Below, in pieces: positions 1 to 64,000 of a DNA stretch of 64,000 bases. How positions within the stretch are numbered: position 1 is the stretch's first letter; each line of letters begins with the position of its first letter. A model generated the notes under the pieces. That model was not told the origin of the DNA. It searched no databases and worked only from the letters and a program-made list of their open reading frames with translations. A program made the position numbers and the translations under genes. The stretch comes from Limibacter armeniacum (GTDB lineage: Bacteria; Bacteroidota; Bacteroidia; Cytophagales; Flammeovirgaceae). The stretch is from NCBI RefSeq assembly GCF_036880985.1, contig NZ_JBAJNO010000009.1, positions 1,364,001 through 1,428,000 on the forward strand. Direction: 5' to 3'.

Positions 1-2
1 CT

Positions 3-1370
3 GATCAAGCTGAAGTCCAATTCAATTCTTCAGAAAAGAATGGTATCACAACCTATACTTGGGAAGCAAAAAACCTAAAACGTTTTATATATAATGAGAA
101 AGCTCCTTCCAGAGCTTATTACGAACCACACCTTGTTATCCGAATAGCCTCCTATAACAGCAACGGCATTCAATATAACATATCTGGTTCTACAGATGAC
201 CTTTTTACATGGTACAATAGTCTAATCCGACAAATCCCTGCATTTAAAGACTCACAGGCAATGGAAGACAAGGTCATGGAATTAACCAAGGATTGTCAAA
301 GTGAGAAAGAAAAAGTGAAGGTGTTGTACAAATGGGTTCAGTCCAATATCAAATACATTGCTTTTGAAAATGGGATGCAAGGCTTTATCCCCCATGCAGC
401 AGGAGATGTGTTTAACAAAAAATATGGAGACTGTAAAGACATGGCTAATCTGCTTACTACTATGCTTAAGCATGCTGGTATAGAGGCGTATATCACTTGG
501 GTAGGCACTAACAGCAAACCCTACAAATATACAGAACTACCTTGTACCATTTCTGATAACCATATGATCTGTTCCATCAAGTCAGACAATGGGTTCACCT
601 ACCTTGACCCCACCAACTCAGACCTTAGTCCTGATCGTATTCCTCGTCTGATACAGGATAAGCAAACCTTGATCCGGTTGAGTGACAGTACTTATACTAT
701 TGAAACGGTACCTATTACAGCAGCTGAAGAGAACAAACGTACTGACCTTTTACTTCTTAACATCAATGATAAAGAATTGATAGGAAAAGCAGTTGTTGTA
801 CTAAACGGCTACAGACATGAAGATTTCTTAGCTGATAGACTTCATGCTAAAATGGACCGTGAAACCAATTTTATCCGAGATTATGTACAACTTGGACAAG
901 CAAGTGCTGCCTATTCCACTATCCAACAAGCATCTAAAGACACCTCCACTGTGATTGCATTTGATGCACAATTTTCACACGAAGTAATCGATCTTGACGA
1001 GAAACTTTATGTCAATCTCAACATTGACCCCTCAGTGGAAGAATTCAAGATTGACGATATCAATGACAGGGTTCATCCCATTCAACAGGATTACAAACAT
1101 GACTATACCCTTCAATGTATATTCACAATTCCTGAAGGATATCAGGTAACCTATTTACCGGATGCAGTTACTTTTGAAAACAACCTGTTTGGTATCCAGA
1201 CCTCTTATCTGCAAAAAGAGAAACAAATCATTTACACCAAAAAGATTTTATCTGATTACCTCGTAATGAATCCTGTACAGTTCAAGGATTACCAAAAATT
1301 TTTCAATGAAATACTTAAAGTTAAAAAACAGAAAATCACACTAACAAAACTCAAGAATGAAGACATTTAA
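3..1370 (+). CDS. DUF3857/transglutaminase-like protein, 5' end outside window
   Basis: The reading frame is open from base 3, so the gene starts before the window; an internal ATG at 261 is not the real start. The visible part holds a transglutaminase-like core: a Cys in KYGDCKDMANLL (codon near 432), a His in DNHMICSI and an Asp in YLDPTN, the usual Cys-His-Asp order. The stretch upstream of the core resembles the end of a DUF3857 domain. Such proteins are common in Bacteroidota, are usually exported, and have no settled substrate. The gene overlaps the next one by 14 bp, so the two are probably co-transcribed and translationally coupled. The family is fairly sure; the function is not. Confidence 0.8.
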   Translation, partial: DQAEVQFNSSEKNGITTYTWEAKNLKRFIYNEKAPSRAYYEPHLVIRIASYNSNGIQYNISGSTDDLFTWYNSLIRQIPAFKDSQAMEDKVMELTKDCQSEKEKVKVLYKWVQSNIKYIAFENGMQGFIPHAAGDVFNKKYGDCKDMANLLTTMLKHAGIEAYITWVGTNSKPYKYTELPCTISDNHMICSIKSDNGFTYLDPTNSDLSPDRIPRLIQDKQTLIRLSDSTYTIETVPITAAEENKRTDLLLLNINDKELIGKAVVVLNGYRHEDFLADRLHAKMDRETNFIRDYVQLGQASAAYSTIQQASKDTSTVIAFDAQFSHEVIDLDEKLYVNLNIDPSVEEFKIDDINDRVHPIQQDYKHDYTLQCIFTIPEGYQVTYLPDAVTFENNLFGIQTSYLQKEKQIIYTKKILSDYLVMNPVQFKDYQKFFNEILKVKKQKITLTKLKNEDI

Positions 1371-3306
1371 GTTGACCTTATTTTTTGTCCTTTGCCATCT
1401 GCTAGTTTTTGCACAAGTCCCAAATGACATCAAAAAAATAAAATGGAAAGAGAATCCAAAGCTACATACTATCCAACATGAAAGCTTTCAGGATGAGTCT
1501 GCAGTTATTATCCTAGATAAACGTATTACAGAAATAAAACTAATAGCTGGAAAAGCTGTCGAGTTTTATACCATTCACAAAATCATCAGGGTTAATGATG
1601 ATGCGGGTATCGAACGCTTCAACAAAGTTTACATTCCCATTCACAAAGGAGGCAGATTACTGGACCTTCAGGTAAGAACCATCGATTCACTTTCTCAAAC
1701 GCAGAACTTTAACCGTTCTAACCTCAAGAAACTAGATAATGCTGACGGGTATGGTGATTTTAAGATTTTTGCTCTTGAAGGATTGCAAAAAGGTGGGGAA
1801 CTGGAATATATCTATACACTAAAACGCAACTTTTCTGCATACAACAGAGAAGTATACCAAAGTGATATTCCTGTAGTCAATGCAAAGTTTGAGTTGGTAC
1901 CTCCTACTGGATTTGGGTTTGTGACTAAATCCTACAATGGTTTTCCTTCGAGCTATGTAAGTAATGGAGCACATCACATTTCAGCAATGAATATCCCAGC
2001 CCTACCCAAGGAGGGATACTCTTCCTACAAATCAAAGTTGATGCGGGTAGACTATAAAATCAATAGCAATGCGGTCAATAAGAATTTGATCACTTGGGAT
2101 CACCTTGCTGAAAACATCTTCAAAAATATTGTGCTTGGTAAAGGAGAGTCTGCAGCCAAAAAATTCGTCAAATCACTGGACATCATGGACAAACGAGCTG
2201 ATGAACAATTAAAAGCTATTGAAAAAGAAATCAAGGAGACCTTTACGCTGAAGAAGGGCAGTTCTGAGGAATATAGTGATCCTGCCTATGTCCTGAAAAA
2301 TCACACAGGTACTGAAATGGGTATTTATAGAACATATATCAAATGTTTTAGGGCATTAGACCTTCCATTTACAGTCGTGTTGTCCAGTGGCAGGGCACTC
2401 GGTCAAATAGATGAAAGCTTTGCTCACCCCATGGACCTTAACGATATCATCTTTTACTTCCCAAGACACCAAAAGTTTATCTGTCCTTTAAATAGAGGAA
2501 TGAGATTTGGCGCAGCTCCTGAATCGATTGCTGGCAACAACGGACTGTTCTTTAATTGTTATTATTTAGACAATCAGATCAAACTAATCAGCGCCTATGT
2601 AGGTGAAATTCCATTTTTGCCTGCTGAGGAAAATAATCAGGGAGTACATGCTGACATTCATTTCAATAAGCAAATGGATGAAGTTTCGATCAAGCAGAAG
2701 CATATGAGTCAAGGCTATTTAGCCTATATATTCCGGTTCATTTTTGCAACTGCAGACGAAGAGCAAAAGCAAGATTTCAAGATGCAAGTCTTAGCTTCTG
2801 CTATTGAGGATATCCAATACCAATCCTTCGAAGTTGAGAATGGAGAGCTTGAAGATTCGTATGACAATAGTAAATACCTCATTTTTCACTCCGAGTACAC
2901 CTCTCAATCTATGGTTGAAAATGCTGGAGAAGATGTACTCCTTTCTGTGGGGAAAATTATAGGACGACAAATGGAATTATATGATGAAAAACACAGAGTA
3001 ACTGATGTCGTACTTAATCAAACCAAAAGGTATACCCATAAAATTAGGGTACATATTCCTGAAGGTTATACTATCAAAGGATTGGATCAACTCAATATCA
3101 ATAATAAAGTGGTTGTTGATGAAAAAGAAGTGATGAAATTTGAAGCATCGTATACACTTGAAAATAGTGTTCTAGCCATTCTGATTCATGAAAACTATGA
3201 AGTACTTGAACTAGACAAAGCCTATTATGAAGATTACAGGAAAGTAATCAACTCTGCGGCTGATTTCAATAAGGTTACACTTGTCCTACAACCATTAGAA
3301 CAATAA
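1357..3306 (+). CDS. DUF3857 domain-containing exported protein
   Basis: 649 residues beginning with a clear signal peptide (MKTFKLTLFFVLCHLLVFAQ), so it is periplasmic or envelope-located. The N-terminal part (about 50-230) has the DUF3857 pattern, including a region on fields of the type RTIDSLSQTQNFNRSNL. The middle (about 310-440) sits where a transglutaminase-like fold would be, but I do not see the Cys-His-Asp set of the upstream gene, so it may be catalytically inactive. It starts 14 bp inside the preceding gene in another frame and probably forms an operon with it. The role is unknown; paired DUF3857 proteins of this kind recur in Bacteroidota. Confidence 0.7.
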   Translation: MKTFKLTLFFVLCHLLVFAQVPNDIKKIKWKENPKLHTIQHESFQDESAVIILDKRITEIKLIAGKAVEFYTIHKIIRVNDDAGIERFNKVYIPIHKGGRLLDLQVRTIDSLSQTQNFNRSNLKKLDNADGYGDFKIFALEGLQKGGELEYIYTLKRNFSAYNREVYQSDIPVVNAKFELVPPTGFGFVTKSYNGFPSSYVSNGAHHISAMNIPALPKEGYSSYKSKLMRVDYKINSNAVNKNLITWDHLAENIFKNIVLGKGESAAKKFVKSLDIMDKRADEQLKAIEKEIKETFTLKKGSSEEYSDPAYVLKNHTGTEMGIYRTYIKCFRALDLPFTVVLSSGRALGQIDESFAHPMDLNDIIFYFPRHQKFICPLNRGMRFGAAPESIAGNNGLFFNCYYLDNQIKLISAYVGEIPFLPAEENNQGVHADIHFNKQMDEVSIKQKHMSQGYLAYIFRFIFATADEEQKQDFKMQVLASAIEDIQYQSFEVENGELEDSYDNSKYLIFHSEYTSQSMVENAGEDVLLSVGKIIGRQMELYDEKHRVTDVVLNQTKRYTHKIRVHIPEGYTIKGLDQLNINNKVVVDEKEVMKFEASYTLENSVLAILIHENYEVLELDKAYYEDYRKVINSAADFNKVTLVLQPLEQ

Positions 3307-3543
3307 AACCAACAACTTACCAAAAGGCAGTCTCTATTTCAGAAGGCTGCCTTATTGGTGATATTCATATACTATATCACCTAATAAACTCTATAATTAG
3401 GAATGTGATATAAGCCTTTCATTTACTAATACCACAGAACATTATAACAACTTTATACTTACACCCTAAACCTTCGCTTCGTTAATATGGGGATTTATTA
3501 AAATGAAAAGCTACTTATTTAAACATGGAAAGTTAATGTTATT

Positions 3544-3552
3544 AGGGGGTGG
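3544..3552. repeat. 9-bp target site duplication, left copy
   Basis: AGGGGGTGG immediately outside the left end of IS copy 1. The same 9 bases lie immediately outside the right end of IS copy 2 (6835-6843). No such match exists at the inner IS ends. Confidence 0.85.
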
Positions 3553-4831
3553 CACTCTACGGTACAGTTTTAATAACAAAGTGAGTTAAGGGTGTAATAC
3601 TGGATTACAGGATATTTGCAGGTTATTTAAGGGCTGATTGGGGCAAGAAAAAGCAAAGGTCTAACTTTGCCGTTCGCCAAAACCACAAGCCAGACCTTTA
3701 CCTTTATGTTGACTGCAAATATACTTGAAATCCTCTGCGGTTTCCAAATCGTCAAAGGCAAACCAAGCAAACAGGTACTAGCCAAGCTAATTACGGCCTT
3801 GGTGGAAGATGAAAATGTGCAATTTCATCAGATAGCCAAAAACTTGCCATCCAAGGCGCAAAAAGCTTCTCGGACCAAGCAAGTCAAACGCTTTATGTCA
3901 GGAGCTGTGTTCAATTATCAGGCCCTGATGGCATGGTTGTTTTCCTGCCTGCCATCCGGAAAGATCACCCTCTGCATTGACCGAACCAACTGGCAGTCCA
4001 GAAAGCAGGCAGTGAATATTCTGGCCGTGACAGCCTACAGTCATGGCGTGGGTTTCCCACTGGCTTTTCGGCTACTGGACAAAAAAGGAAACAGCCACCA
4101 GCAGGAGCGTATTGATTTGCTGAAGGAAGTGCTTCAGATTGTACCTCCCGAGCGGATCGGGAAAGTGATTGCAGACCGGGAGTTTATCGGCAAAAAGTGG
4201 CTTCGGTTTATGACCATGCAAGGGATTGTCTTCTGCGTTCGGATTCCATCACACCACAAAATCAGCATCGATGGTGTGGAGAAAACAGGAGAGGTATGGA
4301 GCAAAGAAGGCTTTCGCTGTACTGACCGAAGAGCGACGATCTATGGAATGGACCTGACCCTTTCCATGCAGATGACCAAGGATAAAAACGGGCGAAAGGA
4401 CTACCTGATCGTAGTCTCAAACCTGATGAAAAGCGGCTTGCTGTCAAGCTATAGAAAACGGTGGAGCATCGAGGTGTTCTTCCAGTCGCTCAAAGGGCGG
4501 GGATTCAACCTGGAAGCCACTCACCTGACCAAATTGGATCGGCTTGAAAGACTTTTTGCTGTGGTGTGTATGGCCTTTGCTGTTTGTCACTTATTTGGCG
4601 TGGCTTTCCATGAAAAAGTACAAAACATAAAAGTAAAGAACCACGGTTACAGGGAGAACAGCTATTTCAGAAAGGGAAAAGATCTGTTGCAGGAGCATTT
4701 CTGTACGAGACCCCGCCAAGTAGGTAATGAGATCAAAGGACTTTGGAAGAAGTTTTGGAGGGGAATTAGTTCCAAAACACCATCTGAAAAACTGGTTTTT
4801 AGTTGGTTATAAAAAAGTGTACCGTAGAGTG
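3553..4831 (+). mobile_element. IS4-family insertion sequence, copy 1
   Basis: The ends are inverted repeats beginning CACTCTACGGTACA at the left and reading TGTACCGTAGAGTG at the right, with one full-length transposase gene inside. The length is 1279 bp, the same as copy 2. The two copies differ at only a handful of positions (for example near 3586, 3599, 4370, 4433, 4702 and 4711), so the duplication is recent. Confidence 0.9.
3667..4812 (+). CDS. IS4-family DDE transposase (copy 1)
   Basis: 381 residues if read from TTG 3667; an ATG at 3706 would give 368. Catalytic residues can be placed: Asp in CIDRTNWQ, Asp in VIADREF, and Glu in the signature YRKRWSIEVFFQSLK, which fits the Y-(2)-R-(3)-E-(6)-K motif of the IS4 family. 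The N-terminal 80 residues are basic and likely bind the ends. The frame is intact and stops 19 bp before the element's right end. Copy 2 encodes the same protein with Ser-to-Arg (near 258), Pro-to-Ser and Ser-to-Pro changes near the C terminus. It catalyses cut-and-paste movement of the element and, with copy 2, of the composite unit. Confidence 0.93.
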   Translation: MPFAKTTSQTFTFMLTANILEILCGFQIVKGKPSKQVLAKLITALVEDENVQFHQIAKNLPSKAQKASRTKQVKRFMSGAVFNYQALMAWLFSCLPSGKITLCIDRTNWQSRKQAVNILAVTAYSHGVGFPLAFRLLDKKGNSHQQERIDLLKEVLQIVPPERIGKVIADREFIGKKWLRFMTMQGIVFCVRIPSHHKISIDGVEKTGEVWSKEGFRCTDRRATIYGMDLTLSMQMTKDKNGRKDYLIVVSNLMKSGLLSSYRKRWSIEVFFQSLKGRGFNLEATHLTKLDRLERLFAVVCMAFAVCHLFGVAFHEKVQNIKVKNHGYRENSYFRKGKDLLQEHFCTRPRQVGNEIKGLWKKFWRGISSKTPSEKLVFSWL

Positions 4832-5555
4832 GGCGTAATGTGTTTTTCAATGCTCCTGTAGCATATTTTAAAACTGATGAAGACACATCTTTTTGTCCTA
4901 ATGCCTTTTCTCCCACATTATTAGTATTTGTGGTTGCAAAAGCATTTAGCGTTTCAGAAAAAAAGAAACCTTTCCCTTTTACAGCAAATTTTTCATTATA
5001 CCCAACCCCCGCATCTACCTGTGTTTTAATAACTCCCTTAAACTCTTCTTTTGTCTCTATGTTGATCACAGGGTCCTGAATACGCTTGAAGTCTAAAGTG
5101 AACTTATCTTTATAATTATCGATAATCTGGACATTTTTCATTATCTCATAATTCAAATTGTCCAATGCCACTTTATTTTGGTTTATAAAAACTTCTTTTC
5201 CGTTTATTAAAACTTTATTTATTTGTTTCCCTTGATATGAAATAGTGCCTTCTTCACCGATTATTACGCCTTCAGTTTTATCAAGCATTTCACGTAAAGT
5301 ACTTTCTTTACTTAAATTCATATGTTCGGTATCCAAGTCTAGTGTATCCGTTACTTCTCGAACCTCAACTACCACTTCTTTAAGTTCTATGATACTTTCT
5401 TCTAAAGTAATTTCCACTGATTGCCCATTTAGTTGCAATGAGATTATTTTTTCTTCAAAACCAATGGAGGTGACATTAATGGTTATTGCTTGTAAAGCAG
5501 AAGGTATTTTTAAAGAAAATTCCCCTTGTGCATTACTGATATCATAGGTTATTGG
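4832..5555 (-). pseudogene. Fragment of a TonB-dependent receptor-like outer-membrane protein
   Basis: Read on the minus strand this 724-bp passenger encodes about 241 residues without its own start or stop. It opens with a carboxypeptidase-regulatory-like beta domain (SNAQGEFSLKIPSALQAI, then VTSIGFEEKII), followed by a plug-like segment (LREMLDKTEGVIIGEEGTI, INKVLINGKEVFI) and the start of a barrel (IKTQVDAGVGYNEKFAVKG). This matches the N-terminal third of Bacteroidota TonB-type receptors. An artificial 306-codon frame (4662-5582) runs through both flanking IS ends and is not a natural gene. The parent gene is not in this window. Confidence 0.8.
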
Positions 5556-6834
5556 CACTCTACGGTACAGTTTTAATAACAAAGTGAATTAAGGGTGTAA
5601 TGCTGGATTACAGGATATTTGCAGGTTATTTAAGGGCTGATTGGGGCAAGAAAAAGCAAAGGTCTAACTTTGCCGTTCGCCAAAACCACAAGCCAGACCT
5701 TTACCTTTATGTTGACTGCAAATATACTTGAAATCCTCTGCGGTTTCCAAATCGTCAAAGGCAAACCAAGCAAACAGGTACTAGCCAAGCTAATTACGGC
5801 CTTGGTGGAAGATGAAAATGTGCAATTTCATCAGATAGCCAAAAACTTGCCATCCAAGGCGCAAAAAGCTTCTCGGACCAAGCAAGTCAAACGCTTTATG
5901 TCAGGAGCTGTGTTCAATTATCAGGCCCTGATGGCATGGTTGTTTTCCTGCCTGCCATCCGGAAAGATCACCCTCTGCATTGACCGAACCAACTGGCAGT
6001 CCAGAAAGCAGGCAGTGAATATTCTGGCCGTGACAGCCTACAGTCATGGCGTGGGTTTCCCACTGGCTTTTCGGCTACTGGACAAAAAAGGAAACAGCCA
6101 CCAGCAGGAGCGTATTGATTTGCTGAAGGAAGTGCTTCAGATTGTACCTCCCGAGCGGATCGGGAAAGTGATTGCAGACCGGGAGTTTATCGGCAAAAAG
6201 TGGCTTCGGTTTATGACCATGCAAGGGATTGTCTTCTGCGTTCGGATTCCATCACACCACAAAATCAGCATCGATGGTGTGGAGAAAACAGGAGAGGTAT
6301 GGAGCAAAGAAGGCTTTCGCTGTACTGACCGAAGAGCGACGATCTATGGAATGGACCTGACTCTTTCCATGCAGATGACCAAGGATAAAAACGGGCGAAA
6401 GGACTACCTGATCGTAGTCTCAAACCTGATGAAAAGAGGCTTGCTGTCAAGCTATAGAAAACGGTGGAGCATCGAGGTGTTCTTCCAGTCGCTCAAAGGG
6501 CGGGGATTCAACCTGGAAGCCACTCACCTGACCAAATTGGATCGGCTTGAAAGACTTTTTGCTGTGGTGTGTATGGCCTTTGCTGTTTGTCACTTATTTG
6601 GCGTGGCTTTCCATGAAAAAGTACAAAACATAAAAGTAAAGAACCACGGTTACAGGGAGAACAGCTATTTCAGAAAGGGAAAAGATCTGTTGCAGGAACA
6701 TTTCTGTACGAGATCCCGCCAAGTAGGTAATGAGATCAAAGGACTTTGGAAGAAGTTTTGGAGGGGAATTAGTCCCAAAACACCATCTGAAAAACTGGTT
6801 TTTAGTTGGTTATAAAAAAGTGTACCGTAGAGTG
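5556..6834 (+). mobile_element. IS4-family insertion sequence, copy 2
   Basis: Near-identical to the 3553-4831 element, with the same length, orientation and inverted ends (CACTCTACGG / CCGTAGAGTG). Its right end meets the second 9-bp target copy at 6835-6843. Together with copy 1 it forms the composite transposon. Confidence 0.9.
5670..6815 (+). CDS. IS4-family DDE transposase (copy 2)
   Basis: Intact 381-residue reading frame from TTG 5670 (alternative ATG 5709), almost identical to the copy 1 protein. The DDE residues and the Y-R-E-K signature (YRKRWSIEVFFQSLK) are conserved. Three amino-acid differences from copy 1 are visible: NLMKRGLL instead of NLMKSGLL, TRSRQVG instead of TRPRQVG, and GISPKTP instead of GISSKTP. 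Both copies look functional, which would allow either IS or the whole composite to move. Confidence 0.93.
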   Translation: MPFAKTTSQTFTFMLTANILEILCGFQIVKGKPSKQVLAKLITALVEDENVQFHQIAKNLPSKAQKASRTKQVKRFMSGAVFNYQALMAWLFSCLPSGKITLCIDRTNWQSRKQAVNILAVTAYSHGVGFPLAFRLLDKKGNSHQQERIDLLKEVLQIVPPERIGKVIADREFIGKKWLRFMTMQGIVFCVRIPSHHKISIDGVEKTGEVWSKEGFRCTDRRATIYGMDLTLSMQMTKDKNGRKDYLIVVSNLMKRGLLSSYRKRWSIEVFFQSLKGRGFNLEATHLTKLDRLERLFAVVCMAFAVCHLFGVAFHEKVQNIKVKNHGYRENSYFRKGKDLLQEHFCTRSRQVGNEIKGLWKKFWRGISPKTPSEKLVFSWL

Positions 6835-6843
6835 AGGGGGTGG
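6835..6843. repeat. 9-bp target site duplication, right copy
   Basis: AGGGGGTGG immediately after the right inverted repeat of IS copy 2, identical to 3544-3552. Removing one copy restores the split small-membrane-protein frame exactly. Confidence 0.85.
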
Positions 6844-7110
6844 AATAGGTACCTGCGCTGCATTTATGAGAATGAATCACATTTCTTATGGGAAACAACT
6901 AGCCTACTTAGGAATTTTAATTTCCATTATTGGACTTATATTTTTTCTTCGAAACCTAAAATCACCAGAGTAAGAACTTGCACAGAAAGTTCTACTTATA
7001 GGTAAAGGATCAAATTACTCCAACATAAATTCAATACTTTTTCCCACAAACCATGTTCTTATACAGAATGCCATTGTAGTAACAAGAAATCAATAGATAA
7101 TTGAGTAAAA

Positions 7111-7146
7111 ATAGAAGCCCCAAAGAAATTTCTTTGGGGCTTCTAT
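7111..7146. terminator. Bidirectional hairpin terminator
   Basis: A perfect inverted repeat, ATAGAAGCCCCAAAGAAA with its complement, lies 26 bp from the stop of the minus-strand DUF695 gene. It has T-rich sequence on both sides, so it can end transcription from that gene and from anything coming rightward. Confidence 0.75.
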
Positions 7147-7171
7147 TTCCTATATACTCTTGAGATTCAAC

Positions 7172-8269
7172 TCAATTAAACACATTGATATACCTATTCA
7201 AAAACTCCCAATACTTATCCTTAAACACATCGACTTCCATCTCCATATTAGCATATCGAAGTTTTAACTGGTCAATTACCTTTACAGGTTTACGGAAGTC
7301 TTTACAAGCAAAGAAAATAGTCCTTTGGTTGTCGCCAGTTTCCCTACCCAAACACAGGTATCCATCCAGATCCTTTAGCTCTTCCACCAAGATATCCTCA
7401 AACTCATCCATTGCCTGATAAGTAACTTCATCAGGCATGCCATTTTGAGAGGAACCATCATACCTGATATCCAAAACGGCCATCCAAGGGTGAGAAGCTT
7501 TAGCATCCCACTGCAACAATGTCTGATTCATTACGGCTATAATAGGCAGTCCTTTCGGTGTTTTCAGCTCCAAAGCCACATATTGATCATTTTCTGTATC
7601 ATGGCGCATGCTGTCGTACTTCTCCACAAATTCCTTTTCTCTCCAATTCAGGTAATCTGACAGTTTTTTGATATCAATCAACTCCTTTTGGGTATCATCC
7701 GGTCCAATCACATTAATGGCATCTATCATGGTCAAGGAATTCAGTTCTCCTAGATAGCTATCAAGATAGATATAAGCACCATTGGAAATTAGCGGTGCTT
7801 CCTCCTTATTGAAATGTTGATAAACCAGTGAGATATCTATCTTATCAGGATAAGCCGCATGTTCATTAATACAAAAGCTAAAGGTTTTGTCATTGAAGTT
7901 GTGATCTGCCATATTGATGGACATGGTATGCCCCCCAATAGGTTTATGAGCCGTAATTCTCCAGTTTGGAAGCTTGGGTGCACAAGCCACTAGCTCTTCC
8001 ACATAAGGCATTACTTTGAAGTTACCATCAGACGTAATCACCAGCTCAGCAGTATCATCATTACACATACCTGTCTGAAGATAGAAGCCTTCATTCAATT
8101 GTCCCAGTAAAGGAAAAATATGGTCAAGAAAGTTTTTCTCTATATCATTCCTACTTTTTACCACCTCAAAAAAGCTTGCCTCATTTTCGGTAAACCACTC
8201 CCAAAATTCAGCGTATGTACTGACCTGTACTTTCTGTTTTCTCTTCAATATCCTGTCAAAAAATCCCAT
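7172..8269 (-). CDS. DUF695 domain-containing protein
   Basis: 365 residues with no signal peptide, so probably cytoplasmic. The C-terminal half carries the DUF695 pattern: MAVLDIRYDGSSQNGMPDEV, then YLCLGRETGDNQRTIFFAC and FRKPVKVIDQL. The N-terminal half (about 20-190) resembles the companion region seen in longer DUF695 proteins (FYLQTGMCNDDTAELVITSDG). The biochemical role of the family is unknown. The gene stands alone: it is convergent with nothing on its left and divergent from the DUF2200 gene across 286 bp. A strong hairpin ends it. Family call is confident; function unassigned. Confidence 0.8.
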   Translation of the reverse strand: MGFFDRILKRKQKVQVSTYAEFWEWFTENEASFFEVVKSRNDIEKNFLDHIFPLLGQLNEGFYLQTGMCNDDTAELVITSDGNFKVMPYVEELVACAPKLPNWRITAHKPIGGHTMSINMADHNFNDKTFSFCINEHAAYPDKIDISLVYQHFNKEEAPLISNGAYIYLDSYLGELNSLTMIDAINVIGPDDTQKELIDIKKLSDYLNWREKEFVEKYDSMRHDTENDQYVALELKTPKGLPIIAVMNQTLLQWDAKASHPWMAVLDIRYDGSSQNGMPDEVTYQAMDEFEDILVEELKDLDGYLCLGRETGDNQRTIFFACKDFRKPVKVIDQLKLRYANMEMEVDVFKDKYWEFLNRYINVFN

Positions 8270-8555
8270 ATTATTACAGTAAAAAATTTATCTAAATAAA
8301 AAGTAAATCATCCTCCTTTTCAGTAGCCCTATATAAAGTCAAAAAATAGATCAATAGACTTTTCATATCAGTATATAATATCAAAACGATTCCTATTTTT
8401 TATAAGTAAGCAATATTTTTAAAATTATGTACAATGTGCCACAAACATCATGAAGCAAGTGAAGCCATCACTCACTCAACAGTATTTTGCACTAAACAAA
8501 GAATCTGCTAGATTGAGAATGGTATTAACAGGTTAAAGCAAAAACAATTTAAACG

Positions 8556-8924
8556 ATGGGCAACACTACAAGCAATCATGATGAACGTATAGCAAAGATG
8601 AAATTTGCATCGGTCTATCCACACTATGTTACTAAGGTTGAGAAAAAAGGTAGAACAATAGCAGAGTTACATCAGGTAATAGAATGGCTGACAGGGTACA
8701 ATGAAAATAAGCTACAAGAACTGATTGAGGAAGAAGTTACCTTTGAAACTTTTTTTCAGCATGCCTCCCTCAATGCAAATGCTCACCTGATTAAAGGAGT
8801 CATCTGCGGCTACCGTATAGAAGAAATTGAAACCCCATTGACACAGCAGGTTCGGTATCTGGACAAACTGGTGGATGAATTAGCCAAAGGGCGTAAGATG
8901 GAGAAAATTTTACGGGTTGCGTAA
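8556..8924 (+). CDS. DUF2200 family protein
   Basis: 122 residues matching DUF2200 over nearly the full length: [66 protein letters not shown] and [20 protein letters not shown]. It is a small cytoplasmic protein of unknown function, found widely as a single gene. It is followed by a 15-bp stem hairpin at 8999-9034. The ATG at 8556 is the first in frame and gives the usual family length. Confidence 0.85.
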
Positions 8925-8998
8925 TTTGGCTAAAACCTAAATAATAAGACTTAATTTGAGATGTCTCATTGGCTATGTATGGTTTTATAACCACCGCC

Positions 8999-9034
8999 AA
9001 GCGCTCACGTAGGAACACTCCTATGTGAGCGCTT
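8999..9034 (+). terminator. Long-stem hairpin after the DUF2200 gene
   Basis: AAGCGCTCACGTAGG pairs with CCTATGTGAGCGCTT (one G-U pair) across a 6-nt loop. There is no strong T-run, so it may be a terminator or an mRNA-stabilising hairpin. It lies between convergent genes. Confidence 0.55.
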
Positions 9035-9123
9035 AGTGTTTAAGAACAGGTTATTAAGACCAATCAATAAGATTTATGGCATTACAATTCATCATTCACG
9101 GTATTTAAGCAAGCTCAACTGCT

Positions 9124-9843
9124 TCATTCCTTATGAACATCATTGAATTTCAACATATCAAAAAGCTTTTGCTCTTTTTCATTATCAAAGCCACAAGAGG
9201 TTTGAAACTCCTTTGGATTTTCATAAGTGCCAAAAAGCATATCCCACCAGACTATATCTCCATAATTATTTGTGTGCTTATTATATTCATGGTGTACCCT
9301 ATGCATTTCTGGTCTTTGAAAAATATACCCGACCCATTGGGGTGTCTTCACATTGGTATGGTAGAAAAACTCTCCCAATGCTGTAAAAAGTGTGTAAATG
9401 GCTCCTGCTTCCAAACTTAATCCCAATAAAGAATACACCAGTAAACTCCCTATTATAGAATTGACAGTCATCTCAAGTGGGTGTTTATAAAATGAGGTAA
9501 TCACTTCAATACGCTGAGGACTATGATGGATCTGATGAAAGTCTGTCCACAAAAAATCTAGCTCATGACGCCACCTGTGCCACCAATAAAAAATAAACGT
9601 TGCTATAAAGTATGCAATAAACCCTCCTAAATAAGGGTTTACAAAGGCTGACAAATGGAATAAAGAAGCTTGGTTTAACCACTTTTCCCATGTTATTCCT
9701 GCCAAAGTCACAATACATAATTGAACAAAATTTACGGCTAGCACACGTATGGTCCATGTTGGAACATTTGGTAATTTCCAACCGGGAATGGCTCTCTCTA
9801 ACACAAAGCAAAAGCCAAAAACAGCAAAAATAATGGGTAGCAT
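9124..9843 (-). CDS. Sterol desaturase / fatty acid hydroxylase family membrane protein
   Basis: 239 residues with several membrane segments and the three His clusters of the diiron fatty-acid hydroxylase superfamily: HRWRHELDF, HQIHHSPQ and HRVHHEYNKH. These ligate two irons in the membrane and support O2-dependent hydroxylation or desaturation of a lipid. The substrate cannot be told. A second, distinct member of the superfamily lies at 30017-30829. The gene is flanked by non-coding DNA on both sides and appears monocistronic. Confidence 0.85.
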   Translation of the reverse strand: MLPIIFAVFGFCFVLERAIPGWKLPNVPTWTIRVLAVNFVQLCIVTLAGITWEKWLNQASLFHLSAFVNPYLGGFIAYFIATFIFYWWHRWRHELDFLWTDFHQIHHSPQRIEVITSFYKHPLEMTVNSIIGSLLVYSLLGLSLEAGAIYTLFTALGEFFYHTNVKTPQWVGYIFQRPEMHRVHHEYNKHTNNYGDIVWWDMLFGTYENPKEFQTSCGFDNEKEQKLFDMLKFNDVHKE

Positions 9844-10159
9844 TTCTTTAGTTTTTAGTTAAAATAATTTGACAACTTTTGTTATATACGTTCAAAAATT
9901 TTCAACGGTTTAAACTACCAGCCACTCATCCAACACCTACAAAAACCACATTGCTAATCACTTAACATTCTACATCAAGTAACTCCCCTCCCATTTTACA
10001 AAAATGACATTTTGTACAATTTTTAGGATATAGTAACTTGCAAAGCAATTAACTCAGGCTATATCTAGGGTAAGCACTTTTTTTACTGCAATAACACGGA
10101 GGCACCAGCCACTATACATTTTTATTTAATTGTCATCCATTTTTTAAAACTAAACGGTA
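9844..10159. other. Intergenic region between divergent genes
   Basis: 316 bp between the hydroxylase (minus) and a lipoprotein gene (plus). One weak candidate for a Bacteroidota promoter reads TTTG at 10011, 19 nt, then TAACTTGC at 10034-10041, which is close to but not a perfect match to TTTG-N19-TAnnTTTG. Nothing else stands out. Confidence 0.3.
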
Positions 10160-11470
10160 ATGAAAAACATAATACTGGCGACTTTTTCACTTATACTTAT
10201 CTTGGGCTGTTCTGGTGAAAAGACCTATGAAGAATTATTAGAAGAAGACAAACAGGAATTACGTGAAAGCTTAGACTCCTACAAAGTTACTACTTATAAG
10301 TTTGGTAAGATTGTGGTAAGGGCTTCTGCTTCAGAAGATACAACCTCAGCAGAGTTTCTATCAGTCAAGTCTGACATTGATAGAATTTACAGTAAAATCG
10401 TGCAGTTTAATAATGCCAAAGATGCTGAGAGTCTATCACTAATGGACTATGTCTCCTTATACCAGGACTACAAAAAAATGGAAGACTTCACCATGCATAC
10501 AGATGAAGATACTTTCCCTACATTAATTGAGGCTTTTAGTAAAACTTATGGAAGTCCTAACAATAAAAGAAAAGTACATTACACCGGAGAAGAGAAAGCT
10601 TATATTCAAAATATTGAACACTCCGTTTTAAGTGCAATTGTTGTATTAAGTAGAGACTTAGGAAAAGAAGTTTCTCTTTATGAATGTTCAAAAACAAATC
10701 CTGAATTGCTTCCTGATTCTGAAGTAAAAACATTGTTACAGTATTTCAGAGGCTTCCTATTTTTTGAAAAGGGATTGTACTACATGTCAGAAGAGGAGAT
10801 TACAAGCAATATCAACTGGCTAAATGAAAACCAAGATAAAGACTTGCCACTGACGCGCGCTATGTTTCAATGGGGAGGTCTTAACAACCAACAAACGCAT
10901 ATTGGATTCCACTCACTTAACCACCTTTTCAGGGGTTTTGACAGACTGATGATGGAAAGGGATATTGATAAAGAACGTGCGTTGGAAGACTTTGAATTTT
11001 TCCTGAAAGATGCCCAGGAAATTGGCTTGGACAATGAAGTTATTTGGGCAATTGAAACCTACCTGTATCTGCAAAAAGAGGAACCGGAAAAAGCTGTTGC
11101 TTCGCTAGCAAAACTAAAGACCAGTAGTTTACTTACCTCCACTGAAATCGAACGAATAGATGAATCTATTGAGTACTTAAATAACAGAGAATCGGGAAAA
11201 GTACTAAATGGCGTTTACGACAAGTATTTCTTAAGTAAAATCGTCACAAAATATATGCTCTCTGTTTTATCCAAAGTTGATTGGGAAAAGGTGATGAGAG
11301 AACAAAATGTTCCACATACAGAAGAGATATTTAGGACCATTACATTTTTCAAAAACTTTACTGAAAACTTGAATAAGTACGCCAGTATGGAAAACCTCAA
11401 GGAAACAGGGAAAGACATCCAAGAAAAAGGGGAAGACATCTGGAATCAGGCTAAAACATTAGTAGAATAA
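10160..11470 (+). CDS. Putative lipoprotein of unknown function
   Basis: 436 residues with a type II signal: hydrophobic ATFSLILILGC with Cys17 as the lipid-modified residue, so it should be envelope-anchored. The remainder is rich in Glu, Lys and Leu and looks largely helical, with helical repeats likely between about 190 and 340 (LEDFEFFLKDAQEIGL, EPEKAVASLAKLKTS). I recognise no domain. The C terminus ends in an amphipathic stretch, GKDIQEKGEDIWNQAKTLVE. A textbook terminator follows directly. Real gene with good confidence; function unknown. Confidence 0.75.
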   Translation: MKNIILATFSLILILGCSGEKTYEELLEEDKQELRESLDSYKVTTYKFGKIVVRASASEDTTSAEFLSVKSDIDRIYSKIVQFNNAKDAESLSLMDYVSLYQDYKKMEDFTMHTDEDTFPTLIEAFSKTYGSPNNKRKVHYTGEEKAYIQNIEHSVLSAIVVLSRDLGKEVSLYECSKTNPELLPDSEVKTLLQYFRGFLFFEKGLYYMSEEEITSNINWLNENQDKDLPLTRAMFQWGGLNNQQTHIGFHSLNHLFRGFDRLMMERDIDKERALEDFEFFLKDAQEIGLDNEVIWAIETYLYLQKEEPEKAVASLAKLKTSSLLTSTEIERIDESIEYLNNRESGKVLNGVYDKYFLSKIVTKYMLSVLSKVDWEKVMREQNVPHTEEIFRTITFFKNFTENLNKYASMENLKETGKDIQEKGEDIWNQAKTLVE

Positions 11471-11475
11471 CCCCT

Positions 11476-11520
11476 AACAAGTCCAAGAGTAGCTTATCAA
11501 CTCTTGGACTTGTTTTTTTA
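11476..11520 (+). terminator. Rho-independent terminator
   Basis: AACAAGTCCAAGAG (11476-11489) pairs perfectly with CTCTTGGACTTGTT (11501-11514) and is followed by a T-run. It lies just after the lipoprotein stop codon. Confidence 0.9.
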
Positions 11521-11664
11521 TAAAGTCACCCACCCTTTCATAAACACACCTCACACGACCTATAAATAACCAAAAGCCTTTGCTCTATTTTTAGAATGCA
11601 GTAGATTGAAAGACGTAAATACATCGTACGTTATATCTCAAATTCCTATCTGAACAACATACAA

Positions 11665-12342
11665 ATGGAAGAGGAAAAATTAGACAATCCTGTTTGGAAC
11701 TCTCTAAACGAAACACATAAGAATTTCTCTCTAGAATTGAATGGTTTTAAATTTTACAAACCAGAATACTGTCCATTTGGCGGGTTTACAAAACTGGAAC
11801 ATCCTATAAGTGACTTAGAAGAACAATTGACCTTTACGGACAACTTCTACATTGTGGGAGAAAACCCTCAATTCAGTAGCAAACTAACTTTGGTTAAGAA
11901 TCTAGTTTGCAATCAGATGATATTAAAACAACCCATCAACATCGAGCTAAATGAGCAAATAGTTGAACTAAAGACAGATAAACAAAAAATAGAATTGTTC
12001 GATTTAGTCAACTTAGTGCAGCCCGGTTATTTCAATCGTAAGACAGTTGACTTAGGCAGGTACTTTGGCATATACAAAAATGAGCAGCTCGTTGCAGCAA
12101 CTGGAGAAAGAATGAAAATGAATTGCTTTACTGAAGTAAGCGCTGTTGTTACACACCCAGAACACACTGGAAAAGGCTATGCAAAGCAATTAATCAAACA
12201 GACTACCAATCAAATATTTAACGGAAATAAAACACCCTACTTACATGTTGCAGCATTCAATATTGGAGCTATTAAACTTTATGAAAAGTTAGGGTTTACA
12301 TATAGAAGGCAAATCAGTTTTTGGAACTTTACAACAAGTTAA
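11665..12342 (+). CDS. GNAT family N-acetyltransferase
   Basis: 225 residues. The C-terminal half is a GNAT/FR47-like acetyl-CoA binding fold: EVSAVVTHPEHTGKGYAKQL contains the motif A loop (H-x-G-K-G-Y), followed by PYLHVAAFNIGAIKLYEKLGF and RRQISFW, as in proteins annotated FR47-like. The N-terminal part (PEYCPFGGF) is typical of this subgroup. It should transfer an acetyl group from acetyl-CoA to an unknown amine. The next gene begins 4 bp after its stop, so the two form an operon. Confidence 0.85.
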   Translation: MEEEKLDNPVWNSLNETHKNFSLELNGFKFYKPEYCPFGGFTKLEHPISDLEEQLTFTDNFYIVGENPQFSSKLTLVKNLVCNQMILKQPINIELNEQIVELKTDKQKIELFDLVNLVQPGYFNRKTVDLGRYFGIYKNEQLVAATGERMKMNCFTEVSAVVTHPEHTGKGYAKQLIKQTTNQIFNGNKTPYLHVAAFNIGAIKLYEKLGFTYRRQISFWNFTTS

Positions 12343-12346
12343 AATA

Positions 12347-12943
12347 ATGTCTACAATAACAAGACGAAAAATCGCGAGTGGAATATTAGATTTTTATTTC
12401 ATTTCAGTATCCATCCTCACCTTAACTATAACTGCAGTAAAATTTACGAGTATAAGATTGGATATAAAATATGGGCTTTTACTAACTTTTTTATCAGTGG
12501 CTATCTCTGCTGTATATCAATCAATGTCTAATCAAGTGAAATTTATAAGTCTGGGAGAATTAACATTCGGAATTAAAAAATCGAACAATAAAATTCACCT
12601 TTCACAATACGGACTGATTGAATTACTGAATGCAATAGGAATTTTTTCAATCATCATTCCAATCTCTGAAATCTTGGATAATCAATTAGACACAATTAAC
12701 GAGACTTCAAACTTGACACCACTGTATATGCTAATCACACTTGGGTTTTACAGTACTTACAACTATCTACGGTTTAAAGGAAATAAGAATATTATACTTC
12801 TTATTGGCTTAGGAATTTTGATCAACTGGTTTTTTAATGGAAAATTCAATCTAGGTATTAACTGGAGCTCATTCCCTACCTTTCTTTGGATCTCTATTTT
12901 AGTATATTCAAACTTTACAAATAAAAAGACAGAACAAAATTAA
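12347..12943 (+). CDS. Multi-pass membrane protein, possibly RDD-like
   Basis: 198 residues with about five hydrophobic segments. The start (TRRKIASGILDFYFI) and the internal SLGELTFGIKK resemble the Arg-Asp helix and the SLGKxxxGLK turn of RDD-family proteins, but the match is incomplete, so this is a tentative assignment. It begins 4 bp after the acetyltransferase stop and is likely co-transcribed with it. No transport or enzymatic motif is visible. Confidence 0.55.
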   Translation: MSTITRRKIASGILDFYFISVSILTLTITAVKFTSIRLDIKYGLLLTFLSVAISAVYQSMSNQVKFISLGELTFGIKKSNNKIHLSQYGLIELLNAIGIFSIIIPISEILDNQLDTINETSNLTPLYMLITLGFYSTYNYLRFKGNKNIILLIGLGILINWFFNGKFNLGINWSSFPTFLWISILVYSNFTNKKTEQN

Positions 12944-13033
12944 TTATAACCACACACAACAAAAGGAAAAATCTTCCTCAATTGGAATAGGAGGTTATAG
13001 AATTAAAACAGCAGATAACAATGGGACATAGCA

Positions 13034-13062
13034 TACAATCATTCCCTAATGATTGCACTTTA
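13034..13062 (+). terminator. Possible weak terminator
   Basis: CAATCAT and ATGATTG form a short stem around a 6-nt loop in an AT-rich stretch after the membrane-protein gene. The stem is weak, so this is only a suggestion. Confidence 0.35.
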
Positions 13063-13205
13063 TATAAAAAATCACCACCAATGTTTTCAAATAAATAAAA
13101 AACAAAATATAAATTAAAAAACACAACCCATTCAAAAAATTGCAGTTAATTCGAGATATAAAACAATAAAACACTAATAAAAAAACATTCACAAACCCTA
13201 TACAA

Positions 13206-13922
13206 ATGAAATTCATCAAACTTACTTTATCTATCATCATGGTTACGATGATCGCTTGCAACAGTAAAAAAACTAACGAAAAAGCAGCAAATAGTCTTAA
13301 CAAAAGTGAGATCAACCTCCTAACAGCAGAAATCAATGAAATGCTTGAAAAAGACCAAAGGTACCGCAAGATCACATTCCTTGGCACCTTGAATGATTCT
13401 ATTACAGCATTAAATGATTCTTTAAGTAAGACTGCAACATCAGAGGATTATATAATTTTTCTCTCATCAGTCACAAAAGACCTCACACAACAACAAGATG
13501 ATTCATTATCGAGATTACAACATCAAATGGATTATGAGAATTATTTAGCACTAAAAGATATAATCAAAAAATACGGATATCCTTCAAAAGAGAGGTTAGG
13601 AAAAGACCTAGATCTATTTCCAATTTTAACGCACCCTCCTATTGAGATTACCCCTAAAGAGTATCTTGAGGAAATGACAACATTATTAAAAACTGAAGTT
13701 GTTGAAAAACGAATGAGTGGACAACTATATGCAACGTTTTATGACAACATCAAGCATAAAATACTCAAAGAACCTCAATTCTATGGTACTGGACAGGAAT
13801 TCAATCATACAACCATGCAATTGGGAAATCCAACTATTGCTAATATTGAAGAAACAAATAAAGCAAGAGCAGAAATTGGATTACCAGCATTGAAAGAGGG
13901 AGAATACAGTTTAGTAGAATAA
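13206..13922 (+). CDS. DUF6624-like lipoprotein
   Basis: 238 residues with a lipoprotein signal ending VTMIACNS (Cys18). The C-terminal two thirds follow the layout I associate with DUF6624: ALKDIIKKYGYPSKERLGKD early, a central helical part, then the characteristic end QFYGTGQEF ... TIANIEETNKARAEIGLPAL. The central His-rich part of the family is weak here. The role of the family is unknown. It is preceded by 262 bp of very AT-rich non-coding DNA and followed by repeat DNA, so it is probably a single-gene transcript. Confidence 0.65.
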   Translation: MKFIKLTLSIIMVTMIACNSKKTNEKAANSLNKSEINLLTAEINEMLEKDQRYRKITFLGTLNDSITALNDSLSKTATSEDYIIFLSSVTKDLTQQQDDSLSRLQHQMDYENYLALKDIIKKYGYPSKERLGKDLDLFPILTHPPIEITPKEYLEEMTTLLKTEVVEKRMSGQLYATFYDNIKHKILKEPQFYGTGQEFNHTTMQLGNPTIANIEETNKARAEIGLPALKEGEYSLVE

Positions 13923-14805
13923 AATGGTTACTCCACCCTATATAGGCTATAACGGTTTTCTATAGGCATTTGAGCTTTTGTGTTTTAAATCAGTCTTGTT
14001 AATTGAATAAATCGATAGGTTCAATTCCTTCGGAGTTAGAATTATCTTCTCTTGCTCAAAACACTGTTTCCGATAGCCCCAAGCTTTGGTTGGATACTTC
14101 AAGATGTCGCTCCTAACGGAGCTTTAAAAAGATAACCGATGGCTACAAAGGTTTAGCACCTACGGAGCTAATAAAGTGAACAGCTCCATCGGAGCGAGAC
14201 CTTTGTAGTACTTCTGTTCTTGTAAAGCAAGCACCGTAGGTGCGGCACCTCAGGGAGTCAGGTTATAGTAACTTAACGTAAACTATGAATTAGTTTCACG
14301 ACATATTCCGCCCCTACTTTTCAGAGCATAAGTCCCGAAGGGACAAAATATATTAGCGACGGGTTTTAACCCGTTGTCATAAAAAGATCCATTAGCCCTG
14401 AAAGGGCGGTATAAAAATGAGCTACTAAACCAAGTGTCCTGCATGCTGTCAAATGAAGGTTTCTGTCCTAGGCATAAATCCCTCACACACATTAAACACC
14501 AATAAATCAAGCAGAAGCTCTGCCGCAAAAATTTTACTACGGAGAACCCCGCCCATTCAGAAGTAAACGCAACACTTCTGTAGGGATGACCCCATATGGT
14601 CAACCTAAAAATTATATAATTACCAAACGGTTGTGGGATTTCATTCAAGGAAGGGGAAAAGGCAGTTCAAAAAATTACAGCTGAGCATTTCGGCTGTGCT
14701 CAATATCCACATGTACAGTTACTGAGCATTTCGGCTACGCTCAATGACCACACATATGGCTGCTGAACCGAGCCGAAGCACATAGATACTGAGTTTGCTA
14801 AAGCA
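13923..14805. repeat. Non-coding block of hairpin repeats
   Basis: About 880 bp with no credible gene; the open frame at 14283-14648 on the minus strand is repeat sequence. From 14106 come short GC-rich hairpins: GCTCCTAACGGAGC, AGCTCCATCGGAGC and GCACCGTAGGTGC. From 14276 the sequence ACGTAAACTATGAATTA matches one end of the class 2 repeat described below, followed by hairpins GTCCCGAAGGGAC, GACGGGTTTTAACCCGT and GCCCTGAAAGGGC. The matching other end is missing. At 14687-14750 GAGCATTTCGGCT occurs twice. This is a degraded accumulation of dispersed repeats. Confidence 0.65.
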
Positions 14806-15573
14806 TCACGCAGCCCAACCTGGACCACTGCGGCACTTTACCTCCACAGCAGCAGTATCAACCGCTATTGGCTCAGGCTGCTGTATTTCCCTATACAGCA
14901 AGATGCCCTCGTCTTGCGCTTGCGCTTTAGGTATAGCTATCTGGACCTCAATAGCACACTCCTGCGGTTTTTTCTTATATAGCCACCACCAGTATTTGGG
15001 CATTCTGATATAAGGGCGCTCACGATAGGGCTTCTGCCTGATAGACTTGCCCGTTCCTGTAGGAAAAGAAAAGTAATTGTGCCGCCCAAACCGGTAACGC
15101 TCAGAGTTCTCACAGTACATATCCCACCAGTCACGTTTGCGATGCAAATTGAGCCAAGCTTTCCTTACCTTATAGTTGTAGTCATAGCGGCTACGGTAGC
15201 TACGCATGTCATGCCACCACCAAACACGTTTGCGGGGCTTTCGTACCTCCAACCGATCCCTCCAAGTCCACTCAGCAACGCCTACAAACCGTAAACTCAA
15301 ATGGTAGGAACGCTTATAAGTACTGATACCACCCTTGGGCATAGGCTGTGGCTGTCTGTTTCTGTAAGACTTTATACCTGCTTCCATCCTGCGCAAATGG
15401 GCTTTACGGTTCGCTTGAAAAGCAAGATAGCGACCATCTGCCTCACTATTGCGCGCCACCTCACGACTTACCGTAGAACGGTGAACCCCAAGCGCACGGG
15501 CAATGGCTGCCAATGACTTGCCAGCTTCCAGCATAAGACTGATCTGTCTGCGGTGTTCGTTGTGGAGACGCAT
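14806..15573 (-). CDS. IS30-type HTH protein without a transposase domain
   Basis: 255 residues. Residues 1-66 look like the N-terminal helix-turn-helix of IS30-family transposases (AAIARALGVHRSTVSREVAR, then YLAFQANRKAHLRR). The DDE domain that should follow is absent. Instead there is an Arg-, Trp- and Tyr-rich region (KRVWWWHDMRSYRSRYDY, MPKYWWWLYKKKPQE) that I cannot place in any family. A likely DNA-binding protein. The ORF is embedded in repeat DNA. A second protein with a similar N terminus and a different C terminus lies at 51899-52468. It could also be a transposase remnant whose downstream part has been replaced. Confidence 0.6.
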   Translation of the reverse strand: MRLHNEHRRQISLMLEAGKSLAAIARALGVHRSTVSREVARNSEADGRYLAFQANRKAHLRRMEAGIKSYRNRQPQPMPKGGISTYKRSYHLSLRFVGVAEWTWRDRLEVRKPRKRVWWWHDMRSYRSRYDYNYKVRKAWLNLHRKRDWWDMYCENSERYRFGRHNYFSFPTGTGKSIRQKPYRERPYIRMPKYWWWLYKKKPQECAIEVQIAIPKAQAQDEGILLYREIQQPEPIAVDTAAVEVKCRSGPGWAA

Positions 15574-15942
15574 TTATTCGTTGAGGATTGAGACGTTTAG
15601 ATGAGTTTACAAAAAAATAAGGAGAATAAGAAGAAGGAGTTAATCGTAGACTATTCGTTTATTAAACGTTTAATCCACGGTTAGGCAAGCAGCTTTGATT
15701 ATCTTATCAAATGGATAAAAGAAAGTATTAGCCTTTAGAGATATAAAAGAACGCATCGTGTTACCAGTCTATCCCCCTATATAAAGGTAATATGTCTGCA
15801 AAGAAGTTTTGTGCAATATTGATATATGCTGTAGATTAATGGAGTTATTGACACATAAGAAATAAACGCCATGGCATTTTTCTCCCTTGAATTGGGTGGA
15901 TAAACGCAATGCTTTTTATACAATTGTTAGCATTTATAAGTA
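15574..15942. other. Intergenic, left border of the cassette-like array
   Basis: 369 bp without a gene. Two similar segments, TAAACGCCATGGCATTTTT near 15873 and TAAACGCAATGCTTTTTA at 15901, are followed by GTTAGCA at 15926-15932, 10 nt before the first + strand ORF. The last part looks like the 3' half of an attC-type site or an att boundary. No integrase gene is visible here. Confidence 0.4.
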
Positions 15943-16455
15943 ATGACAAAAAAAGAAGCTGAAAAATTAGTGCAAGCATATTTAAATGCAAATATTAAAG
16001 GTTATTCTATAGTCTCACAATATACTATAGAATCAAAGTCTTGTTTTGCTGTTTCTTATCAATCGGACAAATACATTAAATCTAAAAAATTTGAGGATAT
16101 AACAATTGTACACGGACCCACAATAGTTTCCAAAAATGATGGTAAATTATATCATACAGGTTCAGGGCGATTTGTTGAAGATTCAATTGAATCATTTGAA
16201 AAATATGGAGACCCTTATCTAGAAAAAGATACTTCTAGAGTTATTTTATCATTAATTAAGAATGTAAAATTCGACTCGCTCACTTTGACCTCATTGTTGA
16301 AAAAAGTTACAGGTAAAGGAATGCTTGAATCCAAACAAACTTTGACTGACCTGATAAATGGAGGAATAGTTAATTTTGAAAACGATTTGACCGAAGATGA
16401 TTTTCAACAATTAGAGAAATATGGATTTATAGTTGATTATCCTTGGCTTGACTAA
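15943..16455 (+). CDS. Hypothetical cassette protein
   Basis: 170 residues, no signal peptide. The N-terminal half (KKEAEKLVQAYLNANIKGY, CFAVSYQSDKYIKSKKFEDI, VHGPTIVSKNDGKLYHTGSG) resembles small proteins annotated as YrhB- or Imm35-like immunity folds, which often begin with such a helix and a catalytic-like beta sheet. The match is only by eye. The C-terminal half (TLTSLLKKVTGKGMLESKQT) looks like the small domain found in ribosomal L7/L12-type helices. It is the first gene of the cassette-like array and is followed by an attC-like palindrome within 15 bp of its stop. Confidence 0.6.
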   Translation: MTKKEAEKLVQAYLNANIKGYSIVSQYTIESKSCFAVSYQSDKYIKSKKFEDITIVHGPTIVSKNDGKLYHTGSGRFVEDSIESFEKYGDPYLEKDTSRVILSLIKNVKFDSLTLTSLLKKVTGKGMLESKQTLTDLINGGIVNFENDLTEDDFQQLEKYGFIVDYPWLD

Positions 16456-16468
16456 ATAAAAAAACAAA

Positions 16469-16521
16469 TGCTAACACTATGTAAAAATGCATTGAAATGC
16501 CTTTTATATTAACCGTTAGGC
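16469..16521 (+). repeat. attC-like site 1
   Basis: The 53-bp imperfect palindrome begins TGCTAAC and ends GTTAGGC. Its arms include GTAAAAATGCATT and AATGCCTTTTATATTAA. It lies after the first cassette gene. Confidence 0.5.
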
Positions 16522-16666
16522 AACATGCTAAAATCCAGCCGCACATTCAAGCACATTTGGTTTTTGACAACACGCAAAGCCCAAACAAAAATCCAAAAGA
16601 GCTTGAATTTTGCCAACGCTCGACAGAAACAAATTATCAACATTGACAAAAAGATAAAGACAATAA

Positions 16667-16807
16667 ATGAAGAATTTTAAAGAGAAAGCAGGCCTGATTT
16701 GGAGAGTGGTAGACCTACTAAGGGGCGACTTGGCAAGCATCAAAGCCGATATATTGACCTTGGAAGAAAAGACTTTGGAAACGGAAAAAACGGTATTGGA
16801 CTCATGA
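16667..16807 (+). pseudogene. Remnant of a type I restriction methyltransferase (hsdM) N terminus
   Basis: 46 codons from ATG 16667. The first 21 residues contain KAGLIWRVVDLLRGD, which matches the conserved opening of HsdM subunits. The rest (LASIKADILTLEEKTLETEK) does not continue HsdM and reads like a coiled tail. The stop codon TGA overlaps the ATG of the TrlF-like gene (ATGA), the coupling expected in an original hsdM-trlF operon. It is far too short to be a methyltransferase and is read here as a deletion remnant that keeps the leader for the next gene. Confidence 0.6.
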
Positions 16808-19800
16808 GTAATTTTAAAAGAGGATCCGAATGGAATAAATGGGACTTACACGTCCATACGCCAAAATCGATAATTCAGCATTATGGAGGTGATACTGATG
16901 ATGCTTGGGAAAAGTATATAACTGACCTTGAATCACTACCTGAAGAGTTTAAGGTTTTAGGAATAAACGACTATATTTTTCTTGATGGATATAAGAAAGT
17001 AAAGGAATATAAAGAACAAGGTCGATTACCAAAAATAAACCTCATTTTGCCTATTATTGAGTTACGGGTGAATAAGTTTGCTTCTCTTGGTGATGAGGCT
17101 TGGAAAAAAGTCAACCTTCATATTATTTTTTCAAATGAACTTTCGCCTGATATAATTGAAGCTCAATTTTTAAATGCGATACAGCACTCTATAAAAATAT
17201 CACCTGACATTGAAGGGATAGAATTTCAAGGAGTAGCTACAAAGGAATACCTTGAAGAGTTGGGAAGGAAAATAAAAGATAGTGCAAATGTGCCGATTAA
17301 TCATTCAGATTTAAAAGTTGGGTTCTGGAATATCAACTTTGACTACAAGGATGTTTTAGATAAAGTCAATGGATATTTTAAAGGGAAATGCTTAACAGCC
17401 GTAGGAAAGACAGAATGGGATGTAATGCGTTGGGATGGTTCAGCAGCAGAAAAGAAAAGCACAATCAACAAAGCAACATTTTCATTTGTTTCATTAGAAA
17501 AACCTGAACACTACCAGAAGCATTGTGACAAACTAGAGGAAGTAAAAGTTAGAAATTACTTGCTCGATTGTAGTGATGCACATTCTTTTTCAGAAAAATC
17601 TAAAGAGAAAGACCGAATTGGTAATTCATTTACGTGGCTAAAAGCAGACTTAACCTTTGAAGGATTAAAGCAAGTTGCCAATGATAAAAGCAGAATATTT
17701 ATTGGTGATACTCCTACATTATTGGATAGGAGAAAGAAAAGTCCAACAAAATTTATTGATTCACTTTCCATTGAAAAAATGGAAAATTCCGGATTAACTG
17801 AAAAATGGTTCGAGAATTTTCAATTGGAGCTAAACCCATCAATGGTAGCAATAATTGGAAATAAAGGGCAAGGCAAGAGTGCTATTGCTGATATAATAGG
17901 ACTTTTAGGCAACACGCCTAATTATGAAGATTTCTCTTTCTTGGAAAGGAAAAAATTCAGGAAACCAAGACCAAATAGGGCAGAAAGCTTTAAAGGTAAT
18001 TTAAAATGGGTTGACGGCTCTGTTGATTCTAACCTATTAAGTAATAATCCTGAAGGGACTAGTGTTGAAAAAGTAAAATATTTACCGCAAAGTTTTATAG
18101 AAAAGCTTTGCAATGAAGATTTAAAGGATTTTGAAGGAGAACTCAGAAATGTGATTTTTTCTCACCTTTCAGATTCAGATAAATTAGGTAAAAATAATCT
18201 TGATGAACTAATTGGGTTCCAGTCCGAAATTATTAATGATGATATTGAAGAAATCAAAGGGAAGCTTCAAAATGTTAATAAAATAATAATTGAACTGGAG
18301 AAAAAGAACTCTGAAAGTTATCGAAAAGCCATTGAGGAGAGAATAAAGGAGAAAGACAATGAGCTAAAGGCACATGATGCCTCAAAGCCGACACCTATTG
18401 AAGCACCAACAGATGAAAATGCGATTGAAAAAAATAAAGAAGAAACAAATCGCATCTCTGCCATAAGAGAACAACTACCTACATTAAATGATGAAATTGA
18501 TAAAACTCAAAAATCTCTTGCGACTGCAAAAATAGATATAGCAGAAATTGAAAAGGTAATTCAAACAATAGGTTCATTTGAAAGACAATTTGACAATCTT
18601 AAGTCTGAAATACAACCAACATTTGATAAACATTCATTAATTCTTAAGGACAGTATTTCGCTGACCATAAATAAAGAACCTCTTGAGAGTTTGCTCAAAA
18701 AAAGGCAAGATCAATCTATTGCATTAAATCAAGCCATTACAAATGAAGGAAAAACAGGATTCTTAGATAAAAAGGAAGCCTTCAATATAGAGCTACAACA
18801 GCTTCAGGAAAAGCTTGATGAACAATCAAGAGCATTCCAAAAATTTTTAGATACCAAGAAAGCTTGGGAAGAGAGGCGACAAACTATCATAGGTAGTGAT
18901 GATAAAGAAGGGTCAATTACAGCATTACAAAGTCAAATATCATACATTGAAAATCAGTTGATTATTGATTTGGACAAAGCAAAAGAAAGTCGAAAATCTT
19001 TAACTATTGAGTTATTCAAGAAAAAGGAAGAAATAATTTTATTGTATAAAAAATTATTTGACCCAATAACTGCCTTTATTCAGAATTACGGAACACTCCT
19101 TTCAGAGTATAAAATTGAGTTAGATGTTGATTTAAAGATTATTGGTTTGGTTGAGAAGTTTTTCGACCATGTGAGTTTGGGGAGCAAAGGAAGTTTCATT
19201 GGTAATCCTACAGGAATCGAAAAATTAAATCATTTAATTGAAAATCATGCATTAGACTCTTTAGAAGGAATACTTGGCTTTTTGGATGACATAATCCTAA
19301 ATCTCCAAACTGACCAAAGAGAAGATCAGAAGGAAGCAAAAAGAGAAATCGAAACTCAGTTGAAGAAAAGCTACTCGGTGTTAGACTTATACACCTACCT
19401 TTTTAATTTAGACTATTTAGAGCCTGAATATAAACTGAAATTAGGAGATAAAAATTTAGCCGAACTCTCACCTGGAGAAAGAGGTGCTTTGCTGCTAATA
19501 TTCTATTTGACCTTAGACCAAAATGATATCCCTTTGGTTATTGACCAACCCGAAGAGAACCTAGATAATCAAAGTGTTTTCAAAATTCTTGTTCAATTTA
19601 TTAAAAAAGCCAAAGAAAAGCGGCAAATAATTATTGTAACGCATAACCCAAATTTGGCAGTTGCTTGTAATGCGGAACAGATTGTTCATGTAAACATGAC
19701 CAAGGAAAAAGAGAACTTAGTTAGCTTTATTAGCGGTTCTTTAGAAAATCCAACAATTAATAGTGCGGTAATAAACATTCTTGAGGGTACATATCCTGCT

Positions 19801-19863
19801 TTGAATACAAGAACAAATACTTACAAAGTGATAGAAAGAACCACTCAAGAAATGGGAATTTGA
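16804..19863 (+). CDS. TrlF-family PHP/AAA ATPase, candidate defence effector
   Basis: 1019 residues from ATG 16804, a better start than the upstream ATG at 16699 because it begins MSNFKRGSEWNKWDLHVHTP, the usual opening of the family. PHP-type metal motifs: HVH at 16-18, NHSDLK, and DCSDAHS near 257. An ABC/SMC-like ATPase is split by a long coiled coil: Walker A GNKGQGKS (352-359), signature LSPGERG (888), Walker B LVIDQPEENLD (Asp914) and the switch His in VTHNPN (947). Related proteins (TrlF, and by architecture RloC/PrrC) sit inside type I restriction loci and are linked to tRNA cleavage or phage defence. Here hsdM and hsdS pieces flank it, as in such loci, but no restriction subunits remain. 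No DNA or tRNA target can be inferred. Confidence 0.82.
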   Translation: MSNFKRGSEWNKWDLHVHTPKSIIQHYGGDTDDAWEKYITDLESLPEEFKVLGINDYIFLDGYKKVKEYKEQGRLPKINLILPIIELRVNKFASLGDEAWKKVNLHIIFSNELSPDIIEAQFLNAIQHSIKISPDIEGIEFQGVATKEYLEELGRKIKDSANVPINHSDLKVGFWNINFDYKDVLDKVNGYFKGKCLTAVGKTEWDVMRWDGSAAEKKSTINKATFSFVSLEKPEHYQKHCDKLEEVKVRNYLLDCSDAHSFSEKSKEKDRIGNSFTWLKADLTFEGLKQVANDKSRIFIGDTPTLLDRRKKSPTKFIDSLSIEKMENSGLTEKWFENFQLELNPSMVAIIGNKGQGKSAIADIIGLLGNTPNYEDFSFLERKKFRKPRPNRAESFKGNLKWVDGSVDSNLLSNNPEGTSVEKVKYLPQSFIEKLCNEDLKDFEGELRNVIFSHLSDSDKLGKNNLDELIGFQSEIINDDIEEIKGKLQNVNKIIIELEKKNSESYRKAIEERIKEKDNELKAHDASKPTPIEAPTDENAIEKNKEETNRISAIREQLPTLNDEIDKTQKSLATAKIDIAEIEKVIQTIGSFERQFDNLKSEIQPTFDKHSLILKDSISLTINKEPLESLLKKRQDQSIALNQAITNEGKTGFLDKKEAFNIELQQLQEKLDEQSRAFQKFLDTKKAWEERRQTIIGSDDKEGSITALQSQISYIENQLIIDLDKAKESRKSLTIELFKKKEEIILLYKKLFDPITAFIQNYGTLLSEYKIELDVDLKIIGLVEKFFDHVSLGSKGSFIGNPTGIEKLNHLIENHALDSLEGILGFLDDIILNLQTDQREDQKEAKREIETQLKKSYSVLDLYTYLFNLDYLEPEYKLKLGDKNLAELSPGERGALLLIFYLTLDQNDIPLVIDQPEENLDNQSVFKILVQFIKKAKEKRQIIIVTHNPNLAVACNAEQIVHVNMTKEKENLVSFISGSLENPTINSAVINILEGTYPALNTRTNTYKVIERTTQEMGI

Positions 19864-19865
19864 TT

Positions 19866-19997
19866 TTGAAAAAGTACGTATCATATAAAGAAACGAGTGT
19901 CGACTGGATTGAAGATATACCAGAGCATTTGTGGGTTAAAAAAAATAAAACATAGATACTATGTTAAGGCAAGAGCAGACGAAATAGAAGCACGATT
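19866..19997 (+). pseudogene. Remnant of a type I restriction specificity subunit (hsdS) N terminus
   Basis: Starting with TTG 19866, two bases after the TrlF stop, the sequence encodes ETSVDWIEDIPEHLW, the characteristic opening of HsdS proteins, preceded by a KKYVSYK lead. A run of eight A (19938-19945) then breaks the frame: TAG at 19953. Skipping one A would continue VKKIKHRYYVKARADEIEAR up to the attC-like box at 19998. The gene is both frameshifted and cut off at the cassette border. Confidence 0.6.
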
Positions 19998-20094
19998 GCC
20001 TAACATCACCTATACGCAAGCAGGGGTTTCGTGCTTCGTAGGAAGTTCAGTAGTTAAAATCCCTGCCTGCGTATAGCTGAATCCCGTTATAGGC
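19998..20094 (+). repeat. attC-like site 2
   Basis: GCCTAAC (19998-20004, a perfect RYYYAAC) and GTTATAGGC (20086-20094) enclose strongly complementary arms: ACCTATACGCAAGCAGGGG and TCCCTGCCTGCGTATAGCT. At 97 bp it is the clearest attC-type site of the array. Confidence 0.65.
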
Positions 20095-20156
20095 CATTCG
20101 GAAAGTCCTGCGTTTTGGTGGAGAGGTGGTTAGCAAGGAGGTAAGGAAGTGCAGCT

Positions 20157-20347
20157 GCAAGGTGGTTTTTAAGGAAAATATACAACTTAGCTTTTCTGTG
20201 CCAGACCCGAAGGATTTGGTTTTTTACTTTCCGCCTGAAGCCTTGAGAAAACCTGTTTTCAGAAAGCGGAAGGCAGGTGAAAAAAGCTGATAACCTGTCA
20301 GCGTTTGCAGAAAAGCTAACGCAATAAAAGGATAAAAACCACCTTAC
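20157..20347. repeat. Large double-armed palindrome, no gene
   Basis: Outer arms GCAAGGTGGTTTTTA (20157) and TAAAAACCACCTTAC (20333) match 14 of 15. Inner arms CTTAGCTTTTCTG (20186) and CAGAAAAGCTAAC (20308) match 12 of 13. The region 20095-20398 holds no coding frame I would defend. It may be a longer attC-like site or an unrelated folded element. Confidence 0.55.
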
Positions 20348-20353
20348 GCTGAT

Positions 20354-20380
20354 TCAAGCTTGAACTAACGATAGCTTGGT
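20354..20380 (+). repeat. 27-bp repeat upstream of a cassette gene, copy 1
   Basis: The 27-mer starting TCAAGCTTGAACTAACGA and ending TAGCTTGGT is identical at 24560-24586. It contains CAAGCT and AGCTTG as inverted arms. Both copies lie 18-22 bp before a start codon. Confidence 0.7.
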
Positions 20381-20398
20381 ATTGTGGTGCATTAAAGA

Positions 20399-20860
20399 AT
20401 GGGATATTTAGCAGACATATATGTGATCCAAAAGTCGAGATCAAAAAAATTAGGAATTGATTTTTTGAACCATTTCCTTCCATTAAGAGAAGAAAGTGCA
20501 GATGAGTATCTCATTCCTCAATATTCAGATGATCCGATTAGTGAATTTGATAATGCTGAGGATTTAATGATTTTCCTTGAATCTAATCCTGAATATTCTC
20601 AAAGTATTTACTGGAGAAATAAAGATGAGGAGAATCTCAATAAGCATGGAATGATATTCTACACAAAGGATGGGGGCATGATTTTCGGAATATCAAGGAA
20701 CGCTGACATGAGTGGAAACTTAAACACCGAAAATGAAGATGAATGCTTAAAGGAAATGAAGAAATATTTTAAAACGGAAAATGGATACATTCACTATGAA
20801 AACCCACCAGCAGACTCATATGATGAATTTATTGAAATAGTAAATGAATTAAAAAAATAA
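20399..20860 (+). CDS. Hypothetical cassette protein
   Basis: 153 residues, acidic, soluble, no signal peptide. I do not recognise a domain. The N terminus (MGYLADIYVIQKSRSKKLG) and the central KHGMIFYTKDGGMIFGIS look like a compact alpha/beta fold of the kind seen in small phage- or toxin-immunity-like proteins, but that is only an impression. It lies between the 20157-20347 palindrome and an attC-like site at 20871. Confidence 0.6.
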   Translation: MGYLADIYVIQKSRSKKLGIDFLNHFLPLREESADEYLIPQYSDDPISEFDNAEDLMIFLESNPEYSQSIYWRNKDEENLNKHGMIFYTKDGGMIFGISRNADMSGNLNTENEDECLKEMKKYFKTENGYIHYENPPADSYDEFIEIVNELKK

Positions 20861-20870
20861 AAAAACGACA

Positions 20871-20941
20871 CCACAACAATGGCTAAAATGCATACCCAAC
20901 CAACCTAACCGCTGCACGACTTTTTAGCCGGAACGTTATGC
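20871..20941 (+). repeat. attC-like site 3
   Basis: CCACAAC (20871-20877) and GTTATGC (20935-20941) bound a 71-bp palindrome with arms TGGCTAAAA and TTTTTAGCCGG. The ATG in GTTATGC is a possible start of the next gene. Confidence 0.6.
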
Positions 20942-21513
20942 TTAAGTATGATATGATTTTATCTAATGAAGGATTTGAAATAGGAGATTTTATAATTCCC
21001 TCTTTTAAACTTAATGAAGGGGAAATAATTCGTTTATGTTTATATGGAGGTTCTCACTTTTTTCCATTAGAAGACGAGCTTACCAAAATATTGATGGGTA
21101 TAATTCCAAACCCTCATATAAAGCTATTTCAAAAAATTGCATTTGCAGAACATGTTTATCCTCATGGGTTTAAAGAATATTTTTGCCCACTAACCATAGA
21201 ACGATATCTGAAACAGAATGGACAAGCTAATTTTGAAGATTTAAAATTATTTTCTGGATTAGATTATACAAGTCCTAAAACTAAGGTTGTAACTCTTCCT
21301 GGTAATCAAAGAAAATGGTTATCGATTGTTTCAAAATTATCTTTAACCAAAAATATTATTTTTGATTTAGTAGGACAAGATCCAATGGGAGCTACTATAA
21401 CATTAGAGGTTATTAAATCTCTCTTAGATCAAGGGTATTCTGCGATCTTTCTAGATAATTTTGATGATCTAGAAATGAAGTTTGATCAAGAGTATTATAT
21501 AAAAGAAAAATAA
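20938..21513 (+). CDS. Hypothetical cassette protein, start possibly inside the attC box
   Basis: 191 residues from ATG 20938, which overlaps the GTTATGC box; ATG 20953 (MILSNEGFEIGDFIIPSF) is an equally good start. The C-terminal region TKNIIFDLVGQDPMGATIT ... QGYSAIFLDNFDD faintly resembles the signature and Walker B regions of ABC-type ATPases, but there is no Walker A, so it cannot be a working ATPase alone. It might derive from one or regulate one. Cassette context: one attC-like site on each side. Confidence 0.6.
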   Translation: MLKYDMILSNEGFEIGDFIIPSFKLNEGEIIRLCLYGGSHFFPLEDELTKILMGIIPNPHIKLFQKIAFAEHVYPHGFKEYFCPLTIERYLKQNGQANFEDLKLFSGLDYTSPKTKVVTLPGNQRKWLSIVSKLSLTKNIIFDLVGQDPMGATITLEVIKSLLDQGYSAIFLDNFDDLEMKFDQEYYIKEK

Positions 21514-21719
21514 GCACAACAAGCAGTATGATGTAATAGCTCGTAGCATGTTTCGTAGCTGTTGTACTACTTGTACGCCCCGTCAAATCTACGCTTTGAC
21601 GTATTTCTCGGGACAAAATTAAATACGGCAAATCGTAGATTTGCCTAATTTGCCTACTTAGTAAACCGAAACTTTTTTACAATAAATTTACGCTACTCCA
21701 CATACTGGAGGCGTTAGGC
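21514..21719 (+). repeat. attC-like site 4, long form
   Basis: GCACAAC at 21514 and GTTAGGC at 21713-21719 with complementary inner arms CAGTATG and CATACTG. The 206-bp site contains further hairpins: GTCAAATCTACGCTTTGAC and GGCAAATCGTAGATTTGCC. Part of its loop (TAATAGCT, GCATGTTTCGT) recurs at about 24296. Confidence 0.6.
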
Positions 21720-21746
21720 TCAATTAATCATCCAAACTAAACACTA

Positions 21747-22436
21747 ATGAAATATTTTTCACCATTACTCTTTTTGTTTTTACCTCTTCAAATACTAGCA
21801 CAGAGCGAACCAACAGGAGAAGAAATAATCAATAAATTTATTGAAGCAATAGGAGGAGAGAAAAGACTAAAAAAGATAAAGTCTGTTCGAATGATAACAA
21901 AAGGGGGGAGCGAATCGCTTGGTGTGAATTCTACAATGTATAGTTATCGTAAATTCCCCAACTACATCCGTATAGAGATTTGTGAAGAGAATGACACCAC
22001 TATAAATATTTGTAATAATGGGATTGGTAAGGCTATAAAGAATGGAGAAGAAAAAGAAATGGACGAGACTACTTTAAGGGGTCTAAAAGAAGAAACATTA
22101 CTTTTTCCTGAATTGTACTTTATCGAACAAGGGTATAAGATTCATAATGCAGGAGAAAAACCATACAAATTAGGTTATTATGAAGTCGAGTTAACAGATC
22201 CACACGGTAATAAACGAATCAATTATTATAACGTTGATAGTGGACTTCTATACTTGTCTAGAGATTTAGAAACAAGAACTTCGACTTACTATACGCATTA
22301 TAAAGAGTTTAATAAAGTACTTATTCCGACTGTAGCAGTAATGGAGGTAGGGATACATCAGCTCCGTTTTGTAACCGAAGTTTATGAAGCTAATATGAAA
22401 ATTGAAGAGTCTTTATTTAGGATTGAATCAAAATAA
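21747..22436 (+). CDS. Exported outer-membrane-lipoprotein-sorting-like protein
   Basis: 229 residues with a signal peptide (MKYFSPLLFLFLPLQILAQ). After it comes GEEIINKFIEAIGGEKRLKK and a beta-rich body (YSYRKFPNYIRIEI, YYEVELTDPHGNKRINYYN, STYYTHYKEFNKVLIPT). This is the usual form of Bacteroidota periplasmic LolA-like or TonB-adjacent proteins that begin with a GG-x-x-x-L-x-x-I motif. It is probably a periplasmic carrier or binding fold; the ligand is unknown. It is the only clearly exported protein in the cassette-like array. Confidence 0.65.
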   Translation: MKYFSPLLFLFLPLQILAQSEPTGEEIINKFIEAIGGEKRLKKIKSVRMITKGGSESLGVNSTMYSYRKFPNYIRIEICEENDTTINICNNGIGKAIKNGEEKEMDETTLRGLKEETLLFPELYFIEQGYKIHNAGEKPYKLGYYEVELTDPHGNKRINYYNVDSGLLYLSRDLETRTSTYYTHYKEFNKVLIPTVAVMEVGIHQLRFVTEVYEANMKIEESLFRIESK

Positions 22437-22443
22437 AAAAAGA

Positions 22444-22535
22444 GTCTAACATCGGCTATAGGTGCATTTGCCACGCAGTGTTGCGGTCGACTCGACCTTT
22501 GCCGAAACAAACGCACTATAGCCTAGGTGTTAGCT
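22444..22535 (+). repeat. attC-like site 5
   Basis: GTCTAAC (22444-22450, perfect RYYYAAC) and GTTAGCT (22529-22535) bound a 92-bp palindrome with arms ATCGGCTATAGGTGCATTT and AAACGCACTATAGCCTAGG. Confidence 0.65.
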
Positions 22536-22556
22536 TGAATTAAATATAAACTAAAA

Positions 22557-22988
22557 ATGACAGGGATTGATAACGTTTTTTATTCAAATATTCCTTTCAA
22601 TAATATTATAGAAGAATTTGAAGGGCATATAAGAGAATATTGGACAAGCTATATTGTTGATAAAAATGTGTTTCATAATTCTAATGAGAATATAGAAAAG
22701 CATGAAAGATTTTATTCAAAGGACGAAAATATGCTTACTGAACATGATGAATATGGTTTTAATTCAAGAATAAACAAACAAGGTTGTATTTATTTTATTG
22801 CTGTAAGAAAAAAGCATATAGATTTAAAAGTTAACATAATCGAAGAAGTAAATTCTAATGTAGAACCTTATGAATCTCAAATACTTTTAAATGATGCATG
22901 GCAATATACATTAGTCACCCCTGAAGAGATTGATAAAGAAGGGTTTAGTCAAGAAATATTCAGAAAATTAATTGATTGCTTTAAATAA
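22557..22988 (+). CDS. Hypothetical cassette protein
   Basis: 143 residues, soluble, charged, rich in Asn, Glu and Ile. I see no recognisable domain. The beta-strand-like segment KQGCIYFIAVRKKHIDLKVN and the C-terminal LVTPEEIDKEGFSQEIFRKL suggest a small alpha/beta protein. The gene lies alone between attC-like sites 5 and 6. Existence as a gene is supported by frame length and position rather than homology. Confidence 0.55.
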   Translation: MTGIDNVFYSNIPFNNIIEEFEGHIREYWTSYIVDKNVFHNSNENIEKHERFYSKDENMLTEHDEYGFNSRINKQGCIYFIAVRKKHIDLKVNIIEEVNSNVEPYESQILLNDAWQYTLVTPEEIDKEGFSQEIFRKLIDCFK

Positions 22989-22993
22989 TGAAA

Positions 22994-23142
22994 TCAAGCT
23001 AAAAAAGCATAGCCTTAGTGGTTAAATTGGTAGGTTGGTGTTTTAGCTAGCCCGCCACAAATTGAAAAATTAATTAAGGTTGTAGCTATTTAGTAGACGG
23101 AACGTAGGTTCTTCAAAACGCTTTTTAGATGAGTCGTTATGC
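22994..23142 (+). repeat. attC-like site 6, degenerate 5' box
   Basis: The 3' box GTTATGC (23136-23142) is clear and lies 15 bp before the next ATG. Arms CTAAAAAAGC (23000) and GCTTTTTAG (23120) pair. The 5' box AATCAAG is a poor match. Confidence 0.45.
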
Positions 23143-23157
23143 TTTATAAATTTTCAA

Positions 23158-23745
23158 ATGCCCGAATTCACTTTTAAGAAATACGATACAGATTCGATTC
23201 GAGCTGTAACTTACAAGGTCGAACAAGAAAAACAAACCTTATCATTTAACGTGGTTATTGATTTGTTAATCAACTCTTCTTCTTTCAGAACAGAACTAAC
23301 GAACACACTTAAGAAATCAGAATTCGATGGGTTCTTTTGGGAGGTTAAACCCTGCACCAAAGGAACGATCGAACAAGAATTCGAATTCGCTACTGTTTAT
23401 GGCAGACGAATTAGTGAAATCACAATGGATTCTGAACCATTCAAAGAGTACTTTAACGACGAACAAACCACACTTTCATTTAAGAACCTCAAAGGTGACG
23501 CTCAACTAATTGTTCCGAACAACATCAACACTGAATGCAACTACGCACATTTTGCTTCCTTCCTACGAACAGCGAAAGAACAGGAAATTGACGACTTTTG
23601 GAAAACCGTCGGAACGGCTTACTCAAACGAACTTAATGACCAACCGATTTGGTTGAGCACTGCTGGTTTGGGAGTTCACTGGTTACATGTACGAATTGAC
23701 AAAAGACCTAAGTATTATCGTTTCGAACCATTTAAAACCTTCTAA
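23158..23745 (+). CDS. DUF6940 family protein
   Basis: 195 residues ending in the conserved DUF6940 block: YAHFASFLRTAKEQEIDDFW, PIWLSTAGLGVHWLHVRID and RPKYYRFEP. The N-terminal half is the expected beta-rich part. The function of the family is unknown. The ankyrin-repeat gene starts one base after its stop codon (TAA 23743, ATG 23747), so the two are co-translated and probably share one cassette. The pairing may be meaningful. Confidence 0.8.
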   Translation: MPEFTFKKYDTDSIRAVTYKVEQEKQTLSFNVVIDLLINSSSFRTELTNTLKKSEFDGFFWEVKPCTKGTIEQEFEFATVYGRRISEITMDSEPFKEYFNDEQTTLSFKNLKGDAQLIVPNNINTECNYAHFASFLRTAKEQEIDDFWKTVGTAYSNELNDQPIWLSTAGLGVHWLHVRIDKRPKYYRFEPFKTF

Positions 23746-23746
23746 C

Positions 23747-24277
23747 ATGAGTATTTTCAAACGTCTGTTTAAAACAGACAAGGAACCAGTTCCTGAGGAA
23801 GTTGTTATGAAAGCCATTTATGACAACGATATCGATTCTTTTAAGAACTGTATAAAACAATATACTCCTGAACAAATCAAACTAAACAGTAACCCTGATG
23901 AGTTTTCAGCTCTTCACATTGCTTGCTCAGAAGGACGATCAGAAATTGCCGAGCTTATTCTTTCTGAACCGATTTCAGAAACGCCGAACCTAAGCAGAAT
24001 TAATAACTTCTATCCTATTCATGCCTGCGCAATGAATGGACATAAAAGAACAGTTGAGTTGTTAATTCAAAAAGGAGCCGATATTAACGTGCAAACTGAT
24101 CCTCAACTTTACTCTCCCTTGCACAGTGCTTCTTTCGCTGGACATTTAGAAACAGTCAAACTGTTAGTAAAAAATGGTGCAAATACGAACCTAAAGAACT
24201 ATCGAGACGAACTACCAATTGATACTGCTGAAAGGCAAAATGAAACTGAAGTGGTTGAATTCTTAAAAAAAGCATAA
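23747..24277 (+). CDS. Ankyrin-repeat protein
   Basis: 176 residues from ATG 23747; the frame is open further upstream, but that part overlaps the DUF6940 gene and lacks similarity. Four ankyrin-like repeats are visible, for example FSALHIACSEGRSEIAELIL, YPIHACAMNGHKRTVELLI, and SPLHSASFAGHLETVKLLV followed by KNGANTNLKNY. It is a protein-binding scaffold, cytoplasmic. Coupled to the DUF6940 gene, so its partner may be that protein. Confidence 0.85.
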   Translation: MSIFKRLFKTDKEPVPEEVVMKAIYDNDIDSFKNCIKQYTPEQIKLNSNPDEFSALHIACSEGRSEIAELILSEPISETPNLSRINNFYPIHACAMNGHKRTVELLIQKGADINVQTDPQLYSPLHSASFAGHLETVKLLVKNGANTNLKNYRDELPIDTAERQNETEVVEFLKKA

Positions 24278-24503
24278 AAAAAAGCCGTATATGTAATAGC
24301 TAGTCGCATGTTTCGTGCCGGCTTGTACATTGGAGAAACGGCCGATAGTTTAGCCACAGCCTCAAACTCCATCCTTTAATACTCTCTCCTAGCGTAAAGA
24401 AAAGTCGGATCGAATAACAAAACTGAAGGAGCAGAACTTCCCTACGGTATCCGTTTTACTTTCACACCCACTGTGCCTTGCCAAAGAAACGCTGTAAAAC
24501 AGC

Positions 24504-24593
24504 TTATAACATGCGCTATCAATTTATTAAATCTTGGATTAGTAATATATTGAGAAGGATCAAGCTTGAACTAACGATAGCTTGGTGTTACCT
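24504..24593 (+). repeat. attC-like site 7
   Basis: TTATAAC (24504-24510) and GTTACCT (24587-24593) with pairing between TAACATGCGCTATC and GATAGCTTGGTGTTA. The second half includes the 27-mer also found at 20354. Confidence 0.5.
24560..24586 (+). repeat. 27-bp repeat upstream of a cassette gene, copy 2
   Basis: Identical to 20354-20380. Here it forms the 3' arm of attC-like site 7, which implies that the 20354 copy is also the 3' half of such a site. Confidence 0.7.
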
Positions 24594-24608
24594 ACAATAA
24601 CTAATCAG

Positions 24609-25439
24609 ATGTTTGAGAAAATTATACAGAGATTGGCATCCACGAATGACTATTCAGAAGACCTGATTCTAAAAGTTGAGGACATTTGTAATTATTGGTC
24701 AAGCATTAGTGATTCAACCTCTTCAAAGCTTAAAGAGATAGTAGAGAAATATCAATACGAAAATCTTAAAAATATTAGAAGAGATGACTCACAAACTACT
24801 CATTTAGAATTCTGGAAGGATATTGGAATATTTTCTCTTTCACCAGCTTTAGAAGACCATGATATAGATGATGACTTCATGCTGTTTATTGAAGATTTTC
24901 ACGGTAAAATTAACTTCTCAAATGTCAATGAAATTGAAGATGAAGAATTAGACATCTATTACGAGCTATTGGATAGACTCTTCTACACTTGGATTTCATT
25001 TCTATGGCAAGAATGTGACGGAAGCAGATCAGGAATTCCCACTTGCACAGTTGAGAATAATAGTATAAGAATGTTCTACTTCAATGATTTCTTATTTGAC
25101 AACATCTCCTCTTTCCACAACGAATGGTTTGACAAACGAATTGATGGAACTGCATTTAATAGAAAGTTAGCCCCCGAAGAAATTTTTGCACGAACCAATA
25201 GAAATATCAAACGTGCAAATAAAACTATCAATTGGATATTTGAACGAGATCATGAACATATAGAACTCACTATTAATAATAATGTCACAAGCATCAAAAA
25301 TTCTGATCAAAGTGAAGAGGAAGTATTGCATGAACCGAATACAAATTATGATAATAGTCATGAAGTAGCGGCTAAATATTTTATCGAGCGAAGCAACGAA
25401 CTGATTAATGATAATTGGAAACTAAAGGAAAAAAAGTAG
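24609..25439 (+). CDS. Hypothetical cassette protein
   Basis: 276 residues from ATG 24609 (MFEKIIQRLASTND); the frame extends to a TTG at 24582 inside the attC-like site, which is less likely. It is acidic and helical with an aromatic core (LDRLFYTWISFLWQECDGSR). Recognised family: none. No signal peptide or membrane segment. Its stop codon overlaps the first base pairs of attC-like site 8. Confidence 0.6.
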   Translation: MFEKIIQRLASTNDYSEDLILKVEDICNYWSSISDSTSSKLKEIVEKYQYENLKNIRRDDSQTTHLEFWKDIGIFSLSPALEDHDIDDDFMLFIEDFHGKINFSNVNEIEDEELDIYYELLDRLFYTWISFLWQECDGSRSGIPTCTVENNSIRMFYFNDFLFDNISSFHNEWFDKRIDGTAFNRKLAPEEIFARTNRNIKRANKTINWIFERDHEHIELTINNNVTSIKNSDQSEEEVLHEPNTNYDNSHEVAAKYFIERSNELINDNWKLKEKK

Positions 25440-25589
25440 GTAACACGCTGTATATTTCATGGCTGGTTAGTAGTTTTCGAGGCTTTGGTTCTTCGTGGAA
25501 ATCCCGTCAATCTGCAAGATTGACTACGTGGTAAATCGAAATTTTACTACCTTGAATTCAGCCACGAAAACATACAGTAAACGTTGTAC
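25438..25589 (+). repeat. attC-like site 8
   Basis: AGGTAAC at the gene stop and GTTGTAC (25583-25589) bound a 152-bp palindrome: arms CTGTATATTTCATGGCTG and CAGCCACGAAAACATACAG. The centre holds GTCAATCTGCAAGATTGAC. Confidence 0.6.
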
Positions 25590-25608
25590 GACATAACTCC
25601 CCAAAAAA

Positions 25609-25755
25609 ATGGCAACAAAAAAGAAAGGACAATTAACGGTAGTAACTGAGTGGACTAAGCACCTTCGTAAGGACTACAAGCGCATCTTCTGGAAATCAGA
25701 ACGACAAGTTGAAAAATCGGAAATCAACAAAGAAATTCAATCTAGAGACTCGTGA
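25609..25755 (+). CDS. 48-residue basic cassette protein
   Basis: ATG 25609 lies 19 bp after attC-like site 8. The product starts MATKKKGQLTVVTEWTKHLR and continues with a highly basic, Trp-containing helix (KDYKRIFWKSERQ) and an acidic-basic tail. No homology I can name; a similar short KKKGQLTV-type protein pattern feels familiar from other Bacteroidota but I cannot confirm it. Its position in a cassette slot supports it as a real small gene. It may bind nucleic acid, judging by charge only. Confidence 0.55.
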   Translation: MATKKKGQLTVVTEWTKHLRKDYKRIFWKSERQVEKSEINKEIQSRDS

Positions 25756-25852
25756 AGATTCACTGAATAAAGGGAGTACTTGATATAACTAGCTAACGAC
25801 CTAACTTCTGCAATAAAGAAATACCCAAATTAAAAATAGAGCCCACTTATCA

Positions 25853-26257
25853 ATGAATGAACAGCCCAAAAAACACCTTACAGAGAAAGAAAAAGAAATT
25901 AGTAACAACATTCGATCAAGTACAATGGAACTTCTGCTGCTCTACAGCAGTGCTGAACAACAAAGAGAGTACGCAAACCAAGTTGGAGATCAAACTGCTA
26001 TTACTGAAATGGTTTGCATGTGGTTTGATGATCTTTATGATATTAACTCTGTAATATTTCGTTATGCATTTGCTCATTTCGAACTTTTGAAACTTGAGGA
26101 CTTTAACAAATTCTTTGATGAGGTCGATGAGCTAATCCCTGAAGACAGCATAGATGAGCTACTAGACGATTCTAATTGGAAAATACTGATGGAGAAAGCC
26201 TCTGTCCTACATCTTGAATTAACAAAGTGGAACAAAGGAACTCCACACAAGAAATAA
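25853..26257 (+). CDS. Hypothetical cassette protein
   Basis: 134 residues, acidic, almost all helical (KEISNNIRSSTMELLLLYSS, FNKFFDEVDELIPEDSIDEL). I do not recognise it. There is no signal peptide. It lies between the 48-residue gene (97 bp upstream, with no clear attC between them) and a degenerate palindrome at 26262. Confidence 0.6.
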   Translation: MNEQPKKHLTEKEKEISNNIRSSTMELLLLYSSAEQQREYANQVGDQTAITEMVCMWFDDLYDINSVIFRYAFAHFELLKLEDFNKFFDEVDELIPEDSIDELLDDSNWKILMEKASVLHLELTKWNKGTPHKK

Positions 26258-26261
26258 TATA

Positions 26262-26334
26262 GCACATACCTCTACTGAGATACATGAACCTGAAGTGCAA
26301 AACCGATAATTTAAAAATCCCAGAGGCACGTGCC
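26262..26334 (+). repeat. attC-like palindrome 9, degenerate
   Basis: GCACATACCTCT pairs with AGAGGCACGTGCC across about 48 nt. No proper GTTRRRY box follows, so it is either a decayed attC or a plain hairpin. Confidence 0.35.
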
Positions 26335-26414
26335 ATATCTGGCCATTTATCACCATAGTTTAGGACAGAGTAGATACGAATTATTAAGACTTAAATAAGG
26401 ACAAGACAATCAAG

Positions 26415-26696
26415 TTGACGGTGAAATACTTTGCCGATAAATTTGGGACTGACAAATTCAAAATTAAAGACCATTGGGACGCTGACTTACATTCAATCGG
26501 ACTGACGGACTTTTCAGAAAAAAATTTAATCTACTTCTCAAGCTACGGTAAGACTGACAATGTTTTTTACGTTGCGCTGGAGAATCCACCTCAAGACAAC
26601 AATGGTCATCCTTATACGCCTGCAGGTGACTTTGACCAAGTTGACTTAAAAGGTCTTGAAGATCTTTTTATTAGACATTTGAGAATAAAAACTTAG
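26415..26696 (+). CDS. Small hypothetical protein with non-ATG start
   Basis: 93 residues from TTG 26415 (GTG 26421 is also possible); no in-frame ATG exists between the upstream stop at 26385 and the conserved-looking part. It reads KDHWDADLHSIGLTDFSEKN, LIYFSSYGK, YVALENPPQDNN, YTPAGDFDQVDLKGLEDLF. This looks like a small conserved soluble family whose name I do not know. The missing ATG may mean the N terminus was lost in recombination. Confidence 0.55.
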   Translation: MTVKYFADKFGTDKFKIKDHWDADLHSIGLTDFSEKNLIYFSSYGKTDNVFYVALENPPQDNNGHPYTPAGDFDQVDLKGLEDLFIRHLRIKT

Positions 26697-26791
26697 GATA
26701 TGCAACAAGATATATAAATCATACCGACACGTTTTATAGACAACCGTCAAACTCAACAACATTCTACTTTCAAAATATAAAACACCTACAT

Positions 26792-27565
26792 ATGAGTAAT
26801 TTAGTTTTTGAGAAATATGCAGAAAAAATCAAATCACTCGAAAAAGATTATATAAAAGTTGATGCAGAAACTGTAAGTAAATCTCCTTTAGAAGACCCAC
26901 TAGAAATAAAAGAGAACAAATTTGGCGGGCTACCATTTTTCCCAATTGAAAAAGAATACCCTTATGATAGCAAAGGAAATCCAATGTTATTAATAGCCCA
27001 ATTGAACTTATTGGAAATTCCAAATCTTAAAAATTTCCCAGATGACGGTATCATTCAGGTTTTCTCATCTGTAGAAGAGTATGGTGAGTATAAAGTAATA
27101 TTTCACGATGACGAAGAGGTATTCTACGAATCAATAACCGATTTCTCATTCCTTGATAAGTTAAAAAAATTAAAATATTTCAACTACTTCTTCATTAGAG
27201 GTGTACATCAATTATCATTCTCTATAACTAAAGACAAGGGTAACTTCACAGATTCAACATTCATCAATTTATTTAATAGTTATTCATATAAAGAGCTTAA
27301 GGAAGAGTTAGATAAAATAGACTGGGAGACCAAAGACCAATACTTTAACACAAAAGGCAACAAAATCGGAGGTTATAGTAACTTTATACAAGAAGATCCA
27401 AGAAGTTATAAAGATCACATTTCAAATTACATTCAATTTCTTCAAATAGAATCATCAGAGAAAATCATGTTTGGAGATTGTGGTATTTTCAGAATCTTAA
27501 TCAATAAGAATGACTTATACGACATTGACTTCTCTAATTCTGTAATAGAATATGATTGTTATTAG
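26792..27565 (+). CDS. YwqG-like DUF1963 protein
   Basis: 257 residues with the layout of the DUF1963/YwqG family: NKFGGLPFFPIEKEYPYDSK, GNPMLLIAQLNLLEIP, FPDDGIIQVFSS near the start; KIGGYSNFIQEDPR, YIQFLQIESSE, IMFGDCGIFRILINKNDLYD and VIEYDCY at the end. The Gly-Gly-x-P and MxGDCG motifs are conserved. Its function is unknown. It may be the last gene of the cassette-like array or the first outside it; no attC-like site follows. Confidence 0.85.
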   Translation: MSNLVFEKYAEKIKSLEKDYIKVDAETVSKSPLEDPLEIKENKFGGLPFFPIEKEYPYDSKGNPMLLIAQLNLLEIPNLKNFPDDGIIQVFSSVEEYGEYKVIFHDDEEVFYESITDFSFLDKLKKLKYFNYFFIRGVHQLSFSITKDKGNFTDSTFINLFNSYSYKELKEELDKIDWETKDQYFNTKGNKIGGYSNFIQEDPRSYKDHISNYIQFLQIESSEKIMFGDCGIFRILINKNDLYDIDFSNSVIEYDCY

Positions 27566-28278
27566 CTTTAGTCACAGCACCTTGTGCCAGTGGGTAGCTT
27601 TTTACTTTTAAGCAATTATTCAATTGGAATAGAGATTTCCTACTCTAATTCTTTCTCATATTATGAGGTACTAAATGATGTTATCCTGTTCAACCCTTTC
27701 AGGGTTATGATATATTGATTGCTGTAAAATCCAGATTGTCATCTGGAGCTAATATGGTTTCTTTCCTTTGGAAACGGTGTTTGCTGTATGAAAAAATAAT
27801 CCCGAAGGGATTGAACAATAGTAGCCTTCGGCGTAAGCCTGAGATATAAGTAAATTACATTTATCCAACCCCAAAGGAGTTGAACCTATAAACCATCGAT
27901 GAGTTTAAAACTTCCGATTTCAATTATACCTCTGCTTAATAGGTAGCTAGAGCATATGCTTAATACAAAAAAGAACTATTCAATTAGCTATCATACTTAG
28001 AGCTTTAGTTGGATATGTATTTCCTCCACCAAAAAAAATAAAATAACAACTTCTGAATCGAGTTAAGTTGTATCGCGAGTGATAGTACTACACAACTCGA
28101 ACACTATACCTATTATCCCCTATTAGAGCAAAGGTACTGTTAGCAACTACCCAGTTGCTATCCTTCCTTATTTCTTACGTATGTAATTTCCTACTTTTCT
28201 GCCCACAGCAAGTCCCCTTCTACCTCCCTATCTTAGGATTATAGTTTCTTTATTAATCATTTAACCTATTTATCAACT
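27566..28278. other. Intergenic region holding class 1 repeat copy A
   Basis: 713 bp without a gene. 27608-27939 is a class 1 hairpin repeat. After it comes AT-rich DNA with a small palindrome (CGAGTTAAGTTGTATCGCGAG near 28060) and then the leader of the next gene. No promoter could be assigned with confidence. Confidence 0.6.
27608..27939 (+). repeat. Class 1 dispersed hairpin repeat, copy A
   Basis: 332 bp, nearly identical to 44029-44358 and, in reverse, 51321-51652. Ends are TTAAGCA and TGCTTAA. Inside are six or seven short hairpins with conserved stems: TAGAG/CTCTA, CCCTTTCAGGG, CCAGATTGTCATCTGG, TTTCCTTTGGAAA, ATCCCGAAGGGAT, and AGGAGTT. Differences between copies fall mostly in loops. 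Confidence 0.8.
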
Positions 28279-28779
28279 ATGGAAATCTATAAGACCAGCT
28301 TTCCAAATGAGGAGTTTCCTCAGCGCTTCCCCGATGCAGAAGCAGTCGTAGAGGGCTTAAATGCCCTGTCCATCCTTTACCACGACAATCAGGACAAGGA
28401 GTCCTCTTTTGAGAAGTCACGTATCAGTCGCTCTTATTCTGCTGAAAAAGATGCGGAAGAGCTGAGTTTAATCCAACGTCAGCTGCCTAGTGCACAGTCT
28501 GCCCTTACCCAAGCAGAAACAGACGGTGACCCTGAGATTATTGCCCTTCGTCAGAAAGAATTACGAACCCTGACAGACCGTATCGATGTGTTGGAAGAAA
28601 AGCTTACCAAAGCAGGTATCAGACAACAGTTACTCAACGAGCTGACGGCGGCAGGCGCCAGTGCCTTGGCTGATAGCGCAGAAGAAAGAGGCTATGCAGT
28701 GCTTGATTGGCTAGAAGCTGGTGGCACAGGTATTCAGGGTACTTTCAAGTTTCTGAAGCGCACCGTAACCGCCAACTGA
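28279..28779 (+). CDS. Hypothetical coiled-coil protein
   Basis: 166 residues, no signal peptide. The N terminus (MEIYKTSFPNEEFPQRFPDA) precedes a long heptad-like region, about 45-120 (AEELSLIQRQLPSAQSALTQ, LRTLTDRIDVLEEKL), followed by an Ala/Gly-rich tail with GTFKFLKRTVTAN. I do not know the family. The gene at 49905-50408 is of similar size and layout (short head, coiled coil, beta-like tail) though not obviously similar in sequence. GC content is higher than in the cassette region, so it looks like a resident gene. Confidence 0.65.
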   Translation: MEIYKTSFPNEEFPQRFPDAEAVVEGLNALSILYHDNQDKESSFEKSRISRSYSAEKDAEELSLIQRQLPSAQSALTQAETDGDPEIIALRQKELRTLTDRIDVLEEKLTKAGIRQQLLNELTAAGASALADSAEERGYAVLDWLEAGGTGIQGTFKFLKRTVTAN

Positions 28780-28888
28780 TCTTTTATATTCTTGGCTTCG
28801 GCTTCGCTCAGCCACCTCTTTTTTGGTTCCTGAGTGGAGTCGAAGGACTATATTTTAGTTTTTAACTCATGAGGATTTCTAAAAATAG

Positions 28889-28925
28889 AATCCCCCATCA
28901 GCACTCGCTAATGGGGGATTTTTCA
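28889..28925 (+). terminator. Terminator hairpin, identical to one at 30904
   Basis: AATCCCCCAT and ATGGGGGATT pair around a 12-nt loop and are followed by TTTTT. The 32-bp hairpin recurs without change at 30904-30935. Confidence 0.8.
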
Positions 28926-29034
28926 TATCAAACTTTTATCTCTACAGTCTAATATCTACTATCTTACGTCCTCAACAGGCTATATAGCCAAGCATTAGGC
29001 ATAATTGCTACAAATCCAAAGCCCATAAATCCGG

Positions 29035-29580
29035 ATGAACATAAAAATTCTTTTTGCGCTTCTCAGAAACCTAGGAGTAAAAAACTTTAAAAAAGGAGAA
29101 ATAATCCTAAATGAAGGCGACTCCAACAAGGTTGTTTTTTTCATCAGAAAAGGATTGGTGCGTAGTTATTTAATCAACGAGAAAGGAGAAGAAATCACCT
29201 TTCAGTTATTTCCCGAAAATCAAATTTTTGGTAACGTACACGCCATTTTGTTTAATGATTCTTCCAAATTCTTCTACGAAGCCTTTGAAAAAACCAAAGT
29301 GTATTACACCGACCTCCAATCATTTCAGGAATTGACCGCTTCCTATCCTGATGTTTTGGGCACCAACCGAGGAGGGGTTGGAAGACAAATCCTCAAACAA
29401 GCCTTTCAAAGGTTAGATTCCTTTGTTTTTTTATCTCCGGAAGAACGTTACCGGCAGTACATTAAGGATCATCCAAATATCATTAACCGCGTACCGGATA
29501 AATACATTGCCAATGTTTTGGGCATCACACCGGTTTCTTTAAGCAGAATCCGGAGCCGTATTGCAGGAAAAAGGAAGTAA
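29035..29580 (+). CDS. Crp/Fnr-family transcription regulator
   Basis: 181 residues. Residues 12-110 fold as a cyclic-nucleotide-binding-like beta roll (KKGEIILNEGDSNKVVFFIR, GLVRSYLINEKGEEITFQLF, FGNVHAILF). A C-terminal helix-turn-helix follows (DKYIANVLGITPVSLSRIRS). The key cAMP-binding Arg-Ser pair is not evident, so the ligand is unknown, as is usual for Bacteroidota members. It is upstream of a DUF2147 gene and a hydroxylase gene and may control them; the three lie between identical hairpins. Confidence 0.88.
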   Translation: MNIKILFALLRNLGVKNFKKGEIILNEGDSNKVVFFIRKGLVRSYLINEKGEEITFQLFPENQIFGNVHAILFNDSSKFFYEAFEKTKVYYTDLQSFQELTASYPDVLGTNRGGVGRQILKQAFQRLDSFVFLSPEERYRQYIKDHPNIINRVPDKYIANVLGITPVSLSRIRSRIAGKRK

Positions 29581-29662
29581 CCCTTCGACATTTATTATCT
29601 TTTGTTAATGACATTTTCTTAGCATCCTACTTTATTTTGTCCAAAAGATAATGTCGTCAGCA

Positions 29663-30016
29663 ATGAAGAATTTAGTTTTATTATTCGGTCTTTTATTCGC
29701 TTCTGTTGTTTCATATGCCCAAGCTTCTATCCTTGGAAAATGGGACACCGGAAAAGAAAACACCACGATTGAAATTAAATCCGTGGGTAGTGAATTTGAG
29801 GGAATCATTGCTTCCTCGGACAACAGCCAAGCCACGGCCGGAAAGCTGATAATCAAGCACGTTAAGCGAGGCGGTGAAATGTATAAAGGCAAAATATATA
29901 TCATCAAAAAAGACCGTTGGGTAGATGTGGTTTTAATCCCAAAGGATGGAATCTTAACAATAAACATTTCAGCAGGCTGGCAAAAGAAAACCTTGAATTG
30001 GAAAAAAATAAACTAA
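29663..30016 (+). CDS. DUF2147 exported protein
   Basis: 117 residues from ATG 29663, chosen over ATG 29651 because it gives a clean signal peptide (MKNLVLLFGLLFASVVSYAQ). The mature part follows DUF2147: SILGKWDTGKENTTIEI, FEGIIASSDNS, GEMYKGKIYIIKKDRWVDV and LNWKKI. It is a small beta-barrel-like periplasmic protein of unknown role. The next gene begins directly after its stop codon, so the pair is one transcript. Confidence 0.8.
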   Translation: MKNLVLLFGLLFASVVSYAQASILGKWDTGKENTTIEIKSVGSEFEGIIASSDNSQATAGKLIIKHVKRGGEMYKGKIYIIKKDRWVDVVLIPKDGILTINISAGWQKKTLNWKKIN

Positions 30017-30829
30017 ATGGAATCATCTTTAAAGGTTATGGACTCTATAAAATGGTATTTCTTCGGCATCATTTTAATTGCGGCAGTAATTGAAGTGATT
30101 TGGGCCAATCGGAAACATATTCAAGTATTTAACTACAATGAAAGCCTTGGGAACCTGGGTGTTTTTATTGGTAATCAATTGGCTCGTCCCCTCTCTTTGG
30201 CTTATAAGTATATGGTTTTGGGTTGGATAGAATCGTTTCATTTTTTTGATATACCTACTAATGTTTTCACTGTTATACTCACATTTTTTGTAACAGAATT
30301 TGGCTATTATTGGCACCACCGACTAAGTCACGAAGTGCCCCTACTTTGGACATTGCACCATACACACCATTCGGCCATGAAGATGAATTTAACTACTGCC
30401 CTGCGAATCAATTGGATGGGTAATTTTGTGAGTCCGCTATTTTACATTCCTTTTGTATTGGTTGGGTTTTCGTCAAAAATAATTATCACCTGTTTGGCTA
30501 TCGGCTTGTTTTTTCAATACTTCCTGCATACTGAAGCCATTAAAAAACTTGGCTTTTTAGAAGGTGTTTTTTTCAATACTCCTTCGGCTCATCGTGTGCA
30601 TCATGGATCGAATAAAAAGTATATCGATAAAAATTATGGCGCTATTCTCATTGTTTTCGATAGAATTTTCGGAACCTACCAACCTGAAGAAGAGAAAGTG
30701 GTTTACGGTGTTACCACCGGATTTTACAGCAACAATCCACTCAAAATAAACTTCTTACCTTTAATTGAATATTTTAAAGGAAATTGGAAAAGAGAAAAAA
30801 ACAGGATCAAAGATATTGACTCAAATTAA
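30017..30829 (+). CDS. Sterol desaturase / fatty acid hydroxylase family membrane protein
   Basis: 270 residues with membrane helices and the three His clusters of the superfamily: HHRLSHE, HHTHHSAMKMN and HRVHHGSNK. The last cluster and GTYQPEEE fit the lipid-hydroxylase branch. It should hydroxylate or desaturate a membrane lipid using a diiron centre. ATG follows the DUF2147 stop without a gap. It is only distantly like the other member at 9124-9843. Substrate unknown. Confidence 0.87.
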   Translation: MESSLKVMDSIKWYFFGIILIAAVIEVIWANRKHIQVFNYNESLGNLGVFIGNQLARPLSLAYKYMVLGWIESFHFFDIPTNVFTVILTFFVTEFGYYWHHRLSHEVPLLWTLHHTHHSAMKMNLTTALRINWMGNFVSPLFYIPFVLVGFSSKIIITCLAIGLFFQYFLHTEAIKKLGFLEGVFFNTPSAHRVHHGSNKKYIDKNYGAILIVFDRIFGTYQPEEEKVVYGVTTGFYSNNPLKINFLPLIEYFKGNWKREKNRIKDIDSN

Positions 30830-30903
30830 AATTGTACTTAACAGTTTATAATCGCAATAGTATACCGTGACCGTTAACTGATCCGATTAGTACCTAAAAT
30901 TAA

Positions 30904-30938
30904 AATCCCCCATCAGCACTCGCTAATGGGGGATTCTT
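30904..30938. terminator. Terminator hairpin, identical to one at 28889
   Basis: The same 32-bp hairpin (AATCCCCCAT ... ATGGGGGATT) as at 28889-28920. It sits between the hydroxylase gene (plus) and the DUF779 gene (minus) and can serve both. Confidence 0.75.
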
Positions 30939-30964
30939 ATGTCTAATGTCTCCAATCTACTATA

Positions 30965-31348
30965 TCAAGTCTCTTCCGCAGGTCTTACCTCTTCCAGGTT
31001 TTGGCTTTCCTCTTCGGTAAAGAGCCTTGAGTGAATAATAAACCGGACACCCATCGGGATTTCAAGGGAAAAGCTGGCACCCCTGCCCTCTGTTATTCCA
31101 ACGGTCAGGTGTGTATGTTTCCAGTATTCAAATTGGTCGCTTGACATATAGAAATCACAACCGTAGATATTGCCTATCCAAACGTCACTACTACCCAACT
31201 TGAATTCTCCTTTAGGGAAACACATGGGCGATGAACCATCGCAGCAACCGCCACTCTGGTGAAACATCAACTCCCCATGCTGGTCCCTTAGTTCTTCTAT
31301 TACTTCTGCCGCCTCTGGTGTCAGGGCGACCCGTGTTGCTTTTTCCAT
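30965..31348 (-). CDS. DUF779 protein
   Basis: 127 residues matching DUF779: RVALTPEAAEVIEELRDQHG, LMFHQSGGCCDGSSPMCFP, DVWIGNIYGCDFYMS and FSLEIPMGVRFIIHSRLFTE. The GCCDGSSPMC cysteine cluster is intact. DUF779 genes typically lie just downstream of aldehyde dehydrogenase genes, as here (66 bp gap, same strand), suggesting a helper role or shared regulation. The biochemical activity is not known. Confidence 0.88.
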   Translation of the reverse strand: MEKATRVALTPEAAEVIEELRDQHGELMFHQSGGCCDGSSPMCFPKGEFKLGSSDVWIGNIYGCDFYMSSDQFEYWKHTHLTVGITEGRGASFSLEIPMGVRFIIHSRLFTEEESQNLEEVRPAEET

Positions 31349-31414
31349 TTTTTAAAAAGAGACAAGAAGCTGGAGCCTAGAATCTAGATAAGTCTAGCTT
31401 CTTGTTTCTATCTT

Positions 31415-32935
31415 CTAATAAAAACCTAACTTATTCTTGTCGTAAGAGATCAGGATATTCTTGTTTCTGCGGTAGTGATCGAGCATCATCAGATGGTTCT
31501 CACGACCGAAGCCTGATTTCTTGTAACCGCCAAATGGCGCGTGTGCCGGATATGCATGGTAGTTGTTGACCCATACACGACCTGCCTCAATATTGCGGGC
31601 GATGTTATAAGCTTCGTGCATATCCCTTGTCCATAAGCCTGCACCTAATCCATACAGGGTGTCGTTGGCAATTTCCAATGCTTCCTCTTCTGTCTTAAAC
31701 GTAGTCACTGATACTACCGGACCGAAGATTTCTTCCTGGAATACCCGCATCTTGTTGTTGCCCTTGAAGATGGTTGGCTCTATGTAATAGCCTTTCTCCA
31801 ATCCGCTATTCATCTTGCAGGCATTGCCACCAGTCAGCACTTCTGCGCCTTCTTCCTTACCGATCTTCAGGTAAGACAGAATCTTTTCGTACTGGTCGTT
31901 GGAAGCCTGAGCACCAAGCATGGTCTCCTTATCGAGTGGATGACCAACCTTGATTTTCTTCACGCTTTCCACCACCTTTTGCATAAAGGCATCGGCAATG
32001 TCTTCATGTACCAGAATACGGGATGGGCAAGTACAAACCTCACCTTGGTTAAAGGCAAACATCACGGCGCCTTCAATACATTTTTGCAGGAACTCATCGT
32101 CCTTATCCATCACGTTTTTCATAAAGATGTTCGGTGACTTACCGCCCAACTCCATCGTTACCGGGTTCAGGTTTTCAGAAGCGTACTGCATAATCAGACG
32201 ACCTGTAGTGGTTTCACCCGTAAAGGCTACCTTGCCTACTCGCTTCGACTGTGCCAATGGCTTACCTGCTTCCGGTCCAAAACCTGTTACGATGTTCAGT
32301 ACACCGGCAGGCAATACATCCTTGATCAACTCCATCAGTACCATTATACTGGTTGGCGTCTGTTCTGCTGGTTTTACTATGGTACAGTTACCCGCAGCCA
32401 ATGCAGGCGCAATCTTCCATGTAGCCATCAGCAGTGGGAAGTTCCAAGGGATAATCTGTGCTACCACACCAATTGGCTCCTTGATGTTCATGGACACTGT
32501 ATTCGCATCCAGTTCAGATACAGACCCTTCCTCTGCCCTGATCACGCCCGCAAAGTAGCGGAAGTGGTCAATACAAAGCGGAATATCTGCATTGACTGTC
32601 TCACGGATTGGCTTACCGTTGTCTACAGTGTCCACCGCAGCCAGATACTCTAGATTCTCCTCCATGATGTCGGCGATTTTCAAGAGCATGTTGCTGCGTT
32701 CTGTTGCAGAAGTTTTCATCCAGTCTTTCTTCGCCTTGTGTGCTGCATCGAGTGCTTTTTCAATGTCTTCAGCAGTGGAACGAGCCATCTTAGCGATCAA
32801 CGAACCGTCAATTGGAGAAGTGTTTTCAAACCACTGTCCCTTTACCGGATCGACGAACTCACCGCCAATAAAGTTGCCGTAGCTTTCCTTGAATTTAGGA
32901 CGCTCCACCATCGTTTTTTTCATTGTTGATTCCAT
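31415..32935 (-). CDS. NAD-dependent aldehyde dehydrogenase
   Basis: 506 residues, full length for the family. Catalytic Cys is in [12 protein letters not shown], the general-base Glu in [10 protein letters not shown], and the cofactor site in [10 protein letters not shown]. Similarity is to the acetaldehyde dehydrogenases of the ExaC/AldB type, which usually travel with a DUF779 gene. It would oxidise acetaldehyde or other short aldehydes to acids in the cytoplasm. ATG 32935 or the Met five codons later (32923) are both plausible starts. A 391-bp leader with no gene separates it from aconitase. Confidence 0.92.
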
Positions 32936-33326
32936 GTGTGTTGCTTGGTTTAATTAAGTAAATACTTGAGTTAACTGAAGCGAAGAATGTATAAGGAATG
33001 GTCAGTATGTGATATCAATTGGGGAAAGTAGCTCTTTCATGCCTCTGAGATATGTAATATTCCCATCAGCCACATAACTTTCCTATTCCAATACAATTTT
33101 GGTTAATCGTTATAGTATAAACGTAATAATTACATTATAAAAATTCAAGATATATTGTATTATAAAAATATCTATATATCAATTTGATATAATGAAGTGG
33201 ATGCAACACCCTCCAATTGTCTATAAATTGTTATATGATATAACCTATAGAAATACCATACTGTATCTATAAAAGCAAAGCCTTGCAAATTGCTCCACAA
33301 GGCTTTGCTTCCTGATTAGACAGTAA
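32936..33326. other. Intergenic: leader of aldehyde dehydrogenase and aconitase terminator
   Basis: 391 bp with very AT-rich sequence (33100-33260) consistent with promoter DNA for the aldehyde dehydrogenase. The aconitase terminator hairpin lies at 33273-33310. No small gene is evident. Confidence 0.55.
33273..33310 (-). terminator. Terminator of the aconitase gene
   Basis: AAGCAAAGCCTTG (33273) and CAAGGCTTTGCTT (33298) form a perfect 13-bp stem with a T-rich run on the minus strand, 17 bp after the aconitase stop. Confidence 0.85.
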
Positions 33327-35285
33327 TCACTTCTTTCTATTGTTCTTAATATAGTTAATGGCTCCGCCTGCCAACAACATATCCCGTTGTCTTTCGCTGA
33401 TACTGTAAGTCACTGGTATGGCAATATTTTTTCCTTTGATACGAACTTCCAACTCCTTACCACCCTTTACAGATTCAATAATATGATCCATTTCGAGTAT
33501 ATCACCCTGTTCAATCTTGTCATAATCTGTTGGGGTCTTAAACTCCAAGGGAAGGATTCCAAAGTTGATCAGGTTTTGCCAACCTATACGGGCGTAGCTT
33601 TTTGCTAATACCGCTTGCTGTCCCAAATAACGTGGGGTCAATGCGGCATGCTCACGGCTAGAACCTTGTGCATAGTTCTCACCTGCTACCACTACAAAAC
33701 CACCATGCTGTTGGGTCGCTTCCTTTGCCCTGTTATAAAACTGCGGGTCAATGACACAATAGGTGTATTTACTAATCTCAGGAATATTGCTTCTTAGCGG
33801 CAATACTTCTGCGCCTGCCTTCAGGATTTCATCTGTGGAAATATTGTCACCCATTTTCAGCAATACTGGTGAGGCAAATGAATCGGGCAAAGCCTCAAAC
33901 TCAGGCAATGACTTGATATTTGGACCTTTTACCAGTTTTCCATTCCCATTGCTTGGAGGTGCTTCCAATAATTCCTTGCTCGTTTTATAATGGTCTGCTT
34001 CCTTGAATTGTGGGTATTTCATACTGTACAGGTCTTCCAGCTTTCTTGGGTCTGTGATCTTTCCTGTCAAGGCTGCTGCCACAGCTGTTTCGGGACTACA
34101 CAGGTATACCTGATCATCCAATGTACCCGACCTCCCCGGAAAGTTTCTTGGCATCGTTCTCAGGCTGATACTTCCTGATGCCGGTGCTTGTCCCATCCCG
34201 ATGCATCCCATACACCCTGACTGGTGGATTCGGGCACCACCCTGCAATAGTGGCCCCAGCCCTTTCATCTCTGTCAACCTCAGCAATACTTGTCGGGTGC
34301 TTGGGTTTACATCAAACGACACCTCAGGATAAGCCGTCTTTCCTTTCATTATTTCAGCTACAATCCAGAAGTCACGCAACCCCGGATTGGCTGAAGAACC
34401 TATCACGACCTGATTCACTTCTTTTCCTTCTACCTCCTCCACGGTCACCACATTTCCCGGACTGCTCGGGCAAGCAATTAACGGTACCAACTTATCCAGT
34501 TCTATTGTTTCATGGGCGTCATATTGTGCTCCTATATCTGCTTTCAAGGCTACCCATTCATGGACTCTGCCTTCCCTTTCCATAAATGCCTTTGTTATTT
34601 CATCAGATGGAAAAACTGTGGAGGTTGCTCCCAACTCAGTACCCATATTGGCGATCACATGACGGTCCCAAGCAGAAAGGTGCTTAAGCCCTTCCCCATA
34701 ATACTCCAATATAAATCCCCGTCCTCCTTTAACATCATATCGCCTGAGCATTTCCAGTACAATGTCCTTGGCACTTACCCAATCAGGCAATTGTCCTTTC
34801 AACTCTATCCCCATCACCTTGGGCATCTTGACATAATAAGGTTCTCCGGCAGATGCCAATGCTACATCTAACCCTCCTGTACCAATTGCCAGCATGCCTA
34901 AACCTCCACCCGCACAGGTATGGCTGTCTGAACCTAACAATGTCTTACCCGGCATGCCAAAACTTTCCATATGTACAGCATGGCTGATGCCATTTCCTGC
35001 ACGGCTATACCAGTAGCCAAATTTATGCGCTGCCGATTGAAGAAAGAGATGGTCGTCCGCATTCTTGAAGTCTGTCTGGAGCAAGTTGTGGTCAACATAC
35101 TGTACAGCACATTCAGCCTTGGTCTTATCCAAGCCAAATGCCTCCAGTTCTAGCATCACCAACGTTCCGGTGGCATCTTGCTGCAATACGTGGTCAATCT
35201 TGAGTCCTATCTCTGTTCCGGGTTTCATTTCACCAGAGAGCAAGTGTGTCTTAATCAGTTTATGAGTTACTGTAAGCGGGTTCAT
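33327..35285 (-). CDS. Aconitate hydratase, Aquifex type
   Basis: 652 residues, shorter than AcnA (about 890), as expected for the Aquifex-type enzymes. The 4Fe-4S ligands are visible: Cys in SDSHTCAGGGLGM and the Cys-x-x-Cys in GCMGCIGMG. The C-terminal swivel domain begins near KMGDNISTDEI and carries NYAQGSSREHAALTP. It interconverts citrate and isocitrate in the TCA cycle in the cytoplasm. It appears monocistronic, with its own terminator. Confidence 0.93.
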   Translation of the reverse strand: MNPLTVTHKLIKTHLLSGEMKPGTEIGLKIDHVLQQDATGTLVMLELEAFGLDKTKAECAVQYVDHNLLQTDFKNADDHLFLQSAAHKFGYWYSRAGNGISHAVHMESFGMPGKTLLGSDSHTCAGGGLGMLAIGTGGLDVALASAGEPYYVKMPKVMGIELKGQLPDWVSAKDIVLEMLRRYDVKGGRGFILEYYGEGLKHLSAWDRHVIANMGTELGATSTVFPSDEITKAFMEREGRVHEWVALKADIGAQYDAHETIELDKLVPLIACPSSPGNVVTVEEVEGKEVNQVVIGSSANPGLRDFWIVAEIMKGKTAYPEVSFDVNPSTRQVLLRLTEMKGLGPLLQGGARIHQSGCMGCIGMGQAPASGSISLRTMPRNFPGRSGTLDDQVYLCSPETAVAAALTGKITDPRKLEDLYSMKYPQFKEADHYKTSKELLEAPPSNGNGKLVKGPNIKSLPEFEALPDSFASPVLLKMGDNISTDEILKAGAEVLPLRSNIPEISKYTYCVIDPQFYNRAKEATQQHGGFVVVAGENYAQGSSREHAALTPRYLGQQAVLAKSYARIGWQNLINFGILPLEFKTPTDYDKIEQGDILEMDHIIESVKGGKELEVRIKGKNIAIPVTYSISERQRDMLLAGGAINYIKNNRKK

Positions 35286-35364
35286 AGAGTAAAATATTTT
35301 GTCTTATCGTTCTGTTGAGAAAAGTCACTTCGTATCACGCCTATCCCTATGAGTATAAAAAGAA

Positions 35365-35393
35365 AGCCGCCCCTTTGGTTCAAAAGGACGGCT
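35365..35393 (-). terminator. Terminator after the beta-barrel protein gene
   Basis: AGCCGCCCCTTTG and CAAAAGGACGGCT pair with two G-U/mismatch positions, followed on the minus strand by TTTCTTTTT. Confidence 0.75.
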
Positions 35394-35416
35394 AGATCAC
35401 AACATCTTATGGTATG

Positions 35417-36013
35417 TTATGGAGAGGTAAAAACAAACCCTACATTGACGGAGAAATAAGGCTGCCCATCCAGTCCATCGCCTTTAAAGGCTGCATTGTA
35501 TCGGGCTGAAAGAATCAATCCTGAGAAGTCACTGTAATCATACATTACTCCCACCTCAGGGGCAATGGCAAACTGCCATGCGTCACAAGTGTTCTGGTAA
35601 ATCCCCAATTCCGTCTTTCTTTCTGTATAGACGGTTCCCACTCCAATTCCTACAAAGGGTCTTACATCCGAATCTGTATTCTGAAAGTAGTCAGCCGTAA
35701 AATAGATAGGGACACTATTGGTGTAACGAAATTGCTTACCAGAAATCACTAGTGTTCCATTCTCGATAGGGTCACTGTTTTCGTCATAAAACACATTCCA
35801 TGCTACCGAGAACCCAACACTTACATTGGGGTTTACCAAAGCACGGTAATCGTACTGCACACCTCTAAAGCTAACTTCTCCTATATAGTCATTGAGGTCA
35901 CCGGAGGGAAAAGCAATGGAGTATTGTATCGCATTGTATCGCTGTGCGTTGGCCTCATGAAAAGCAAAAGCCAATATTCCCAGCAGGCATATCAAGATCT
36001 TTTTCATATTCAT
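35417..36013 (-). CDS. Outer-membrane beta-barrel protein
   Basis: 198 residues with a signal peptide (MKKILICLLGILAFAFHEANA). The mature part alternates polar and aromatic residues in strands: VSVGFSVAWNVFYD, PFVGIGVGTVYTER, IAPEVGVMYDYS, GLILSARYNAAF and a final YFSVNVGFVF, as in OmpW/OmpA-like small barrels. It probably resides in the outer membrane. The DUF4136 lipoprotein gene ends 9 bp upstream, so both are one operon and may act together in the envelope. Confidence 0.78.
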   Translation of the reverse strand: MNMKKILICLLGILAFAFHEANAQRYNAIQYSIAFPSGDLNDYIGEVSFRGVQYDYRALVNPNVSVGFSVAWNVFYDENSDPIENGTLVISGKQFRYTNSVPIYFTADYFQNTDSDVRPFVGIGVGTVYTERKTELGIYQNTCDAWQFAIAPEVGVMYDYSDFSGLILSARYNAAFKGDGLDGQPYFSVNVGFVFTSP

Positions 36014-36022
36014 CAGTATGGT

Positions 36023-36664
36023 TTAGCGTTGCAAATAAGGAGACTGGTCAAACGCTTTATTGACGCCTTCTTCAATCCTGTTGGTAATGTTGGTATTGCT
36101 TCCTTCCAGTAAGCCGTTGAGGACGCCCGACCAAACAACTGGTGCTCGGTCATCGGCTGTTTGATTGTTTGGTTCAGTCAACTGGATAAACACCGATCCT
36201 GTACGGTAACTAGACACTGATGGGTAATAATACCCCGGATAATACCATCCCCAAGGGTTGTAGTAACCTCCAAAGTACCAGTTCCAATAATACCAATCAT
36301 AATAGTAAAATACGTTAGTGGTCTGGGAAACTGAAACTAGTAATACCACATCCGCTCTCTGTTCAAGACTAACTTCTTGCCACCCATAGTTCTCCATATT
36401 GTCACGAACTGTATTTAGGATAGCAGAACGATATGGTTCGTCCACAAATTCGGGCTCATTGTCATCATCGAAATCTGTAAAATCATCATCGTCAATAATG
36501 ACCACCTCATTAGGCATCGAATAAGTCATCGCTGTCAGTGTATCAAAATCAGGCTGCCGGTTGGTGAGTACCACATCCAGTTCATCCACATAATCAGGAC
36601 CTTCAGGGTAGCAACCGCAAAGCGCCATTAGACACATAAAAAGCAGTAAGCAGTTTTTTTTCAT
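36023..36664 (-). CDS. DUF4136 lipoprotein
   Basis: 213 residues from the Met at 36664, which starts a lipoprotein signal (MKKNCLLLFMCLMALCGC, Cys18); the longer frame to 36745 has no signal at its N terminus. The DUF4136 pattern is clear: VLTNRQPDFDTLTAMTYSMP, SAILNTVRDNMENYGWQEV and ADVVLLVSVSQTTN. A striking Tyr/Trp/Gly patch (YDWYYWNWYFGGYYNPWGWY) sits near residue 140. It is followed closely by the beta-barrel gene. Envelope role unknown. Confidence 0.82.
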   Translation of the reverse strand: MKKNCLLLFMCLMALCGCYPEGPDYVDELDVVLTNRQPDFDTLTAMTYSMPNEVVIIDDDDFTDFDDDNEPEFVDEPYRSAILNTVRDNMENYGWQEVSLEQRADVVLLVSVSQTTNVFYYYDWYYWNWYFGGYYNPWGWYYPGYYYPSVSSYRTGSVFIQLTEPNNQTADDRAPVVWSGVLNGLLEGSNTNITNRIEEGVNKAFDQSPYLQR

Positions 36665-37232
36665 AGCATAGTATTTTGTTGAAGTCAGTTGATAAAAGCC
36701 ATCATCGATCCATTGACTACTCAATGTTATTAGATGCGCTTTCAATTATTTAAAATAAGAAATTTCAAAAAAACTTACATGCTTTTCTCTTTCTATTCTA
36801 CAAGGGATATCCAACTACCAAAACCTTGGTCATAGCAAAAAGTATCGAATAAGTAAGCATTAATAAGTGAATGAGCATTTTTTCAATATGACTATTACAT
36901 CCTACAGCTACCCTTGACAAACCTTCTTTTCATACTGTTCTATGCGTTACAAACCAATAGCAAGAGTAAAATGATAAAGGATTATTTATATAATATCTTA
37001 TATTTTTTATAATTTTGTGAAACTAGAATATTAAAAAAGACAGTAAATCAGGGAGGTAAGTAAAGTAAACATTACACTCCAAAAGAAAGAGTGTTCTACT
37101 TGATCACTGCTTGTTGCATTGACAGCCACCTGATCACCTCTCCTATTAAATAAAGGGCATTTAGAATGCCTCATCTGATTTAGACATTTCTGCTGGCCGT
37201 AGGCTAAGCATGATATAAACCTATACCACATT
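36665..37232. other. Divergent intergenic region with a promoter-like motif
   Basis: 568 bp between the DUF4136 gene (minus) and the BASS transporter (plus). TAATTTTG at 37010-37017 matches the Bacteroidota -7 consensus TAnnTTTG and would give a leader of about 210 nt before ATG 37233. An open frame on the minus strand (37031-37624) is a shadow. No riboswitch class could be recognised in the leader. Confidence 0.45.
37010..37017 (+). promoter_or_regulatory. Candidate -7 promoter element
   Basis: TAATTTTG fits TAnnTTTG. A good TTTG at the -33 spacing is not obvious, so support is partial. Confidence 0.4.
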
Positions 37233-38210
37233 ATGTTAGAGTCATTAAGACTATTAGACAACTTACGACTGAACTTTTCCCCAGAAGGACTTACGTTACT
37301 CAATATCGCACTATCCATAGTGATGTTTGGAGTTGCCTTAGAAATCAAACCGGCACATTTTCGGTCGTTAATTGAACAGCCTAAATCTATCCTGACAGGC
37401 GTATTCTCACAGTTCTTGGTACTTCCGGCGCTTACTTTTCTGCTTACCTTATTGCTGAAGGATTTTATCACTCCTTCGATTGCCTTGGGTATGCTGTTGG
37501 TTGCTTCATGCCCGGGAGGTAACATTTCCAACTTTATTACCAATATGGCAAAAGGGAATGTTGCCCTTTCAGTAGGGTTAACAGGAATTGCAACGGTGGG
37601 TGCTATATTCTTCACCCCAATCAACTTTTCTTTCTGGGGACAGCTATATATCAGCTTTATTGAAAGTAATCAGGCTGAGGTCTTGGTAAGACCACTGGAA
37701 ATAGACCCGTTTGAAGTTTTTGAAACCGTATTCCTTATTCTTGGTCTTCCACTTCTGACAGGATTAGTGGTAGCCTATAAGTTTCCCAATATCACAGAGA
37801 AACTCGTAGGTCCTATCAAGAAACTGTCTGTCGTTATTTTTGCTGCTATTGTTGTTATTGCCCTCAAGAACAACTTCAGTTACTTTATGCAGTATGTCCA
37901 CTACCTGTTTATCATCGTATTGCTTCACAATGGTTTGGCTTTGATTTCTGGATTCTCAGTAAGTACCATTTTCAGACTACCAAGTGCTGACCGCCGTACG
38001 GTTACAATCGAAACAGGTATTCAAAACTCAGGACTTGGACTGGTACTGCTTTTCAACCCTGAAATCTTCCCTGTTGACCTTCCTACTGGAGGGATGGCTT
38101 GTATTACAGCATGGTGGGGTATCTGGCATATTATCTCAGGGCTGACCATCGCATGGACATGGGCCAATCACAAGCGACTTACTTCTAAGCTAGCTACAAT
38201 CGTTAGCTAG
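37233..38210 (+). CDS. Bile acid:sodium symporter family (BASS) transporter
   Basis: 325 residues with about nine membrane segments. Family marks include FGVALEIKPAHF in helix 2, LVASCPGGNISNFITNMAKG, and in the second half TIETGIQNSGLGLVLL, where the crossover residues bind sodium. It should import an organic anion with sodium; bacterial substrates vary (organic acids, pantoate). A strong hairpin at 38224-38268 follows, shared with the convergent BatD gene. Confidence 0.87.
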   Translation: MLESLRLLDNLRLNFSPEGLTLLNIALSIVMFGVALEIKPAHFRSLIEQPKSILTGVFSQFLVLPALTFLLTLLLKDFITPSIALGMLLVASCPGGNISNFITNMAKGNVALSVGLTGIATVGAIFFTPINFSFWGQLYISFIESNQAEVLVRPLEIDPFEVFETVFLILGLPLLTGLVVAYKFPNITEKLVGPIKKLSVVIFAAIVVIALKNNFSYFMQYVHYLFIIVLLHNGLALISGFSVSTIFRLPSADRRTVTIETGIQNSGLGLVLLFNPEIFPVDLPTGGMACITAWWGIWHIISGLTIAWTWANHKRLTSKLATIVS

Positions 38211-38223
38211 TTTTTATAAATAA

Positions 38224-38268
38224 AAAGGCGAGGCGTAAACAGTTGTTACTCCTCGCCTTTATTTTTTA
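38224..38268. terminator. Terminator between convergent genes
   Basis: AAAGGCGAGG (38224) pairs with CCTCGCCTTT (38251), then a T-run for the + strand. The last codons of batD lie in the hairpin. Confidence 0.85.
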
Positions 38269-39595
38269 TCCTCCATTCCTGCTGGTGATTCAGCAAACTA
38301 CTTTTGCTAGACTTATTCATTCCCAGTGTTCGTAGTGTTTTTATTTCTCTCATAAAACCTTCTTGATCTCCGATAGGGCCTTTGCTATCGTTGGCAAATA
38401 TCTTTTCATTTCGCTCCCAGTAGGTCTGAACCTCTTCTGATTTTATGACAGGTGTATGCCTAAAGGATGCTTTCTTATTCTCTAACCTGAACCTGTCCCA
38501 CCACTGGTAGAAGTCTTTGAAAAAGGCATCTGCAGTCTTATGTTTCACATACTGAAGTCTGTCAAAGTAGAAAGCCTCGCTTTGCCTGTATTCTGCTTTA
38601 CCAACCTTGAAGACGGTATAAATGGCTTTCAACAGCCTGAAAAAATAATAAAGCAACAACAGTCCGAACAACAGCAACAACGCCACTTCCCACCAAGGTA
38701 ACCCCAGAATCGTTTTCCCTTGTTTCATCTCCTCACTGTCATCTGTTGCATTGGATAAACTATCCTGCATGGTAGCCAACACACCCAGATTCGGATTGGC
38801 TGCCACCTTAACCTCTCTAGGAGGTGTCTGCTTGGAGGAAATCTTTTTGGTATAAGGATTCCACCAGCTCACCTTTTCAGGTGGCAACTCAAATGTCCCT
38901 TCCTTTTCCAGCAGGTAACTGGCTGTCTCGATTCTGATACCGTTGGCATTCTGATCATCACGGCGGTCAAGCAATTGGGGAGATTTGGGATAAATGCTTG
39001 CCCAGTCCACTTTTTGCATGGCAACTTCAGGGATAAAAGCAGGCAACGTTCCCCTACCTGAAATGGTAATGGCTCTTTCCAATACATCTCCGACTTTCAA
39101 GTTGTCCAGTGGCTTATTCCACTTCTCACTGATAAAGACATTATTGGCTACCATCCAGTTTTCCTTCTTCAAGTCTTTAGGCACCTCCTTTACCTTGAAA
39201 GAAATCGGTTTGGTCTTTACCGTAACAGTTCTTGATGTACTGCTTCCTTCGGGTGGTGTTTCTGCTTTAATGCTAATAGGTGGCACCTGATAGTCTCCGG
39301 GTTCGTAAGGGAATACGATATAGAAAAACTCCAACCCCGCATATTGCTTTCCATTGATGTTGTGCATACCACTTACCGTACGCTCAAAAGGCAAGATAAA
39401 GGCATTGGGTATTTGCAGGTTTTCGAACTCTAATGGAGCTGTAAACCACGTAGCGGTATAGACGGTTACCTTTACCCGAAAAGGCTGTTGCTGGTACACT
39501 GACTTCGGATAAGCGTAGGCTGTTGCAAAAGCCTGCGCCTTTACCTGACTCCATGATGCCAGTACCATAACCAATATGATGAGAAACCTTACCAT
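38246..39595 (-). CDS. batD: BatD-family protein
   Basis: 449 residues: signal peptide (ILVMVLASWSQVKAQ), a large periplasmic beta-rich part typical of BatD (VYQQQPFRVKVTVYTATWF, AGLEFFYIVFPYEPGDYQVP), and one membrane segment near 300-320 (WWEVALLLLFGLLLLYYFFR). The short cytoplasmic tail ends in KNKGEE. Last gene of the Bat operon; its start overlaps the end of the BatB/C gene by 7 bp. Bat proteins are linked to envelope stress and aerotolerance, mechanism unclear. Confidence 0.85.
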   Translation of the reverse strand: MVRFLIILVMVLASWSQVKAQAFATAYAYPKSVYQQQPFRVKVTVYTATWFTAPLEFENLQIPNAFILPFERTVSGMHNINGKQYAGLEFFYIVFPYEPGDYQVPPISIKAETPPEGSSTSRTVTVKTKPISFKVKEVPKDLKKENWMVANNVFISEKWNKPLDNLKVGDVLERAITISGRGTLPAFIPEVAMQKVDWASIYPKSPQLLDRRDDQNANGIRIETASYLLEKEGTFELPPEKVSWWNPYTKKISSKQTPPREVKVAANPNLGVLATMQDSLSNATDDSEEMKQGKTILGLPWWEVALLLLFGLLLLYYFFRLLKAIYTVFKVGKAEYRQSEAFYFDRLQYVKHKTADAFFKDFYQWWDRFRLENKKASFRHTPVIKSEEVQTYWERNEKIFANDSKGPIGDQEGFMREIKTLRTLGMNKSSKSSLLNHQQEWRIKNKGEE

Positions 39596-41265
39596 TGCTC
39601 TTTCGGTTGTTTGACATCCTTGAAATACCGCTTCTGCTGCAAGCGGAACCTTTTCTGAAGAAACCCCGCCGGATCAGCCGGTGCTTTTTGGATCAAAAGC
39701 TGCTGTCCTCCCGATGGCTCAGCCTCAATATCCTTTACCATATCCTGATCTTCCATCTCTTTCACTTTCCTGATACCTGTTTCCTGCTCGTCAGTGGCAC
39801 GCTCCCCATCCTTAGGAAGCTCATCTGTCTGCGTATCTGATGTCAATTCTTCATCGGGACTTTCAGGTTTTCTTTCTTTCAAGCTCCCTTCTTTCTTGGC
39901 TCCTTTTTTCTGATCAAATCGAGCAATGGAATCCATTTGAATCATTGCCTTTTCCAACTGCTGCTTACTGGTAGCAGCTTGAGAAAGTGCAGGGTCTTTT
40001 TCCTCAGCTTGATCAAATGCCTCCATCGCTTCGTTATACCTGCCTAACTTAGCCAAAGCAAGCCCTCTGTTATAATCACCATTGGCTGATGAATCCATCG
40101 CATACAATGCTGCTGCTGCCTCATAGTTACCTGCCTTGTAATAAGCTGCTGCTTGATGCGACAAGTCCTCAAACTTTTCGGCTGCTTCTTCAAACTTCCC
40201 TTCCTGATACAATAACTGACCTTGATAATCAGCTGTGTACCACCAGTCTGCCTGAGGACTTTCAGCACTGCATCCACCAAGTATAAATAATATTGGTAAT
40301 AGTGATTGCAACACCCATCCTCTCCTAAACCAGAACAGTACAATCAGTAAGACTGGAACCAGAAACCACAACCCCATATCTTCCCATTCCTCTTGCTCCT
40401 TGTCGGACTGCTGAAAGGTCAGGTTCTTCCTTACCCGTTTGGCAATCTGCCTGACATCCGTACTGTCCAGCGTCAACTGGTGAAGCCTTATCTTCTCATT
40501 TCCTGACAGTCCGTTTATCACTTCCATATCAGGTTTGGCTACAACGGTCTTTCCTCTGCCAAGCCCTGGCACTTTACCGCCATTGGCGGTAGCCATCAAC
40601 AGGATATCCACACTATGCGGTGTATTGCCTACAAAATCCTGTAACTGTGACGACTCATCGGCGGAAAGCTCATCTGTCAGCAACAATAACGTACTAGGCG
40701 CTTCCAGGTCCTGCATCAATGTATCCACTACCTGCATCAATATCTCAAAGTTTCTGCCCTGTACCGGCATGATACGGGGTTCCAAAGTCTCGATGTAATG
40801 CTTGACAATGCTGTAATCTGAGGTAAAGGGCACTACAGTGTGTGAGGTTCCTGCAAAGGCGAATAATCCTGTTCTCGCCACAGGGTTTTCATCCAGCAGG
40901 TCCTGAATCTTGAACTTTGCCCGTTCAAGCCTGTTCGGTTGCAAATCGTCCACCAGCATAGAACTAGAAAGGTCTAAACCAATGAGCAGTACAGCCTCCG
41001 TCTTTGCTCCGGGCACCTTCTTTTTCTGCCATGAGGGTCCTGCCAATGCTAATACCATCAGGATTCCTCCCAAAAGGAAAGTTAGTAAAGGACCTAATGA
41101 TGCAAAGCGGTTCCCTTTTCTGATCATATAAGGGCGAAGAGATGCCGCAATAAGGTGCTGCCACCTGTTTCGTTCCCTGAAGCTGAAAAAAGTCAGCACC
41201 GTAAGGAATAACAGGGGTATCATCGCCCAAAGCCATTCTTTCCTTATAAAGTGGAATTCATCCAT
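39589..41265 (-). CDS. batB: BatB-BatC fusion: von Willebrand A domain plus TPR
   Basis: 558 residues. The first 320 are BatB: two N-terminal helices, a vWA domain with a MIDAS site (DLSSSML, later TDELS) and a third helix (LWFLVPVLLIVLFWFRRGW). It then continues through a lipoprotein-like FILGGCS into TPR repeats (YQEGKFEEAAEKFEDLSHQA, YNEAMEAFDQAEEKDPALSQ) and a charged tail, which together correspond to BatC. In many Bacteroidota batB and batC are separate genes, so this is a fusion. Protein-protein interaction role in the periplasm is likely. Confidence 0.87.
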   Translation of the reverse strand: MDEFHFIRKEWLWAMIPLLFLTVLTFFSFRERNRWQHLIAASLRPYMIRKGNRFASLGPLLTFLLGGILMVLALAGPSWQKKKVPGAKTEAVLLIGLDLSSSMLVDDLQPNRLERAKFKIQDLLDENPVARTGLFAFAGTSHTVVPFTSDYSIVKHYIETLEPRIMPVQGRNFEILMQVVDTLMQDLEAPSTLLLLTDELSADESSQLQDFVGNTPHSVDILLMATANGGKVPGLGRGKTVVAKPDMEVINGLSGNEKIRLHQLTLDSTDVRQIAKRVRKNLTFQQSDKEQEEWEDMGLWFLVPVLLIVLFWFRRGWVLQSLLPILFILGGCSAESPQADWWYTADYQGQLLYQEGKFEEAAEKFEDLSHQAAAYYKAGNYEAAAALYAMDSSANGDYNRGLALAKLGRYNEAMEAFDQAEEKDPALSQAATSKQQLEKAMIQMDSIARFDQKKGAKKEGSLKERKPESPDEELTSDTQTDELPKDGERATDEQETGIRKVKEMEDQDMVKDIEAEPSGGQQLLIQKAPADPAGFLQKRFRLQQKRYFKDVKQPKEQW

Positions 41266-41298
41266 TGTTTATCATTCCTATCTCAACAAGTGGTTACC

Positions 41299-42282
41299 TC
41301 ACGATTCCTTATGAAAAAGTAATCTTGTCAATACCCTTAAAAGCAAAAAGCATAACGCCACACCAATCGCAGCAGCCAATGGATACTTGTACAGTAATGT
41401 CACAGGCTTGTAAGCCTCCTCCTCATACTCTACAGGCTCCAGTTCATTCAAGATGGTATAAACCTGCTTGAGTTGATGCTCATCCATCGCACGGAAATAC
41501 TGACCGCCTGTAATTTCAGCCACCCGCTTGAGGGTGGGTTCATCCAGTTCCTGTCCTTTCTGGTTTGGATCACCAATACCCAAGGTATAGATCGTTACAC
41601 TATCTTCTTTGGCTAGCTGAGCAGCATCTTCAGGGGTAATTCCCTGACCACTATCTGAACCGTCCGTCAGCAACAACATCACCTTCTGCTCTAGTGAATC
41701 CTTCTTGAGTATGTTGAGTCCATAAGCAATAGCATCACCTATATAAGTCATCTGTCCTGCCATCCCTACTTCTGACTCATTCAGGAGCCACTTAATGGTA
41801 CCCAAGTCAGCAGTAAGCGGTGCTTGTAGGTAAGCGTTGCTCCCGAACAGGATCAGGCCTACTTTATCACTCTCACGAGTTTCCATAAAGTCGCCCATCA
41901 CTTCCTTTACAGCCTCCCACCTTGAGACACGCTTTCCCCCAACGATCCAGTCTCTCTCATCCATGCTTTTCGAGATATCCGCAGCTACCATAAAGTTGCG
42001 TGCTGTCTTGATCTTCTGCTCCGGCTTCCCTACCAGCTGTGGAGAAGCCATTGCACCCAACAGTAGTAGCCAAATCAATGAAAGGGATATCCACCCCATC
42101 AGGTTACGTCTGCTGACCCATGCCGCCTTTCTTGGCTTTTCTCCCAACAGCACATTTATCCTTTCAAAGAAAGGCACCACCAATGCTGACCTCCTTTGTT
42201 TCAGCGGCGGAAGTAGCCAATAAAACAGTAAGGGCAATGGCAACAGGTAAAATACCCACAGGTATGCAAATTCAAACCTCAT
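41299..42282 (-). CDS. batA: BatA-family von Willebrand A domain protein
   Basis: 327 residues from the Met at 42282 (MRFEFAYLWVF), preferred to a Met at 42384 since the extra 34 residues are not family-like. N-terminal helices (LLPLPLLFYWLLPPL, GWISLSLIWLLLLG), then a vWA domain with MIDAS DISKSM, LTDGSDSGQG, and a C-terminal helix. The start overlaps the end of the 160-residue gene by 11 bp. Membrane-anchored with the vWA domain in the periplasm. Confidence 0.87.
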   Translation of the reverse strand: MRFEFAYLWVFYLLPLPLLFYWLLPPLKQRRSALVVPFFERINVLLGEKPRKAAWVSRRNLMGWISLSLIWLLLLGAMASPQLVGKPEQKIKTARNFMVAADISKSMDERDWIVGGKRVSRWEAVKEVMGDFMETRESDKVGLILFGSNAYLQAPLTADLGTIKWLLNESEVGMAGQMTYIGDAIAYGLNILKKDSLEQKVMLLLTDGSDSGQGITPEDAAQLAKEDSVTIYTLGIGDPNQKGQELDEPTLKRVAEITGGQYFRAMDEHQLKQVYTILNELEPVEYEEEAYKPVTLLYKYPLAAAIGVALCFLLLRVLTRLLFHKES

Positions 42283-42754
42283 GCTTTCTGATCCATATTT
42301 TAGATTTCTGAACAAAGGTGGGTACCCATCCCTGAATACTGACAGTATCAGGTCGGTAAAGTATCTCGTCCAACATGGCAGCATCTTCAGGGGTAAAGGA
42401 AACCTCCTTACAGGTTTTGTTCAGCAGCTCAGTCCATTGCGTTCCTCGTAAGGCTGCTACTTTTCTTCTTCCGTATAAACCTGCTGTTATCCGTTTCAGC
42501 AACATCACTGTTTCAAAAGCAAGCTGATTGGATTGGGTTGGAACGTAATAAGTCGTTGTCATCAACTTTAGATGCTTTAGGGCATCCCTTCTGTACTGGT
42601 TCCTTTTGTATTGCAACCAAATCCTTAATGCCACCAAGCTCCCAATCAAGAATATCAATCCCAATAAGACATACCAACCGGGTGCACCAAAGCTAAACCC
42701 GATTGGAGTTGGTTCTATCAGTTCGCCTATTTGGATTGGGTCCTGTTGCATCAA
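42272..42754 (-). CDS. Small membrane protein of the Bat operon (DUF4381-like)
   Basis: 160 residues: short periplasmic head (QIGELIEPTPIGFSFGAPGW), one membrane helix (YVLLGLIFLIGSLVALRIWL) and a basic cytoplasmic tail (YGRRKVAALRGTQWTELLNK). This is the standard companion between the DUF58 and BatA genes, often called DUF4381. It overlaps batA by 11 bp. 203 bp of repeat DNA separates it from the upstream DUF58 gene. Confidence 0.78.
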   Translation of the reverse strand: MMQQDPIQIGELIEPTPIGFSFGAPGWYVLLGLIFLIGSLVALRIWLQYKRNQYRRDALKHLKLMTTTYYVPTQSNQLAFETVMLLKRITAGLYGRRKVAALRGTQWTELLNKTCKEVSFTPEDAAMLDEILYRPDTVSIQGWVPTFVQKSKIWIRKHEV

Positions 42755-42781
42755 TTACATTGTAGTTAGAGGCTTATGCAT

Positions 42782-42945
42782 ACTTTATTTCGACTCCGCT
42801 CAATAATCGTTTTGCCTTTTCAGGGCTGAAATATCATTTACTTGACGATGGGCTAAAGTCCATCACTGAGGTATTTAATCCCTTCGGGACTTTTGCCCTG
42901 AAAGGGTGAAATGATAGTAATGCTAATCCATAGCTCACGTTTTTT
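42782..42945. repeat. Hairpin repeat inside the Bat operon, solo class 2 end
   Basis: Hairpins CCTTTTCAGGGC, GTCCCTTCGGGAC-like ATCCCTTCGGGAC, and GCCCTGAAAGGG, ending with TAATCCATAGCTCACGT-type sequence at 42924-42940, the right end of a class 2 element. The left inverted end is absent, so it is a truncated copy. Confidence 0.65.
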
Positions 42946-42957
42946 TGCATCCTTCCC

Positions 42958-43875
42958 CTAGCTCTGCTTTAGTAATTCAGTAAGCTGCTGTTCAGCAGAT
43001 GAGTAGGTATCCAGTAGTAAATGGGGTATTCCATACTTTTGTAGCAGATCCCTCAACTTTGTTTTTAGTTGGGTAAACTGCTCATTGTATAGTTGTCCTG
43101 CCTTTCGCTTATCATGCTTCCAGGCTGTTTGGTATTCTCCATCGGAGAAGATAAAAGGCTTGTCCTGCAATGCTACTTCAAAAGGGTCATAGATATGGAC
43201 CAGTATCACATCATTATGTCGGCTAAGGCTCATCAGTAACTGCTCCGTATCCTGATCCATTACAGAAAAGTCACTGATAATTGTCAACACGTAATCGTGT
43301 GTGACTGCCATGCTGGTACGATGCAATACCTCATTGAGACGCTGTACAGACACCGATCGAAAAGGCATCTCTGGCAATCGCTGATTGTAATCTGTAACCA
43401 AACGTAGGTAGTGCTCAATCAGCGACATGCTCCTCTTGGGAGAGACAAATTCCAGTTCTGTATCATTGAAGACTATACCACCAAATCGGTCTCCTTTTTT
43501 CAAGGTCCAGAAGCCCGACAGTGCTGCTACCTGTGCCGCTATAACAGACTTGACATACCGCTGCGTTCCGAAGAACATGCCTGACTGCTGGTCAATCACG
43601 GTAAACACTGGCCGTTCTTTTTCCTCATTGTACACTTTTGAATAAGTAATTCCTTTTCGGGCGGTTACCTTCCAGTCTATATTACGGATATCATCACCTG
43701 GCACGTAAGCCCGTACCTCCTCGAAATCCAATCCCCTGCCTCTCAGCTTGGAACTGTGTTTTCCTGCCAAGATGGTGTGAACCGTCCGCTTGGGAAGGTA
43801 AACCTGTCGCTGGATAAAATACTTGAGCTTAAGCAGCTCTTCAAGGCTGGTTACTATTTCGAGTGGGTAAGACAT
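42958..43875 (-). CDS. DUF58 domain protein of the Bat operon
   Basis: 305 residues with the DUF58 core: GRGLDFEEVRAYVPGDDIRN, IDWKVTARKGITYSKVYNEE and VFTVIDQQSGMFFGT, a vWA-like fold. Usual partner of the MoxR ATPase encoded just upstream. It is cytoplasmic, probably acting as a client or adaptor for MoxR. The gap of 576 bp to the MoxR gene is unusually large for this operon and is filled with repeats. Confidence 0.88.
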   Translation of the reverse strand: MSYPLEIVTSLEELLKLKYFIQRQVYLPKRTVHTILAGKHSSKLRGRGLDFEEVRAYVPGDDIRNIDWKVTARKGITYSKVYNEEKERPVFTVIDQQSGMFFGTQRYVKSVIAAQVAALSGFWTLKKGDRFGGIVFNDTELEFVSPKRSMSLIEHYLRLVTDYNQRLPEMPFRSVSVQRLNEVLHRTSMAVTHDYVLTIISDFSVMDQDTEQLLMSLSRHNDVILVHIYDPFEVALQDKPFIFSDGEYQTAWKHDKRKAGQLYNEQFTQLKTKLRDLLQKYGIPHLLLDTYSSAEQQLTELLKQS

Positions 43876-43896
43876 AAGAGGAAAAAAGCTGGAACT

Positions 43897-43906
43897 TTAA
43901 AATAAT
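43897..43906. repeat. Flanking direct repeat of a class 2 element, left
   Basis: TTAAAATAAT directly before the class 2 inverted end; the same 10 bases are at 44425-44434 directly after its right end. A target duplication of 9-10 bp. Confidence 0.75.
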
Positions 43907-44424
43907 GTGAACTATGGATTATATCACCCCTTCAGGGCTGAATAGTGTGATTTTCATTACGATGGGATGAATCCCATCGCTGACATATATTGTCCTCTCA
44001 GGACTTCTGCCCTGAAAGGACAATATATAAGCAAGTATTGAATTGGAATAGAGATTTCCTACTCTAATCCTTTCACATATTATGATCTATTAAATGATGT
44101 TATCCTATTCAACCCTTTCAGGGTTATGATATATTGATTGCTGTAAAATCCAGATTGCCATCTGGAGCTAATATGGTTTGTTTCCTTCGGAAACGGTGTT
44201 TGCTGTATGAAAAAATAATCCCGAAGGGATTGAACAATAGTAGCCTTAGGCGTAAGCCTGAGGTATAAGTAAATTACATTTATCCAACTCCAAAGGAGTT
44301 GAACCTATAAACCATCGATGAGTTTAAAACTTCCGATTTCAATTATACCTCTGCTTAATTGCAATGGACTGAAATCCATCGTGATGGAACGTCCTAGCAG
44401 CGATAGTCTAATCCATAGCTCACG
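43907..44424. mobile_element. MITE-like class 2 repeat element with a nested class 1 repeat
   Basis: The ends GTGAACTATGGATTA and TAATCCATAGCTCACG are inverted copies (14 of 15). Outside lie matching TTAAAATAAT repeats. The first 58 nt and last 60 nt are nearly identical to the short element at 49721-49837. Between them lie extra hairpins and a full class 1 repeat (44029-44358), so class 1 entered after or with this copy. No coding capacity, so movement would need a transposase from elsewhere. It sits between moxR and DUF58 in the Bat operon. Confidence 0.72.
44029..44358 (+). repeat. Class 1 dispersed hairpin repeat, copy B
   Basis: About 330 bp, over 90 percent identical to 27608-27939 by eye; ends AAGCA and TGCTTAA. 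Stems are kept and loops vary: CCAGATTGCCATCTGG here has C where copy A has T. Confidence 0.8.
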
Positions 44425-44434
44425 TTAAAATAAT
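44425..44434. repeat. Flanking direct repeat of a class 2 element, right
   Basis: TTAAAATAAT, identical to 43897-43906. Confidence 0.75.
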
Positions 44435-44451
44435 GTGACACTACTATTTCC

Positions 44452-45435
44452 CTATGCCACCAATACATTTTTCAATACCTCGTCAATCACCTGATCTGCT
44501 GTAATCCGTTCCGCATTGGCTAAATAGCTAAGTACTAAGCGGTGCCGCAATACATCATGTGCTATGGCTCGGATATCATCAGGAGAAAGGTAATCCCTGC
44601 CATCCAGCCAAGCCACTACCTTAGCACAACGTTCCAGACTAATCGTTCCTCTAGGGCTTGCCCCATATTGAATCCAATGCTTCAGGTTGTCCCCATACAT
44701 CTCAGGGTAACGGGTGGCATTGATCAGATCCACGATATATTGCTCGGCAGCTTCCGAAATGGTTACACTATTGATCTCGCTTCTTGCCCTGAAAATTACT
44801 TCTTGCGGAATCGGCTCAAAGGTCTGTTTCTCTCCCTTCCGCTCTGCCCGCAGCATTCTAAGAATGTCTTTCTCTGCATCCACAGAGGGATAGGTAATCA
44901 GTACCTTCATAACAAATCGATCCAACTGTGCTTCAGGCAAAGGATAGGTTCCTTCCTGCTCAATCGGGTTTTGGGTCGCCAATACCATAAACAGGGGAGC
45001 CATCTTGTAAGTCTTACCAGCTACCGACACCTGCCTTTCTTCCATGGCTTCCAGCAGGGCTGCCTGTACCTTGGCTGGCGCACGGTTGATCTCGTCTGCC
45101 AGTACCAGGTTACTGAAAATTGGCCCTGGCTGGAACAAGAACTTTTCTTCCGAATCGGGCTGATAGATTTCCGTACCGGTAATATCTGATGGCAATAGGT
45201 CTGGGGTAAACTGGATACGGCTCAGCTTGCAATGCAGATAGGTGGCTAGGCTCTTGACTGCCCTTGTCTTGGCAAGACCGGGCAACCCTTCCAACAGCAG
45301 ATTTCCGTCTGTCAGTAAGGCAATCAGAATCCGGTCTATCACCGGTCCCTGACCAATCACCGATAATGACATCTTTGCTTTTAGAGACTTGATTTGGGCT
45401 AAGGTTTCAGTTTCCATAGGAGGATAATTTAGCAA
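44452..45435 (-). CDS. MoxR-family AAA+ ATPase
   Basis: 327 residues: Walker A in LLLEGLPGLAKTRAV, Walker B in LVLADEINRAPAK, sensor 1 in LATQNPIEQEGTYPLPEAQL with the family hallmark GTYPLPEAQLDRF, and the C-terminal lid. MoxR proteins act as chaperone-like ATPases paired with vWA proteins. First gene of the Bat operon; the initiating Met may be 45435 or seven codons later. Its stop is followed by 17 bp and then class 2 repeat DNA. Confidence 0.92.
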   Translation of the reverse strand: MLNYPPMETETLAQIKSLKAKMSLSVIGQGPVIDRILIALLTDGNLLLEGLPGLAKTRAVKSLATYLHCKLSRIQFTPDLLPSDITGTEIYQPDSEEKFLFQPGPIFSNLVLADEINRAPAKVQAALLEAMEERQVSVAGKTYKMAPLFMVLATQNPIEQEGTYPLPEAQLDRFVMKVLITYPSVDAEKDILRMLRAERKGEKQTFEPIPQEVIFRARSEINSVTISEAAEQYIVDLINATRYPEMYGDNLKHWIQYGASPRGTISLERCAKVVAWLDGRDYLSPDDIRAIAHDVLRHRLVLSYLANAERITADQVIDEVLKNVLVA

Positions 45436-45489
45436 ATAAGCAGAGACATATTGAGTTCGTCTCTGCTTATCACTTAATATGAAATATGC

Positions 45490-47022
45490 TCAATTACCAG
45501 TTGGTCTACCTTGTGTCGTAATCTTTTGGAGCACCTCATCTACACTCAGGGAAGAACCTCGCTTAGGAGGATATTCCTTAAATGTCTCAAGAAACTGTGC
45601 TACATAGTTTTGTGCCGGAACAAAGAGCCACATATTGTCCGCATACCACTTGATATAGTTGGCAGACTCAAAAGCTGCATTTTCAAACGGATCGGCACGC
45701 AGGTTGACTACTACTGGCCAAGATGGAATCTTGCGGTAAGCCTCATTGATAGGACCTTCCATCACAGCAAAATGCACTTTCCAGTCCTTATAGCGTACAG
45801 CATTCAAGTTTCCTCCTGCATCGAAATAGTAGATTTCGTTTCTTGGTCCCTCCTTCTCTTCGCCCTTGAAGAATGGTACAAAGTTATATCCGTCCAGATG
45901 TACCTTGAAATTCTTGCTACCTACCTTCATGCCTTTCAGCAGTTTTTCCTTTACGTTAGGATCACCAGCCGCAGCCAGTAATGTAGGTAACCAGTCTTCG
46001 CCTGAGAAGATTGTGTTGATCACAGTCCCGGGCTTGATAACACCTGGCCACCTTACCAGGCATGGAGATCTGAAACCGCCCTCATAGGTGGTACCTTTCT
46101 CTCCTCTGAAAGGAGTGGAACCACCATCAGGCCAAGTAAACTTTTCTGCTCCATTGTCTGTACCGTAAATCACAATGGTATTCTTGTCAATGCCAAGGTC
46201 CTCCAACTGCTGAAGTAACTTCCCTACATGTCCGTCATGCTCCACCATACCATCAGGATACAAACCAATACCGGTCTTGCCATCAGACGCTTTCTTCAGG
46301 TGTGTCCATACATGCATACGGGTCGTATTGAACCAAACGAAAAAAGGTTTTTTGGCTTTGGCATTTTTATCGATAAAACTTTGAGCTGCCGTTAACAGCT
46401 CCTCATCAATGGTTTCCATCCGCTTGATATTCAAGGGTCCGGTATCTTCCACCTTGCCATCTGCTGTAGACTTCAATACGCCTCTAGGACCATATTTCTT
46501 TCTAAACTCAGGGTCTTTCGGATAATAGTAGCTTTCAGGCTCCTCTTCCGCATTTAGGTGGTAAAGGTTTCCGAAGAACTCATCAAAACCATGGTTCGTA
46601 GGTAGGTGCTCGTCTCTATCTCCCAAATGGTTTTTACCAAATTGTCCAGTGGCATATCCCAAAGGTTTCAAAAGATCAGCAATGGTAGGCGCATCATCTG
46701 GAATACCATGTGGCGAACCCGGCATACCAATCGTTAATAGCCCCGTTCGAAATGGATGCTGTCCCATGATAAAGGCTGCACGGCCTGCCGTACAACTCTG
46801 CTGTGAGTAGTAGTCAGTCATCATGGCACCTTCTTTGGCTAATCGGTCAATATTCGGCGTTTGGTAACCCATCATGCCATTGTTATAGGCACTGACATTG
46901 GACCAGCCAATATCATCACCCCAAATCACCAAGATATTGGGCTTGTCTTGGGCGTTTGCTTGAGGCACCTGTATCAGCAATAGCAGTAGTATTGAACAGA
47001 GAGGTATCAGTCCTTTTTTCAT
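45490..47022 (-). CDS. Exported sulfatase with C-x-A-x-R active site
   Basis: 510 residues, signal peptide (ILLLLLIQVPQANAQ). Sulfatase fold: metal-binding DD in LVIWGDDIGWSN, nucleophile in SCTAGRAAF with Cys77 the residue converted to formylglycine; the motif is C-T-A-G-R rather than C-x-P-S-R. Later ligands: GKNHLGDRDEHLPTNHGFDE and VIYGTDNGAEKF. It would hydrolyse sulfate esters in the periplasm or outside. About two-thirds of its sequence is shared with the next sulfatase, so they arose by duplication. Confidence 0.9.
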   Translation of the reverse strand: MKKGLIPLCSILLLLLIQVPQANAQDKPNILVIWGDDIGWSNVSAYNNGMMGYQTPNIDRLAKEGAMMTDYYSQQSCTAGRAAFIMGQHPFRTGLLTIGMPGSPHGIPDDAPTIADLLKPLGYATGQFGKNHLGDRDEHLPTNHGFDEFFGNLYHLNAEEEPESYYYPKDPEFRKKYGPRGVLKSTADGKVEDTGPLNIKRMETIDEELLTAAQSFIDKNAKAKKPFFVWFNTTRMHVWTHLKKASDGKTGIGLYPDGMVEHDGHVGKLLQQLEDLGIDKNTIVIYGTDNGAEKFTWPDGGSTPFRGEKGTTYEGGFRSPCLVRWPGVIKPGTVINTIFSGEDWLPTLLAAAGDPNVKEKLLKGMKVGSKNFKVHLDGYNFVPFFKGEEKEGPRNEIYYFDAGGNLNAVRYKDWKVHFAVMEGPINEAYRKIPSWPVVVNLRADPFENAAFESANYIKWYADNMWLFVPAQNYVAQFLETFKEYPPKRGSSLSVDEVLQKITTQGRPTGN

Positions 47023-47228
47023 AAGATCATATAATTTGATAGATAAAACTTTATCACGATAAACATCTTATTAGTTAATGTCGGTGACTGAGCGAAGCCG
47101 AAGTCTCAATAAACAATCCTCCCTTCAACTACTTTGGCAGGATCAGCATACATTCGCTCAGGGAACATCGAGCGTATTGTTAACCATGGTGAATGTTAAT
47201 CGTGATAAAGTAACGAGTAGCAACAATG
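47023..47228. other. Gap between tandem sulfatases filled by a class 3 repeat
   Basis: 206 bp; 47048-47211 is the class 3 element. No gene. Confidence 0.6.
47048..47211. repeat. Class 3 repeat with inverted ends, intact copy
   Basis: ACTTTATCACGATAAACAT (47048) and ATGTTAATCGTGATAAAGT (47193) are inverted copies, 18 of 19. The 164-bp interior has TGAGCGAAGCCGAAGTCTCA and similar Cytophagales-type repeats. A second copy (50680-51294) carries a nested class 2 element and a partial third lies near 52541-52668. Confidence 0.7.
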
Positions 47229-48812
47229 TTATTTACCTTGAGTACCCTCTGTCAGCTTGTCCATCACCTCATCTAGGTTAAAGGAAGAAGGTTTCTGTCG
47301 TGGCGGATAATCCTTAAAGCTAGAAATCATTTTGGCTGCCATATCCTGTGAGGCTACACCTGCAAACTGGACAATTTCTTCCATCCACTCATAGTAAGTA
47401 TTGGAGTTGTGTTGGGCACGTTCAAACGGATCCATCTTCAGGTCAAATACCAATGGAAGGCGAAGTGAGACAAACGGATACATCCAAACCCCCATCTTAC
47501 TGGACTGCTGCTCCATAAAGACCAGTTTCCAACGGTTATAGCGCATAGCCACTAGCTGCCCGTCATCATTCCAGTAGAAAAACTCTTTCCTCGGCCAAGG
47601 TGTATTGGCAGGGTCATATGTTTTAGGTAGTTCCTGCTTACCAGTAAGAAATGGTAACAGGTTATAACCATCCAAGTGAACCTTGTAAGTCATATCTCCT
47701 GCCTTGTGTCCTTTGAGTAGCTTTTCCTTGATATTAGGGTCGCCTGCCGCTGCCAATAGCGTTGGTAACCAGTCCGTATGAGAGGTGACTTCATTGATCA
47801 CCCTATTTTCAGGGATTTTGCCTGGCCATCTGATTACAAATGGCACACGGTAGCCACCTTCCCAGTTTGTATTTTTCTCACCACGGAATGGGGTAATACC
47901 ACCGTCAGGCCACATATTAAAGTGCGGACCATTATCAGTACTATAAATGACAATGGTATTTTCGGCAATACCCAAATCATCCAGTTTCTTCAAGATTTGT
48001 CCCACCTGCTCATCATGCATCATCATCGCATCCGCATAAAAGTTCAGTCCCGACTTACCTTCATAACTCTGAGGTACGTGAGTTATGTAATGCATATGGG
48101 AGGTATTGAACCAACAGAAGAATGGCTTTTTGGCTTTAGCCTGACGGTCAATAAAATCAACAGCCGCATCCAGAAACTCCTGATCCACGGTTTCCATTCG
48201 CTTGATATTCAAGGGTCCTGTATCCTCAACTTTACCGTCGGCAGTACTTTTGATCACCCCTCTAGGTCCATACTTCTTTCTAAAAGCAGGGTCTTTCGGA
48301 TAATAAGGGTTTTCCGGTGCCTCTTCTGCATTCAAGTGGTAGAGGTTTCCGAAGAATTCATCAAAACCATGGTTGGTAGGCAAAAACTCATCCTTGTCCC
48401 CCAAGTGGTTCTTGCCAAACTGTCCTGTAGCATATCCGAGGGGTTTGAGCAGCTCCGCCAAGGTGGGGTCTTCTTTCTGAATACCCAAATCAGCTCCCGG
48501 CAACCCTACTTTCGTCATACCTGTCCTTACAGGCATCTGACCTGTGATAAAGGCTGCTCGTCCTGCTGTACAGGACTGCTCCGCATAGTAGTCTGTAAAT
48601 CGGGTTCCTTCTTTGGCTAGCCTATCAATATTGGGGGTATTGTACCCCATCATCCCATCGTTGTTATAGCTTAGGTTCCAATAACCGATATCATCCCCAA
48701 AGATTACTAGAATATTGGGTTTGTCTTGGGCATGGGTTTGAAAGGAAATAAACAGCATAGCAACCAGTGCCTTTACACCAGATTGCCAGCCTCTAATGAG
48801 TAGTTTTTTCAT
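47229..48812 (-). CDS. Exported sulfatase with C-x-A-x-R active site (paralogue)
   Basis: 527 residues with signal peptide (VKALVAMLFISFQTHAQ). Same motifs as the neighbouring sulfatase: LVIFGDDIGYWN, QSCTAGRAAFITGQMPVR with Cys81 as the formylglycine precursor, GKNHLGDKDEFLPTNHGFDE and VIYSTDNGPHFN. Tandem paralogue in the same direction. The two may act on related sulfated polysaccharide or aromatic substrates. Formylglycine formation requires FGE or anSME, neither seen in this window. Confidence 0.9.
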   Translation of the reverse strand: MKKLLIRGWQSGVKALVAMLFISFQTHAQDKPNILVIFGDDIGYWNLSYNNDGMMGYNTPNIDRLAKEGTRFTDYYAEQSCTAGRAAFITGQMPVRTGMTKVGLPGADLGIQKEDPTLAELLKPLGYATGQFGKNHLGDKDEFLPTNHGFDEFFGNLYHLNAEEAPENPYYPKDPAFRKKYGPRGVIKSTADGKVEDTGPLNIKRMETVDQEFLDAAVDFIDRQAKAKKPFFCWFNTSHMHYITHVPQSYEGKSGLNFYADAMMMHDEQVGQILKKLDDLGIAENTIVIYSTDNGPHFNMWPDGGITPFRGEKNTNWEGGYRVPFVIRWPGKIPENRVINEVTSHTDWLPTLLAAAGDPNIKEKLLKGHKAGDMTYKVHLDGYNLLPFLTGKQELPKTYDPANTPWPRKEFFYWNDDGQLVAMRYNRWKLVFMEQQSSKMGVWMYPFVSLRLPLVFDLKMDPFERAQHNSNTYYEWMEEIVQFAGVASQDMAAKMISSFKDYPPRQKPSSFNLDEVMDKLTEGTQGK

Positions 48813-48945
48813 CGTATAGTAGAAGTTAAGGAATTGATTACCTGATAAGTAATAAAAGGAAGGAAGGAAGGTAGAGTATTAAACAATTCTAACAAGTAAC
48901 ACCATACACAACGAATGAGTTCACACTTTTGTATCTAAACAAAAA

Positions 48946-48971
48946 GGCTACACAGATTTCTCTGCATAGCC
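48946..48971 (-). terminator. Terminator of the cupin gene
   Basis: GGCTACACAGA and TCTGCATAGCC form a stem with a 4-nt loop; TTTTTGTTT follows on the minus strand. Confidence 0.8.
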
Positions 48972-48976
48972 ATCTT

Positions 48977-49417
48977 TTACATTAGCTTGACGCCATAATC
49001 ACCACAGATCCTGACTACTTTTTCAAAGTCCGGTGGACCATCATCAGGCAACTGACTCAATAACTCAAACATTCCTTCAATGCCTGCTGGAAATATACTC
49101 AATATCACTCGGGCATTTTGGTTACCCAATACCTTAAAGGAATGTGGGATCATTCTGGGCAAGAATATCGTATCTCCTGCTTTCAGTACTGATCTCGTAT
49201 CTCCTACCGTAAATTCCACTTCCCCTTCCAACAACTGAAACACTTCATCTTCTCGCTCATGCATATGTTTTGGCAACTGTGTACCTGGTGGGTTATTCTG
49301 TTCAATCAAGGTAAACAAGCCATTGGTGTCCTTACCAGTCAACTTGATGGTCTGATGATCCCCTATCACATTCAGCTTTCTACCTTCATTGGCTTTGATG
49401 ATTTGGCTTTTAGTCAT
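48977..49417 (-). CDS. Cupin-domain protein
   Basis: 146 residues with a single cupin: metal-ligand motif PGTQLPKHMHEREDEVFQLL (two His and a Glu) and the second motif FLPRMIPHSFKVLG. It is a small metal-binding beta-barrel; such cupins bind or isomerise small ligands. Upstream (right) is repeat DNA; downstream are the sulfatases on the same strand, separated by a terminator, so co-transcription is unlikely. Confidence 0.85.
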   Translation of the reverse strand: MTKSQIIKANEGRKLNVIGDHQTIKLTGKDTNGLFTLIEQNNPPGTQLPKHMHEREDEVFQLLEGEVEFTVGDTRSVLKAGDTIFLPRMIPHSFKVLGNQNARVILSIFPAGIEGMFELLSQLPDDGPPDFEKVVRICGDYGVKLM

Positions 49418-49720
49418 GTCTTATGAATTTTGAATCAACCGAAATGGTTAAGGTGGGTGAGATGACTTATGCAACAGTGTACACAATGGAACTCTGCCCA
49501 AAAACACCGTCTCTAGCAAAGGAGTTCATCTTGTTATTTAACACTAAGGCTACTTTGACAAACTCTGTACATATACACTCAACAAACAATTTATGATAGC
49601 CCCTCTAATTTAGAAGTTAAATTCGTTTTTTGGCTTCGGCTTCGTTCAGCAACCTCTAAACGGACATTGGGCGTATTCGAAGGATATTTCTTTCATCTTT
49701 AATTCAAGCATCTATAAATA

Positions 49721-49837
49721 ACGTGAACTATGGATTATATCACCCCTTCAGGGCTGAATAGTGTGATTTTCATTACGATGGATTTCAGTCCATCGTGAAA
49801 TAACGTCCTAGCAGCGATAGTCTAATCCATAGCTCAC
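49721..49837. mobile_element. MITE-like class 2 repeat element, compact copy
   Basis: 117 bp from ACGTGAACTATGGATTA to TAATCCATAGCTCACT, with hairpins CCCCTTCAGGGC and GATGGATTTCAGTCCATC. Flanks TATAAATA and TTTAAATA agree in 7 of 8, possibly a decayed target duplication. It is an internally deleted relative of 43907-44424. Confidence 0.65.
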
Positions 49838-49850
49838 TTTAAATAGACAA

Positions 49851-49880
49851 AACCCCACCATCTACAGAGATGGCAGGGTT
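49851..49880 (-). terminator. Terminator after the coiled-coil gene
   Basis: AACCCCACCATCT and AGATGGCAGGGTT pair (two G-U type positions), followed on the minus strand by TTTTG. Confidence 0.7.
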
Positions 49881-49904
49881 GTTCAAAACAAGATTGTAAT
49901 TGTT

Positions 49905-50408
49905 TTAAGATGCTGTATAGTCAACTCCATCAAACGTAACTGTCCCACTGCCAAGGTTACCAGGGACAAAATAATCGTTTAAGTAAGTAACCATTCCTTG
50001 CTTTACTTCCTGAATAATGGCTTCAGAGGTTTTGATATTAACAAAATCCTTGATCAGGTACATCCCACCCAAATTTTTGGATAACTGGCGATCAATTTCT
50101 CCTATCTTGAAAGAAACTCCTTTTAGGGTATGTTCTAATTCACTTTTCTTCGCAGGGTCTGACTCGTTCGCAATTTTATCAATTAACGCTTGCTCCTGTT
50201 CCCCCAAGTCAGCTTTCTTTTCTAATAAGTCACTGCGACGCACCCCATTTTTACGGTCTTCTACATCTTTCAAATCTGAACGAGCATCCATCTCATCAAT
50301 CCAAATCTCCACCATATTGGCGAATGTATCCAGTTCTATTTTACTGGATGCAAACAATGGGTAGTTTTCAGGCTTGAAAACTTCTTGTAGGTCTAGTTGT
50401 GTAGCCAT
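49905..50408 (-). CDS. Hypothetical coiled-coil protein
   Basis: 167 residues, no signal peptide. Short N-terminal head (FKPENYPLFASSKIELDTFA), long coiled coil (about 55-120: LLEKKADLGEQEQALIDKIA, DPAKKSELEHTLKGVSFKIG) and a beta-like tail ending VTFDGVDYTAS. No known family comes to mind. Size and layout resemble 28279-28779. It has its own terminator and a 200-bp leader with no evident motif. Confidence 0.6.
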   Translation of the reverse strand: MATQLDLQEVFKPENYPLFASSKIELDTFANMVEIWIDEMDARSDLKDVEDRKNGVRRSDLLEKKADLGEQEQALIDKIANESDPAKKSELEHTLKGVSFKIGEIDRQLSKNLGGMYLIKDFVNIKTSEAIIQEVKQGMVTYLNDYFVPGNLGSGTVTFDGVDYTAS

Positions 50409-50705
50409 AATGTGTTTTCTGTTTTTTTAAGGTTAAATCTAAACTGATATGTTTATTACAGGAATTTTTCCTGATCTGCATATGGTAACAACTACAAGGT
50501 AAGGCAAGAGTAACCTTTATTTCAAGGGTGGTGTAAGAAGTGCCAAACCTTCTTTCTTTCAGGGAATAAGTAACGTCATCTCTATAAAACACCCCCTATA
50601 GTCAGTTCTATCTTTTCTTTCATTGATACCGAAAACCTTATGTAAGAAAAAAACACAATTGCTATTCCAATATGTTAGCCTTTATCACGATTGAAATTCA
50701 TCGTA

Positions 50706-50714
50706 TTAACAATA
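50706..50714. repeat. 9-bp target duplication of class 2 element, left
   Basis: TTAACAATA, repeated at 51164-51172. Confidence 0.78.
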
Positions 50715-51163
50715 GCGTGAATTATGGATTTATCTTCAAGTATATCGCCCTTTCAGGACTGAACAGTGTGGTTTTCATTACGACGGGATAATCGCGTGTG
50801 CAACGGCCATCGCTGATATATTCAGTCCCTTCGGGACATCTACCCTGAAAGGGTAAAATATAATAGTGATGGATTTCAATCCATCTCATTCATGATACCT
50901 TAAAAGCGAATTCTAATCCAAAACGCACATTATATTATGATGGACTAAATGAACGTGAACTATGGATTATACCACCCCTTCAGGGCTGAAATATCGTTTA
51001 CATGACAATGGACTAAAGTCCATCGCTGATATATTTTGTCCCTTCGGGACTTATGCCCTGAAAGGGTCTTATACAATAGCGATGGGTATCACCCATCGTA
51101 AAGAAAGACATGTAAATCAGCCCAAAAAGGGCGAAATAGCGACATTTCAATACATAACTCACG
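50715..51163. mobile_element. MITE-like class 2 repeat element, tandem pair, inside a class 3 repeat
   Basis: 449 bp between TTAACAATA duplications. The left end GCGTGAATTATGG and right end CATAACTCACG are inverted. Two units are fused head to tail: the first ends TCTAATCCAAAACGCAC near 50927, the second starts ACGTGAACTATGGATTA at 50951. Inside are hairpins GTCCCTTCGGGAC, CCCTGAAAGGG and GATGGGTATCACCCATC. No coding frame. Confidence 0.72.
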
Positions 51164-51172
51164 TTAACAATA
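51164..51172. repeat. 9-bp target duplication of class 2 element, right
   Basis: TTAACAATA, identical to 50706-50714. Confidence 0.78.
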
Positions 51173-51320
51173 CTATCGGTGTTCCCTGATCGAAGCCGAA
51201 GGGCGATTTATTTAGACTTCGACTACTTCGGCAGACTCTGCTTACATTCGCTCTGTCACCGATGTTAACTATAAAGTGTAAATCGTGATAAAGTTCATTA
51301 TCAAGACTCCGCAGTTATAT

Positions 51321-51652
51321 TAAGCAGAGGTATCATTGAAATCGGAAGTTTTAAACGCATCGATGGTTTATAGGTTCAACTCCTTTGGAGTTGGATAAAT
51401 GTAATTTACTTATACCTCAGGCTTAGGCCTAAGGCTACTATTGTTCAATCCCTTCGGGATTATTTTTTCACACAGCAAACACCGTTTCCGAAGGAAACAA
51501 ACCATATTAGCTCCAGATGGCAATCTGGATTTTACAGCCATCAATATATCATAACCCTGAAAGGGTTGAACAGGATAACATCATTTAGTACCTCATAATA
51601 TGAGAAAGGATTAGAGTAGGAAATCTCTATTCCAATTCAATACTTGCTTAAT
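51321..51652 (-). repeat. Class 1 dispersed hairpin repeat, copy C
   Basis: Reverse orientation relative to copies A and B, ends ATTAAGCA and TGCTTAAT, same hairpin order: CAACTCCTTTGGAGTTG, ATCCCTTCGGGAT, TTTCCGAAGGAAA, CCAGATGGCAATCTGG, CCCTGAAAGGG. Confidence 0.8.
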
Positions 51653-51898
51653 CACTGAGCGGAACCGAGGTCTACCTTTCCCTTTGACTACGCTCAGGGT
51701 ACGGAGCTCAACTTTCTGCTAATCACGTGAACTATTGCAACAGCTAGCTAAATGGGAACAACTACTCCTTCTGCAAGATGTTATAGTCCCATGCAACCAA
51801 CAAAAAAACCGGCAGCAAAGCTGTCGGCTATCAGCAGAAGTTATAAAGTGATACAGCATTAAAGAAGAATCAGTAAAAACCAGTACAATGAACAAAAG

Positions 51899-52468
51899 TC
51901 AAGCAGACCTTCTCTGTTCCAGATGCGATAATAGCTCCGTTTGTATTACTAGATTGGTTTTATGACTTTCAAAATCCCTGAGACGTGGCGAAAGCGCCTT
52001 CCAATACAAAAGCAGTAACTGCACATGTGGGCGATTAAGACGTGGTTGGATGGGTTTCTCGTGAAGTTTAAATAGGCTAGGACTCTTCAATATAAAGATA
52101 CTCCGTCTAGAATGAGGCCCTCTGAGATAACAATCGTTATAGTCTGCATTCCATGCTGTGCATACCCTACCATATGGAAGGGGAGCTGCCTTGCGAGGGA
52201 ATAACTCAGGCAGGATCAGACCAGACTTGCGGGCACTTCCCCTGACAAATAAACGTCCCTGATACAAGCTGTCAGCCTTAAATGGGTCATACACTCCCCC
52301 ATGAGAATTACGTTTGATCTCTCTTGAGATGGTGGAGCGGTGTACACCAATCAAGCGAGCAATCACTGCTTGTGACTTTCCCATATAAAGGAAGACGCTG
52401 ATCATCATTCGCTGTGCCTTGGTCAAGTGCCTGAAGGTACGGTTTGTATGTTCGCTTTCTTGATGCAT
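51899..52468 (-). CDS. IS30-type HTH protein without a transposase domain (second)
   Basis: 189 residues from the Met at 52468 (MHQESEHTNRTFRHLTKAQR); the longer frame to 52627 has a Cys/Leu-rich, unlikely N terminus. Residues 14-60 form the IS30-type HTH (MMISVFLYMGKSQAVIARLI, GVHRSTISREIKRNSHGG). After DPFKADSLYQGRL the expected DDE part is missing; the remaining 110 residues are basic and unlike the C terminus of the 14806 protein. It is surrounded by repeats, and an inverted repeat AACCTTAC/GTAAGGTT (52486-52517) lies just upstream. Function unknown; a DNA-binding role is likely. Confidence 0.55.
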   Translation of the reverse strand: MHQESEHTNRTFRHLTKAQRMMISVFLYMGKSQAVIARLIGVHRSTISREIKRNSHGGVYDPFKADSLYQGRLFVRGSARKSGLILPELFPRKAAPLPYGRVCTAWNADYNDCYLRGPHSRRSIFILKSPSLFKLHEKPIQPRLNRPHVQLLLLYWKALSPRLRDFESHKTNLVIQTELLSHLEQRRSA

Positions 52469-52485
52469 AGTAACAAGATAAGAAA

Positions 52486-52517
52486 ACCTTACACCTCCAC
52501 AGCAGGGACGTAAGGTT
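52486..52517. promoter_or_regulatory. Inverted repeat upstream of the HTH gene
   Basis: AACCTTAC and GTAAGGTT, 8-bp arms about 16 nt apart, 18 bp before the proposed start codon at 52468. It could be an operator for the HTH protein. Confidence 0.4.
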
Positions 52518-52540
52518 AAAAGTGTACTTGCCAAATAACA

Positions 52541-52668
52541 CATCGGTGACTGAGCGGATGTATGCTGAGCTTGTCGAAGTAGCCGAAGTCTCAATAAATA
52601 ATCCCTTAGACTTGGTTCAAGGAACATCGAACGTACTGTTATTACGATGAATGTTAATCGTTATTAAC
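52541..52668. repeat. Partial class 3 repeat
   Basis: CATCGGTGACTGAGCGGAT ... GAACATCGAACGTACTGTT ... GAATGTTAATCGTTATTAAC matches the interior and right part of the element at 47048; the left inverted end is missing. Confidence 0.55.
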
Positions 52669-52725
52669 ACTACTGCCCTATGACCTAATTGACTTTATTT
52701 GGTTCCCCCTGCTCTCCACATTTTC

Positions 52726-55071
52726 TTACCCTTTCTTCAGTTCAATATTTACCTCTACAATATGCCCCTCAAACTTATTGGCTGAATAGTCCTCTGTAAC
52801 TGGTGAACCTGTGTCTACTCCTATACCAAAGGTATCAATCCCGTAACGTCCTCCTACTGTTGCTTCCAGATGGGCTTCCCCTACCTTTTGGTTATTTAGG
52901 TAAAGCGTAACAGTAGCTCCCTTTCCTATTCCTCCTCCATCATAAGCAACGTCCAATTTTACTGAAGCCATCCCATCGGGCAACTGCTGGCTGGACTTGA
53001 TAATCGTGTTATCTTCAAAGAAGTTATAGATAAACGTTGGGTAGCCGTCTTTTACATACAAGGAATAGCCGCCTCCCAATCCACCTAGTGCATTGATTAC
53101 CCCATCTTTGTGATCAGCAGAAGTCTCTAGCATTGCTTCCAAAGTCCAAGAGGTGTTCTTGGTATTGGGGGCTGCTGTCTCGGGTATCCGTATAGCGCCT
53201 TCATAGAAGGTAAACTTGGTTCGGTCACCAGTAGGAGATGGTTTGGGTACACTCAACCGTCCTGCCCCTCGATCATCCAATGGAAATACGTGGTACTTCT
53301 CGGCTTCTTCTTCCCACATGGCTTGTAGCTCCTTTAGCTTTTCAGGGTATTTGTCTGCCACGTTTTTGGCTTCCGAAAAGTCTTCGGCTACATGATACAG
53401 CTCCCATACTTCGTTTTCATATCCTGGTGCCAGATCCTGACGCCAAGGGAGTGTGTGCTGATGAGCAGCCACCCATCCATCGTGGTACAAAGCACGGTTA
53501 CTGAATACCTCAAAATATTGTGTTGTACGGATTTCTGGTGCATCAGTATTGGTAAAGGTAGACATAAACGATTTTCCGTCAATTGGGCGTTGCTTGATAC
53601 CCTCTACATATTCGGGCATCTCAATACCTGTAGCTTCCAGAATCGTCGGCACTACATCAATAAGGTGCAGAAACTGTGAGCGAATCCCCCCCTTGTCCTT
53701 GATCACTTTTGGCCAAGAGACCACCATCGGATTCCGTGTTCCGCCAAAATGGGAGGCAACTTGCTTTACCCAAGGAAAAGGGGTATTGCCAGCAAAAGCC
53801 CAACCAATAGGGAAGTGTGGTTCTGTCTCCGGCCCACCAATTTCGTCTGCTTTTTTCAGGTTTTCCTCAATGCTGCTTGGAATTCCATTCAGTGCCTTTA
53901 CTTCGTTAATCGTACCCTGTAACCCACCTTCTGCACTCGCACCATTGTCTCCTATAATATACATCACCAAGGTATTGTCAGCATCCGGCAACTCTGCTAT
54001 TGCTTGGAGCAAACGTCCGACTTCATGGTCTGTAAAGGCTAGATAGCCAGCAAAGTTCTCGTACAGTAGCGTGTAGAATTTCTTTTCGTCTGTTCCCAAT
54101 GTATCCCATTGGGGTACAAGCTCATTGCGAGGAGAGAGTTCTGCATCTTGTGGGATAATTCCCATTTTCTTCTGCCTTTCATAGACAATCTCCCGCTCCT
54201 TGTCCCATCCGTGATCAAACTTTCCTTTAAACTTGTCACTCCATTCTTTGCGAACATGATGAGGAGCATGGACAGCTCCGGGAGCATAATACATAAAGAC
54301 AGGTTTATTAGGTGCAATAGACTTTTGTTGCTGTAGCCATGCGATCGCCTTATCTGTCATATCTGTCTGAAAGTGGTAACCTTCTTCAGGTGTTTTGTCT
54401 GGCTCTACCGGTACGGTATTCTCAAAAATAACCGGATAGTACTGGTGGGTCTCTCCTGCATTGAATCCATAGAAATAGTCAAAGCCCAATCCTGTAGGCC
54501 AACGGTCAAAAGGTCCAACAGCAGAGGTTTCCCAGTCTGGTGTATTGTGGTTTTTACCGAACCAAGAAGTATTCATACCATTGTACTTCATCACTTTTGC
54601 GACGGTGGCAGTGGCTTTTGGGATCATCGTGGTATAACTCGGAAATCCTGTTGCCCACTCTGCCAAGAATCCGCTGCCGCAATTATGGTGGTTACGCCCT
54701 GTGATCAGGGCTGCTCTTGAAGGGCCACAGATAGCTGTAGTATGAAAACGATTGTAACGGAGTCCCTGATTGGCCAGTGAGTCCAGATGTGGTGTCGGAA
54801 TGGAACCTCCAAAGGTACTGGTCATACCGAATCCCACATCATCCAGTAGGATGATGACCACATTAGGTGCACCTTCGGGAGGTGAGGGCAATTCGGGCCA
54901 ATCCATCTCTGACTCCTTATAAGTCCTTCCTATTTTACCTTTGAACTTAGGGTCATCATAAGGGACTTTATCTATTCCCTCTTGTTTTGTGGGTTGTTCT
55001 GTCTGACAAAATGCCCATTGGCTTAATGTCAACAGCAAGGATATTAATATAGTAAAGATACTGGCTTTCAT
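52726..55071 (-). CDS. Long arylsulfatase with C-x-P-S-R active site
   Basis: 781 residues, signal peptide (ILISLLLTLSQWAFCQ). Metal site in VVIILLDDVGFGM, nucleophile in TAICGPSRAALITGR with Cys115 as formylglycine precursor, then GKNHNTPDWETS and YIIGDNGASAEGG. The last 160 residues form a lectin-like beta domain (TSWTLEAMLETSADHKDG, ATVTLYLNNQKVGEAHLEAT). This size and domain order are typical of the long bacterial arylsulfatases. Exported, acts on sulfate esters. Not closely related to the tandem pair at 45490-48812. Confidence 0.92.
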   Translation of the reverse strand: MKASIFTILISLLLTLSQWAFCQTEQPTKQEGIDKVPYDDPKFKGKIGRTYKESEMDWPELPSPPEGAPNVVIILLDDVGFGMTSTFGGSIPTPHLDSLANQGLRYNRFHTTAICGPSRAALITGRNHHNCGSGFLAEWATGFPSYTTMIPKATATVAKVMKYNGMNTSWFGKNHNTPDWETSAVGPFDRWPTGLGFDYFYGFNAGETHQYYPVIFENTVPVEPDKTPEEGYHFQTDMTDKAIAWLQQQKSIAPNKPVFMYYAPGAVHAPHHVRKEWSDKFKGKFDHGWDKEREIVYERQKKMGIIPQDAELSPRNELVPQWDTLGTDEKKFYTLLYENFAGYLAFTDHEVGRLLQAIAELPDADNTLVMYIIGDNGASAEGGLQGTINEVKALNGIPSSIEENLKKADEIGGPETEPHFPIGWAFAGNTPFPWVKQVASHFGGTRNPMVVSWPKVIKDKGGIRSQFLHLIDVVPTILEATGIEMPEYVEGIKQRPIDGKSFMSTFTNTDAPEIRTTQYFEVFSNRALYHDGWVAAHQHTLPWRQDLAPGYENEVWELYHVAEDFSEAKNVADKYPEKLKELQAMWEEEAEKYHVFPLDDRGAGRLSVPKPSPTGDRTKFTFYEGAIRIPETAAPNTKNTSWTLEAMLETSADHKDGVINALGGLGGGYSLYVKDGYPTFIYNFFEDNTIIKSSQQLPDGMASVKLDVAYDGGGIGKGATVTLYLNNQKVGEAHLEATVGGRYGIDTFGIGVDTGSPVTEDYSANKFEGHIVEVNIELKKG

Positions 55072-55473
55072 ATACCGGATGGCATTTTGAGGTGTACTAT
55101 CAAAAGCGCTAGGCTTAATAACTTTTATGTTCGTTTACCTGTCCTTCCAATTGTCAAGTAAAACCAACTCAGAAAACTAATCGCTATTTATTTAGATGGT
55201 CTAAAAATGAAAAGGAAGCTCTATTGAGGTAGGGGAAAATAGAATAGCACATTGTTATATACTGTGATTTTTAAACACCTAGCAACTTCTAAAGGTTCAC
55301 AAGGAAGTTCTAACCAATGGCCTAATTCACTTTACTCTTTTTGGTTATCTCTGCCTTCCATATTTCCTTGGTAACTCGTTCTTCCCAACAACATGCTTTA
55401 CTTTACCAAACAAACTGTTCCTTTGACTAAATAAAAAATAAAATAAATTCATTAAGAAGCTTAACAGTGTGCT
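55072..55473. other. Divergent intergenic region
   Basis: 402 bp. 55316-55380 resembles the DNA just beyond the stop of the adjacent sulfatase (52680-52745): CCTAATTCACTTTA versus CCTAATTGACTTTA and CTGCCTTCCATATTT versus CTGCTCTCCACATTT. It may be a remnant of a lost duplicate. No gene or clear promoter. Confidence 0.45.
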
Positions 55474-55923
55474 ATGTGTGTCAACAACAAACGAAAAATT
55501 GCAACGATGCTCAGAATGGAATCTGATTTTTCTATACATTATCTTGATAGAAGTAAAAAGCTCTTGATGACGGAATGTAAACCGATATCAACCAAAAAGT
55601 ATGAACAACTGAATGAGGCACTTAGAATACAGAAATATATCCTGATTTATTCACCAAGCTATTGGTTACTCGATTTGCGGAGGGTCCATTTGGAAGCCCA
55701 TCCAGCTGATATCGTTAAAAGTGTTAGCAATTGGCTTTCTTTTCTGAAAGCCAGCAGTATCATAAAAATTGCTTATGTCACAAGTCCTAAGTTACCAAGT
55801 ACGCAAAAGTTTCTTAGCGGACTCATTCAGGAAATCACTGAAGTTGATAGTGACAATGGAATTGCTACTTCTATTTTCGAAAATAAGCAACAGGCAGAAA
55901 CTTGGTTACTTTCTTGTAATTAA
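55474..55923 (+). CDS. Hypothetical STAS-like protein
   Basis: 149 residues; a second Met at 55507 (MLRMESDFSIHYLDRSKKLL) is the more likely start, giving 138 residues. The strand-helix order, with YWLLDLRRVHLEAHPADIVK and IIKIAYVTSPKLPSTQKF, recalls SpoIIAA/STAS-like proteins common in Bacteroidota, but conserved residues are too few to be sure. No signal peptide. Convergent with the DUF3667 gene 18 bp downstream. Confidence 0.6.
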   Translation: MCVNNKRKIATMLRMESDFSIHYLDRSKKLLMTECKPISTKKYEQLNEALRIQKYILIYSPSYWLLDLRRVHLEAHPADIVKSVSNWLSFLKASSIIKIAYVTSPKLPSTQKFLSGLIQEITEVDSDNGIATSIFENKQQAETWLLSCN

Positions 55924-55941
55924 GGAGCTCTTTTGGCTAAG

Positions 55942-56655
55942 TCATTTTCCTGCAAGATGGATGAGACCAAAGGCTACCGCTATTACAAAGAAATAAAGTA
56001 AAATATAGCAGACTAATGTCAACAGAAATGATTTCACTTTTGACATGTTGGCGAAAAACTGTGCGTATGACCAGTAGAGCAACAAAAAACTGGTCAACGC
56101 CCCTGCGAGAGCTGAACCTGAGAAATTGAAAAAATAAAGAAAAGGCAGCATCAGTACTCTCAAGATCAAGCGCTGTACGGCACAATACCCATTCAGGACA
56201 AGGTGTTCAATGTAGTTATACCCCTGACGGCGAAACAGCAGAAACGAAAATATAGAGGCTACAGGAGCCAACAACAGCTCCACTACAGAATAATGGTTAT
56301 GTATCCACAGCCTGACTTCTTTCAGTTCCTCTATCTTACCAGGAGTTGTCAGCTCATAATCCAACCCTAAATAATGAAAAAGGAATCCGTATAAAGTCGC
56401 CAAATAAACCAGCAACTTGATAGGACTCTCATACTGTACCCTTTTTCCTTTTACATAATCATGGATAAAATACCCCGGACGCTTTAGCAATACCTGAAGC
56501 GTGTAAAGCATTCCCTGATGGAGTTTCAGTGCTCCGTGTACATAGTCATTCCAGAGATGCCGTTTTGACAACCTTTTTGTACTTGCAGACTGCCCACACT
56601 GATTGCAGAAGTTTCCTTCAAATGTATTTTCACAGTTTTTACAGATGGTCGTCAT
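55942..56655 (-). CDS. DUF3667 membrane protein
   Basis: 237 residues. It starts with a zinc-ribbon (CKNCENTFEGNFCNQCGQ, two C-x-x-C pairs), then the DUF3667 segment RPGYFIHDYVKGKRVQYESP and KLLVYLATLYGFL, followed by four or five membrane helices. The family is widespread in Bacteroidota with unknown function. Located 90 bp upstream of the next minus-strand gene's stop; may be a separate transcript. Confidence 0.85.
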   Translation of the reverse strand: MTTICKNCENTFEGNFCNQCGQSASTKRLSKRHLWNDYVHGALKLHQGMLYTLQVLLKRPGYFIHDYVKGKRVQYESPIKLLVYLATLYGFLFHYLGLDYELTTPGKIEELKEVRLWIHNHYSVVELLLAPVASIFSFLLFRRQGYNYIEHLVLNGYCAVQRLILRVLMLPFLYFFNFSGSALAGALTSFLLLYWSYAQFFANMSKVKSFLLTLVCYILLYFFVIAVAFGLIHLAGK

Positions 56656-56744
56656 GGCCTGTTTCCGGAATTGGAAGAGCCTTTATTATCATGTGATACT
56701 AAAGGCTCTTGTTTCAGTAATTCAATTAGAATTCTCCCAATAAT

Positions 56745-57620
56745 TTATTTCTGGTAGATAGGTGTACGCTTCAGTAAATACTCAAATGCGGATTGCCATG
56801 AATCATCTGTATCGCCAAATGGCTCCCTACTTTTGGAGTAGATCTTGTCCTTATTTTTATAGATCTCAACCACCACCTTGTAATCGAACTTGGTTCTTTC
56901 GGTAGAATAGGTAGAGCCAGACACCTTCGTATCAGACTTGTTGTCGCTTTTCTTCTTTTGATCCACATTGCCATAGGTACTGGAAATATTGGATTGTCCC
57001 GTTGTGTAGGTCACCTCACCAAATACAATGTACTCAACACCCAAAGCCCTTTGCAGGTCTTCTATTGAATACTCGTCAAGGTTATTATAGTTTACACCTG
57101 CTTCTCTCAACCTTGAGTTGGTTGTACGGGTATCCTGAAGCGCCAATGGTCTGATATTGGTCGAATGTTTCTCATAAAACTCATGGATCATGTGCTGAGC
57201 ATTTTTGGAATTTTGCTCAGAAAGTTCTCCCGTTTCCTGATTGACAAACATCAAAGGCAGTACCGCCATCATATTTTGCTCTACCTTAAAGGTCGGCTTC
57301 TCTCCTGCGGCATTTTCAGTTCCTCTTGCTGCACCTACCGCTTCTGCAGGTGGCTGAGCTGCTTTCGCTCCTTGACTGAAGGTCTGTTCCCTTCCGTTCT
57401 TGAATACGATCTTGCTGATATTTGATTTTGACATGGTGTTCTCTATCGCCTCACCGGGATAGGTAAAGACCACATTCTCTTCCTGAACTTTCAAGACCTG
57501 TCCCTGAATTACCTTCCCGTCATTGGTAATGATAATGTCGTTTTTATCCTGTGCCTGTAGAGATACCGTCAATAGCATCAGTAAAGCAAGCGTCAGATAT
57601 TGGATTGTTTTCAAATACAT
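56745..57620 (-). CDS. Exported protein of unknown function
   Basis: 291 residues with signal peptide (YLTLALLMLLTVSLQAQ). The first domain (DIIITNDGKVIQGQVLKVQE, NTMSKSNISKIVFKNGREQT) is a small beta barrel frequent in Bacteroidota exported proteins. After an Ala/Gly linker comes a region (MMAVLPLMFVNQE, YSIEDLQRALGVEYIVFGEV) similar to proteins that assess outer-membrane assembly or form CsgG-like folds. The assignment is by pattern only. Terminator at 57800 lies on its upstream side. Confidence 0.6.
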   Translation of the reverse strand: MYLKTIQYLTLALLMLLTVSLQAQDKNDIIITNDGKVIQGQVLKVQEENVVFTYPGEAIENTMSKSNISKIVFKNGREQTFSQGAKAAQPPAEAVGAARGTENAAGEKPTFKVEQNMMAVLPLMFVNQETGELSEQNSKNAQHMIHEFYEKHSTNIRPLALQDTRTTNSRLREAGVNYNNLDEYSIEDLQRALGVEYIVFGEVTYTTGQSNISSTYGNVDQKKKSDNKSDTKVSGSTYSTERTKFDYKVVVEIYKNKDKIYSKSREPFGDTDDSWQSAFEYLLKRTPIYQK

Positions 57621-57799
57621 AGTAGTAAGTTGCTCTAGTTTGAAATATGTAAAATGAAAACAGCTTGGGATTTAAATCAGTTCTTCCAGGCTTTTAAAAG
57701 AAATGGTACTCTTACCTGAAAAGGTAGCTCTTCTTCCTTCCTTTTATCGTTCTTATTGATCATTTAAAGGTTTCCTGTAATGTTAAATAACGTATTAAT

Positions 57800-57838
57800 A
57801 ATAAAGGCTACACCGTCGCTCAACGTGTAGCCTTTATT
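57800..57838. terminator. Bidirectional terminator
   Basis: AATAAAGGCTACAC and GTGTAGCCTTTATT are perfectly complementary around an 11-nt loop, 30 bp after the TauE/SafE gene stop. Confidence 0.9.
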
Positions 57839-57867
57839 ATATCATCAAGATACAAAACTGCCTTTGA

Positions 57868-58815
57868 TTATGCAGCCTGCTTCAGTGACGATTCGTTTGT
57901 CTGTACCTGCTTCAAAGCCTTATAGTATGAACTAAACATTGAGATAGCAGTATAAACCACTACAGCTATCAGCAACCAGTTAATCCATGAAACATTCAAG
58001 GACTTTACTAACCCTACAGCCAACAATACGCCCACTACTCCAAAGATGTTTACCATCAATGCAGCATCAATTGCGTACGCACCGCTTTTCACAAACTTGT
58101 AGGAAGAGAATGCCATCATTAGCGCTGCGGCTCCCATCATGATAGGAAATGCTGCCAGCGGATGCATGCCCAACATATAAACCAAAGTCATACAAGGAGC
58201 AAAGTTTCCAATACCAATTGGAAGCAACATACCGATCAGGAAATTTCCGATCACGCCTATCAGCAACTTGTTTCCTTCAAGCCCCATTGCTTCTCCTCCA
58301 GCTGGGAATAGCTTGAGTTGTCCTGCAATAATCAGAACCGCCATCACCAACAGAGCGGTACCCATACCAATTCGCACTTTCTGTACATTCAAGCCTGATA
58401 CTACCTTGGCTCCAACCAGTGCTCCTATTACAGAAGATAAAATCATACTGATCAGTGTTATAGGTTCCACTTCTACGGCACCTAAAAATAGAAAAGCTTG
58501 TGTGTAAGTCGCCATGGTTGCCGCCACGTTTAGCGTACCAGGGATCTTACTGTCCTCCATCATTTTGAAGTTCTTGAAACACGCAGTCATGACTGCAAAA
58601 CTGCTTACGCCCAGCGTATCCACAAAGTTAGCGACAAGTCCTACGATAGCTGCTTTCCAGCTCTGTCTCAAGTCAAGTGTGTTCGCTTTGTGCTGCCTGT
58701 ACACAGCACGTGAAAAAATTGCAATAAAGGATAGCCCTGCCACCACCAGGATCATCTGCAAGACCAATACAGGTGTCAACATCATTAATCGTTCAGTAGT
58801 TAATTTGAAAAACAA
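57868..58815 (-). CDS. TauE/SafE-family sulfite exporter-like permease
   Basis: 315 residues with eight or nine membrane helices. Repeated family motif: VGLVANFVDTLGVSSFAVMT near 60 and, inverted in the second half, LPIGIGNFAPCMTLVYMLGM. SMILSSVIGALVGAKVVSGL also fits. TauE/SafE proteins export sulfite, sulfoacetate or similar anions. Near three sulfatases, an anion-export role would make sense, though sulfatases release sulfate, not sulfite. Start may be 58815 or a Met 11 codons later. Confidence 0.82.
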   Translation of the reverse strand: MFFKLTTERLMMLTPVLVLQMILVVAGLSFIAIFSRAVYRQHKANTLDLRQSWKAAIVGLVANFVDTLGVSSFAVMTACFKNFKMMEDSKIPGTLNVAATMATYTQAFLFLGAVEVEPITLISMILSSVIGALVGAKVVSGLNVQKVRIGMGTALLVMAVLIIAGQLKLFPAGGEAMGLEGNKLLIGVIGNFLIGMLLPIGIGNFAPCMTLVYMLGMHPLAAFPIMMGAAALMMAFSSYKFVKSGAYAIDAALMVNIFGVVGVLLAVGLVKSLNVSWINWLLIAVVVYTAISMFSSYYKALKQVQTNESSLKQAA

Positions 58816-58934
58816 AGCCGCAAAACTATAAAAGTTTTTGAGATAGGAACTCTCTTAATTCAATTTTCCTTAAACAATATTCCTGAACGATAGTTTATAT
58901 GGGTTAACCTTATTTTACTTATATAGAATTTCGC

Positions 58935-60059
58935 TCACATTCCTGTCTTTGGCCTGTCCGCCTCTTCTTCCCTATGGATTGGCTGACTCCTTATAGGTTC
59001 CTCATAAGGGGTTTCATTGGCAAAAACTCGGTTCCAGTCCTCTTTCATACTGACTACATGCCAATCGTTCTGTTTAGCCATCCTGAGTGATAAGCTGTCC
59101 TCTTCCTGATAAGCAAACTCTCGATCTTTATCATCATGGTTGACGAGCAATTGAAATGACAGGTAAGGGCTTCCCTGACTAAAACGCAACATATACACAT
59201 CTCCACCAGCTCCTACATTTCCACAGGCAAATACAGGCCGCTGCCCAATCACGTATTGGATATTCACTGGTTTTTCCTGCTTGTCATTGAAGCTTTCCAA
59301 CTCAGGCATTCGCTCAATAGTACTTTTTGCTATACCATCATCTATCAGTTTATACTTAAACTTGGAACCGATCACCTGCTCATCTGGAATCCCATAAAGT
59401 TCCTCTCCTACTTCCCGAATAAACTCCACTGTTCCACCGGAACATATATAGGTTTTAAAGCCGTGTTCACGCAGGTACTCTAACAATTCCAGTTGTGGCT
59501 TATACACCAGCTCATTGACTGGCACCTTCAGCACTGGGTGCACGGCAGACTGGAAGAAACTATGTACATCCTTCTCAAATGCTTCTTCTGTCATACCTGA
59601 GTGTGTCTTAAGAACCAGGTCAATCAGTCCTTTTTCACCCAAAGCATGCAGGTATTTTTTATCCCCTTCTATTACTGCTTTATATGGCTGTACATTGCGG
59701 AGTTTTGGGTTTTCCTCCACCATGTCATGGATGCGATAGCTCACAAACATGCCTTGTATCAGAGGCTTTTCAGACCAAAGGGTTCCGTCATTATCAAAAG
59801 TCGCAATCCTGTCTCTTTTAGGGATGAAGTCTGGACTATTAGGGTCCGTAATCCTTTCCACATAATCCATGATCGCCGTTTTGACATCTCCTTCTTTCCA
59901 CGATTCCAAAGGTGCTATATTCAGAAGGGTTTGCCCTCTGGTTTTCACCATATCCACATTCATTTGATTCTTCCTTTCTTCTGCTTTTTCACAGGAAAGC
60001 GTAAGCAACAGTATAAGGAGTATATAACCATTTCGAAGCAGTAATTTCATGGGTTTCAT
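58935..60059 (-). CDS. HAD-family phosphatase-like lipoprotein
   Basis: 374 residues from the Met at 60059, which leads a lipoprotein signal (MKLLLRNGYILLILLLTLSC). HAD motif I FDNDGTLWSE with the two Asp, motif II in TYICSGGTVEFIRE, and motif IV in FACGNVGAGGD. The cap lies between I and II. Likely a phosphoserine-phosphatase-type hydrolase in the periplasm. Genes of this kind recur beside sulfatases in related bacteria, which agrees with the neighbourhood. Substrate unknown. Confidence 0.82.
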   Translation of the reverse strand: MKPMKLLLRNGYILLILLLTLSCEKAEERKNQMNVDMVKTRGQTLLNIAPLESWKEGDVKTAIMDYVERITDPNSPDFIPKRDRIATFDNDGTLWSEKPLIQGMFVSYRIHDMVEENPKLRNVQPYKAVIEGDKKYLHALGEKGLIDLVLKTHSGMTEEAFEKDVHSFFQSAVHPVLKVPVNELVYKPQLELLEYLREHGFKTYICSGGTVEFIREVGEELYGIPDEQVIGSKFKYKLIDDGIAKSTIERMPELESFNDKQEKPVNIQYVIGQRPVFACGNVGAGGDVYMLRFSQGSPYLSFQLLVNHDDKDREFAYQEEDSLSLRMAKQNDWHVVSMKEDWNRVFANETPYEEPIRSQPIHREEEADRPKTGM

Positions 60060-60139
60060 TGTTATTTCTTTTAGTGAGAAGCAATAGTCAATGTATAACC
60101 CAAAGAACAATTAAGGCGTGTTTGGCGTTCCTGTTACCG

Positions 60140-60802
60140 CTACACTTTAGCCACGACCTGCCCCCCTTCCTTATAAATCATCTTGCTGTCGAGTGTTCCT
60201 CTGAAGTTCACCAAGGGATATATCATACTTTCTCTTCCAATGATAGCACCTGGGTTCAGCACCGTCTGTGCACCCACTTCCACCTGATCTCCCAAAAGGG
60301 CTCCAAACTTGACCAATCCTGTATCAGCCTTTTGACCATCTGCCAACACAACCTTTACCGTACCTGCAATCGACCTGAAGTTAGAGAGGATCACACCAGC
60401 TCCAATATGTGCCTTATAACCAAGAATAGAATCTCCTATATAGTTGAAATGCGGAGCCTGTACACCATCAAACAGGATTGCATTTTTGATCTCTGTAGAG
60501 TTTCCGACTACAACATCATCACCAATAATCACATCATTCCGAAGAAAGGCACAATGACGTAGTTCACAGTTACGTCCGATGATGGCAGGTCCTTGAATAG
60601 TTACATAATTACCAATAGTGGTTCCACTTCCTACCCATACATCAGGTTGTATTTCTTGGTAATCGTCAGGGAGGTGAGGGATCAAGGATTGCAATATTTC
60701 CGAGATTTGTGGGATAGCCTCCCATGCAAGATCAAAATCAAAAAGTTGCTGAGCCAAAGTGTGCTCCCTGCTGAACAAATCAGTTGAATGGATGTTTTTC
60801 AT
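60140..60802 (-). CDS. Left-handed beta-helix (hexapeptide) transferase-like protein
   Basis: 220 residues from the Met at 60802 (MKNIHSTDLFSREHTLAQQL); a Met at 60817 is also possible, while longer forms overlap the divergent msr gene. Hexapeptide repeats: VWVGSGTTIGNYVTIQGPAI, IIGDDVVVGNSTEIKNAIL, HIGAGVILSNF. This is the acyltransferase-like half of GlmU-type proteins without the nucleotidyltransferase half. It may acetylate a sugar phosphate. Only about 50 bp separate it from the divergent methionine sulfoxide reductase gene. Confidence 0.78.
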   Translation of the reverse strand: MKNIHSTDLFSREHTLAQQLFDFDLAWEAIPQISEILQSLIPHLPDDYQEIQPDVWVGSGTTIGNYVTIQGPAIIGRNCELRHCAFLRNDVIIGDDVVVGNSTEIKNAILFDGVQAPHFNYIGDSILGYKAHIGAGVILSNFRSIAGTVKVVLADGQKADTGLVKFGALLGDQVEVGAQTVLNPGAIIGRESMIYPLVNFRGTLDSKMIYKEGGQVVAKV

Positions 60803-60851
60803 AGAAGTGCTATTCATCAAATTTCCCCTAAGATAAGTCCAAGAAGCAAAT

Positions 60852-61682
60852 ATGAAAAGGAATAAGCTGACTGAGGAAGAAGCAAGAGTGATCTTGCAAA
60901 AAGGAACTGAGATGCCTTTTACGGGTGAATACAATGACTACACAGCCAGCGGCACTTATGTTTGCCGACAATGTGAAGCACCGCTTTACTATTCAGAAGA
61001 CAAGTTTAATAGTGGTTGCGGATGGCCTAGCTTTGACGAGGAAATCCCGGGAGCGGTCAGAAGGATCCAAGATCCAGATGGCAAACGCACTGAAATAGTC
61101 TGCCGAAGTTGTGACGGTCACCTAGGGCATGTATTTGAAGGAGAACAGTACACCCAAAAAAATACACGTCACTGTATCAACTCAATTTCATTAAAGTTTG
61201 TACCTGACAAAAAGTTAACTGCCGAAGCAGAGAAAGTCTATTTTGCATGCGGCTGTTATTGGGGAAAGGAATATAAATTCAAACACACTGAAGGCGTTCT
61301 TGCTACACGGGTTGGGTTTATGGGTGGTCATCAGGAGTTTCCAACCTATGTACAGGTCTGTCGCAAGGTTACCGGACATGCCGAAACGGTTGAAGTAACC
61401 TACTCACCGGAAGCTATCAGCTTTGAAGAACTGCTTGAGGTATTCTTCAATATGCACAACCCTACTGCTGATGACAGACAAGGTTTGCGCAACTCTGGCA
61501 ACTACCGCTCTGCCATCTTTTACACCACCGAGTTACAGAAGGTTAAAAGTGAACAGAAGGTAGAACTTATGATAAAGGAAGGCGTTAATGTAGTAACGCA
61601 AATGGCACCTGCTGGTGTATTTTACCCAGCAGATGAAAGGCACCAAAACTATTGTGAAAAGAAAGGGATTGTCCCTAAATAA
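60852..61682 (+). CDS. Fused methionine sulfoxide reductase MsrB-MsrA
   Basis: 276 residues. N-terminal MsrB (about 1-125): zinc cysteines CRQC and CRSC, GCGWPSFDEEIPGA, catalytic Cys in NTRHCINSISLKF. C-terminal MsrA (about 127-276): catalytic GCYWGKEYKF, then GFMGGH and ADERHQNYCEKKG. It repairs both R- and S-forms of oxidised methionine. No signal peptide, so cytoplasmic. The order B then A is the reverse of the common MsrAB fusion. A separate exported MsrA follows 33 bp downstream. Confidence 0.92.
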   Translation: MKRNKLTEEEARVILQKGTEMPFTGEYNDYTASGTYVCRQCEAPLYYSEDKFNSGCGWPSFDEEIPGAVRRIQDPDGKRTEIVCRSCDGHLGHVFEGEQYTQKNTRHCINSISLKFVPDKKLTAEAEKVYFACGCYWGKEYKFKHTEGVLATRVGFMGGHQEFPTYVQVCRKVTGHAETVEVTYSPEAISFEELLEVFFNMHNPTADDRQGLRNSGNYRSAIFYTTELQKVKSEQKVELMIKEGVNVVTQMAPAGVFYPADERHQNYCEKKGIVPK

Positions 61683-61715
61683 ACAGTTAACAACATATAC
61701 TTTTTGCTTGAAAAC

Positions 61716-62351
61716 ATGAGATACTACTTAACAATTATCGGGCTGCTACTGGTAATGACCAGTAACGTCATGGCCCAAACACCAAAAACGAAAACAATGG
61801 AAAACAAACAATACGAGACAGCGACATTTGGCGCTGGCTGCTTCTGGTGTGTGGAAGCTGTATTCCAACGCTTGAAAGGAGTGCAAAAAGTAGCATCAGG
61901 CTATGCCAATGGAGATATTGATAACCCAACTTACAGACAGGTATGTTCAGGGTTAACAGGGTTTGCTGAAGTTGCTCAAATTACCTTTGACCCTGAAGTG
62001 ATCTCATTTGAGCAACTGCTGGAAGTTTTCTGGCACTCCCACAACCCTACAACGCTTAACAGACAGGGTAACGACAAAGGAACTCAGTACCGATCAGGTA
62101 TTTATTATCACAATGCAACTCAAAAGGAAATTGCGGAAGCCTCTCTGAAACGTACTGATGCATCAGGACTTTGGGAAGCACCAATCGTAACCGAAATTGA
62201 GCCATTGCGCAATTATTACGTCGCAGAGGACTACCACCAGAATTATTACAACGACAATTCCAACCAGCCATATTGCTCTTTTATTATTGCTCCTAAGATC
62301 AAAAAGCTGCACGAGGAATATGGTCATTTACTTAAAGAGGAAATGGAATAA
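61716..62351 (+). CDS. msrA: Exported peptide-methionine (S)-S-oxide reductase
   Basis: 211 residues from ATG 61716; the TTG at 61704 gives four more residues and no benefit. Signal peptide (YYLTIIGLLLVMTSNVMAQ), then MsrA with catalytic Cys in FGAGCFWCVEAVF, VASGYANG, HSHNPTTLNRQGND, and YHQNYYNDNSNQPYC. It reduces S-methionine sulfoxide in periplasmic proteins. Together with the cytoplasmic MsrBA upstream it gives repair in two compartments. The VOC gene starts 2 bp after its stop. Confidence 0.92.
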   Translation: MRYYLTIIGLLLVMTSNVMAQTPKTKTMENKQYETATFGAGCFWCVEAVFQRLKGVQKVASGYANGDIDNPTYRQVCSGLTGFAEVAQITFDPEVISFEQLLEVFWHSHNPTTLNRQGNDKGTQYRSGIYYHNATQKEIAEASLKRTDASGLWEAPIVTEIEPLRNYYVAEDYHQNYYNDNSNQPYCSFIIAPKIKKLHEEYGHLLKEEME

Positions 62352-62353
62352 AT

Positions 62354-62734
62354 ATGGACTTCCGAATAGCCCGACATACAACCAAGCTAGTACCTCTAAT
62401 TCATTTTTACCATGAATTGCTGGGCCTTGAAATACTCGGATCTTTTGAAGACCACAAGGGTTATGACGGTGTTTTTCTTGGCATACAAGGAGAAAGTTGG
62501 CATATAGAATTTACGGTATCAAAGCAAGAGCCCAAGCATGCGTCAGACCCTGATGACTTGCTGGTCTTTTATTCCAATACTGATGACGAGTACAAGCAAC
62601 TTATCGAGAACCTTCGTCAGCACAAAACACCTGAAGCTGTCCCTAGCAACCCTTATTGGGTAGACAACGGCACGACCTTTCTTGATCCAGATGGATTTCG
62701 TATTGTCATCTCGAACAGGAAACATAAATCATAG
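62354..62734 (+). CDS. VOC-family (glyoxalase-like) protein
   Basis: 126 residues: one betaalphabetabetabeta unit pair with FYHELLGLEILGSFEDH near the start and TTFLDPDGFRIVISNR at the end, as in glyoxalase/VOC proteins. Metal ligands are not complete by eye (His in WHIEF and Glu in related positions). Starts 2 bp after msrA and so is in its operon. The substrate is unknown. Confidence 0.83.
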   Translation: MDFRIARHTTKLVPLIHFYHELLGLEILGSFEDHKGYDGVFLGIQGESWHIEFTVSKQEPKHASDPDDLLVFYSNTDDEYKQLIENLRQHKTPEAVPSNPYWVDNGTTFLDPDGFRIVISNRKHKS

Positions 62735-62840
62735 GGCAGCTAATGACTCCTTGATGATTTCTTCAGATGAATACCTTAAATTCGAGCCGGACATCACTTT
62801 GCTGTTGTCCGGTTTATTTTTCCATCAAATAACGCTACCA

Positions 62841-63248
62841 ATGAACTACTGGCTTGTAAAAACTGAACCTGAGACCTATGGATGGGATGACCTCAACAAA
62901 CTTGGGCAGGATATGTGGGATGGTGTCAGAAACTACCAGGCTCGCAACCACCTCAATGAGATGAAACAAGGGGACTTAGTCCTATTTTACCATAGTGGAA
63001 AAGCCCGTGAAGTAGTTGGCATTGCTGAAGTTGTCCGTGAAAGCTATCCTGATCCAACCACGGATGACAATCGCTGGGTTGTTGTGGATATCATCCCAAA
63101 GGAAGCACTAAAAAAATCCGTTCCCCTAAAGCTGATTAAGGAAACGGATATGTTGCAGAACATGAAATTGATCAAACAGTCCAGACTGTCTGTCATGCCT
63201 GTCGAGAAAGAAGAATTTGACAAGATCCTTGAGTTGTCAACTCACTGA
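62841..63248 (+). CDS. EVE-domain protein
   Basis: 135 residues from ATG 62841 (MNYWLVKTEPETYGWDDL); the frame extends upstream to 62682 but without similarity. EVE/PUA-like pattern: WDGVRNYQARNHLNEMKQGD, VLFYHSGKAREVVGIAEVV, SYPDPTTDD, and the end SRLSVMPVEKEEFDKIL. EVE domains bind modified bases in nucleic acids. Its last bases overlap the end of the convergent serine hydrolase by 12 bp. Confidence 0.9.
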   Translation: MNYWLVKTEPETYGWDDLNKLGQDMWDGVRNYQARNHLNEMKQGDLVLFYHSGKAREVVGIAEVVRESYPDPTTDDNRWVVVDIIPKEALKKSVPLKLIKETDMLQNMKLIKQSRLSVMPVEKEEFDKILELSTH

Positions 63249-64000
63249 TACTTCATCTACTTTCTTTACATTCACAGCATCTATAATACTGCGAACCCAC
63301 TTGTTGAAGTCAAAGCCATTCTTGCGATAAGTTACCCCCAACCTGACGATCACCAGATCTTCAGATGGAATAATGAAGATACGTTGCCCCTGATAGCCAT
63401 CACAGAAATAAGCATCTTCAGGCAAGTCTGGCATGGCTCCTCCTCTGTTTAGCCAGAAGTGAGCTCCGTAGTTTCCACCAGAACCCGGAGCTGGCTCACG
63501 GGTAAAGTCCACCCAATCCTCTGTCAGGATTTCGGCACCTTCCCACTTTCCCTTGTTCAAGTAGAGTTGACCAAATTTAGCCCAATCCCTTGCTGTAGCA
63601 TATGCATAAGATGAGCCTACAAAATGTCCGCCTGCATCTGTTTCCAGAAACATACTGTCCAGCCCTAGCTTATTGAACAGTTCTTCATAAGGAAACCTCC
63701 AATAGTCTTCAAGGCTGTCAAAGTATTGTGCCAACAAATAAGATAGAATATTGGTATCTCCTGAAGAATATCGCCAATAGGAACCGGGTGTATACTTCAG
63801 CGGCTGCCTTAAAGCAAACCTTGCCATGTTTTCATTCTCAAACAGCATCCTGTTCACTCTGGATGGACTTGTGTAGTTCTCAAGCCAATCCAACCCACTT
63901 GTCATTTGTAGCATATTTCTCCAAGTGATCGCATCTTTATGAGTGTGTTTCCATGCATTGAGAGGCACTCGGTCATCCAAGTTCAGCTTTCCTTGCTTGT
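63237..64000 (-). CDS. Beta-lactamase-fold serine hydrolase, 5' end outside window
   Basis: The frame is open to the window edge; the visible C-terminal 250 residues include LNLDDRVPLNAW, TWRNMLQMTSGLDW, the Y-x-S/N triad YSSGDTN (Tyr-Ser-Ser), and HFWLNRGG, followed by GYQGQRIFIIPSEDLVIVRL as the usual H/K-x-G-like region. The catalytic S-x-x-K would lie upstream, beyond the window. Penicillin-binding-protein-like hydrolase or esterase. The TTG at 63980 is not its start. Confidence 0.85.
   Translation of the reverse strand, partial: KQGKLNLDDRVPLNAWKHTHKDAITWRNMLQMTSGLDWLENYTSPSRVNRMLFENENMARFALRQPLKYTPGSYWRYSSGDTNILSYLLAQYFDSLEDYWRFPYEELFNKLGLDSMFLETDAGGHFVGSSYAYATARDWAKFGQLYLNKGKWEGAEILTEDWVDFTREPAPGSGGNYGAHFWLNRGGAMPDLPEDAYFCDGYQGQRIFIIPSEDLVIVRLGVTYRKNGFDFNKWVRSIIDAVNVKKVDEVSVS

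Follow-up and report, generated by a model that had tools for sequence, protein, structure and literature searches.

A class 3 repeat of Limibacter armeniacum is interrupted by a 450-bp insert which most probably arrived as one unit, made up of two gene-less miniature elements of apparent IS982 type, MITE A and MITE B, and 22 bp of a class 1 repeat enclosed between them, its movement resembling that of a composite transposon. The insert lies in a stretch of 64,000 nucleotides (contig NZ_JBAJNO010000009.1, positions 1,364,001 to 1,428,000) which was analysed as a whole and is referred to as the window; positions without a prefix are those of the window (Table 1). That class 2, the family to which both halves of the insert belong, is mobile and has inserted at this class 3 site is virtually beyond doubt.

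Table 1. Repeats, mobile elements and duplications of the window (TSD, target site duplication)
Feature	Positions	Strand	Remarks
Class 2 MITE with an intervening class 1 repeat (about 44028-44359)	43905..44425	+	exact 7-bp TSD TAAAATA
Intact class 3 copy, serving as empty site	47049..47210	-	one TTAACAATA
Class 2 MITE, 119 bp	49721..49839	+	TSD TAAATA at both sides
Non-coding palindrome of class 3, interrupted by the class 2 insert	50680..51293	.	about 156 bp after subtraction of the insert and one duplication
TSD TAACAATA, left copy, 8 bp	50707..50714	.	T at 50706 extends the match to 9
Composite insert, 450 bp	50715..51164	+	MITEs A and B around a class 1 linker of 22 bp; outermost ends GCGTGAATTATGGATT / ATACATAACTCACGT
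MITE A, 216 bp	50715..50930	+	family of C8:2319320-2319536 (TSD TAGATTA) and C2:251869-252073 (TSD TAAGTA)
Linker TATATTATGATGGACTAAATGA, 22 bp	50931..50952	.	exact reverse complement of class 1 DNA adjoining B in L007
MITE B, 212 bp	50953..51164	+	family of C8:130102-130338 and C9:2062732-2062950
Hairpin pair in MITE B, match to Rfam RF01687 Acido-Lenti-1	51006..51051	+	37.7 bits, cut-off 37
TSD TAACAATA, right copy, 8 bp	51165..51172	.	repeat of the left copy
Class 1 repeat, intact	51319..51651	+	unoccupied TCATTTA site, used by MITE B in L007, L010 and L002

The interruption becomes apparent from the spacing of the class 3 ends. CTTTATCACGATT (starting at 50680) and AATCGTGATAAAG (ending at 51293) span 614 bp in the split repeat compared to only 162 bp at 47049-47210; the original prediction had recognised this expansion, giving 615 bp and 162-164 bp. 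On both flanks of the insert the motif TTAACAATA is present (50706-50714 and 51164-51172). When the flanks are joined and aligned with further class 3 copies from this genome (L031, L033, L035, L039 and L049), all five turn out to contain a TTAACAATA-like site once and without insert, L033 reading ATTCATCGTATTAACAATA, which equals the left junction letter for letter. Since the motif is single and uninterrupted in these copies, it represents target consensus and not class 2 sequence, as a target duplication requires. This settles the doubt of whether the motif belongs to the class 2 consensus, and it bears out the view that class 2 has jumped into class 3. The uninterrupted copies thereby take the role of the empty sites in relatives that the original prediction had proposed to check. 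The length of the duplication, originally given as 9 bp, needs revision while the duplication itself stands. If the boundaries are set according to the IS982 relatives described below, which start with ACGTGA and end with TCACGT (ACGT...ACGT), the insert comprises 450 bp and the duplication is better read as the 8-bp sequence TAACAATA. The ninth matching base, a T, belongs to the element as its terminal base and coincides with the target base. The first base of the insert is G where the consensus has A. In local intergenic DNA the identity of two 8-mers is expected by chance at a frequency of about 5e-5.

Class 2 consists of about 40-50 non-coding elements of 119-521 bp, and the insert finds 49 matches in the nine-contig genome of 8.04 Mb. 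The class 2 terminal inverted repeats of 16 bp, ACGTGARYTATGGATT, exactly fit the end consensus AC(N)6T(N)5TT of the IS982 family (Fayad et al. 2020, PMC7335449). If two mismatches at most are tolerated, the end motif CGTGARYTATGGATT occurs 127 times in the genome versus 41 times for a reversed control pattern. Target duplications, whose occurrence throughout the genome the original prediction had proposed to check, are indeed enriched: 11 of the 25 copies retrieved from this genome with both ends recognisable show an exact duplication of at least 6 bp at ACGT...ACGT, whereas permutation of the right flanks among the copies (20000 shuffles) yielded a mean of 0.92 and a maximum of 6. The list of end pairs tolerated up to three mismatches per end and therefore includes some decayed copies. 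The duplications comprise, among others, TAGATTA, TAAGTA, TAACTA, TAAATAA, TCATTTA and TAAAATA; in about half of the class 2 copies a duplication is no longer visible. In other genomes, eight of 18 elements with these ends exhibit an exact duplication (0.78 expected). These duplications, together with the absence of any ORF of at least 100 aa within 50715-51164, 49721-49839 and 43905-44425, uphold the earlier description of class 2 as non-coding and mobile. The notion that the repeated TTAACAATA arose by chance or is a built-in feature of the repeat, without any movement at all, has a vanishingly small probability. The motif is AT-rich and part of the class 3 consensus, as such a notion would demand, but it is found only once in other class 3 copies, and many class 2 copies display different 6- to 8-bp duplications at unrelated sites; empty class 3 sites, duplications elsewhere and the shuffle statistics refute it.

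Complete insertion sequences with class 2-like ends exist elsewhere. A scan of the exact pattern AACGTGARYTATGGATTA through one genome per species (84,980 species) matched 79 stretches, mostly from Cytophagales and other Bacteroidetes, four of which (L174, L143, L117 and L173) contain two facing end copies about 1.02-1.03 kb apart. Intact genes are present in L174 (304 aa) and L143 (311 aa), both matching PF13612 as well as NF033520 (IS982 family transposase; 9e-56 and 4e-59, respectively, over cut-off). L197 likewise contains an intact gene between these ends, while those of L117 and L173 are broken into short ORFs. Seven-bp duplications of the form T.....A border L174 (TAATCTA), L117 (TAAATTA) and L173 (TAAACTA); L143 starts at a contig end. 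The IS with ACGTGAACTATGGATTA ends for which the original prediction had suggested a search is therefore present in other Cytophagales as a complete IS982 element of about 1.03 kb. Further IS982 elements of the order possess ends such as ACGTGACTTATGGATT, ACGTGAGTTCTGGATT and ACGTGAACTCGG along with duplications of 6-8 bp, and this duplication style (6-8 bp, T...A) is common to class 2 MITEs and IS982 elements. Other genomes also contain short elements without genes that have the same ends, each with an exact 7-bp duplication (L133, TGCATTA; L155, TAGTTTA; L156, TAAACTA). That the motor of class 2 is of the IS982 type appears to us almost certain. The IS982 gene of a genome of the same family (G001, L202) was discarded as its inverted repeats are not recognisable, and IS1, IS1595 and IS66, other families with 8- to 9-bp duplications, were dropped once IS982 had been found. 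In Rhodocytophaga aerolata KACC 12507 the ACGTGAACTATGGATTA end marks the breakpoint of many contigs (L102, L106-L109 and others), from which it follows that the cognate IS982 is probably multicopy there.

Judged by its ends, size, duplications and lack of genes, class 2 would be classified as an IS982-type MITE family. It shares with the IS982 family, whose autonomous members measure about 1 kb and generate direct repeats of variable length (PMC7335449), the end consensus, and elements with identical ends encode the corresponding transposase (NF033520/PF13612). Unlike an IS982 IS, class 2 lacks a transposase and has only its ends, about 20-24 terminal bp, in common with the complete copies found here. 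As nothing is shared beyond them, the hairpin-rich interior (z-score -6.4 as single-stranded DNA) seems to have another origin. A parental IS in the same genome or an IS-derived interior, both common in MITEs without being a requirement of the class, was not found, the matching autonomous IS being confined to other genomes. The exact class 2 inverted repeat is present in none of 17 family members, and among 38 genomes searched only one distant relative gave weak matches to the interior. A further member of the order Cytophagales is Cardinium. This Bacteroidota endosymbiont hosts MITECca01, which is, similar to class 2, a gene-less element (of about 240 bp) with IS982-type ends that often resides inside other mobile elements (Halter et al. 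2022, PMC9769881). As described there, Cardinium retains the parental ISCca4, whereas the genome carrying class 2 yielded no IS whose ends match; no mention of a MITECca01 composite was encountered in that study (PMC9769881).

Within this genome, the end motifs listed include no two that face each other at a distance of about 1 kb, tblastn with the L174 transposase returned nothing better than 0.005, and end-motif, tblastn and IS982 profile searches did not detect a transposase of the matching-end group. Class 2 thus appears to be a family of orphan MITEs, the likely motors of which are still present in other Cytophagales. The gene-less elements would keep only the inverted repeats recognised by an IS982-family transposase that is supplied in trans. 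Either the cognate IS has been lost from the strain after the family had spread, or a resident IS982 moves class 2 despite its different ends. The profile search revealed three identical copies of such an element (C8:1408562, C9:2505740 and C9:3208450) with ends ACTCAAGTTGCACTTT / ATTCAAGTTGCGTTTG. Cross-mobilisation by it, upon which class 2 would no longer be an orphan family, is compatible with a joint jump but rather unlikely. The identical copies speak for recent activity, the duplications (TAAGAATA, TAATTA and TAAATTA) follow the class 2 style, and the ends agree at the family-level positions AC, T9 and TT; outside these positions, however, they mostly differ from class 2, and the transposase shares merely 29% identity over 102 aa with those of the ACGTGA group. 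Two other loci were rejected: the array C8:2319320-2324324 as a possible autonomous element, since its ORFs are polymorphic-toxin-like and do not resemble an IS982 transposase, and, as a partner, a 1.5-kb IS inside class 2 (~C1:134076-135645) the ends of which, TAGGGTGTCC, are different.

The insert had originally been taken for a single class 2 element of 449 bp. Its class 2 nature holds, but end motifs occur in it at four places, near 50715(+), 50930(-), 50953(+) and 51164(-), and it consists of two class 2 elements joined by a class 1 linker. Halves A and B each occur alone elsewhere with duplications of their own. In L007, a class 1 repeat harbours B alone, with TCATTTAGTCCATCATAATATATGAAAGGG coming directly after it; in intact class 1 copies the homologous site is unoccupied. 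At C8:123631-124076 (L002) the arrangement A-linker-B is embedded in a class 1 repeat, with 434 of 451 aligned positions identical (96%) to the composite of the window. At this locus the flanks of B read CCATTGA/TCATTTA and those of A TGATATA/TAATATA, near matches only (5/7 and 6/7, respectively), and the outermost pair lacks a duplication. In the window (L001) it is the outer pair that exhibits the exact TAACAATA/TAACAATA duplication, with none around A alone or B alone. Duplication of the outer ends only is thus accompanied by a linker traceable to a donor-like class 1 locus, L002 being either the donor of the window composite or the donor's sister. A third composite with the same linker (L003, C9:2090154 on) contains a recombined A half between outer flanks TATAGTA/TATAGCA and is older than the others.

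Given inner duplications at L002 and an outer-only duplication in the window, the simplest history comprises two separate insertions into class 1 followed by a joint jump. MITEs A and B would have inserted, in either order as far as the model is concerned, 22 bp apart into one class 1 repeat; the transposase would then have taken the two outermost ends as those of one element, and A and B, with the 22 bp of class 1 between them, would have been transferred together, 450 bp in all, into the window's class 3 repeat, leaving the 8-bp duplication. Alternatively, a single class 2 MITE might have entered class 3 and later been replaced by A-linker-B through homologous recombination or gene conversion with a class 1 locus such as L002, a scenario which leaves class 2 mobility unchanged but dispenses with the composite jump. 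Class 2 copies do recombine, as is evident from the mosaic L003, in which other class 2 sequence stands in place of the A half, and from L052, where class 2 joins class 3 at a shared AATCC. Yet this route requires two events where one is enough; L001 and L002 resemble each other to about the same degree in all three parts (B 204/212, A 209/217, linker 21/22) without a visible switch point, and L003 again shows a near-matching outer duplication. We hence consider recombination improbable and prefer the joint jump. The latter resembles TIME-COMP (Szuplewska et al. 2014, PMC4133298) in that a pair of miniature elements mobilises the enclosed DNA as one unit under target duplication and the donor arrangement is readable from sequence. 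TIME-COMP, however, is built of Tn3-derived MITEs with 38-bp Tn3-type ends, 5-bp duplications and kilobase cargo including genes (PMC4133298), whereas the present composite has IS982-type ends, duplications of 6-8 bp and a cargo of 22 bp of another repeat, so it is not a TIME-COMP proper. A description of composite IS982 MITEs was not found in the open-access literature.

Class 1 repeats are found in the window at 44028-44359, 51319-51651 and 27608-27941; they measure about 330 bp with ends TAAGCAGAGG / TACTTGCTTA, and several copies are 97-98% identical. No duplication beyond a possible TA is seen, and the empty site CAATA-TA-ATTGC in the class 2 copy 43905-44425 suggests that class 1 may be a TA-targeting (IS630/Tc1-like) MITE. 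L052 (C1:133978-135816) is a second class 3 repeat holding a class 2 element, which itself contains, within its CCCTTCAGG hairpin, the 1.5-kb IS with ends TAGGGTGTCC / GGACACCCTA; its right class 2 end meets class 3 at the shared AATCC, indicating that part of class 3 has been lost. A class 2-like hairpin in L035 also carries an end of this IS. In L069 (C8:2312000-2331000) truncated MITE A copies with shared flanks recur at a spacing of 1.8 kb beside polymorphic-toxin-like genes, as if multiplied along with duplicated cassettes. Elsewhere in the window, near-identical repeat copies 2 kb apart (3550-3849 and 5553-5852), each with a 381-aa ORF of which the first is a DDE transposase (PF01609), are one IS in two copies, and a 242-aa ORF at 51899-52627 (-) whose HTH_38 domain is also seen in IS30-like transposases is possibly a fragment.

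The hairpin pair of MITE B matches the covariance model of Acido-Lenti-1 (RF01687), and a second match in the window, at 43960-44005, again corresponds to a class 2 hairpin pair. Acido-Lenti-1 is listed among candidate sRNAs (Weinberg et al. 2010, PMC2864571), whereas in this genome 11 of the 12 matches above cut-off fall within class 2 mobile elements. All matches taken together occupy 42 places, 32 of them in class 2 (25) or class 1 (7). Among 98 Cytophagales genomes, tens of copies are present only here and in one other (G033), most carrying none. From this survey, which covers Cytophagales only, we tentatively raise the possibility, without favouring it, that Acido-Lenti-1 is a hairpin module multiplied by mobile miniature elements and not an RNA gene.

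If this were true, the conservation of Acido-Lenti-1 would reflect transposition or a role of the hairpin as DNA, and the class 2 hits suggest re-examining this Rfam family as a mobile hairpin. The joint jump, for its part, would mean that composite-MITE behaviour, described for Tn3 elements, also occurs in an IS982-type family. The window and its donor-like locus would then preserve a sequence record of two gene-less elements becoming one larger mobile unit, in which each step, the separate insertions into one host repeat and the joint jump with host DNA, is marked by its own target duplication.
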